33,943 nucleotides of DNA from Chitinophagales bacterium. GTDB lineage: Bacteria; Bacteroidota; Bacteroidia; Chitinophagales; Chitinophagaceae. The notes beneath the pieces were generated by a model. It was not told the DNA's origin, made no database searches, and saw only the letters and a list, made by a program, of their open reading frames with translations. This document shows positions 1 to 33,943 of the stretch, one piece after another. How positions within the stretch are numbered: the first letter of the stretch is position 1; each line of letters opens with the position of its first letter. The stretch lies in assembly GCA_015654695.1 (NCBI GenBank), contig JAATGJ010000031.1, forward strand, positions 1 to 33,943, given 5' to 3'. A program made the translations under genes and the position numbers.

Positions 1-410
1 AGTTTTGATTTGTATTTGAATACATAGTAAGTAGCCTGTGTGTTGCCGGCATTTTCAATGCCATGTTCATCACCGGGAATAGCATAAGCGATACTTCCTG
101 GTCCCATTATTTTACTTGTACTGGTTATCGTGATCTTCACCCGGCCCTCTTTCACGATGATCAGCTCTTCCTGGTCAGCATGTGTATGGGAAGTATGAGG
201 GGCTTTGCCCGGTTCTAACGTAGAAGTATGTACTTCAAATAAACTGAGGGAAGTGGTGCTCCCTTCCATTACCTGTCTTCGTATCCGTGTATCTTCTTTC
301 TTTGCTTCCAGGCTGTCCCAGCGATATACACGTGATGGCAACGAATCTGTTTTTTGTGCTGCCAGGGAAGACGTACTGATAACAAATGCTATGGGCAGGA
401 CGAACCTCAT
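1..410 (-). CDS. Exported cupin-domain protein (3' end beyond window)
   Basis: This gene is read on the minus strand from ATG at 408-410 and runs off the left edge with 136 codons visible. The N-terminus (MRFVLPIAFV, then a cleavage-like SLAAQ) is a signal peptide. The body has the small beta-barrel signature of a single-domain cupin: a motif-1-like H-T-S-H-T-H-A-D-Q-E-E stretch, then a glycine turn (VKEGRVKI), then a motif-2-like PGDEHGIEN. The histidines and glutamate could bind one metal ion. Its start lies one base after the stop of the upstream esterase gene (TAA-C-ATG), so it is the last visible member of the long operon. The family is too broad to name a substrate; a sugar-binding or isomerase-type role next to the oxidoreductases is possible but not shown. 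Confidence 0.8.
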   Translation of the reverse strand, partial: MRFVLPIAFVISTSSLAAQKTDSLPSRVYRWDSLEAKKEDTRIRRQVMEGSTTSLSLFEVHTSTLEPGKAPHTSHTHADQEELIIVKEGRVKITITSTSKIMGPGSIAYAIPGDEHGIENAGNTQATYYVFKYKSK

Positions 411-411
411 G

Positions 412-1494
412 TTACTTTGTTTTTTTAATGAATTGTGTATTGCCATATCGTTCCAGTTGAAACCCTTCGGGGTTACCGTTATTGGTTTTAAAATGAACAT
501 TAAAGTATTCAGATGTTGAATAAAAATCAGTTTCACTGGCGGAGTACAATGAGTATTTATCAGAAGGAGAAAAGTATAAGGTGAGGCTGCCGTTCTCATT
601 TTTCAATTCAATCTTATTTCCGCTGGCTGATTCATAAGTGCCGCTCAATTTATTCAGCAGGCCTGCATCAAGATTCAGTTTTGGTCTTTCAAATATGAAT
701 TGCATACCGCGACCAAATGTTTCGCTCTTGGTACCGGAGTGACCGGTATTCTCTAATATTTTTGATTTAATAGTTACCGATGTATATTTCCCCGTCGTCA
801 TTTGCGCAGCGAATTTTTCAAAGACCGGGCGGCTTCTTTCCACATCACCTATGGTCATATAGACCCGCACCGGTTTGGATAGTTTTTTCTGCGAAAATTC
901 TTTTTCATACTTATATAATACTTCCCTGTCCCAGCCAACAGCTGGACTGGCGGCTGCATAACCGGTGAACAGTTCTGGTTGTGTAAATAAAGTATATAGC
1001 GTAAACAATCCGCCTAATGAGCAGCCCATTAAAGACCTGTTGCCGGGGTCTGCTTTATAATTTGTTTCAATAAAAGGGAACAGTTCATTTTTCATGAAGG
1101 AAAGAAAATTATCAGCGCCGCCGCTTTGAGGCAGCCTGTTCTCTTTTGTAGGCGTATAATCTCTTGCCCGCAGGCTGTCAGGGTTTGGATGGACGCCACC
1201 CCATGTTACACCAACGATAATCAGTTCCGGAATAAAGCCATCAAAATAATGTTCACCATACAATGATTTTACTAATGGGAAATCCCATTGAGAATCCATC
1301 AGGTAAACAACCGGGTATTTCTTTGTACTGTTCTTATAATCACCAGGGAGTAAGATATGTAATTCATACTCCTGTCCTGTAATAATAGAAGAAGTTAGAT
1401 TTCTTATTTCAGAACCGGGAATAGTAACCCGTGGGTATTGCGCTAAACAATTAGCTGCATACATTAACAGAAAGAGGATAACCAGGCGTTTCAT
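412..1494 (-). CDS. Secreted alpha/beta-hydrolase, esterase-D/CE1-like
   Basis: A 360-residue protein with a signal peptide (cleavage near CLAQ, residues 16-19). Residues ~40-270 are an esterase-D-type alpha/beta hydrolase. YPVVYLMD (60-67) is the first core strand, and GCSLGG (157-162) is the nucleophile elbow with Ser159. The likely acid is Asp217 or Glu219 (GDVE), and His252 in NTGHSG is the catalytic base. About 85 C-terminal residues (276-360) form a separate beta-rich tail. Family members include feruloyl and acetyl-xylan esterases (CE1) and siderophore esterases; the xylan setting favours a carbohydrate ester, but the exact substrate is inferred. The start overlaps the stop of the upstream oxidoreductase gene as ATGA, showing tight translational coupling. 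Confidence 0.85.
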   Translation of the reverse strand: MKRLVILFLLMYAANCLAQYPRVTIPGSEIRNLTSSIITGQEYELHILLPGDYKNSTKKYPVVYLMDSQWDFPLVKSLYGEHYFDGFIPELIIVGVTWGGVHPNPDSLRARDYTPTKENRLPQSGGADNFLSFMKNELFPFIETNYKADPGNRSLMGCSLGGLFTLYTLFTQPELFTGYAAASPAVGWDREVLYKYEKEFSQKKLSKPVRVYMTIGDVERSRPVFEKFAAQMTTGKYTSVTIKSKILENTGHSGTKSETFGRGMQFIFERPKLNLDAGLLNKLSGTYESASGNKIELKNENGSLTLYFSPSDKYSLYSASETDFYSTSEYFNVHFKTNNGNPEGFQLERYGNTQFIKKTK

Positions 1495-2864
1495 TGTTTA
1501 TTTTTTAATGCTATTTCCAATGCTTTTGTCGTGGTATAATATTTTGACAGCATAGTAGGTACTTCCCATACAGGTATGTTATGGTTCTTAAAATAACCCA
1601 TATAATTTTCTGTCACCCTGGCAAAGTGTGATTCATGTCCTTCTTTGTATTTATCAGGAATGATTACTTCCCAGCCTTCTTCGGTTTCCTTCAACGATAT
1701 GCCTGGATATTTTGCTTTAACTGCTTTAAATATTTCTTCCATGGCTGCCGTTGTAAAATCCGGGTCACGCTTCGGTAAAATGTACAATACAGGTTTGTAT
1801 TGTTCTTTAACTCCCTGCTTTATCACAAGATCCGCTAACGTTCCTCTCATCAAAGAATAATGTGTGTCACTTCCGCTGGCGGTTTGGTATTCCCACACTA
1901 CAGACACTTTCGCATGAACACCTTTTATTGTATAATTGATCTCACCATTCGACCATACCTGCAATGTTGTATCATTCAGCTTATTTTTATCCAAAAAGGA
2001 AGGAACGTCATCCAGCTTAGTAATCGTTTTAAATTGTGTGGTTGTCATATTTGTGGGCCACCTTTTTGCAGTAAGCACCTCGATATCTTTTGTATAATCC
2101 AAACTTTGCTCCGGGAAACATTCCCATTGCACCAAGTCAACAAGGTGCGTAGTTACATCAGTTATCCCTTCACCTTGTTGCGAAGCATCCATAAACCAGG
2201 CCGGCCTTACTACTATATTACCTGAAACATTTTTATAAAAGTTATGATCACTTACCATCACTACAGCCGGGTTATCAACGGTGCCGGTATCCAAAGTCCC
2301 GAATATTTCAGGTATCATTGATAATTCTCGTTGCAGTATGCTTGTTATTTCAAAGCGTTCCGTCATAATATCATACAACAGCAGGTTTTTTTCCTTTGCA
2401 GTTTCAAAAGCCTTTATCAGCGTTTCAAAACCTTCGCTGGTAACAGCCATGGGTTTATCGGCCAGCACATTAAATCCTGCTTCCAGCGACCTGGAAATGT
2501 ATTCTGTCTTTTTCCGGTTGTTTCCTGCTATCACTACAACGTTCCCTTTTTTTTCAGCCAGCATTGTTTCGAAAAAATCATTACCCGAATAAATATTTTT
2601 TTTCCAGTGTGTGGGATTGTCTTTCCTGTTATTAAAAGCATTGATTCGTTCAAGGTGCAGCGTCAGGTCATTCCCTTCCGGTGCATATATATTCACTATT
2701 GAATCTACATTATCATACATGGTCTTTTGTACCAGGGCCGCATGGAAATGCCCGGGATCCAATGTAACCAGTTGAACAGCGAAATTGCTTTTCTCGTTTT
2801 TATCACCGGGGTTACAAGCCATAAACAATGCAGTTGTCAGACTCATCAAACATATTTTTTTCAT
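1491..2864 (-). CDS. Lipoprotein Gfo/Idh/MocA-like oxidoreductase (Oxidoreduct_C type)
   Basis: A 457-residue protein whose leader ends in a lipobox-like FMAC (Cys17), so it should be membrane-anchored outside the cytoplasm. The fold is that of Gfo/Idh/MocA dehydrogenases with the C-terminal domain known as putative oxidoreductase C-terminal. Where the classic GxGxxG loop should lie, the sequence reads DPGHFHAALV (36-45), with His39 and His41. The usual E-K-P motif appears as ADKP (135-138). VVIAGNN (110-116) matches the Rossmann strand before the nicotinamide site. The gene starts five bases after the stop of the Tat-exported relative and overlaps the esterase gene by four bases, so the three are probably co-translated. 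Cofactor and substrate are unknown. An outside location implies a tightly held NAD(P) or loss of redox activity. Confidence 0.8.
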   Translation of the reverse strand: MKKICLMSLTTALFMACNPGDKNEKSNFAVQLVTLDPGHFHAALVQKTMYDNVDSIVNIYAPEGNDLTLHLERINAFNNRKDNPTHWKKNIYSGNDFFETMLAEKKGNVVVIAGNNRKKTEYISRSLEAGFNVLADKPMAVTSEGFETLIKAFETAKEKNLLLYDIMTERFEITSILQRELSMIPEIFGTLDTGTVDNPAVVMVSDHNFYKNVSGNIVVRPAWFMDASQQGEGITDVTTHLVDLVQWECFPEQSLDYTKDIEVLTAKRWPTNMTTTQFKTITKLDDVPSFLDKNKLNDTTLQVWSNGEINYTIKGVHAKVSVVWEYQTASGSDTHYSLMRGTLADLVIKQGVKEQYKPVLYILPKRDPDFTTAAMEEIFKAVKAKYPGISLKETEEGWEVIIPDKYKEGHESHFARVTENYMGYFKNHNIPVWEVPTMLSKYYTTTKALEIALKNKQ

Positions 2865-2869
2865 GATTA

Positions 2870-4300
2870 TTATGCTTTAACGCTGTAAGGTTCACGTTGC
2901 GGTCTTGATAGCATAGCCGTTGCTTCCTTATCATTTTTAAATTCTTCTTTTGCAGGGTTCCAGTAAATTTTTCTTTTCAGCTTCATGGCGATATGGTGCA
3001 GCAAGCAAGCTGAGCAGGCACGATGCGCTTCTTCTACCGGTGCAATAGGGTTTTTATTATCCCTTATCGCTTCCAGCCAGTTGCCATGATGTTCTTTACT
3101 TATTTCAAAATGAAATTCTTTTTCCCCGATTACTGATGTAAGGATCTTAGGATCGCTGGCATCTATTTTTTTAGCCTGTGTAGTACCTCCACCGGGATCG
3201 CTTGATGTTACCTGGTAATCTCCCCTTGAAACAAATATCCATCCTTTCGTCCCTTCAAACTTTATCCCATTGGGCAATTCATTACTCACCACCATTTTTA
3301 CACCATTGGCATATAATGCTTCCGTAGTAAAAATGCCATGAACATCCCAGAGTCCTTCCACCGCAAACTCCGCTTTATTACTCCAAATTTCAACAGGGCC
3401 GCTGCGTTCCATTCCCATGCCCCAATGCGCGGAATCAATATGGTGGGCGCCCCAGCCCGTAATCATACCAGCGCCAAACTGTTCGCATCGCAACCAACCC
3501 GGTCTGCCATAACCCACCTGGGGGTGTACCCTGTCTTCTGTATAATAAACTTCCGGTGTTGATGCCAGCCACATATCATAATTCAGTGCAGGCGGAACAG
3601 GCATCTTTGTTTTATCTCCCCCGGGAGGATCGCCGGGCAGACCTACATACACCGTTTTTAAATCACCAATTCTGCCATTGCGAACTAACTCTGCTGCGTA
3701 ACGAAATTGCTCACTGCTTCGCTGCTGACTTCCTATCTGGAATTTCACACCGCTTTTTTGTACCACATCGCTTATAATCCTTCCCTCACCAATAGTAAGT
3801 GATGCCGGCTTTTGCATATAAGTATGTTTACCTGCACGGGCTGCAACCACGCCGATCATCGCATGAGTATGATCGGGAGTGCTGATCAGCACCGCATCAA
3901 TGTCTTTATTCTGCAGCAGTTCACGATAGTCTGTATATACTTTTACACCGTCAAATGGTTTACCCTCTCTTTTTGTATAATATTCATTCACGAGTTTTTT
4001 TCCGTCTTCCGCCCTGTTGGAATCAAGGTCACAAACAGCCGTTATCTGCGCATAATCATATTGCCACACACCCGGCATATCATGTATCCGGGATATACGT
4101 CCCGTACCTATTGCACCGATGTTGATCCGGTTACTGGGAGCATTCTTTCCGAATACACTGGCCGGAACGATTGATGGGAAACCCAGGGCAATAGAAGTTC
4201 CCAGCGCAGTTTTAAAACTGTTGTTGAGAAATTCCCTGCGACTAACGGTTGATTGTTTACCCCTTAGTCCGCCGGCTGGCGGAGTGTTTTTCTTTTTCAT
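2870..4300 (-). CDS. Tat-exported Gfo/Idh/MocA family oxidoreductase
   Basis: I start this 476-residue protein at ATG 4298-4300; the upstream in-frame TTG adds only three residues. A twin-arginine signal S-R-R-E-F-L (20-25) is followed by a hydrophobic stretch to ~residue 50. The Rossmann domain has GAIGTGRIS (62-70), an acidic strand end DLDSN (91-95), STPDHTH (140-146) and QKP (163-165) in place of the family's EKP. WGAHHIDSAHWGM (283-295) carries the histidines typical of the sugar-binding active site. Tat export suggests folding with bound NAD(P) before export, as known for Zymomonas glucose-fructose oxidoreductase. The leader contains an apparent inserted repeat encoding TPPAGG before the twin arginines. 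It follows DUF6807 after a 205-bp repeat-bearing gap. Substrate unknown; a xylan-derived sugar or uronate is a reasonable guess. Confidence 0.88.
   Translation of the reverse strand: MKKKNTPPAGGLRGKQSTVSRREFLNNSFKTALGTSIALGFPSIVPASVFGKNAPSNRINIGAIGTGRISRIHDMPGVWQYDYAQITAVCDLDSNRAEDGKKLVNEYYTKREGKPFDGVKVYTDYRELLQNKDIDAVLISTPDHTHAMIGVVAARAGKHTYMQKPASLTIGEGRIISDVVQKSGVKFQIGSQQRSSEQFRYAAELVRNGRIGDLKTVYVGLPGDPPGGDKTKMPVPPALNYDMWLASTPEVYYTEDRVHPQVGYGRPGWLRCEQFGAGMITGWGAHHIDSAHWGMGMERSGPVEIWSNKAEFAVEGLWDVHGIFTTEALYANGVKMVVSNELPNGIKFEGTKGWIFVSRGDYQVTSSDPGGGTTQAKKIDASDPKILTSVIGEKEFHFEISKEHHGNWLEAIRDNKNPIAPVEEAHRACSACLLHHIAMKLKRKIYWNPAKEEFKNDKEATAMLSRPQREPYSVKA
4258..4285 (-). repeat. Palindromic repeat inside the Tat leader coding sequence
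   Basis: Positions 4268-4283 form a 16-bp inverted repeat with perfect 6-bp arms TCCGCC/GGCGGA around a 4-base AGCC centre (minus strand). It encodes PPAGG, in a stretch read as TPPAGGLRG, within the n-region of the Tat signal. That stretch is much more G/C-rich than the A/T-rich bases around it. Short palindromes of this type recur in Bacteroidota genomes in my experience; only a genome search can prove it here. Confidence 0.55.
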
Positions 4301-4358
4301 AATTGACAATCGGTTTTATGATGATAAGATTTTATTACCAGCTTTCGTGCTACTATCG

Positions 4359-4502
4359 GCTTCGTTGCGACGCTTCGTTCATCTTTCTGTTCTTTATTCA
4401 GCAATGCATCACAGTTTACCTAAGGCGAAGAACAATTACATCTCGCAACGACGCAACGTGAGAAGCTTTTGTATTCGTTGCGACTTTGCATCGTTGCGTG
4501 AG
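4359..4502. repeat. Degenerate CGTTGCG inverted and direct repeats
   Basis: The gap between DUF6807 and the Tat oxidoreductase carries several copies of a CGTTGCGAC-like unit: direct at ~4363, inverted at 4442-4458 (CTCGCAACGACGCAACG), and direct again at 4476-4500. The last two can pair (CTCGCAACGA against TCGTTGCGTGAG with a two-base bulge). The unit resembles the degenerate 'CGCAAAGACGCAAAG' tracts I associate with Bacteroidota intergenic DNA. It could reduce readthrough into the distal genes. Confidence 0.6.
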
Positions 4503-4505
4503 TTA

Positions 4506-5747
4506 TTACTTTTTAATCTTCACTTCGGCAGGTATCGCAAAATACTGCCAGGCACTCTCCGCTTTTGCTGCATCCATCTTTCCATTGAACACAACCATTC
4601 GATATTTTAATGTATACGTCTTTCCCGGTTCTAATATCCAATCCTTATCTTTTGTTGTTGCAAAATTGGCAAACACATCCCCGCGTCCGCCATTTGCATT
4701 CTTATCCCAGATACGCAATGGTTCGGGATGATTAAAATTTTCAGGAGAAGATAACATCACTGCGCCTCCGGAATCATTACCCGGCAGATCTCCATATACT
4801 ATTATCCATCGTCCTTTGGTGCCATCGGTATTATCTCTTGTTTTTCCTTCCGAGGTCAGCATTTCAGAATTGTCTTTAGTCCAGAACTCCGTGGCCCGCC
4901 AACCAAAACCGGCATAACGATAGGCCACAATATGAAAAGGACTTTGCGAAGCGCAACTCATTTCAGATATAAAGTCCATGATATAATAATCACTATGTTC
5001 TTCCGGTTTGTAGATTCTTATCGTTTGGTTTTCATTTAAAGCTATCTTTTCACCCCCATCTTTTTTCAACACCACATGCTCATGCAATACTTTGATTTCA
5101 GAAAAAATAGTACCACTCGTTTGAGAGAGTAATTTGGCAAAGCGTACCGTTGCATTTTTTCCGCCGATATTCCAGAAATCTACGGTATCATTTTCAAACA
5201 AAACATGCGTCCATGGATTCCAGATGCCATAATGATGATAATGGTCTTTCGGCTGAATGCGGGTGATCTCCTGCCCATGCGGCGTCCACAACGGATGAAT
5301 GAAACCGCTTCTTCCGTACGCTGTATCAATTCCTGCTGGCGGGTACACTTTTTTATGAACATAACTCAGCAGGTTTTTATTACCGGCGCTTATAATATAA
5401 GCCCCATCTTTTTCGTTTACTGTTACTTGGTTGAACTTGCCCGGTGTACCTTTTATTAATTGGTAAGTTTGTTTTTTTTCTCCGCCAGCAGATTTTGTCA
5501 GCCACGATACTATTCTTTCATTGCCGGGTGTTACCTGGAAAGGAACCGGCATTTTCTGATCACCATTTACTTTTACCAATGACAATGATTTGTCCGGAAA
5601 AGAACTAATTCCTTTAAGACTCACATTTACCGGAATTTCAAGATCATTGGTTGCTGCCGGCAGGTTTACTTCAAAAGTTGCAATGACCTGGCCGGTACCT
5701 GTTAATGATGACATAAGAAATAAAATAAGGAGTGAATGACGTATCAT
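4506..5747 (-). CDS. DUF6807 (PmoA-like) exported protein
   Basis: A 413-residue protein with a signal peptide (MIRHSLLILFLMSSLTGTGQ). It matches the DUF6807 family, formerly labelled methane oxygenase PmoA by similarity only: SGFIHPLWTPHG (147-158) followed by DHYHHYGIW (168-176). His151, His157, His169, His171 and His172 make a conserved cluster that could bind metal or act in catalysis. RYAGFGWRATEFW (277-289) is a second conserved block. The family often sits beside Gfo/Idh/MocA genes, as here, and no biochemical activity is established to my knowledge. It starts 14 bases after the GH3 stop, so it belongs to the xylan operon. A role on an oxidised or acid sugar is inference; methane oxidation is not credible here. 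Confidence 0.85.
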   Translation of the reverse strand: MIRHSLLILFLMSSLTGTGQVIATFEVNLPAATNDLEIPVNVSLKGISSFPDKSLSLVKVNGDQKMPVPFQVTPGNERIVSWLTKSAGGEKKQTYQLIKGTPGKFNQVTVNEKDGAYIISAGNKNLLSYVHKKVYPPAGIDTAYGRSGFIHPLWTPHGQEITRIQPKDHYHHYGIWNPWTHVLFENDTVDFWNIGGKNATVRFAKLLSQTSGTIFSEIKVLHEHVVLKKDGGEKIALNENQTIRIYKPEEHSDYYIMDFISEMSCASQSPFHIVAYRYAGFGWRATEFWTKDNSEMLTSEGKTRDNTDGTKGRWIIVYGDLPGNDSGGAVMLSSPENFNHPEPLRIWDKNANGGRGDVFANFATTKDKDWILEPGKTYTLKYRMVVFNGKMDAAKAESAWQYFAIPAEVKIKK

Positions 5748-5761
5748 GCAAATTATTTTGT

Positions 5762-8392
5762 TTAGTTAATCGTCACAATTGCTTTTACCACGTTCGACGT
5801 TGTTTTTATTTTTGTGCCCGGTTGGCCGCCACCCACGCTGATCATTATTTTTCCTTTTCCTTGTTTCATCATTCCGTTATCATCAATGGTGGAAAGATCT
5901 TCCGGGCTTAATTGAAACTGCAGCACTTTACTTTCACCTGCTTCCAGGGCTATTCTTTTAAAACCTTTTAATGCTTTTAAAGGCGCTTTGATCGTTTTAT
6001 TTTCATTGCTTATATACAACTGTACCACTTCCTCACCATCCATTTTTCCCCTATTGGTTACCCTCACACTGACTGAAATTTTTTTACCGGCAATTGCAGT
6101 GGCAGGTACTTTCAACTGATCGTAGAAAAAGTTTGTATAGCTAAGTCCATAGCCGAAACCATACAAGGGATCGCCTTTGAAGTAGCGATAAGTACGATTC
6201 TCCATGGAATAACTATTGAAATCCGGGAGATCACTGTCACTTTTATAAAAAGTAACAGGCAATCTTCCTGCAGGGTTGTAATCACCAAACAAGACATCAG
6301 CAATAGCAGTGCCGGCCGATTGTCCGCCATACCATGCATTCACGATGGCAGGAATATTTTCCGACTCCCAGGGAAGCGCAATAGCGCTGCCTGTCATCAG
6401 GACAAATACAACAGGCTTGCCGGTTGCTTTTAATGTTTTTAATAAATCAGTTTGCACGGAAGGCAATAAAATAGATGTACGGTCACCGCCATTGAACCCG
6501 GGATAATCCACTCTCATTTCCTCGCCTTCCAGTTGTGGAGAAATGCCACCAACATATATGATCGCGTCAGCATCTTTGATCCGGTTCGCTAAAGCTGTAA
6601 AGTCGGTTCTCTCAAAATTACCAGCCCTCAATCGTATATTGGCTTTTCCTTCCGCCTGGAAATATTCAATCACTAATGTATAAGCGGAATCTTTCTTTGT
6701 ATTAAATCTATAAGTCCTGGCGCCAAACCGGTTCCTTGTCCAGGTATTGATTTCCTCCCTGCCATTTAATAGTAGCTTATAACCATCATCAGCATCCAGT
6801 TCAAGCGTGATATTGCCATCCCGGGTCGCAGTGAAGGTGGTGGTATAACGGGCGGAAAAATTATTCGCCCTGATATTTCCCACTACTGCTTCACCTTCCT
6901 GCCAGAAATGATCAATTTTATCTTCTGTCCGGGTCACTTCCGGCTCCCCCTTCAATTCTTTATTAGCATAGTATTCGGCTTTGAAACCCTGCTTGCCCTC
7001 ATACGAATATTGCTGGCTGACATCTGCGTACATCAGTAAAGTATCATTGGTAAAATTAATAGCTCTTTCAAACAGCACTTCCGCATTGTTGCCCAGTTTG
7101 TTTTTTATTCCCTGCAACGCTGTAACAATGTCGGATGGTATGCCGTTATAATTGCCCAGCACAGCAATACGATTATCCGCATTAGGCCCGACTACCGCGA
7201 TCTTCTTTATTTTTTTACTTAATGGTAAAATATTGTTTTCATTCTTCAGCAATACAATTGACTGCTGTGCCATCTTGAGTGAATGGGCTTTATGTTCAGG
7301 GCTTTCTAAAACAGAAGAAGTTGTTTGTGCATATTTAACAACAGACGGCGGGTCAAACATGCCAAGACGAAAACGGATGGTAAATAATCTTTTCAGCGAA
7401 ACATCAATTTGCGCTTCGGTGATCTTTCCGTCTTTCACGGCCTGCACCAGCGATTTGTAAGCATCGGTACCGCAATCAATATCCGTACCGTGTAGTACCG
7501 CATCCGCAGAGGCGCTGGCCGCATCGGGATGTGTTTTATGATTTTTAAAGAAATCATCTATCGCCCAGCAATCGGAAGTGACATACCCTGTAAACTTCCA
7601 TTGATTCCGGAGAATGTCCACCATCAGCTCATCGCTGCCGCAGCAGGGTTGTTTGCGGAATGCATTGTAGGCGCACATTACCCCGGCTACTTTCGCATGT
7701 ATTACTAATTCTTTGAACGCCGGCAAATAAGTATCCCACAGATCATAGTTGCTGACATCAGCATTGAATATATGCCGCGATGGCTCCGGCCCGCTATGCA
7801 CAGCATAATGTTTGGCGCAGGCTGCCGCTTTTAAATATTTCGGATCATCGCCCTGCAATCCTCTTACAAATGCTTTTGCCAACATTGCAGTCAGGAATGG
7901 ATCTTCACCGTATGTCTCCTGTCCGCGTCCCCAGCGGGGATCACGGAATATATTAATGTTGGGCGTCCAGTATGTTAATCCCAGGTATCTTTCATTGGTT
8001 CTGCCGAGTTCAATCGCTTTGTTATGAATAGCTCTTCCTTCCAGTGCCGAATAATCAGCCATGGTATAAAGTGAGTTGGTATCGAATGTGGCAGCCATTC
8101 CAATAGCTTGCGGGTATACCGTAACCCTGAACGGGGTTCTCGCCACACCATGCAGCACTTCATTCCACCAGTCATAAGCCTGGATACCTAACTTCGGGAT
8201 GGCGGGGGTCGAATTCAGCATCTGGGCTACTTTTTCTTCCAGCGTTAAACGGCTTACCACGTCATTAACCCTTTCTTCAACGGGTAATTTATAATTCCAG
8301 AAAGGAAGTTTATCTTTTTCAACCTGTGCCTTGCATACAATTGTAAAAAGTAAAGCAGAGCTTAACAGCAATGTTTGATGAACTATTTTCAT
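5762..8392 (-). CDS. GH3 beta-xylosidase/glycosidase with PA14 insert
   Basis: I start at ATG 8390-8392, which gives 876 residues and a clean signal peptide ending in CKAQ; the open frame continues 39 codons upstream only through a TTG. The GH3 N-domain spans ~35-345, with substrate-loop DPRWGRGQETYGEDP (151-165), KHY (194-196) and nucleophile Asp274 in VTSDCWAIDD. The GH3 C-domain begins near 375 and is split by a PA14 domain at ~466-592 (KAEYYANKELKG to IRLRAGNF). SPQLEGEEM (618-626) holds the probable general acid glutamate (Glu623 or nearby). A fibronectin-III-like domain (~770-876) ends the protein. This architecture is common in Bacteroidota beta-xylosidases and beta-glucosidases. With GH10, xylA and xylB nearby, periplasmic release of xylose from xylooligosaccharides is the best reading. 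Confidence 0.92.
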   Translation of the reverse strand: MKIVHQTLLLSSALLFTIVCKAQVEKDKLPFWNYKLPVEERVNDVVSRLTLEEKVAQMLNSTPAIPKLGIQAYDWWNEVLHGVARTPFRVTVYPQAIGMAATFDTNSLYTMADYSALEGRAIHNKAIELGRTNERYLGLTYWTPNINIFRDPRWGRGQETYGEDPFLTAMLAKAFVRGLQGDDPKYLKAAACAKHYAVHSGPEPSRHIFNADVSNYDLWDTYLPAFKELVIHAKVAGVMCAYNAFRKQPCCGSDELMVDILRNQWKFTGYVTSDCWAIDDFFKNHKTHPDAASASADAVLHGTDIDCGTDAYKSLVQAVKDGKITEAQIDVSLKRLFTIRFRLGMFDPPSVVKYAQTTSSVLESPEHKAHSLKMAQQSIVLLKNENNILPLSKKIKKIAVVGPNADNRIAVLGNYNGIPSDIVTALQGIKNKLGNNAEVLFERAINFTNDTLLMYADVSQQYSYEGKQGFKAEYYANKELKGEPEVTRTEDKIDHFWQEGEAVVGNIRANNFSARYTTTFTATRDGNITLELDADDGYKLLLNGREEINTWTRNRFGARTYRFNTKKDSAYTLVIEYFQAEGKANIRLRAGNFERTDFTALANRIKDADAIIYVGGISPQLEGEEMRVDYPGFNGGDRTSILLPSVQTDLLKTLKATGKPVVFVLMTGSAIALPWESENIPAIVNAWYGGQSAGTAIADVLFGDYNPAGRLPVTFYKSDSDLPDFNSYSMENRTYRYFKGDPLYGFGYGLSYTNFFYDQLKVPATAIAGKKISVSVRVTNRGKMDGEEVVQLYISNENKTIKAPLKALKGFKRIALEAGESKVLQFQLSPEDLSTIDDNGMMKQGKGKIMISVGGGQPGTKIKTTSNVVKAIVTIN

Positions 8393-8512
8393 TACAAAAA
8401 TTTTTATCTTGTCAACTTGTATTACTATTATTTTCATTCGTATTTCATAACGAAACTTTTGAATCCCCCGGTGCCCATCAAGTGTATTTATTTTTACGTG
8501 TTGAATCAATAC

Positions 8513-9325
8513 CTAATTATTTCCTGCTGTCTTACTCTTACCCTGCGATGATTTAATATATTCTGCTACATCCAGCATCGGTGCAATCCAGATATCTTTT
8601 TCATTCTTTTTTAAAAACTGTAAAAATTCACGATGCGCCGGAAGTGATACATTTAATCCATTGCCGCCACCTACGCCATGAAAGAGTATAACAAGTAAAG
8701 AATTTGTTTCCATTGCCTTTTTCGCCCATTCTATCATTTGCGCGCCTGTTTCACCATTGATACCATACGCATCAACATTGTAAATATCTACTTCATCTAT
8801 GTGATTCATTTGTGAACGAACTCCTCTTGCCGCTACAAAATCCTTTTTCATTCCATCCATAAAAGAAGAATCCCCGATCTTCCTGTCACCGCAGGTAAAT
8901 GCAAATGTTCTTTTTATTTTGCCATCTAATGATTGAAGTAAAACATTGGTTGCTCTTGTTTCATCCACTATACGCTGAACAGTGTATTTGCTGAGATCAT
9001 AATCAGGCTTCACCCATTCTCTCCCCTTACCACCCGCGCAGGGATGATACATCGTATGATTTCCCAGTTCATGGCCATTGGCCGCGATCCTTTTCCAATC
9101 CGCCAAACGTGACTGCATAGAAGTGGAAAAACCAGTAATATAAAAAGTAGCTTTCAAACCCAGCGAATCAAGAACAGGAATAGCATTATCCAAATGCTGA
9201 TTGATGGCATCATCATAAGTGAGAACAACAGCGCATTTTTTTCCATTCCATACTTTGCCAGGTTGAGCAGTTGCATTCGCAATAAACAGGAAGGTTATTA
9301 ATACGCCAATAAGTAATTTTTTCAT
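8513..9325 (-). CDS. CE4-like polysaccharide deacetylase (NodB homology)
   Basis: A 270-residue protein with a signal peptide ending near ATAQ (residues 18-21). The NodB-homology motifs are present: TYDDA (36-40) with Asp38/Asp39 as catalytic base and metal ligand, H-T-M-Y-H (90-94) as the metal-binding histidine pair, and LFHG (215-218) with His216 as the likely catalytic acid. CE4 enzymes remove acetyl groups from xylan, chitin or peptidoglycan; the setting favours acetyl-xylan, by inference. It is the only CE4-type gene in the window and complements the SASA-type acetylesterase. It lies 30 bases after the CE15 stop. The 120 bp between it and GH3 show no clear promoter. Confidence 0.85.
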   Translation of the reverse strand: MKKLLIGVLITFLFIANATAQPGKVWNGKKCAVVLTYDDAINQHLDNAIPVLDSLGLKATFYITGFSTSMQSRLADWKRIAANGHELGNHTMYHPCAGGKGREWVKPDYDLSKYTVQRIVDETRATNVLLQSLDGKIKRTFAFTCGDRKIGDSSFMDGMKKDFVAARGVRSQMNHIDEVDIYNVDAYGINGETGAQMIEWAKKAMETNSLLVILFHGVGGGNGLNVSLPAHREFLQFLKKNEKDIWIAPMLDVAEYIKSSQGKSKTAGNN

Positions 9326-9355
9326 ATTAATTTGTTGTTATAAGATAGTTGTTCA

Positions 9356-10909
9356 TTATTGTGCCGCCACTCTTTCATATTTCAGGAACTTACTGGCCCA
9401 TGGTATAAAATATTTAAAGTTAGGAGCATCGGTATGCCCGCCATCATGCTGCCGCCATGCTAATTCACCATTCAGCATATCTGTGAGCATAGGAGGCATT
9501 TTTTCGGTTAAGTAATCATTGGAAATACCAAGATCTTTTGCACCTAACAATTTAAATGTTGAGCCGGCTGCCACAGTAGCCATCCAGCTTCCCTGCTGAT
9601 CCAGCCACCTGGCATCACCTTTTTCCGGAATACCATAACTGATAAATGTAAGACGCGGCGCACACAATGCAATTAATTCATGTGAATCAACCGATAGATC
9701 GCAACTGGTTTTTTGACCAAATGATGATTCTTCCGTTCCGTATTTTAAATAATTACCCGCCATCCAGTGATACTCGCCGCTGCCGGTAAGATTTTCAACC
9801 GCTTCACCAAATACACGGCGATGCAAGGTTGCACCACCTTTACCCGAAGAACCTATCAATCCGACTGCGAAACGTGGCTCAAACGCCAATGTAACCAATG
9901 CGGCTTTGCCATAACGTGATACCCCTTCGATCCCTGTTTTTTTTGCATCCACCAATGTATCTGTTTCCAAATAATCCAGTCCGCGGGCTGCTCCCCATGC
10001 CCATGCACGCAATGATCCCCAGTCATCAGGCTTGCGCGGTTGACCTTTATTGACCAAACCAATAATTCCCCGGGTAAGACCTGCACCATTATCAGCTTGT
10101 ATGCTGTTCGTTTCAATAGTGACATAACCCCATCCTGCAGCCAACAGCCTTTCCTGCGGTGTAAGTTCTTCGTCAGGTTTTGGCGGCGCAAAAAAATTAG
10201 GTGCGGGAAGTCTTGTGATCGCCTGGTACGCCGGGTATTTATCAAAGATGGCTTTCAATGACGGATCATTTTTTATCATCATTTCTTTGAAAGCGGCATT
10301 GATCTTTTCCAATTCATCCGGTGCAGGTTGCGCAGCGGCGGGAAATGAAGGACGGCCACTGAACATCATTAATACAGGAACGGGGCCTTTTACATTCGCC
10401 GGCACCACCAGCATCATATTAATATCAACATTGATTAATGGGTACGAGCTATTATCAACATGCCCGACCAGCATCTTAGCAATAACAGGAATGCGGTTAA
10501 CAAATTCCCTGTCGGTAATTTTTACTGTCCATGTTACTTTCGGGATATTTTTGGGAAGACGACCATACATTTCTCTTTCAAAATCTTCTATTAATTCAGG
10601 ACGACGCTGGTTCCACCACATACCTGCAGTGGTTACTTTTTTCCCGGTCTTTGTAGTCAATACATCCGGCAATTGAGGGCAGGGATTGGCTGCTGCTTCG
10701 TCATAATTCGCATGATTAGGGGCGGATTCATTACCACTGGGGCCGGGTCTTAATTTTTTTATACCTAATTGCTGTTTCATATTATCATGATCCTGCTGTG
10801 CAGTAAACGTTACGATGCGCGGATACTTGCTGCTGTCAATTTTTATCTCCTGTGCTTTTGCCGTATAAGTAAGACCTGCTATCAGCAAAAAAGGTATAAG
10901 TTTTTTCAT
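9356..10909 (-). CDS. CE15 glucuronoyl (4-O-methylglucuronate) esterase
   Basis: A 517-residue protein with a signal peptide (MKKLIPFLLIAGLTYTAKAQ). The CE15 hallmark G-V-S-R-Y-G-K (329-335) contains nucleophile Ser331, and GGHTD (490-494) contains the catalytic His492. ETNSIQADNG and GSLRAWAWGAARGLDYL (298-314) are conserved around the pocket. CE15 enzymes cut the ester between the glucuronate side chains of xylan and lignin alcohols, so this gene points to woody or hardwood-type glucuronoxylan. Residues ~190-250 form an insert typical of bacterial members. The position where many bacterial CE15 have Glu (S-G-E-G-G) reads S-G-K-G-G with Lys357, so the acid probably comes from the other known location, perhaps Asp432 in KGDARW. 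It sits between the SASA esterase and the CE4-like gene with 30-bp gaps. Confidence 0.9.
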   Translation of the reverse strand: MKKLIPFLLIAGLTYTAKAQEIKIDSSKYPRIVTFTAQQDHDNMKQQLGIKKLRPGPSGNESAPNHANYDEAAANPCPQLPDVLTTKTGKKVTTAGMWWNQRRPELIEDFEREMYGRLPKNIPKVTWTVKITDREFVNRIPVIAKMLVGHVDNSSYPLINVDINMMLVVPANVKGPVPVLMMFSGRPSFPAAAQPAPDELEKINAAFKEMMIKNDPSLKAIFDKYPAYQAITRLPAPNFFAPPKPDEELTPQERLLAAGWGYVTIETNSIQADNGAGLTRGIIGLVNKGQPRKPDDWGSLRAWAWGAARGLDYLETDTLVDAKKTGIEGVSRYGKAALVTLAFEPRFAVGLIGSSGKGGATLHRRVFGEAVENLTGSGEYHWMAGNYLKYGTEESSFGQKTSCDLSVDSHELIALCAPRLTFISYGIPEKGDARWLDQQGSWMATVAAGSTFKLLGAKDLGISNDYLTEKMPPMLTDMLNGELAWRQHDGGHTDAPNFKYFIPWASKFLKYERVAAQ

Positions 10910-10939
10910 GTAACGATTTTATTATTCGCCTGTTACTAA

Positions 10940-12877
10940 CTATTTATCAGTTCTGAAGGGAGACGCCGGCAATCCTTCTTTATTATATAAATTAACGCCA
11001 GGATTGTCAGCCCAGGCATACCTTACATACATGGGGCTGGCAATTTCATCACTTGATACAACTATCTTATCTCCTTCGATCTTTGCTTTTGCCCAGACGA
11101 ATTTTTTATCAGCGCCTGCTATGGCAAATTCTCTCAGTTCTTCCCCATCTTTTGTTATCAAACCGCTGCCAATATGGGTAAATGAAATGATTACTGTATT
11201 TCCGTCAATGATTGCAGATTGAAAAAGTGGCCCGGAATAAACAATATTTTCCCCATAAGCCAGTTTCTCAGCGATCAATGCCAAACGTTCTCCTACATCT
11301 TTTTTATTATCCGGGTGTATATCGTTCCATTCGCCGAGATCTATTCCCACGGCCATGCCTGTATTGGGAACAGATAGCGCTTTTAATTGCGCTTCTCTTA
11401 ATTCCGCCCACTGGCTTTCTGAAGGAATATAATTCGCGTCCATGAAATTGGGAAGTTGCACAAATAAGAAAGGAATATCACCTTGCTGCCATTTGTTTCT
11501 CCAATCACTGATCTGCGCCGGTTGCAGCTTTACATATTCTGATGCCCTGCCTGTATTGCTTTCGCCCTGGTACCATAGAATACCCCTGATACCATAATTA
11601 ATAACAGGAGCTACCATTGCATTATACAAAGCGGCTGGTTGGTTTTGCGCCGATATCCCGCCACCACTGCCACCCCGGGGAATGAATACTTCACCCACCT
11701 TATACTGCCAGTAACCTTTAAGATCAATGGTATCATTCCCGGCAAACAAACAATATGGTTTATCGGGAACAAACCCCCCTTTGCCGTTGTTGTTGGTTAC
11801 TTTTACTACCAAAACATTTTTACCTGCTTTTAACAGGTCTGCAGGTACATTGTATCTTCTTTGCGGGTACAGGTAGGTAGTATTACCCACCTGCTTTCCA
11901 TTGATATATAAAATATCAGCATCAACAATTCTTCCTAAAAAAACTCTTGCCGGTTTGCCAGTCATAGATGCAGGCACATCAATTTCTTTCCTGTACCAGA
12001 CAACACCATTCAGATCTTTAACGCCCTGGTCTTCCCAGTAACCAGGAACAGCAATCGTCTTCCATCCGCCGGCTGGTGGAATATAGGTAACATCATACCA
12101 TGGCTTAGGGCCGGTCAATCCTTTATCCTGTAATGGTACCGATTGCCTGTTTGTGTTACCTGTAAAAGCTTTCCTTGTCAAGTCATTTATATAAGCGGTG
12201 TCTTTGTTTTTTTGAATCGTGCTGGTCAATGCCGGAAAATCTTTCAATCCTTCTTCACTTGTCCATGCTTCAATAGGGGTGCCGCCAACGCTTGCATTGA
12301 TCAAGCCAACAGGTACATGGTATTTTTCATAGATTTTTCTCGCAAAAAAATAAGCTACAGCAGAGAATGGTCTTATATCCTCAGGATTAGCTGATTTCCA
12401 AAAGCCGGTTGGCAGATCATCTTTTGGTCCTTCAAGACTGGTGAGTGTTGGTATCCAGAAATGTCTTATCTGAGGATTGTTGGCTTCTGCAATATCCTTT
12501 GCATAGGTAACGTCATGAATGTTCATTTGATGCACCATGTTGGATTGGCCGGAACAAAACCATACATCGCCTACCAGTATATCTTTCAGCGTAATCTTAT
12601 TAGTGCCATTTATGTCCATTGTAAATGGCCCACCTGCTTTGGTTGGCGCAAGTAATACCGACCATTTGCCATCCGCACCTGTTGTTGTTTTATAATTCTT
12701 CCCATTGAACTTCACGTTTACTTTTTCGCCTTTTGCAGCCCATCCCCATATCTTTAGTTTGATATCTCTTTGCAGAATCATGCTATCTCTTACCAATCGC
12801 GGGAGTCTTACCTGTGAGTAAACTGGCTGAAATGTCATTACTATAAAGTACCCGGTCATTAATAAAAAAAACTTCAT
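10940..12877 (-). CDS. SASA-type (sialate O-acetylesterase-like) carbohydrate acetylesterase
   Basis: I take ATG 12875-12877 (645 residues) because it opens directly on a signal peptide ending VYSQ; the open frame extends 12 codons upstream only from a TTG. The SGNH/SASA domain is split. VGDVWFCSGQSNM (102-114) carries nucleophile Ser112, ILWYQGESNTG (433-443) follows, and WNDIHPDN (517-524) gives Asp519 and His521. Between the halves lies a GH2-like jelly-roll of ~140 residues (260-398; WYRKEIDVP, DADILYING). Related proteins remove O-acetyl groups from sialic acid or xylan (CE6-like). Between CE15 and GH10, acetyl-xylan is the likely substrate, not sialate. A repeat-like 16-mer occurs in the linker (12065-12080). 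Confidence 0.87.
   Translation of the reverse strand: MKFFLLMTGYFIVMTFQPVYSQVRLPRLVRDSMILQRDIKLKIWGWAAKGEKVNVKFNGKNYKTTTGADGKWSVLLAPTKAGGPFTMDINGTNKITLKDILVGDVWFCSGQSNMVHQMNIHDVTYAKDIAEANNPQIRHFWIPTLTSLEGPKDDLPTGFWKSANPEDIRPFSAVAYFFARKIYEKYHVPVGLINASVGGTPIEAWTSEEGLKDFPALTSTIQKNKDTAYINDLTRKAFTGNTNRQSVPLQDKGLTGPKPWYDVTYIPPAGGWKTIAVPGYWEDQGVKDLNGVVWYRKEIDVPASMTGKPARVFLGRIVDADILYINGKQVGNTTYLYPQRRYNVPADLLKAGKNVLVVKVTNNNGKGGFVPDKPYCLFAGNDTIDLKGYWQYKVGEVFIPRGGSGGGISAQNQPAALYNAMVAPVINYGIRGILWYQGESNTGRASEYVKLQPAQISDWRNKWQQGDIPFLFVQLPNFMDANYIPSESQWAELREAQLKALSVPNTGMAVGIDLGEWNDIHPDNKKDVGERLALIAEKLAYGENIVYSGPLFQSAIIDGNTVIISFTHIGSGLITKDGEELREFAIAGADKKFVWAKAKIEGDKIVVSSDEIASPMYVRYAWADNPGVNLYNKEGLPASPFRTDK
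12065..12080 (-). repeat. Possible degenerate copy of the TCCGCC/GGCGGA palindrome
   Basis: This 16-mer in the acetylesterase gene differs at one base from the palindrome at 4268-4283 and is read in the same frame (PPAGG). It lies in a variable linker before the jelly-roll domain. It could be chance or an older insertion. Confidence 0.3.
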
Positions 12878-12927
12878 ACTAATAGTTTGAATATTTCTAT
12901 GGCTGTTTAACAATTGATGTTCCCCGG

Positions 12928-14025
12928 TTAAAATTTTATCACTTCCTGGTAAGCTTTCTTAGGTTTCAGTTCTTTGTCAAATAATAAGGGATAGTCCTTT
13001 CTTCCGGGTACCGGAAAATTATCGAGCCAACTGGCCCGGTCGGAAATATTCCAAAACGTTACTCCCGACAGCACGGCTTTATATTTTCTAAAAACCCTGA
13101 AACACATTTTGTACATTTCCACCTGTTTCATTTCCTGTTCAGCCGTGAATTTATCATTGGTATCTTCCGGCTTTCTCTCCCTGCGGTCATGCTCTTTCGG
13201 GTAAACAGATATGTCCATTTCCGTCACCTGTATTTTAACCCCCAGGCTTTTAAACTTTTCAATGGTTTCGATCAGTGTTTGTTCCGAAGGTTCATAGATG
13301 GACCAATGTCCCTGGATGCCTACGCCATGAATAGGAACACCCGCTTCTTTAAGGCTTTTTACCAATGTAAAGATTTTATCTCTCTTCACCGGGTTGATCG
13401 TATTATAATCATTGTAAAAAAGCAAGGCATCGGGATCAGCTTCGTGGGCATACTGAAAAGCTTTGGCAATATAATCTTCACCACATATCTGGTACCATAA
13501 GGAAGGGCGCAGGTATTCACCGGGTTTATCCGAGATGGCTTCATTAACGACATCCCAGGCATAGATCGTTCCCTTATATCGTTGAACAACTGAAGTAATA
13601 TGATCCTTTAACCGGCGCAGCAATATTTCCTTTGACACATTATTACCTGCCGAATCCCTGAATAACCAACGGGGTGTTTGATTATGCCAGCAAAGGGTAT
13701 GTCCTCTTAATTTGAGATGATTGCGCTTCGCAAATGCAGCGATGGAATCGGCATCTTTCCAGAAGTAACGGTTTTCTTCAGGATGCACAGGCCCCATCTT
13801 CATAGCATTTTCAGGAGTCATGCTGGCAAACTCCTGCAGAATCAACCCGGCTTCGTCAGATTGTAATGACCGGGGAGATACAGCAACACCAATGGGGAAA
13901 TAGCTTTTATAATAATCCTTTAACCCCTTGCCTGTTTCTTTATTGCTCTGTGCATTACCGAAAGTAAACAAACTAAGAAACAAGATGATCCCCGGTGTTT
14001 TATAGAAATAAGTAATTGGTATCAT
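12928..14025 (-). CDS. xynA: GH10 endo-1,4-beta-xylanase
   Basis: A 365-residue single-domain GH10 with a type I signal peptide (cleavage near GNAQ, 23-26) and no lipobox. The (beta/alpha)8 landmarks are TPENAMKMG (70-78), RGHTLCWHNQTPRWL (107-121), WDVVNEAI (158-165) with acid/base Glu162, IQGHW (237-241), and QVTEMDI (266-272) with nucleophile Glu269. WNISDRASWL (325-334) marks the C-terminal substrate site. It cuts internal beta-1,4-xylosyl bonds and leaves short products, including those carrying methylglucuronate that GH67 uses. It is the only endo-acting backbone enzyme in the window. With no lipobox or binding module it may act in the periplasm or be secreted. The symbol is generic. 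Confidence 0.95.
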   Translation of the reverse strand: MIPITYFYKTPGIILFLSLFTFGNAQSNKETGKGLKDYYKSYFPIGVAVSPRSLQSDEAGLILQEFASMTPENAMKMGPVHPEENRYFWKDADSIAAFAKRNHLKLRGHTLCWHNQTPRWLFRDSAGNNVSKEILLRRLKDHITSVVQRYKGTIYAWDVVNEAISDKPGEYLRPSLWYQICGEDYIAKAFQYAHEADPDALLFYNDYNTINPVKRDKIFTLVKSLKEAGVPIHGVGIQGHWSIYEPSEQTLIETIEKFKSLGVKIQVTEMDISVYPKEHDRRERKPEDTNDKFTAEQEMKQVEMYKMCFRVFRKYKAVLSGVTFWNISDRASWLDNFPVPGRKDYPLLFDKELKPKKAYQEVIKF

Positions 14026-14085
14026 TTTATTTGTTTTATCAATGTCAGTATTGCAATGCTCCTTGCATAGAACTTTTCCGGAAAA

Positions 14086-15183
14086 TTATTTATAGGCATT
14101 GATAGCTTGTATTGATCCATCTGCATTATATTTCAGCTCAGTTACTTTTACATTGCGCAGGTGCGTTTTTCCGCTTAGCTGCACATCATGATAAAAAATG
14201 TACCATTTTCCATTTATTTCAACAATGGAATGGTGATTGGTCCATCCGTCAACAGGATCGAGCACCACTCCCTGGTAAGTGAAAGGACCATAAGGATTAT
14301 CACCTGTGGCATAATTAATAAAATGCGTATCGCCTGTTGAATAAGAGAAATAATATTTGCCTTTGTATTTGTGCATCCATGACGCTTCAAAAAAGCGTTT
14401 ATCATTATCTTTTTCTGTAAAAGGCTTGCCGTCTTTGCCAACGATCTGTATTTCTTTTACCGGTTCAGCAAAGCTTTTCATGTCCTTACTCAATTTTGCC
14501 ATGCGTGGTTGAACAGCCATTTCTTCCGGTTTACGATTTTTAGCAGAGTCATCGTATTTGTTGTTGTTCCATCTTTGCAATTGCCCGCCCCAGATACCAC
14601 CGAAGTACATATAAAAGGAACCATCATCATCTTTGAAAACGGAAGGATCAATACTGTAACTTCCTTTGATAGGTTCTTTCTCAGCTTTAAAAGGCCCTTC
14701 TGGTTTGTCGCTTGTAGCTACGCCAATCTGGAATACATCTTTTTTGTTTTTTACAGGGAAATAGAGATAATACGTATTGTTGGCAAAAGCAGCATCAGGC
14801 GCCCACATTTGCCGGCCAGCCCAGGGCACATCTTTGATATGCAACGCCACTCCATGATCAGTTACCTTTCCACCGACAGAATCCATGGAAAGAATATGAT
14901 AATCCATCATATTGAAATGGCTGCCCAGGTCATCTTCCGGTGTTCCGGTGGCGGTATCATGTGAAGGATAAATATAAATACGGCCATTGAATACATGGGC
15001 GGAAGGGTCAGCCGTATAAATATGAGAAACGAGTGGCTGGGAAATAGGTTCTTTCTTTTTTTCCGTTTGCGCTTCCTGTTTAGGTTCTTCTTTTTCTTTT
15101 TGTTCGCTGCTATTACAACTGGATAAGAGCGCAGCGGTTAAAGCGATTCCAATAAAGGCAAGTTGTCGTTTCATCTTTTGCAT
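14086..15183 (-). CDS. GH43 lipoprotein (beta-xylosidase/alpha-arabinofuranosidase)
   Basis: A 365-residue lipoprotein: the lipobox LLSSC gives lipidated Cys23, followed by acidic residues (SSEQKEKEE) that resemble the Bacteroidota surface-export signal, and a charged low-complexity linker (26-47). The five-bladed propeller of GH43 is shown by ADPSAHVFNGRIYIYPSHD (58-76) with base Asp59, SIDPSVFKDDDG (177-188) with Asp179, and FFEASWMHKYKG (264-275) with acid Glu266. The N-terminal motif is typical of the Bacteroidota subfamily annotated as beta-xylosidase or arabinofuranosidase. It may trim xylan side chains or ends at the cell surface, the only glycosidase here with a surface-type anchor. 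A second in-frame ATG at 15174 is a possible start. Confidence 0.9.
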   Translation of the reverse strand: MQKMKRQLAFIGIALTAALLSSCNSSEQKEKEEPKQEAQTEKKKEPISQPLVSHIYTADPSAHVFNGRIYIYPSHDTATGTPEDDLGSHFNMMDYHILSMDSVGGKVTDHGVALHIKDVPWAGRQMWAPDAAFANNTYYLYFPVKNKKDVFQIGVATSDKPEGPFKAEKEPIKGSYSIDPSVFKDDDGSFYMYFGGIWGGQLQRWNNNKYDDSAKNRKPEEMAVQPRMAKLSKDMKSFAEPVKEIQIVGKDGKPFTEKDNDKRFFEASWMHKYKGKYYFSYSTGDTHFINYATGDNPYGPFTYQGVVLDPVDGWTNHHSIVEINGKWYIFYHDVQLSGKTHLRNVKVTELKYNADGSIQAINAYK

Positions 15184-15208
15184 AACAGGTATTTATTGTG
15201 TTAAAAGG

Positions 15209-17782
15209 TTATTTCAATTTTGTTTCCGGCGGCCCCAGGTAGCTTTGCTTCACACCGCCAAAGTCCAGTACTAATTTTTGCAATACTACTCCCGGGTTCA
15301 CCATCCAATACTTCACGGCATGTTTGCCCGGTTTGCTGATAATATGTTCCGATGTTTTAATGATGATATTATTAGCTACCCATCCTTCCCATGTTCTTAC
15401 ATTGTTATCTTCTTTATTGATGCTGATGATCTGTGGCTGGTCATCATCTATTGATACGGCATATTGTAACCCCATTTCGGTATTAAGGAAATTAAGGGTA
15501 GGGGAGAAGTAAGCCATCAGTTTGAATGTACCAGCGCTGTACGTGTAAAATTCATATTGAAGATGCGGTGATCCGGCTGCTGGTTTTTGTGCAGCCGCCG
15601 TTACAGGGAAGGGCGTAATGGCCGACCCGGTTCTTCCATGATCGGGTAATATCTTCCAGGTAATGCCATTTGTATTGACAGCTTTTGTATAATGATTTGA
15701 TTCGATACCTATATGTTCTTCGAATTCGTAAAATATATTTCCTTTGCTGCGCCCGGAGATCTGGTACTCATTTGTCCGCGGTATTTTATAGGGCAGGTTT
15801 ACCTGTTCAACCATTGAATCGTCAGGTACATATTTCACCTCCGGCATTACTTGCCTGTTTGGTTGTTGCCAATACGTATAACCAATATGCGCCTGGTCCA
15901 TCATGTGGTTCCATTTGTTATTAGCTATGGCATGATACTGAAGACTGATCAGCGAATCGTTAGTGTATGCCTTTTTTGCTTTATCGGCATATTTATTGGC
16001 AATTGGCCATTTATAGGAATAGGCCTCTTTGTTTTTCGCAACAGATGTATATAATCCCTGCAGGTTCGCGCAGGCTTTTGCGGGATGGAGTACCAATTGA
16101 TAATAAGCGTCCCGGTATTCAGCAGGGAGATCCGTGTTTATTTTCTCTGCTCCGGCCAGTAGGTTATTGTATTCAGTAGTTACACTTTCAGCTTCATTAT
16201 AGTTTTGGAGGCTATATGTATTTGCATCCAGCAATTCCGGTTTTCGCCTGCCATTATATTTTGTGTACTTCAATATAATACCAGCGATATCTTTTCCATA
16301 CTTATCTCCGAATTGTGAAGCTGCCCATTGTTCCGTATATTTCTGCAGGTCATCAGCACTGATCTTTGCCGGGTTCCATGCATAATCTAAAAAGAACGAA
16401 ATAGGGAATTCCATCGGTTTTATATCACCCACATTCACTATCCATATTTCTCTAGCTTTATATTCCCATGCCAGGTGCATCTGTTCCCACACTCTTGTAA
16501 TGGGATTTGTATTAAGCCATTTATAATTTCTTGGCCCTCCTACATAATCAAAATGATAATAGATGCCATACCCACCTTTACGTGGCTTCTCACCAGGTTT
16601 AGGAAGCTTACGGATATTGCCCCAGTTATCATCGCATAATAGTAAGGTGACATCATCCGGCACCCTCATACCTTTGTCATAATAATCCTGCACTTCTTTA
16701 TACAATGCCCATAACTGTGGTGTTGCTGATGCGGGTTGCTTTGTTACTTCCTCAATTATTGCACGCTGATCTTTTACAATTTTTTCTAATAAGGCTGTCG
16801 CTGTTTCTCTTGACATCGGTTCGTCACCATCACCCCGCATACCCACGCTGACGATCTTTTCATTGGTAGCTCTTTGCATACCACTCCGCCAGAATTCTTT
16901 CAGCCGGACTTCGTTACTGTCATAATTCCATTTTCCTTTTCCATATCTTCTCCATTCATCATGTGCCCTCATTAAGGGTTCGTGGTGTGATGTGCCGATA
17001 ACAATACCGTAATCATCCGCTGATTGTATATTCAATGAATCATCATCGTAAAAAGCATTGCCCCACATCGCTGGCCACAGGTAGTTTGCCTTTAAGCGGA
17101 TCATCAGTTCAAATACTTTTTCATAAAAGTGATGATTAAAGCCGCCAAATTTTTCTTTACTCCACCCGGAAAGGGCAGGGGCTTCGTCATTAATAAAGAT
17201 GCCACGGTATTTTACTTTGGGTGAATCGCTGAGCGTCGTTCCTTTCTTACAGTATAATGAGGGTCTCTTTTTGACAGGTACATCCGCCCACCAATACCAG
17301 GGCGATACGCCGATCTGCCGCGAAATTTCAGCGACGCCATAAGCAGCGCCTCTTCTGTCGCTGCCTGCGATGACCAATGCGTTTTCAATTCCTTTAAAAG
17401 GGTTGGTAACAGTTTGAATAAGGTAGGCTTCCCATTTATTCTTTATTTTATCAATAGCGATCTTCTTCTGCTGAACCAGTTGTTTGATATAAACTGATCT
17501 TTCCGCGGCGCCGATAATGATAATAGTTTTTGCAGATGAGGGAAGTGTATTTGAAAGCGATAGCTTTTTACCGGTTACCGCTTCAATATCCTGTTGCAGC
17601 AATGAAGCTGACTTTTGAATAAGTGCAGGATCGTCTGTGTCAGTAATGATAACAGCATGGCTGTTTGCAGAAACGAGTGTAAAACCGCCCGTTTGTGGTT
17701 TATCACTGATCAATTGTTGCGCCTTAGCTGGCACAGAAAGCCAGGCCGAAAAAAATAGCAGCAATACATTTCCTTTATACAT
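15209..17782 (-). CDS. GH115 xylan alpha-1,2-glucuronidase
   Basis: I use ATG 17780-17782 (857 residues), since the frame extends two codons further only through TTG. A signal peptide ends near AKAQQ. The GH115 features include GSDRRGAAYGVAEISRQIG (~140-158), WYWWADVPV (162-170), FINDEAPALSGW (196-207), LKANYLWPAMWGNAF (230-244) and GTSHHEPM-like GTSHHEPL (263-270), then RGDGDEP and DNWGNIRKLP in the later barrel. GH115 removes (4-O-methyl)glucuronate from internal xylose units, complementing GH67, which needs it on the non-reducing end. The gene is 25 bp upstream of GH43. A hairpin with a T-tract lies before it, suggesting attenuated transcription from the SDR gene. Confidence 0.93.
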   Translation of the reverse strand: MYKGNVLLLFFSAWLSVPAKAQQLISDKPQTGGFTLVSANSHAVIITDTDDPALIQKSASLLQQDIEAVTGKKLSLSNTLPSSAKTIIIIGAAERSVYIKQLVQQKKIAIDKIKNKWEAYLIQTVTNPFKGIENALVIAGSDRRGAAYGVAEISRQIGVSPWYWWADVPVKKRPSLYCKKGTTLSDSPKVKYRGIFINDEAPALSGWSKEKFGGFNHHFYEKVFELMIRLKANYLWPAMWGNAFYDDDSLNIQSADDYGIVIGTSHHEPLMRAHDEWRRYGKGKWNYDSNEVRLKEFWRSGMQRATNEKIVSVGMRGDGDEPMSRETATALLEKIVKDQRAIIEEVTKQPASATPQLWALYKEVQDYYDKGMRVPDDVTLLLCDDNWGNIRKLPKPGEKPRKGGYGIYYHFDYVGGPRNYKWLNTNPITRVWEQMHLAWEYKAREIWIVNVGDIKPMEFPISFFLDYAWNPAKISADDLQKYTEQWAASQFGDKYGKDIAGIILKYTKYNGRRKPELLDANTYSLQNYNEAESVTTEYNNLLAGAEKINTDLPAEYRDAYYQLVLHPAKACANLQGLYTSVAKNKEAYSYKWPIANKYADKAKKAYTNDSLISLQYHAIANNKWNHMMDQAHIGYTYWQQPNRQVMPEVKYVPDDSMVEQVNLPYKIPRTNEYQISGRSKGNIFYEFEEHIGIESNHYTKAVNTNGITWKILPDHGRTGSAITPFPVTAAAQKPAAGSPHLQYEFYTYSAGTFKLMAYFSPTLNFLNTEMGLQYAVSIDDDQPQIISINKEDNNVRTWEGWVANNIIIKTSEHIISKPGKHAVKYWMVNPGVVLQKLVLDFGGVKQSYLGPPETKLK

Positions 17783-17803
17783 CTTCAATTTTTAGATGTC
17801 CTT

Positions 17804-17830
17804 AAAAAAATCGGGACAATAAAAATCCCG
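17804..17830 (-). terminator. Weak hairpin plus T-tract upstream of GH115
   Basis: On the minus strand CGGGA (17826-17830) pairs with TCCCG (17812-17816) across a nine-base A/T loop and is followed by seven T residues (17804-17810). The 5-bp stem is short, so partial termination or attenuation between the SDR and GH115 genes is more likely than a full stop. Confidence 0.45.
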
Positions 17831-17898
17831 CAGGCAAAACGAAACTCCGGAAGGCTATAATGATTACCTCAATGAAATCTTTATAAATTCTCCGATAC

Positions 17899-18651
17899 TT
17901 AAAATCCAACCGAATTACCTCCATCCACGGGAAGCACCACGCCAGTTATATATCTGGCAGCATCCGATGCAAGAAATAAAGCCGCTTCACCAATATCATC
18001 TGGTTTCCCCATATATCCCATGGGTGTCCTGCCAAATACTTTTTGCTTTCTTTCCGGATCTGAATTCAACGCTTTTGCCGTCATAGCTGTTTCAATAAAT
18101 CCCGGTGCGATGGCATTGATGCGGATACCTTTGGGTGATAGTTCTACTGCCATTGCCCTTGTCATACCATCAATAGCTGTTTTGGAAGCGCTGTAGGCAA
18201 TTACTTTGGGTAAGCCGTATTGCGCAGCCATCGAACTGATGTTGATAATGGAACCGCTTCCTTTTTTCAGCATTTCTTTGACCACTTCTCTTGATATGGC
18301 AAATACAGAGCACAGGTTGGTGGTAATTACCTGCTGGAATTCTTCATCCGTCACTTCTGTAAAATCTTTTTTCATATTGATGCCCGCATTATTGACCAGT
18401 ATATCAATCTGTCCAAATTTCGACATGACCTGTTCAATCAATGCGGGAATAGAAGCCAGGTTGCTTACATCACAGATCATGGGGTGGCATAGTGGTCCTA
18501 ACTGTGAGGTAGCCTTTTTCAATTTCTCTTCATCGCGGCCTACTATTACTGTTTCAATTTTATCCTGTGTAAATTTTTCTGCAATAGCCAAACCAATACC
18601 TGATCCGCCACCTGTTACTATAGCTACTCTTTTTTGATTACTTGTATTCAT
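17899..18651 (-). CDS. SDR-family dehydrogenase/reductase
   Basis: A 250-residue cytoplasmic classical short-chain dehydrogenase. TGGGSGIG (13-20) is the cofactor loop, NNAG (87-90) the structural motif, Ser140 with YSASK (Tyr153/Lys157) the catalytic set, and PVDGG (241-245) the usual C-terminal block. Arg39 after the second strand suggests NADP(H), tentatively. It resembles the gluconate-5-dehydrogenase/3-ketoacyl-reductase-like group, and sequence alone cannot assign a substrate. It is the only clearly cytoplasmic enzyme in the minus-strand run and lies between two alpha-glucuronidase genes. A uronate or fructuronate/mannonate-type reduction is therefore attractive, but this is inference. 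There are 93 bp before it and 116 bp after it. Confidence 0.85.
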   Translation of the reverse strand: MNTSNQKRVAIVTGGGSGIGLAIAEKFTQDKIETVIVGRDEEKLKKATSQLGPLCHPMICDVSNLASIPALIEQVMSKFGQIDILVNNAGINMKKDFTEVTDEEFQQVITTNLCSVFAISREVVKEMLKKGSGSIINISSMAAQYGLPKVIAYSASKTAIDGMTRAMAVELSPKGIRINAIAPGFIETAMTAKALNSDPERKQKVFGRTPMGYMGKPDDIGEAALFLASDAARYITGVVLPVDGGNSVGF

Positions 18652-18744
18652 TGTTTTTTATTAGTTAGTTCATGCGATCAATTTATCCGGATGAGATGGC
18701 TGGTCTCATTTTCTCTCCTAAACTTACCGAAGGATAACTCTTAG

Positions 18745-20916
18745 CTATCCATTTCCCGGCGCATAGGGAAAACTTAATCCTTTATAGTACTCCAGTGTCT
18801 GATCAGGTTTTTCATAGCCGGCGGGTATGGGCATTTGGGAAAATGTCTGAAAATACAACAAACAGGCATTCCGCCACCATATTGCTTCTTTCACTTGTAT
18901 TGCCAGCAACATTTTTACCTGTTCAAATCTTGCTTTATCTACATATTTCTCCAGTTTATTCCATTGATGCTGCACGGCCCGGATGGAGTCCACACCGGAA
19001 TAATATTTATAGCATAGTTCATTCCACAAGGTTCTTCCTGATCTCATTTTGTAATCCCACTTAACATGATGAAACCATAGCAGGTATTCATCAGGACAAT
19101 TATTTATATCTTTCCATTGATCGCTTACTTCTTTTGCATATTGCGACAGGGCGTTACTTCCTGTCGCTGTTCTGTCGAAACCTATCCCAATGCTATCGGC
19201 TTTATGAAAATATACGGGATTCCAATCGGCTCTTCCTGCGTTACTAACCCAGGGAGCTGGTCCATAGTGATGGCCAGTGCCCATAATATGATTCAATCCA
19301 AGAGGCGTCATGTAATTCACCAATGTTTCATGAGACGACATCATGATCCTTTTTACTGCGGTGATATAGGTTTTCTCATTGGTGAATGTCTGGCGTATCC
19401 ATTCATCAGCTATCTGTGATGAAGTGAGATCATGATCCCAGGCTAATCTTCCATACGCATACCAGTTAGCCTGCGCAAAAGGATGACCTGTCCAGTTGCG
19501 ATCGCTTCCGATATTCGCTACACCTGCCATGGCAGAAATAGAATAATTATCTAAAGAACCATCTACAACTTTCGCAACAGTTGAACCTGCTTGTCCGGCA
19601 GGCAGGCCTTTACCTTTTGAATAGGTATCTGCATCCAATGCTTCTTTAAACATTGTGGACAGGTAAACAAGGCTAGTTGCTTGTCCAAGATATTCCTGGG
19701 TGACCTGGAATTCCATCATCAATGGTGTTTGCGGCATCGCACCGAATAAAGGATGAAAAGGTTCCCTCGGTTGAAAATCAAGAGGGCCGTTCTTTACCTG
19801 TAACAATACATTCTTTCTGAATTGACCGTCTAAAGGTTTGAATTCACTATAGGCCTGCTTAGAACGGTCATCAGGTGTTTCATTGCTATAGACAAATGCC
19901 CGCCACATTACCATCCCACCATGCGGCGCCACTGCGTCTGCCAGCATATTGGCGCCGTCAGCATGTGTTCTTTTATAGTTTTGCGGTCCGGGTTGTCCTT
20001 CTGAATTGGCTTTTACCAAAAAGCCGCCGAAGTCAGGAATGTATTGATATATCTCATCTGCTTTTTTCTTCCACCACTCCCGCACTTGAGTATCTAAGGG
20101 ATCAGCGGTTTTCAATCCTCCTGTTTCAACAGGGGCGCTGAACCTTGCTGTGAGATATACTTTAATGCCATAGGGACGAAATACGTTGGCCAATGCAGCC
20201 ACTTTTTCCAGATACATTTTTGTCAGCACTAATGCATTGGCATTTACATTGGTTAATACTGTTCCGTTAATACCGATGGATGCGTTTGCTTTTGCATAAT
20301 CTATATAGCGCTGGTCAATATAACCGGGAAGTTTATGCCAGTCCCAGATAGAAGAACCGGCATACCCTCTTTCTACTGTCCGGTTAAGATTGTCCCAGTG
20401 GTTCAGGATGCGGTTTTGAATTTTGGGAATCGAAACGATATTGAGTTTGTCAATGGGCTGTTGTGTTTGCAGCAAACGGAGGAAATGAAATACTCCATAT
20501 AAAACGGCCACATCAGTATTGCCCGCTATTGCGATAACTTTTTTTCCATTGAAGCGGCTAGTAGTAATGAAAAAACCTTCTTTCCCTAATTTTTCCAATT
20601 CAAACAAGGGAAAAATAGTTCCTATGACGGCAAGGCTTTCCGCTGTGCCTGCAACGATAGTGCCGTCCACTATATTAGTCAATGAAGCAATATTCTTTCC
20701 TAATAAACCTTTCAGACCGTTTTGCAATTCCTCTTTAATGATAACAGCGGTTGCTGAATTACCACCTGCTATCATACCGTTGATGCCAGTCTTATATTTT
20801 GTTAATAAGGCCTTATCAGATACCGCGTCATAACGGAGCCATAGCCTGTAACCATCTTCAGCAAGCAAGCAGCCTGTGATGATAAGCATAATAAAAAGAG
20901 AAATTGTTTTTTTCAT
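18745..20916 (-). CDS. aguA: GH67 alpha-glucuronidase
   Basis: A 723-residue protein with a signal peptide (to ~residue 20, CLLAEDGY), then the GH67 opening DGYRLWLRYD (21-30). The catalytic barrel shows GGFLVKANSEGQPGP (297-311) with Glu306, NGPLDFQPREP (376-386) with Asp380, and MMEFQVTQEYLG (400-411) with Glu402. These correspond to the three active-site acids known in Cellvibrio GlcA67A. The helical C-domain includes TGHHYGPAPWV and FHHVKWDYKM. It releases 4-O-methylglucuronate from the non-reducing end of xylooligosaccharides made by GH10. Residues 438-444 (LPAGQAG) interrupt the family's usual K-G-K-G-S-T-V-A-K run and come from a palindromic repeat. It starts 28 bases after the second LacI gene. 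Confidence 0.95.
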   Translation of the reverse strand: MKKTISLFIMLIITGCLLAEDGYRLWLRYDAVSDKALLTKYKTGINGMIAGGNSATAVIIKEELQNGLKGLLGKNIASLTNIVDGTIVAGTAESLAVIGTIFPLFELEKLGKEGFFITTSRFNGKKVIAIAGNTDVAVLYGVFHFLRLLQTQQPIDKLNIVSIPKIQNRILNHWDNLNRTVERGYAGSSIWDWHKLPGYIDQRYIDYAKANASIGINGTVLTNVNANALVLTKMYLEKVAALANVFRPYGIKVYLTARFSAPVETGGLKTADPLDTQVREWWKKKADEIYQYIPDFGGFLVKANSEGQPGPQNYKRTHADGANMLADAVAPHGGMVMWRAFVYSNETPDDRSKQAYSEFKPLDGQFRKNVLLQVKNGPLDFQPREPFHPLFGAMPQTPLMMEFQVTQEYLGQATSLVYLSTMFKEALDADTYSKGKGLPAGQAGSTVAKVVDGSLDNYSISAMAGVANIGSDRNWTGHPFAQANWYAYGRLAWDHDLTSSQIADEWIRQTFTNEKTYITAVKRIMMSSHETLVNYMTPLGLNHIMGTGHHYGPAPWVSNAGRADWNPVYFHKADSIGIGFDRTATGSNALSQYAKEVSDQWKDINNCPDEYLLWFHHVKWDYKMRSGRTLWNELCYKYYSGVDSIRAVQHQWNKLEKYVDKARFEQVKMLLAIQVKEAIWWRNACLLYFQTFSQMPIPAGYEKPDQTLEYYKGLSFPYAPGNG
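19586..19606 (-). repeat. 21-bp near-palindrome inserted in-frame in GH67
   Basis: The minus strand reads CCTGC, then CTGCCGGACAA, then GCAGG: outer arms CCTGC/GCAGG with further imperfect pairing around a CCGG core. It encodes seven residues, LPAGQAG, between KGKG and STVAK, which are normally contiguous in GH67 as I know the family. The length is a multiple of three, so the frame is kept. Similar palindromes are widespread in Bacteroidota genomes. Confidence 0.65.
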
Positions 20917-20944
20917 GCTGGCAAAAACCGTTTGAAGATGAGTT

Positions 20945-21970
20945 TTATTTTTTTAATGATGATTTCCTGATGATAAGGTCCGAACGAACTACAATGGTAT
21001 GGGTATGTTTAATATTTGACAACCCCCTTAAATGATGAATAATATTCCTGGCAGCAATTTCTCCCATATCTGCCCCGGGATAATCAATAGTGGTCAGTTG
21101 CGGTTCTACTATTTTGCTGATAGCATCATTGTTAAACCCAACGATAGCTATATCTCCCGGTATGTGTATGCCATACTCTTTCAGCGTTTGCATACAAACG
21201 GCGGCGGAAAAATCATTCGTAATAAAAGCGCCGTCGGGCAAAGGTTTCATCTTCAGTATCTGCAAGGCCGCTTCTACGCCGCATTGCTCACTAAGATCTT
21301 TGATCAATACCCGGTCTTTCTCAAAAGGGATATTATTGTCAAACAATGCATCCATATACCCTTTATGACGCTGGGCATATACGTTACGTTTGAGGCTGGC
21401 GGTAACAAGTACAATTCTTTTGCATCCCTGGTCAATTAAATGCTGTGTGGCCTGGTACCCGCACTTATAATTATCTATTATTACTTTGGTGCTTTCACTT
21501 TTTTCTTCCACGCGGTCAAAAAATATCACCGGAATACCTTTGTCTTCAAATGATTTATAATGATCCAGTCCTTTTGTATCAAAAGCTAATGAAGCGATCA
21601 GGCCATCTACTCTCTTATGAAAGAAGTTTAATGCATTAGCCGCTTCTTTTTTATAACTCTCAGAAGAGTGGGCGATGATCAGATCGTATCCTGCCTGGGT
21701 TGTTATTTTTTCTATACCTGCCAGCACGGAAGTAATGAAGTTACTGTTCAATTCATGCACTATCACACCAATAGTATTGGTTTTCTGTTTGCGGAGACTG
21801 CTGGCAAACGTGTTATGCCTGTACCCAAGCTCCCGGGCGGTTTCCTGTATTTTTTTCCGGGTGTTTTTATTAATGGCGGGATTGTCCTGCAATCCCCGGC
21901 TTATGGTAGCCGATGAGAGGGCGAGTTTCTGGGCGATATCATATATTGTAACTTCTTTTTTGGGTTTCAT
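20945..21970 (-). CDS. LacI-family transcriptional regulator (second copy)
   Basis: A 341-residue LacI/GalR repressor. The HTH lies at residues ~7-30 (VTIYDIAQKLALSSATISRGL) and the hinge region near ASSLRKQKT. The periplasmic-binding-protein-like core follows (NTIGVIVHELNSNF, DGLIASLAFD, IPVIFFDRVEEK, AIVGFNNDAISKIVEPQLTTIDYP). It is a close paralogue of the preceding regulator, with near-identical DNA-binding segments but differences in pocket regions. An operator-like palindrome abuts its ATG, suggesting autoregulation or cross-regulation. The GH67 gene follows after 28 bp. It probably represses the xylan genes until a xylan-derived sugar binds; the ligand is unknown. Confidence 0.93.
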   Translation of the reverse strand: MKPKKEVTIYDIAQKLALSSATISRGLQDNPAINKNTRKKIQETARELGYRHNTFASSLRKQKTNTIGVIVHELNSNFITSVLAGIEKITTQAGYDLIIAHSSESYKKEAANALNFFHKRVDGLIASLAFDTKGLDHYKSFEDKGIPVIFFDRVEEKSESTKVIIDNYKCGYQATQHLIDQGCKRIVLVTASLKRNVYAQRHKGYMDALFDNNIPFEKDRVLIKDLSEQCGVEAALQILKMKPLPDGAFITNDFSAAVCMQTLKEYGIHIPGDIAIVGFNNDAISKIVEPQLTTIDYPGADMGEIAARNIIHHLRGLSNIKHTHTIVVRSDLIIRKSSLKK

Positions 21971-21971
21971 G

Positions 21972-21987
21972 TTGCAATCGGTTGCAT
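21972..21987. promoter_or_regulatory. LacI-type operator at the second regulator's start codon
   Basis: TTGCAATCGGTTGCAT is a pseudo-palindrome with half-sites TTGCAA around a central CG, typical of LacI/GalR operators. It matches 15 of 16 bases of the site at 23098-23113. It begins two bases upstream of the second LacI ATG (21968-21970) and lies in the 40-bp gap between the two regulator genes. Confidence 0.7.
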
Positions 21988-22010
21988 AAAACTCGCAAAA
22001 AAAGTTTCAA

Positions 22011-23048
22011 TTACAAACTTTTGTTTTTTAACGACGAGGCCCTGATGATAAGATCGGAACGTAAAATGATAGTATTAGTAGTTTTGACACTTGAGATGCC
22101 ATTCAGATGATTAATAAGACTGATAACTGCGGCTTCACCTACATCATATCCGGAATAATTGATAGTGGTCAGGTTGGGTTCTATTATTTTGCTGATAGGA
22201 TCGTTATTGAAGCCGGCAAAAGCAATGTCTTCCGGTATCCGGACGCCTGCCTCTTTTAGTTTTATCATGCAAAATACGGCTGCGGTATCATTAGCGGAAA
22301 AAACAGCATCGGGTTTCCTGCTTCCCATTTTCAATATTTGTTTTGCGGCTTCGGTACCCGCTTCTTCATTTAGTTTACTGATAAAAAGTAATTTCTCATC
22401 AAAGGCGATCTTGTGATCACGCAGGGCTTGTTTGTAACCCTTCAACCTGTCTGCATAAACATTTCTGAGCATATTGGCTCCCAGGTGCATGATTCGCCTG
22501 CAACCCTGTTCTACCAGGTGTTTGGTGACATCATAGGCGGCATTATAATTATCTATAACAACACTGGTACTTTCGCTGTGAGGATAGATCCGGTCGAAGA
22601 AAATAACAGGAATTCCTTTACTGAAAAAGGGTTTAAAATGATCTATATTCTCGGTATCATAAGCTAACGAAGCCAGTAAACCATCCACTCTTTTATTAAA
22701 CATGGTATGGGCGTTGGCAATTTCCTTTTCGGAACTTTCCAGGGATTGACTGATGATCAGGTTATAATTCTCACGGCTCGCCGCGTCTTCCATACCGGCT
22801 AATACAGAGGACATAAAATAACTATTCAGCCTGGGTACTATGATGCCGATAGTATGTGTTTTTTTGCTGCGCAGGCTGCTGGCAAAGGTGTTGGATCTGT
22901 ATCCCAGGTGCTTTGCGGCTTCTACAATTTTCTTCCGTGTGTTCTTATTGATGGTGGGATGATCCTTTAATCCCCGGCTTACCGTAGTAGCGGAAATACT
23001 AAGATGTTTGGCTATATCATAGATCGTTATTTCTTTCTCGTCTGGCAT
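22011..23048 (-). CDS. LacI-family transcriptional regulator (first copy)
   Basis: A 345-residue LacI/GalR repressor. The HTH (ITIYDIAKHLSISATTVSRGL, residues ~7-27) is followed by TINKNTRKKI and hinge ASSLRSKKT, then a ligand-binding core (HTIGIIVPRLNSYF, DGLLASLAYD, IPVIFFDRIYPH, AFAGFNNDPISKIIEPNLTTINY). It is the first gene of the minus-strand run, divergent from susC, with an operator-like palindrome 50 bp upstream of its start. Its paralogue follows after 40 bp, so the pair looks like a tandem duplication. Effector-pocket loops differ (LGANMLRNVYAD against VTASLKRNVYAQ), which suggests different inducers. No hybrid two-component or ECF-sigma regulator is seen in the window. Confidence 0.93.
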   Translation of the reverse strand: MPDEKEITIYDIAKHLSISATTVSRGLKDHPTINKNTRKKIVEAAKHLGYRSNTFASSLRSKKTHTIGIIVPRLNSYFMSSVLAGMEDAASRENYNLIISQSLESSEKEIANAHTMFNKRVDGLLASLAYDTENIDHFKPFFSKGIPVIFFDRIYPHSESTSVVIDNYNAAYDVTKHLVEQGCRRIMHLGANMLRNVYADRLKGYKQALRDHKIAFDEKLLFISKLNEEAGTEAAKQILKMGSRKPDAVFSANDTAAVFCMIKLKEAGVRIPEDIAFAGFNNDPISKIIEPNLTTINYSGYDVGEAAVISLINHLNGISSVKTTNTIILRSDLIIRASSLKNKSL

Positions 23049-23097
23049 GTCTTTCCCATTCTTTTACAAATAAAGCGATCATTATTTGTAAAAAAAA

Positions 23098-23113
23098 TTG
23101 CAATCGGTTGCAA
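23098..23113. promoter_or_regulatory. LacI-type operator between lacI and susC
   Basis: TTGCAATCGGTTGCAA has perfect TTGCAA half-sites, and the wider 18-mer 23097-23114 is symmetric at 8 of 9 positions. It would overlap the upstream element of a susC promoter and sits 50 bp upstream of the first LacI ATG, so one bound repressor could control both directions. Confidence 0.75.
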
Positions 23114-23139
23114 TTTTCAAAAAAAACTCTTTACATTCG
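23107..23139 (+). promoter_or_regulatory. Candidate Bacteroidota-type susC promoter
   Basis: GTTG (23107-23110) resembles the -33 element TTTG. TACATTCG (23132-23139) resembles the -7 element TAnnTTTG with one mismatch. The spacer is 21 bp, slightly long. Overlap with the operator fits repression. Transcription would start near 23146, leaving a ~350-base leader. Confidence 0.35.
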
Positions 23140-23190
23140 AATCTCGAATTGCTTTTGAATACTTGCCGTAATGAATAAAAGATACTGTTT

Positions 23191-23263
23191 AATGCCAGTC
23201 AAATCCTTGCTCCGCCGGAGTTTCATAAGATTTGTCTTACCTGTTTTTAATGACTGGCGCATT
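23191..23263. repeat. 73-bp nested inverted repeat in the susC leader
   Basis: The outer arms are AATGCCAGTCA (23191-23201) and TGACTGGCGCATT (23251-23263), which pair with a two-base bulge. Inside them CAAATC (23200-23205) pairs with GATTTG (23229-23234), enclosing the hairpin CTCC-GCC-GGAG (23210-23220). It could be an RNA leader structure or a small mobile-element relic. Confidence 0.55.
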
Positions 23264-23428
23264 CTGTTTCCTTCTTTTTTACTGCAGGCGCCGGAGTTGA
23301 AATATCAAATAATGCCGGATAAAAAATTGAATTCATCCTGATTAACAGTAGTTGACCAGGCGTTTTTTATCATGGCTCAGAAAAATACCACTGATAAAAA
23401 AGTAAAAACCCGCCCGAATGAATAACAA

Positions 23429-23469
23429 AGACCAGGTGATGGTCTGAAAAAAAGTTGGTTGCCAACTTT
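23429..23469. promoter_or_regulatory. Two adjacent perfect hairpins before susC
   Basis: AGACCA (23429-23434) pairs with TGGTCT (23440-23445). AAAGTTGG (23451-23458) pairs with CCAACTTT (23462-23469) around a three-base loop. No T-run follows, so they are not simple terminators. The second is also a symmetric DNA site sharing GGTTGC with the LacI operators. It ends 28 bp before the susC ATG. Confidence 0.5.
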
Positions 23470-23497
23470 CAAAACTTAAAATTAAAAACTGCTGTTT

Positions 23498-26400
23498 ATG
23501 AAAGCTTCATCAAAACAATTGCTACCCAAAATGCATCTGCAGCAAAGCCGGACATTGCAAAAGGCTTTGACTTTTACCTTTTTCTTTTTATTCATGTTTT
23601 GCTTTGCATGGCCGGGTTTCGCACAGAGTATTCGTGTCAAAGGCCGCATAACTACTGAAGCGGGTTTGCCAGTAGCCGCAGCTTCCGTTACTGTCAAGGG
23701 TACTACAGATGGTACTACTGCTGATAACAACGGAAACTTTGAAATCTCAGCGCCTGCAAATGGCACATTAGTTATTTCCGCGGTAAGTTTTATAACGCTG
23801 GAAGTAAGAATTGAGAACAAAACATCTTTGGCTGTCACCCTCGTGTCGTCACAAAAAACCGAGACCGAAGTGATAGTGGTTGGTTATGGTACGCAACGTA
23901 AAAGGGATGTAACGGGGGCTATTGTTAAAGTCAATTCGGATGTGCTTTTGCAAACAGCCTCACACAATGTTTTAGATCAATTGAAAGGTCATGCGGCAGG
24001 GGTAAGTATTAGTTCTACCAGTTCTGTTCCAGGAGGCGGTTCGCAGATAAGGATACGGGGTAACCGTACCATGGTCGCAAACACAGCTCCTGCGAATGTT
24101 TCAGGCAGCACTTTTTCCAGCGAAGCTGCTACTGCTGACCAGGCAGACGCACCGTTACTGGTAGTTGATGGAATTCCTTATTCAGGCAACCTGAATGACA
24201 TTAGTCCCAACGATATCGCCAGTATGGAAATTTTGAAAGACGCGTCCGCTACTGCTATCTACGGTTCGAGAGGTGCAGGTGGCGTTATCCTCATTACAAC
24301 CAGGAGAGGGACTACCGGAAAGGTAACCTTCAATTATGATGCTTACTACGGAATTTCCTCGGTAATGGAAAACCTCCGCGTATATAATGGTGCTGAATAT
24401 GCACAGCTCAAGTTAGATGCTGCCGCAGGTAATAGTGTTACAGCAAACACAAACGGCTATGGATTATCGGCTGCTGAGCAAGCAGCGCTGGCTGCAGGTA
24501 TCTCTACCGACTGGCAGGATCTGATATACCAGCGGGGATCAATGTCCAATCACAACTTAAGTATAATTGGAGGCAACGATAAGAGCAGGTACGCTATGAG
24601 TGTCGGGTATTTCAACCAGGAAGGTATTATCCCCAACCAGGATTACAAACGTTACAATATCCGCAGTGCTATGGATCACCAGTTGAGCAAACGGATCAGA
24701 ATAGGATTTACTTCCATCAATTCTCTTACTTACCAAAACACGCCGGGTGGCGGAGGCGTTACCAACGGGCTCATGCGATTAACACCTTTGGCTTCTCCTT
24801 ATAATACTGATGGCACTCTTAACCTGCAGATATTAACAGGCGGAATAGATAATTTATTCAACCCCCTCACACTGGAAACGAGAAGTGAGGCTATCCTTGC
24901 CCGTAACAGAAGACTAAGAACTTTCAACAGTTTCTATGGTGAAGTGGATATTATTAAAGGTTTAAAGTACAGGGCCAATATCGGGTTGGATTTTTACCAG
25001 GATAAGGGCGACGGTTATTCAGGTCCCGGCACTTATGTAAACAGTTCTCTTCTTCAATCACAGTCAACAGCCAATATCAGAAACACAGAATATTATCAAT
25101 ATACCATTGAGAATTTATTGCTTTTTGAAAAAACATTTGCTGAAAAACATACAATTGGTTTAACGGCACTTTATAGTTTTCAAAAATCAGCATCGCAAAG
25201 TTCTTTCATGACCGGGCTGGGAATCCCGTTTGATTATATGCAGAACGCTGACTTATACCAGGCCGCAAGCGTTACAGCAGGTAGCCCGGGCAACAACTAT
25301 TTCTGGGAAAGAGGTTTGATCTCTTATATGGGCAGGGCAACCTACAGCTATGATGGTCGCTATAGTCTTACAGCTACTGTAAGAAGGGATGGAGCTTCTG
25401 TTTTATCTCCCGGCAATCAATACTTTACCTACCCCGCATTTGCCGCAGCATGGAATGTCATGAACGAAAAATTCATGTCTGGTCTTTCTGTTATCAATAA
25501 CCTTAAAATCAGGGTAGGCTGGGGTGTAACCGCAAGCCAGGGTATCAATCCCTATTCAACATTGGGGGGATTGGGTTCATCCGCTTATAATTTCGGGCAA
25601 GGAACCGCGGGCCAGCAAGGAGGATACACTGTTAGCAGTCTTCCTAATAGTTCGCTTAAATGGCAAAGTACTTCCCAGTTTAATTTTGGATTAGATTTTG
25701 GAATATTAAAGAACCGGATTTCCGGTAGCCTCGAAATTTATAACCAAAAAACAAAAGACATCCTTTTACCTATTAGCCTGCCTCCAAGTAACGGAGCAAG
25801 CTCTACAATTACTAATGTGGGTAAAACAAAAGGCAGCGGTTTTGAGCTAACCCTTAATAGTGTAAACGTTAAAACAGCGGGTGGCCTGGTATGGTCAACT
25901 GATTTCAACTACTTCTTCAACCGTGAAAAAATTGTTGAATTGACAACCCCGACCCAGCTTAATGATGTAGGTAATGGTTGGTTTGTAGGCCAGCCCATTA
26001 CAGTTATATATGATTATAAAAAGCTGGGGATCTGGCAAACAAACGAGCATGGTTTGACTACGCAAACATCACCCGTTCAAAAAGCCGGGGACATAAAGAT
26101 ACTTGACGTGAATGGCGATAATAAAATTACGCCTGATGATCGTGTGATTGTCGGAGATTTTCAACCCGACTTTGAAGCTGGTCTGACCAACCGTCTAACA
26201 TTTAAACGCTTTGATCTTTCCATCAGCATTTATGCCAGGATGGGTATGAAAGTGGTAGTACCTTACTTAGCCAGCGAATCGGGAGGTGCTAATTTTACAG
26301 GATACAATTGGTTCTTACAAAGCAGGAATAACCAGTTGAAAGTTGATTACTGGACACCTGCCAACCCAACTAATAAATTTCCTCAGCCGGATGCTGGTCT

Positions 26401-26734
26401 CGGAGGGCCTCAATATGGCTCTACGCTTTCTTATGTGGACGGCTCCTTTGTTAAATGCAGGGCAATCAACCTGGGATATGATATACCATCATCTGTATTG
26501 GGAAGAGTGGGTATAAGTTCGTTCAGGGTGTATGTTTCGGCTGTAAATCCATTTGTGATCTATTCTCCTTTTGTGAAAGAAGGTTACGGACCTGATCCTG
26601 AAGGAAACGGATTTGGCGGAGGTATCAGGGCGCAGGGGTTAACAGAATCCGGCACCGTAGGGCGTCAAATAACGGTTAACGCCAATAACCCCGCCACCAG
26701 GCAATTTATTATGGGTATAAATCTCAAATTCTAA
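23498..26734 (+). CDS. susC: SusC-like TonB-dependent outer-membrane transporter
   Basis: A 1078-residue protein. The signal peptide ends GFAQ (40-43), a carboxypeptidase-D-like/CarboxypepD_reg domain spans ~45-117, and a TonB-box-like VIVVGYGTQ (125-133) follows. The plug domain (137-270) has RIRGNR (185-190), LVVDGIPY (221-228), MEILKDASATAIYGSRGAGG (243-262) and ITTRRG. The 22-strand barrel fills the remainder and ends in an aromatic Phe. No N-terminal DUF4974-type signalling extension is present. It imports glycan fragments across the outer membrane with SusD as lid, here presumably xylooligosaccharides decorated with glucuronate. The plug carries a longer loop than usual (192-218). SusD follows after 19 bp. 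Confidence 0.96.
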   Translation: MKASSKQLLPKMHLQQSRTLQKALTFTFFFLFMFCFAWPGFAQSIRVKGRITTEAGLPVAAASVTVKGTTDGTTADNNGNFEISAPANGTLVISAVSFITLEVRIENKTSLAVTLVSSQKTETEVIVVGYGTQRKRDVTGAIVKVNSDVLLQTASHNVLDQLKGHAAGVSISSTSSVPGGGSQIRIRGNRTMVANTAPANVSGSTFSSEAATADQADAPLLVVDGIPYSGNLNDISPNDIASMEILKDASATAIYGSRGAGGVILITTRRGTTGKVTFNYDAYYGISSVMENLRVYNGAEYAQLKLDAAAGNSVTANTNGYGLSAAEQAALAAGISTDWQDLIYQRGSMSNHNLSIIGGNDKSRYAMSVGYFNQEGIIPNQDYKRYNIRSAMDHQLSKRIRIGFTSINSLTYQNTPGGGGVTNGLMRLTPLASPYNTDGTLNLQILTGGIDNLFNPLTLETRSEAILARNRRLRTFNSFYGEVDIIKGLKYRANIGLDFYQDKGDGYSGPGTYVNSSLLQSQSTANIRNTEYYQYTIENLLLFEKTFAEKHTIGLTALYSFQKSASQSSFMTGLGIPFDYMQNADLYQAASVTAGSPGNNYFWERGLISYMGRATYSYDGRYSLTATVRRDGASVLSPGNQYFTYPAFAAAWNVMNEKFMSGLSVINNLKIRVGWGVTASQGINPYSTLGGLGSSAYNFGQGTAGQQGGYTVSSLPNSSLKWQSTSQFNFGLDFGILKNRISGSLEIYNQKTKDILLPISLPPSNGASSTITNVGKTKGSGFELTLNSVNVKTAGGLVWSTDFNYFFNREKIVELTTPTQLNDVGNGWFVGQPITVIYDYKKLGIWQTNEHGLTTQTSPVQKAGDIKILDVNGDNKITPDDRVIVGDFQPDFEAGLTNRLTFKRFDLSISIYARMGMKVVVPYLASESGGANFTGYNWFLQSRNNQLKVDYWTPANPTNKFPQPDAGLGGPQYGSTLSYVDGSFVKCRAINLGYDIPSSVLGRVGISSFRVYVSAVNPFVIYSPFVKEGYGPDPEGNGFGGGIRAQGLTESGTVGRQITVNANNPATRQFIMGINLKF

Positions 26735-26753
26735 TTATTTAAAATTTTTCCAT

Positions 26754-28682
26754 ATGAAACTGTTCAAAAATATTAAACTGGGTTATGCGATACTGTTAGG
26801 TGCGACTCTCCTAACGAGTAGTTGTAATAAACTTCTTGAAGAAAATCCACGTTCAAACGTTACGCCTTCGGTTTTTGCTACTCCACAGGGTATTTTAGGT
26901 GGTATAGCCGGCGTTTATAACCAGTTGCGGGCATCCTGGGGAACTGAAGGCTTTACGCTAAACCAAATGGCGGGTACGGATGAACACCTCGCAGGCGGTA
27001 GCGCTTCACCCGGAAGTATGCAATCATTTACTTATAATGGTATTACCGGCTCCAGCTTTAGCGGAGGATTTGGCCTGTATTCCGGTATCAATGCGTTAAA
27101 CGGAATCCTTGAACTTGGGCCATCTACTGCGGGGCTGAGTCCGGCTACATTAAAAGCATATCTTGGCCAGGCGCAATTTCTAAGGGCCTTCATTTACTTT
27201 TATCTTGTACAAACATTTGGCAATATTCCTTTGAACACTACATTTATCACCGTTCCATCGCAAGCTGCAGTACCGGCAGCGGCGAATGATGTTTATGCAG
27301 TGATCGTTCAGGATTTAATCAATGCTATTGGCAACCTTCCTAATACACCTACAGCGCCTTTTTTGGGAAAAGCTGCAACAGCGGGTGCTGCGAAATGGCT
27401 TCTTGCCAAAGTATATCTGACAAGAGGATGGCTGAATAATTCTCAACCGGATTTTCAATTGGCCTACACTACGGCAAAAGAACTGATTGATAACAGGGCG
27501 ACTTATGGCCTTGATCTCTGGCAGAATTATGACGATGCTTTTAAACCCGCTAATGACTATGGTAAAGAAACCATCTTTGTAAGCGACCATAGCAACGATC
27601 CTAAATACGGCTTTTATACCCCCGGTAGCGGACAAGCAGGCGGAGATGCTATAAATGTTACTCCATGGATGGGCTTATTTAATGCACCAAGCGGGCTGAT
27701 GGGTGTGAACACTACTGTAAATACCTCCGGCGCTCTTACGGGTGCAGGTCCTGTTATGCTGAACAGGGATGTTCAGTTTGGAAGACCATTTACCCGGATA
27801 CGTCCTAACATGCCGTTATTAACCTCCGGCCCTAATGCCGGCAAAAGTTATATTTTCGACCAGGCCTTTGTTAACAGGGGGATTGATTCCCGGTATGACA
27901 AAACTTTTCAAACAATTTGGTTGCCAAACAGCGGACCAGGTGGCGGTGGCAACCAGCTTGTAACCGGTGTATATAGTGGTAACAGTGTTACCGGAACCCG
28001 GGGTACTTTACAGGCTGGGGTAGATACTGCAATATGGTTCCCGGATTATGAGGTTCCTAATGCACCACAAAATTTTGATACCAGGCCTTTTAAAGGCATC
28101 ATCGTAACGCCCAAGCTGCAAAACGGTAATGTTTACCCCTATATGAAAAAACTGGCTGACCCGAGCAGGACAAACCAAAATGATCCATCAGCGAGGCCGG
28201 TGGTTATTGCTCGTTTCTCGGATGTTTACCTGATCGCTGCAGAAGCTGCGTTTAAACTTAATCAATTGGCAAATGCAGCGGACATGCTTAATGTAGTGAG
28301 AAAAAGGGCGGCTTATCGCACAAATGCTCCTTATGCACCGGGTGGCGCTTTTGGATTGCCGGGAGCTCCGCCTTCTACAATGGTGGGAGATCCTTATCCT
28401 GCGGGACAAACCCAGGCAACTGCAGAAGCAGCCATACAAATTACTTCGGCTAGTGTTACGCTTGATTTCATACTTGATGAACGCACCCGTGAGTTTTATG
28501 GTGAATCAATGAGATGGCTGGACCTCGTACGTACCAAGTCGTTAGTGACTCGTGTAAAAGCATGGAACCCGGTGGAAGCGGGTGTCAATGTAAAAACGGA
28601 GTATATGCTCAGGCCTATTCCGCAAGATCAGATAGACAGAGTTACAGTGGGACCTAAATATCCTCAAAATGCGGGCTATTAA
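26754..28682 (+). CDS. susD: SusD/RagB-like glycan-binding lipoprotein
   Basis: A 642-residue lipoprotein: lipobox TSSC with lipidated Cys24, followed by NKLLEENP, whose acidic residues fit a surface-export signal. The SusD-like N-domain starts near residue 24. TPR-type helices include AQFLRAFIYFYLVQTFGNIPL (~139-159) and AKWLLAKVYLTRGW. The RagB/SusD C-domain has YLIAAEAAFKLNQ (~490-502), VRKRAAYR and LDERTREFYGESMRWLDLVR (585-604), the standard family ending. It binds glycan over the SusC channel. No SusE/SusF-type or other surface glycan-binding protein follows it. Two terminator-like hairpins come after it. Confidence 0.95.
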   Translation: MKLFKNIKLGYAILLGATLLTSSCNKLLEENPRSNVTPSVFATPQGILGGIAGVYNQLRASWGTEGFTLNQMAGTDEHLAGGSASPGSMQSFTYNGITGSSFSGGFGLYSGINALNGILELGPSTAGLSPATLKAYLGQAQFLRAFIYFYLVQTFGNIPLNTTFITVPSQAAVPAAANDVYAVIVQDLINAIGNLPNTPTAPFLGKAATAGAAKWLLAKVYLTRGWLNNSQPDFQLAYTTAKELIDNRATYGLDLWQNYDDAFKPANDYGKETIFVSDHSNDPKYGFYTPGSGQAGGDAINVTPWMGLFNAPSGLMGVNTTVNTSGALTGAGPVMLNRDVQFGRPFTRIRPNMPLLTSGPNAGKSYIFDQAFVNRGIDSRYDKTFQTIWLPNSGPGGGGNQLVTGVYSGNSVTGTRGTLQAGVDTAIWFPDYEVPNAPQNFDTRPFKGIIVTPKLQNGNVYPYMKKLADPSRTNQNDPSARPVVIARFSDVYLIAAEAAFKLNQLANAADMLNVVRKRAAYRTNAPYAPGGAFGLPGAPPSTMVGDPYPAGQTQATAEAAIQITSASVTLDFILDERTREFYGESMRWLDLVRTKSLVTRVKAWNPVEAGVNVKTEYMLRPIPQDQIDRVTVGPKYPQNAGY

Positions 28683-28711
28683 AATATTTTTTCAAACTTA
28701 ACCGGGTAAAT

Positions 28712-28743
28712 AAAACAGGGATGAGTAGTCTCGTCCCTGTTTT
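28712..28743. terminator. Strong hairpin after susD
   Basis: AAAACAGGGA (28712-28721) pairs perfectly with TCCCTGTTTT (28734-28743). The stem continues inwards through TGAG/CTCG (one G-T pair) to a TAGT loop. The A and T flanks would serve as termination tracts in both directions. Confidence 0.75.
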
Positions 28744-28826
28744 CAAATTCGGAAAATTAGTCCCGGTAAAAAATAGTACCATTAATTAATAAAGCTTTAG
28801 CAGCAGTTAGTTTTTATAGGCAATCG

Positions 28827-28868
28827 AAAGGGAGGGATGATTTCATTCATCCTTCCTTTTGTTTTTTT
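28827..28868 (+). terminator. Second hairpin with T-tract after susD
   Basis: AAAGGGAGGGATGA (28827-28840) pairs imperfectly with TCATCCTTCCTTT (28847-28859) around TTTCAT, followed by a T-rich tract to 28868 broken by one G. It is a good rho-independent terminator shape between susD and the xylulokinase gene. Confidence 0.7.
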
Positions 28869-28890
28869 AATAACTTACGGATTAAATTCG
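28858..28890 (+). promoter_or_regulatory. Candidate promoter for the xylose genes
   Basis: TTTG (28858-28861) and TAAATTCG (28883-28890) have the same 21-bp spacing and the same TTCG variant as the susC candidate. Transcription would start only a few bases before the xylulokinase ATG at 28901, giving an almost leaderless message. The TTTG lies inside the preceding terminator's T-tract. Confidence 0.3.
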
Positions 28891-28900
28891 TTTACATACC

Positions 28901-30454
28901 ATGCTTCTGTTAGGGATAGATCTTGGAACGTCTTCTATAAAAGTCTCTGTCATTGATGCCCGGTCGCAACAATGTATTGCATCTGCGCATTACCCGGAAA
29001 CGGAGGCGGATATCATTTCATTATACCCGGGATGGGCCGAACAAAGCCCCGATCAATGGTGGGAAAACGTAAAGCAGGCCATTCTGAAATGTCATGCCAG
29101 TGACAAATATGATCCGCTTGATATTGCTGCGATAGGGATCGCTTACCAGATGCACGGATTGGTATTGGTGGATAAGCAACAGCATGTACTCCGCAACTCA
29201 ATAATATGGTGTGATAGCCGGGCCGTGGAGATCGGCAACAAAGCTTTTCATACCATTGGGGAAGAAAGATGTTTATCTCATTTACTGAATTCACCGGGAA
29301 ATTTTACGGCATCCAAATTAGCCTGGGTAAAAACGAATGAACCGGATATTTATAAAAAGATAGATAAGGTAATGTTACCGGGCGATTTCATAGCCATGAA
29401 ACTGACCGGCGATTGCACTACAACAGAGTCCGCATTATCAGAAGGAATATTGTGGGATTTTAAAGAAAACGGTATGGCTGAAGATGTGATGGATTATTTT
29501 GGCTTTGACAGAACATTATTTCCTTCCATCCAGCCTGTATTTACATCACATGGATATATAAAAGGGGCTGTAGCAACCAGGTTGTCATTGAAAAAAGGGA
29601 TACCTGTTTCTTACAAAGCAGGCGACCAGCCTAACAATGCTTTATCATTAAATGTATTGCAGCCCGGCGAAGTAGCCGCTACTGCCGGTACATCGGGTGT
29701 TATATATGGAGTATGCGATGAACTAAACTATGATCTCCGGTCACGTATCAATAGCTTTGCGCATGTTAATCACAAAGCTCCCTCTGCCCCCGGAGAGAGA
29801 GTGGGGGGTGAGGTTGGTGCGACCAGGATTGGTGTTTTATTATGTATAAATGGTGTGGGCATCTTCAACCGCTGGATAAAAAATATTGTCGGGGCGAATC
29901 ATACATACAGCGGATTGAATGAAGCGGCAGCTAAAATACCTGTTGGCTCAGAAGGTTTGATCGCTTTACCATTTGGCAATGGTGCTGAAAGAATGCTGAA
30001 CAACCAGATTATCGGTGGCCATTTTCATTATCTTGATTTTAATATTCATACGGCTGCTCACATGGTGAGAGCTGTACAGGAAGGTATCGCTTTTTCCTTC
30101 CGTTATGGATTAGATATTATGAGAGAAAATGGTATTAACCCGACAGTGGTCCGTGCAGGTAAAGCCAATCTTTTTCTCAGCGATGTATTTACACAGTCAT
30201 TCGCTAATGTTAATAATACGGCTGTTGAGTTCTATGAAGGAGATGGAAGTTTTGGTGCAGCTATAGGGGCTGGTATCGGAGCCGGTATTTATAAGGATGC
30301 AGCAGCGGCTTCGCAAAACAGGAAGCCTGTCGGGATAGTAACACCAACGGCTGTAAAACAGTATGATGAATTATATGAAAACTGGAAACAGTTATTACAT
30401 GAACAACTGAGCAGGATGAATCAAACAGATGCCTTATCATTTAGTTTATCTTAA
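28901..30454 (+). CDS. xylB: Xylulokinase (FGGY family) with internal insertion
   Basis: A 517-residue FGGY kinase that phosphorylates D-xylulose with ATP. The N-domain begins GIDLGTSSIKVSVID (5-19) and contains YQMHGLVLVD (82-91), IIWCDSRA (101-108) and LPGDFIAMKLTG (159-170). The predicted catalytic Asp242 is in KAGDQPNNA. The ATP-binding half has GEVAATAGTSGV (256-267) and LCINGVGIFNRW (314-325). Residues 292-307 (KAPSAPGERVGGEVGA) interrupt the run H-V-N-H...T-R-I-G-V-L-L-C-I-N-G, nearly contiguous in relatives. The encoding DNA resembles a dispersed repeat, and without it the protein would be a normal ~501 residues. It heads the xylB-xylA-symporter group and xylA follows after 24 bp. Confidence 0.93.
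   Translation: MLLLGIDLGTSSIKVSVIDARSQQCIASAHYPETEADIISLYPGWAEQSPDQWWENVKQAILKCHASDKYDPLDIAAIGIAYQMHGLVLVDKQQHVLRNSIIWCDSRAVEIGNKAFHTIGEERCLSHLLNSPGNFTASKLAWVKTNEPDIYKKIDKVMLPGDFIAMKLTGDCTTTESALSEGILWDFKENGMAEDVMDYFGFDRTLFPSIQPVFTSHGYIKGAVATRLSLKKGIPVSYKAGDQPNNALSLNVLQPGEVAATAGTSGVIYGVCDELNYDLRSRINSFAHVNHKAPSAPGERVGGEVGATRIGVLLCINGVGIFNRWIKNIVGANHTYSGLNEAAAKIPVGSEGLIALPFGNGAERMLNNQIIGGHFHYLDFNIHTAAHMVRAVQEGIAFSFRYGLDIMRENGINPTVVRAGKANLFLSDVFTQSFANVNNTAVEFYEGDGSFGAAIGAGIGAGIYKDAAAASQNRKPVGIVTPTAVKQYDELYENWKQLLHEQLSRMNQTDALSFSLS
29774..29821 (+). repeat. 48-bp dispersed-repeat-like insertion in xylB
   Basis: The segment includes CTCCCTCTGCCCCCGGAGAG then AGAGTGGGGGGTGAGG, a pyrimidine-rich arm facing a purine-rich one. 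It is far more G/C-rich than the surrounding gene. I recognise this as a type of repeat scattered through Bacteroidota genomes. Its 16-codon length preserves the reading frame. Confidence 0.65.
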
Positions 30455-30478
30455 TTTTTAAACCTAACAACAAAGACG

Positions 30479-31807
30479 ATGGCAATTACACTTGGGCAAA
30501 AAGAATTTTTTAAAGGGATCCCTCAAATTAAATATGAAGGAACTGGCAGCGATAATCCACTGGCTTATCGCTGGTACGATGAAAATAAAATAGTAGCGGG
30601 AAAAACCATGAAAGAATATTTGCGGTTCGCCTGCGCTTACTGGCATTCCTTCTGCGGCAGTGGCGCTGATCCTTTTGGGGAACCCACTCATTTATTTCCC
30701 TGGAATGAAAAAACAGATGCTGTAGAGAGAGCGAAGGATAAAGCAGATGCTGCTTTTGAATTCATTACCAAACTTGGATTGCCTTACTACTGCTTTCATG
30801 ATATAGATGCGGTAGATTATACCAGCGACGTAAAAGAGAATGATAAACGTTTGCAGGCAATAACTGCTTATCTCGGGGAAAAACAAAAAGCAAGTGGCGT
30901 AAAATTATTATGGGGAACAGCTAATTTATTTTCCTACAGAAAGTATATGAACGGGGCCGCCACTAACCCGGATTTTCACGTTCTTTCACACGGGGCGGCC
31001 CAGGTGAAAGCGGCATTGGATGCTACTATAGCACTCCATGGGGAAAATTATGTTTTCTGGGGCGGACGCGAAGGATATATGAGTTTGCTCAACACCAATA
31101 TGAAAAGAGAGAAAGAACATTTGGCCCGGTTCCTTCATACCGCAAAAGATTATGCAAGACAGAATGGTTTCAAAGGCAAATTCTTTATTGAACCAAAACC
31201 CTGCGAGCCATCGAAACATCAATATGATTATGATTGCGAAACAGTGATTGGTTTTTTAAGACAGCATGATCTTTTAAATGATTTCAGTTTGAATATTGAA
31301 GTGAATCATGCTACCCTGGCCGGTCATACTTTCACTCATGAATTACAGGTAGCGGCTGATGCCGGCTTACTTGGGAGTATGGATGCCAACCGGGGCGATT
31401 ACCAGAACGGATGGGACACGGATCAATTTCCCAATGATATCAATGAACTCACGGAAGCGATGCTGATAATAGTAGAAGCAGGCGGTTTTAAAGGCGGTGG
31501 CATTAACTTCGATGCAAAGATCAGGAGAAACTCTACCGACCCGGAAGATCTTTTCCATGCACATATTGGTGGCATGGATACATTTGCAAGAGCATTGATC
31601 ACCGCGGAAAATATTTTACAAAAATCTGAGTATAAAAAAATCAGGGCTGAACGATATTCTTCATTCGATAGTGGCAAAGGAAAGGATTTTGAAAATGGAA
31701 AATTATCACTGGAAGACCTGAGAGCTTATGCTATTGAAAATGGCGAGCCGGCGGTGAAAAGCGGGAAGCAGGAATACCTGGAAAATATTATCAATAAATA
31801 TATTTAG
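30479..31807 (+). CDS. xylA: Xylose isomerase
   Basis: A 442-residue class II xylose isomerase, close to the usual ~440. It converts D-xylose to D-xylulose in the cytoplasm with two divalent metals. All key residues are visible: His107 and Asp110 (FHDID), Glu238 and Lys240 (IEPKP), Glu274 and His277 (EVNHA), Asp302 (MDANRGD), Asp313 and Asp315 (WDTDQFP), and Asp345 (INFDAK). Trp55 ([14 protein letters not shown], 54-67) and [15 protein letters not shown] complete the signature. It follows xylB by 24 bp and precedes the symporter, forming a compact xylose catabolic operon. No frameshift or missing residue is seen. Confidence 0.98.
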
Positions 31808-31899
31808 TGAATTATCAATGGTGAGTGGAGTAAGTGCCGTAAAGTGCAGCGACCACTCACTATTCACCACTCACCCTTCACATTTTAAAATCAGCCATT
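31808..31899. repeat. TCAC/GTGA repeat tract between xylA and the symporter
   Basis: GGTGAGTGG (31820-31828) can pair either with CCACTCAC (31853-31860, 8 bp) or with CCACTCACC (31867-31875, 9 bp). The right half is a degenerate run of CACTCAC, TATTCAC, CACTCAC and CCTTCAC units. The two possible hairpins are mutually exclusive. Such TTCACC-type tracts are familiar in Bacteroidota intergenic DNA. Confidence 0.6.
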
Positions 31900-33546
31900 A
31901 TGAAGTTTCTTGGAACCCTTGACTGGATATTCCTTATTGCCTACATGTTAGTAATAGCAGGCATTTCAATCTGGTCTATAAGAAAAGCGAAAAGCTCACC
32001 CACAGATTATTTTTTGGCCAACCGGAATCTCGGGTGGTGGGTCATTGGCGCTTCCATTCTTGCGTCTAATGTTGGATCAGAGCACATTGTTGGATTAGCC
32101 GGATCAGCCGGCGCCTCCGGAACTGTTTTGGGGCATTATGAGTTACACTCATGGATAGTGTTAATATTAGGCTGGGTGTTTGTTCCTTTTTATATGCGCA
32201 GCATGGTTTATACGATGCCCGAGTTCCTGGAAAGAAGATTCAATGCAAAGGCCCGGCGGTTATTGTCAATTATCCAATTACTTAGTTATGTCATTGCAAA
32301 AGCATCGGTAACAATTTTTGCCGGCGCATTGGTGTTTAACCAGATACTTGGAGTAGAGTTTTGGACAGGCGCTATAATACTTGTGATCGTAACGGGTGTA
32401 TATACCATCTTCGGTGGCCTTCACGCAGTAATGTACACAGAAGCTATACAGGCTTTTGTTTTATTAATAGGTTCAGCGGTTTTATTATTTGTCGGCCTTG
32501 ATAAAGTAGGAGGCTGGAATGCTTTGATTGGCTCAGTTCCCCCGGAAAAACTGAATATGTTCCGTCCACTCAGCGACCCTGAATTTCCGTGGCTGGGTAT
32601 TTTGTTTGCATCGCCGATAGTAGGTATATGGTATTGGTGTACGGACCAGCATATAGTGCAACGATGTTTGGCAGGAAGAAATGAAAGAGAAGCAAGAAGA
32701 GGAACCATCTTCGCCGCTTACCTGAAATTGCTCCCTTTTTTTATATTTCTTATTCCCGGTTTGATCGCTTACGTGTTACATTCAAGAGGAGAATTAATAT
32801 TGCCACTTAACAAAGAAGGACTAACTGATTACAATGCCGCTTTCCCTGCAATGGTAGAACAGATCATGCCGATGGGTTTAAGAGGATTACTGGCAGGAGG
32901 ATTACTGGCAGCGTTGATGGCTTCATTAGCATCTGTGTATAATGCCTGTTCTACTTTATTTACGATGGATATTTATCAAAAAATGAAACCGGAAGCCAGT
33001 GAAAAGGAACTGGTAAAAGTGGGACGAATTGCAACATTTGTTGTGGTAGTACTTGGAATGGCATGGATACCGATGATGGGCAGGATCTCCGGTAAATTAT
33101 ATACCTATTTGCAAAGTGTGCAATCTTACCTGGCTCCGCCTATTGCTGCGGTATTTTTGCTGGGCGTATTTTTTAAACGTCTCAATGCAAAAGGTGCTTA
33201 TACCGCCATGGTGGTAGGGTTCGTTTTAGGACTTGCAAAATTAGGCCTTGAATTGTATAAGGATAAGCTTTCAGGAGTGTTTTATGACTTTGCTACTATT
33301 AACTTTCTCTACTTCTGTATTTATCTTTTCCTGGTTTCAATAGTTATCATGGTAGTAGTAAGTTTGTTGACACCCAAACCAACCGAGACTCAGATAAAAG
33401 GACTAACCTTCGCTACTACAGTAGCAGAAGACCGGGCTGCCAGCCGGGCCAGTTGGAATGCAAAAGATGTAATTCTTTCATTGATAGTGGTAGTAATTAT
33501 TGTAGCTGTATTTATTTACTTTTCACCATTAGGAGTAGGTAAATAA
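31900..33546 (+). CDS. Sodium:solute symporter (SSS/SGLT family), likely xylose uptake
   Basis: A 548-residue polytopic inner-membrane protein with about 13-14 hydrophobic helices. The first is LDWIFLIAYMLVIAGISIW. FLANRNLGWWVIGASILASNVGSEHIVGL (~36-64) is the conserved TM1 region of sugar-type SSS transporters, and IFGGLHAVMYTEAIQAF (~170-186) is the family signature after TM5. Late helices include YLAPPIAAVFLLGVFFKR. The family, which includes Vibrio SGLT, couples Na+ influx to uptake of galactose, glucose, xylose and other solutes. Position directly after xylB and xylA makes xylose (or a xylooligosaccharide) the natural candidate; this is inference from context. Confidence 0.9.
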   Translation: MKFLGTLDWIFLIAYMLVIAGISIWSIRKAKSSPTDYFLANRNLGWWVIGASILASNVGSEHIVGLAGSAGASGTVLGHYELHSWIVLILGWVFVPFYMRSMVYTMPEFLERRFNAKARRLLSIIQLLSYVIAKASVTIFAGALVFNQILGVEFWTGAIILVIVTGVYTIFGGLHAVMYTEAIQAFVLLIGSAVLLFVGLDKVGGWNALIGSVPPEKLNMFRPLSDPEFPWLGILFASPIVGIWYWCTDQHIVQRCLAGRNEREARRGTIFAAYLKLLPFFIFLIPGLIAYVLHSRGELILPLNKEGLTDYNAAFPAMVEQIMPMGLRGLLAGGLLAALMASLASVYNACSTLFTMDIYQKMKPEASEKELVKVGRIATFVVVVLGMAWIPMMGRISGKLYTYLQSVQSYLAPPIAAVFLLGVFFKRLNAKGAYTAMVVGFVLGLAKLGLELYKDKLSGVFYDFATINFLYFCIYLFLVSIVIMVVVSLLTPKPTETQIKGLTFATTVAEDRAASRASWNAKDVILSLIVVVIIVAVFIYFSPLGVGK

Positions 33547-33943
33547 TCTTTTTAAAGAATTAAAATAATATTTGTTCCTGTTCGATGCTGCTGAACAGTA
33601 TATTTATACTAATTGGACATTTAAATACTAAAGCACGTACTTTAAGGTGATTAAAACTTTTATTTTGAAACATAGCCACATAGGTTTTCACAACTTGTCC
33701 CGCCAAAGGCATGGATAGAGTTCTATGTGTGTATTCTATGTTTCTATGTGCCTATTGTGGTAAAAGATTTTGCGATTAGTTCAGCGTTGAAAGGTATTTT
33801 TTTGATGTCTAATTGGTATTAATTACGCAGCAGGCAGGCATACACCTGTAAAAGAAATTCTGAGCCGGGACAATTACAAAAACATGCAGCGTCTAACCTT
33901 ATTATTTTTTTATCATAGAACACGCTGCCATGAGTTTATAATA
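33547..33943. other. 397-bp gene-free region after the symporter
   Basis: I see no credible gene. The region holds a weak hairpin (CTGTTC 33578-33583 with GAACAG 33593-33598, no T-run), a degenerate ACATAG/CTATGT repeat (33667-33760), and near the end a 7-bp inverted repeat GCAGCGT (33886-33892)/ACGCTGC (33922-33928) flanking an A/T-rich stretch. No tRNA or protein start is evident. Confidence 0.6.
33667..33760. repeat. Degenerate ACATAG/CTATGT inverted repeat
   Basis: GAAACATAG (33667-33675) matches the reverse complement of CTATGTTTC (33736-33744). CCACATAGG (33676-33684) resembles the reverse complement of the adjacent CTATGTGCC. Further CTATGTGTG copies lie at ~33723. The result is a loose palindrome of a ~9-base unit downstream of the locus. 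Confidence 0.55.

Follow-up and report, generated by a model that had tools for sequence, protein, structure and literature searches.

The glucuronoxylan operon examined here continues beyond its GH3 gene with genes for a DUF6807 protein and two Gfo/Idh/MocA oxidoreductases (Gfo1 and Gfo2), a trio that is a recurrent unit across Bacteroidota and whose neighbour genes point to glucuronate catabolism. We give about an even chance to the reading that the operon encodes an exported, probably redox-neutral, oxidation-cleavage-reduction route for glucuronosyl sugars, which would here be derived from xylan. If so, this would be the first role for DUF6807, a widespread Bacteroidota family of unknown function, and non-hydrolytic steps would be added to glucuronoxylan breakdown; the placement of DUF6807 in an exported glucuronoside redox route is directly testable.

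The window, i.e. the whole stretch of 33,943 nucleotides that was analysed, is all of contig C130. Coordinates and profile scores (Table 1) confirm the gene order proposed in the initial annotation, in which GH3 is followed by DUF6807, a Tat-signal Gfo, a lipoprotein Gfo, an esterase and a cupin. GH3, whose true start is likely an ATG later than 8509, lies 14 bp from DUF6807; Gfo1 and Gfo2 are 5 bp apart, Gfo2 and the esterase overlap by 4 bp, and the esterase and the cupin are separated by 1 bp. The repeat-bearing gap between DUF6807 and Gfo1, pointed out in the same annotation, was also recovered: its repeats were located, and all other spacings in this tight stretch are of 14 bp or less. 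Pieces of the gap were found at 8 further places in the genome; it is a dispersed genomic repeat that probably lies outside the function. Upstream, on the same strand, are genes for a deacetylase, CE15-like proteins, SASA, GH10, GH43, GH115, an SDR and GH67, and no UxuA gene was found in the window. The cupin is incomplete because the window is the entire contig and ends inside this gene; two relatives (L036 and L038) are 258 aa long and show two cupin stretches each. Judging by its sequence, the esterase is probably an ordinary xylan esterase.

Table 1. Genes and intergenic gap of the module, with neighbouring context genes, in the window.
Feature	Coordinates	Strand	Basis
Cupin, exported type, first half of a ~258-aa bicupin	3..410	-	Truncated by contig end; relatives compared
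PF00756 esterase with signal peptide	412..1494	-	Pfam; BES/IroE-like; feruloyl esterases among matches
Gfo2, Gfo/Idh/MocA with Oxidoreduct_C (PF16490), lipobox FMAC	1491..2864	-	412.8 bits, cut-off 27
Gfo1, Tat-signal Gfo/Idh/MocA oxidoreductase	2870..4300 (ATG at 4300)	-	PF01408 60 bits, cut-off 24; SRREFL
Gap, 205 bp, inverted and direct repeats	4301..4505	.	Repeat search
DUF6807 (PF14100), long type, N-terminal beta domain and signal peptide	4506..5747	-	219.7 bits, cut-off 27
GH3	5762..8509	-	Pfam
GH115 alpha-glucuronidase (context)	15209..17788	-	Pfam
SDR, between GH67 and GH115	17899..18651	-	Orthologue comparison, 53-81% identity
GH67 alpha-glucuronidase (context)	18745..20916	-	Pfam

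The survey across Bacteroidota bears out the expected co-occurrence of DUF6807 with the oxidoreductases. DUF6807 is present in 54 of the 395 genomes of the phylum scan, in which it lies within 10 kb of 23 of the 35 PF16490 places (22 of the 30 PF16490 genomes), while 0.35 places were expected; in the 147 genomes of the family scan, the corresponding figure is 15 of 32, when random placement predicts 0.2. Proximity so far above random placement rules out a chance grouping of the module genes. To describe neighbourhoods, we used a family sample of 40 stretches (31 PF16490 places besides the window and nine hand-chosen long-type DUF6807 places), a phylum sample of 40 stretches hand-chosen, mostly among the better-scoring, from 106 listed PF14100 places outside the family of the window, and 80 named loci, the top-ranked among 509 relatives retrieved with a query alignment, which lean towards the module because that alignment was built from module members. 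Genes were called as longest ORFs and phmmer score thresholds were set by eye. Among 90 Gfo1 loci (duplicates L073, L074, L090, L123 and L140 removed, further duplicates possibly remaining), the same-strand run, defined by gaps of up to 300 bp, includes DUF6807 in 78 cases and Gfo2 in 64, but the esterase in only five and the cupin in 16. Thus, of the exported redox module initially annotated, the trio is the recurrent part and the esterase and cupin are optional. Distances between DUF6807 proteins correlate with those between their Gfo1 partners (Mantel r 0.55, 77 pairs, none of 2000 permutations as high, the species tree not being removed). DUF6807 and Gfo1 occur together in 58 of the 80 named loci and in 17 of the 40 phylum-scan stretches, so that DUF6807 also exists without Gfo1, as in Hymenobacter loci L098, L103, L108 and L116, where it accompanies a cupin. 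Conversely, L054, L055 and L060 carry Gfo1, Gfo2 and a third Gfo without DUF6807, and in L054 this set sits in a full GH67/GH115 operon.

The wider core of the module includes ThuA, which belongs to the same-strand run at 24 of the 90 Gfo1 loci and is fused to DUF6807 in seven stretches. One locus (L050) combines ThuA, Gfo1 and Gfo2 without DUF6807, with D-mannonate oxidoreductase and UxaC on the same strand. A Pfam scan of 20 of the 21 window genes (all but xylose isomerase), on a contig that ends inside the cupin, gave no match to ThuA (PF06283) and none to PF06439 (DUF1080), which is present in 13 stretches elsewhere in the same genome.

Xylan and uronate genes are associated with the module in part of the loci. 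In the family scan, GH67 lies within 30 kb of five of the 86 DUF6807 places (0.6 expected) and of five of the 32 PF16490 places (0.26 expected), so few that specificity of the module for xylan is rejected as a general statement; at the genome level, GH67 is found in 21 of the 31 PF16490 genomes versus 29 of the 116 others (p 2e-5). At least one gene among GH67, GH115, UxuA, SDR orthologue, GH10, GH43, CE15 and XylA is found at 14 of the 37 Gfo1 loci from the family and phylum scans versus one of 40 SusD control loci, which were hand-picked among the matches listed in 18 module-bearing genomes (in L222 SusD is near the stretch edge, and the L193 and L197 stretches are shorter). Restricting the count to uronate genes (GH67, GH115, UxuA or SDR orthologue) gives 11 of 37 versus one of 40 (p 0.001). 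Within the fetched stretches, GH67/GH115 alone are not enriched (1/31 versus 0/40, p 0.44) and UxuA alone gives p 0.05. The proposed tie to glucuronoxylan operons is thus real relative to the SusD control, but the module is not mainly a xylan add-on. Same-strand runs at the 90 Gfo1 loci contain GH3 in 15 cases, GH10 in seven, CE15 in seven, GH115 in six, GH43 in five and GH67 in one. In genera other than that of the window, the module does share a same-strand run with xylan genes, as a member of a glucuronoxylan utilisation operon.

Individual loci illustrate the uronate link. In L153, two genes come after Gfo2 at gaps of 2 and 1 bp, one for D-mannonate oxidoreductase (321 bits against a cut-off of 281) and one for UxuA, which also passes its cut-off; L158 carries GH67 on the far side of a regulator from the module, and L160 a TRAP transporter within the module run. 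The window SDR is orthologous (53-81% identity) to SDRs adjoining UxuA or Gfo2 in other module loci. All 15 SDRs with at least 53% identity to it adjoin GH67, UxuA, Gfo2 or DUF6807, a pattern that arises partly by construction, as nearly all searched loci were fetched around module genes; the others listed reach at most 41%, and no SDR at 53% was found in the 40 SusD control loci. Of the two substrates initially put forward, glucuronate is therefore favoured by the neighbour genes, while lignin-carbohydrate fragments have only the CE15-like genes of the operon in their favour.

The nearest solved folds to Gfo1 are the AL3 glucoside-3-dehydrogenase (8tdh, 8tdf) and then DgpA, with AAOR at rank 11, GFOR from rank 30 on and the GH109 structure 2ixa at rank 39. 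The closest solved sequences are likewise glucoside-3-dehydrogenases and DgpA, before AAOR and GFOR. This proximity suggests a 3-dehydrogenase type. A twin-arginine pattern (R[RK].F[LIMV] within the N-terminal 60 residues, found by pattern matching alone) is present in 77 of 89 Gfo1 proteins. BT_2158_fam is the best of eight NCBIfam families matched, and Gfo1 falls outside it because it scores 128.6 bits against a cut-off of 750. For Gfo2, the nearest solved chain is 4oo3 (E 2.6e-151), and a lipobox-like pattern occurs in 51 of 80 relatives. The predicted model of DUF6807 (pLDDT 93.8) is a galactose-mutarotase-like supersandwich, nearest to a PL26 lyase, which makes the protein a candidate cleaving or isomerising partner; fold matches have ~10% identity and TMq up to 0.55, with an rmsd of about 9 A for the long alignments. 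Within DUF6807, H171, H172 and R284 are invariant and E300 is nearly so. A viral fold library gave three matches (E up to 0.001, the best to a phage tail fibre) with low TM-score, which were set aside. Similarly, neither context nor fold supports a methane oxygenase, PmoA being the old name of PF14100 that persists in annotation. The available parts of the full-text literature naming the family or its accession give no function for DUF6807.

In the route that we favour, Gfo1, Tat-exported and presumably NAD(P)-bound, would oxidise a ring hydroxyl, most likely at C3 of a glucuronosyl or 4-O-methylglucuronosyl residue. Elimination or hydrolysis of the activated keto-glycoside would fall to DUF6807, which elsewhere is accompanied by or fused to ThuA, and the Gfo2 lipoprotein would reduce the keto-uronate, thereby returning the hydride. 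The uronate would then enter the cell and proceed through UxaC, mannonate oxidoreductase (the SDR) and UxuA, with xylose handled by XylA/XylB. In this genome, the substrates would be oligosaccharides released by the surrounding xylanases and esterases.

Several known systems resemble parts of this scheme. Bacteroides have a periplasmic 3-keto-glycoside pathway of the BT2156-BT2160 type. Of these proteins, BT2158 is a glycoside 3-dehydrogenase and BT2157 a DUF1080 3-ketotrehalose hydrolase (PMC11300592, PMC9007349). The likeness lies in the exported Gfo/Idh/MocA dehydrogenase, BT_2158_fam topping the NCBIfam matches of Gfo1, but the window has DUF6807 (with ThuA elsewhere) where DUF1080 would be, and uronate genes surround the module in part of the loci. 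Alistipes AL3 and DgpA are closest to Gfo1 in fold and sequence, but with just 16-20% identity over structural alignments. The rhizobial ThuA/ThuB disaccharide pathway also combines a ThuA-family protein with a Gfo/Idh/MocA oxidoreductase, whereas the module has two Gfo proteins and DUF6807, and the window lacks ThuA. PL26 exo-rhamnogalacturonan lyase and galactose mutarotase share a fold class with DUF6807, a likeness at the fold level. Zymomonas GFOR, an exported Gfo/Idh/MocA enzyme with a bound cofactor, and GH109 are among the structural matches of Gfo1, which shares a Tat signal pattern, but they rank below the 3-dehydrogenases, and we know of no DUF6807-like partner for either. A search of literature titles for PF16490, ThuA/Gfo in PULs and glucuronide 3-dehydrogenase returned nothing relevant-looking.

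The trio might instead act on free sugars, DUF6807 supplying the anomer as a mutarotase or epimerase, Gfo1 forming a lactone through C1 oxidation, as GFOR or aldose-aldose oxidoreductase does, and Gfo2 reducing a second sugar. We consider this rather unlikely. The fold of DUF6807 is equally compatible with a mutarotase, its class including galactose and hexose-6-phosphate mutarotases, AAOR and GFOR are close to Gfo1 by fold, and at one DUF6807-free locus, L047, Gfo2 is accompanied by an SGL/gluconolactonase-type protein together with a dihydroxy-acid dehydratase. However, glucoside-3-dehydrogenases and DgpA outrank both enzymes, and ThuA fusions would be unexpected for a mutarotase. In addition, 14 of the 21 loci with UxuA or SDR have none of GH3, GH10, GH43, GH67 and GH115, the only hydrolases covered by this check, so that another cleaving agent may be needed (in L139, one of these loci, Gfo2 is followed by a GH2-type protein). 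It is highly improbable that the role is auxiliary or structural and involves no redox catalysis, with the oxidoreductases serving for binding and their Rossmann domain being vestigial. The glycine-rich loop of Gfo2 is altered (GHFHAA in 64 of 80), which makes its cofactor binding unsure, but the superfamily residues G65 and G67 (glycine-rich loop) and K164 (KP motif) are invariant in 46 Gfo1 sequences, and TGWGxHHxD (89/89 Gfo1), DKPM (76/80 Gfo2), DV[TGM]TH (68/80 Gfo2) and DHxHH (88/88 DUF6807) are conserved.

It is unlikely, to a slightly greater degree than for free sugars, that the substrate is broad or another glycoside (as for BT2158-type enzymes, which accept several disaccharides) and the location in xylan operons opportunistic. 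This would fit the 64 of 90 Gfo1 loci without GH67, GH115, UxuA or SDR orthologue in the fetched stretch, 52 of which lack xylan and xylose genes as well, the DUF6807-Gfo1 pairs of L076, L082-L084, L086, L118 and L137, which have no neighbour matched by the query set, and the trio with cupin alone in Hymenobacter loci L087, L091 and L095. That the window operon already carries GH67 and GH115 speaks against the favoured route. Against an opportunistic location, the Gfo1 clade of the window (seven members) has xylan genes in all seven stretches, the module is flanked by glycoside hydrolases and esterases in L039, L131 and L141, and uronate context is spread across the Gfo1 tree, with at least 20 label changes (200 shuffles: mean 23.5, lowest 17).

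A bolder version of the glucuronosyl route, which we offer tentatively as less probable than the route itself, is that DUF6807, acting with ThuA, would be the first of a new class of enzymes, either lyases or hydrolases, that cleave keto-uronosides. How 4-O-methylglucuronate is processed once GH67/GH115 have acted is, to our knowledge, poorly known, and a narrow literature search found nothing on it. In this version, SusCD loci that combine DUF6807-ThuA-Gfo1-Gfo2 with uronate genes and have no recognised glycoside hydrolase would be complete hydrolase-free glucuronoside utilisation loci, and in xylan operons the same chemistry would act on GH67/GH115 leftovers such as 4-O-methylglucuronate, the methyl ether being lost by oxidation and elimination.

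We confirmed that in the window the DUF6807–Gfo1–Gfo2 unit (a PF14100 protein, a Gfo/Idh/MocA protein with a Tat signal, and a PF16490 Gfo lipoprotein) is built into a glucuronoxylan operon. Gene calls and profile matches bear out the gene list of the initial annotation, in content as well as in coordinates. All genes from GH67 through the cupin lie on the minus strand, with 14 bp between the end of GH3 and DUF6807, 5 bp between Gfo1 and Gfo2, a 4-bp overlap between Gfo2 and the esterase, and 1 bp between the esterase and the cupin. Pieces of the repeat-bearing gap between DUF6807 and Gfo1 were found at eight further places in the source genome (5.4 Mb, 187 contigs), and this gap was thus treated as a dispersed repeat. 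As the window is an entire contig (C130), the operon leaves its low end within the cupin gene, here the first half of a bicupin with weak solved relatives. The esterase is BES/IroE-like, with feruloyl esterases among its matches. The module had been described as appended to the xylan operon; it is indeed part of such operons, but not only at their end. In three other neighbourhoods (L039, L131, and L141), the trio lies on one strand between glycoside hydrolases and SASA/CE15 esterases, and is thus integral to them. In the Gfo1 tree, the window copy falls within a supported clade of seven, all from stretches with xylan genes. The source genome carries a single UxuA, adjoining a GH10-like gene.

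Coordinates of features in the window and in other fetched neighbourhoods (L numbers)
Feature	Location	Strand	Remarks
DUF6807 (PF14100)	4506-5747	-	
Gap DUF6807/Gfo1	4301-4505		205 bp; repeats, including inverted copies of TCGTTGCGA
Gfo1	2870-4300	-	Tat signal
Gfo2 (PF16490)	1491-2864	-	
Window SDR	17899-18651	-	between GH67 and GH115
Third Gfo/Idh/MocA gene	L054:6657-7832		before Gfo1–Gfo2
Third Gfo/Idh/MocA gene	L055:6183-7340		before Gfo1–Gfo2
Third Gfo/Idh/MocA gene	L060:1769-2926		before Gfo1–Gfo2
Second DUF6807 of the source genome	L235:1-2328		contig C64; short type, preceded by a distant Gfo/Idh/MocA gene
Gfo2 with sugar-acid genes	L047:5843-9560		no Gfo1 or DUF6807

Among 147 genomes of the family, PF14100 was detected in 61, PF16490 in 31, and GH67 in 50. 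At 15 of 32 PF16490 places, DUF6807 is no more than 10 kb away, versus 0.2 expected under random placement, an association beyond chance for these two families. In the phylum scan (395 genomes), PF14100 is present in 54 genomes, including all 30 that carry PF16490, and the two lie within 10 kb in 22 of these 30 (23 of 35 places). In raw counts, which include effects of genome size and shared ancestry, GH67 occurs in 21 of 31 family genomes with PF16490 and in 29 of the 116 lacking it; for PF14100, the corresponding figures are 34 of 61 and 16 of 86. A Planctomycetota contig from a Sedimentisphaerales MAG (L104) carries GH115, DUF6807, Gfo1, and Gfo2 together, which suggests cross-phylum transfer or a binning error.

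We read neighbourhoods at 40 family-scan places, 80 named loci (the best 80 of 509 relatives), and 40 phylum-scan places, and counted the core in 90 non-duplicate Gfo1 loci, a run being on the same strand with gaps of at most 300 bp. These runs contain DUF6807 in 78 cases and Gfo2 in 64, followed by SusC (29), ThuA (24), cupin (16), GH3 (15), SDR of any kind (12), SASA (12), SusD (11), CE15 and GH10 (7 each), GH115 (6), GH43, esterase, and UxuA (5 each), and GH67 (1). The link on the DUF6807 side is looser: of the 80 named loci, 58 contain both long-type DUF6807 and Gfo1, as do 17 of the 40 phylum stretches. In several loci DUF6807 and Gfo1 stand as a bare pair, four from Hymenobacter combine DUF6807 with cupin but lack Gfo1, and three loci (L054, L055, and L060) combine a third Gfo with Gfo1–Gfo2 without DUF6807, and are counter-examples to the mechanism proposed below. 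The third Gfo of L054, a locus within a GH67/GH115 operon, is near solved chains 3u3x and 2p2s. DUF6807 and Gfo1 distances are correlated (Mantel r 0.55, 77 pairs; none of 2000 permutations as high). Loci with ThuA group together on the Gfo1 tree (7 changes versus a mean of 26 in 200 shuffles), so forms with and without it are mostly separate lineages; in seven phylum-scan stretches (L154-L157, L161, L163, and L171), DUF6807 and ThuA form a single open frame. PF14100 matches also lie within open frames of about 1270-1360 aa (G261:C280, G449:C1, G488:C1:395518, G512:C60, and others). Distant Gfo genes occur near DUF6807 in L186, L187, and L190-L192 and, together with the L235 pair, indicate that DUF6807–Gfo pairing reaches past the trio.

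Three lines of evidence point to a tie between the module and glucuronate. Of the 37 Gfo1 loci from the two scans, 11 have uronate genes (GH67, GH115, UxuA, or window-type SDR), versus 1 of 40 SusD control loci, picked by hand in 18 module-bearing genomes (p = 0.001). With xylan and xylose genes added, the count is 14 of 37 versus 1 of 40 (p = 7e-5), and 38 of 90 when all Gfo1 loci are taken against the same 1 of 40. GH67/GH115 alone are weaker (1/31 versus 0/40, p = 0.44), and UxuA alone gives 5/31 versus 1/40 (p = 0.05). In the fetched loci, 15 relatives of the window SDR share 53-81% identity with it, and every one lies beside GH67, UxuA, Gfo2, or DUF6807, an association partly by construction since nearly all searched loci were fetched around module genes; the remaining relatives among the matches listed reach at most 41% identity. 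As judged by identity, one SDR type does link GH67, UxuA, and Gfo2 settings. Finally, in distant relatives, uronate catabolism genes directly follow the module. For example, D-mannonate oxidoreductase and UxuA, both above cut-off, lie 2 and 1 bp after Gfo2 in L153, and in L160 a related SDR stands at a distance of 8 bp, accompanied by a TRAP transporter. L050 carries ThuA–Gfo1–Gfo2 without DUF6807, with UxaC and D-mannonate oxidoreductase (315 bits, cut-off 281) on the same strand, and in L158 GH67 stands on the far side of a regulator from the module. Xylose isomerase and a sugar kinase adjoin LacI, DUF6807, SusCD, Gfo1, and a second DUF6807 in several Bacteroidales loci. In L047, Gfo2 accompanies dihydroxy-acid dehydratase, SGL/gluconolactonase, and FAA hydrolase near GH115, a set resembling an oxidative route for sugar acids. 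The uronate label lies dispersed across the Gfo1 tree, with 20 changes against a mean of 23.5 and a minimum of 17 in shuffles. The earlier interpretation, an exported redox-like module acting on glucuronate side chains or lignin-carbohydrate fragments, is borne out in part and narrowed to a recurrent exported unit with a significant glucuronate tie; this tie is not universal, as 64 of the 90 Gfo1 loci have none of the four uronate genes in the stretch.

Fold and sequence support a predicted dehydrogenase step for Gfo1. Among 89 relatives, the Tat pattern is found in 77, TGWGxHHxD in all, and KPAS/KPTS in 83. The AlphaFold2 model (pLDDT 82, pTM 0.81) ranks the Alistipes glucoside-3-dehydrogenase AL3 (8tdh, trehalose-bound, and 8tdf) above DgpA and aldose-aldose oxidoreductase, then GFOR and GH109, and a profile search again places AL3 and DgpA on top. 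The best NCBIfam family, BT_2158_fam (glycoside 3-dehydrogenase), has a cut-off of 750 bits; Gfo1, at 128.6, is similar to it without being a member. For Gfo2, solved chain 4oo3 is a close relative with no function named; of 80 sequences, 68 have DV[TGM]TH, 76 DKPM, 64 the glycine-rich loop GHFHAA, and 51 a lipobox-like pattern. A sequence search gave no solved relative of DUF6807 (best E 0.098). Its model (61 sequences; pLDDT 93.8, pTM 0.91) matched PL26 exo-rhamnogalacturonan lyase in Foldseek (E 5.7e-7, TMq 0.54), followed by beta-galactosidases, galactose mutarotase, and hexose-6-phosphate mutarotase. DHxHH is present in 88 of 88 sequences and 19 columns are invariant in 61, a degree of conservation that an active site would be expected to show.

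In the best-supported reading, to which we give about an even chance, Gfo1 would make a keto-glycoside from a glucuronosyl substrate, DUF6807 (with ThuA in other loci) would cleave or rearrange it, and Gfo2 would reduce the keto-uronate, with bound cofactor completing the cycle. For DUF6807 and Gfo2, the assigned steps draw on position and conservation and on an analogy to the BT2157/BT2158 systems described in PMC9007349 and PMC11300592. The leading alternative would be a system acting on free sugars, in which DUF6807 serves as a mutarotase. None of GH3, GH10, GH43, GH67, and GH115, the five families searched, is in the stretch in 14 of 21 loci with UxuA or SDR; if no other hydrolase serves there, cleavage of the glycosidic bond must fall to the module, which is suggestive only (in L139, one of these 14, a GH2-type protein follows Gfo2). 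The keto-glycoside route would be a form of non-hydrolytic chemistry already known, and would make a first function for DUF6807 plausible.

A literature search, with most subscription papers outside its reach, found no paper on the DUF6807–Gfo1–Gfo2 set. In the papers searched, DUF6807 is mentioned by name in one, as part of a DUF count, and the accession PF14100 in two, among them PMC10291797. In one published metagenomic operon, a PF14100 gene accompanies the gene for a dehydrogenase-HEAT-cytochrome protein that reportedly hydrolyses lactose. The source genome contains 13 matching stretches of PF06439 (DUF1080, 3-keto-disaccharide hydrolase family), so the organism probably makes wide use of keto-glycoside chemistry.
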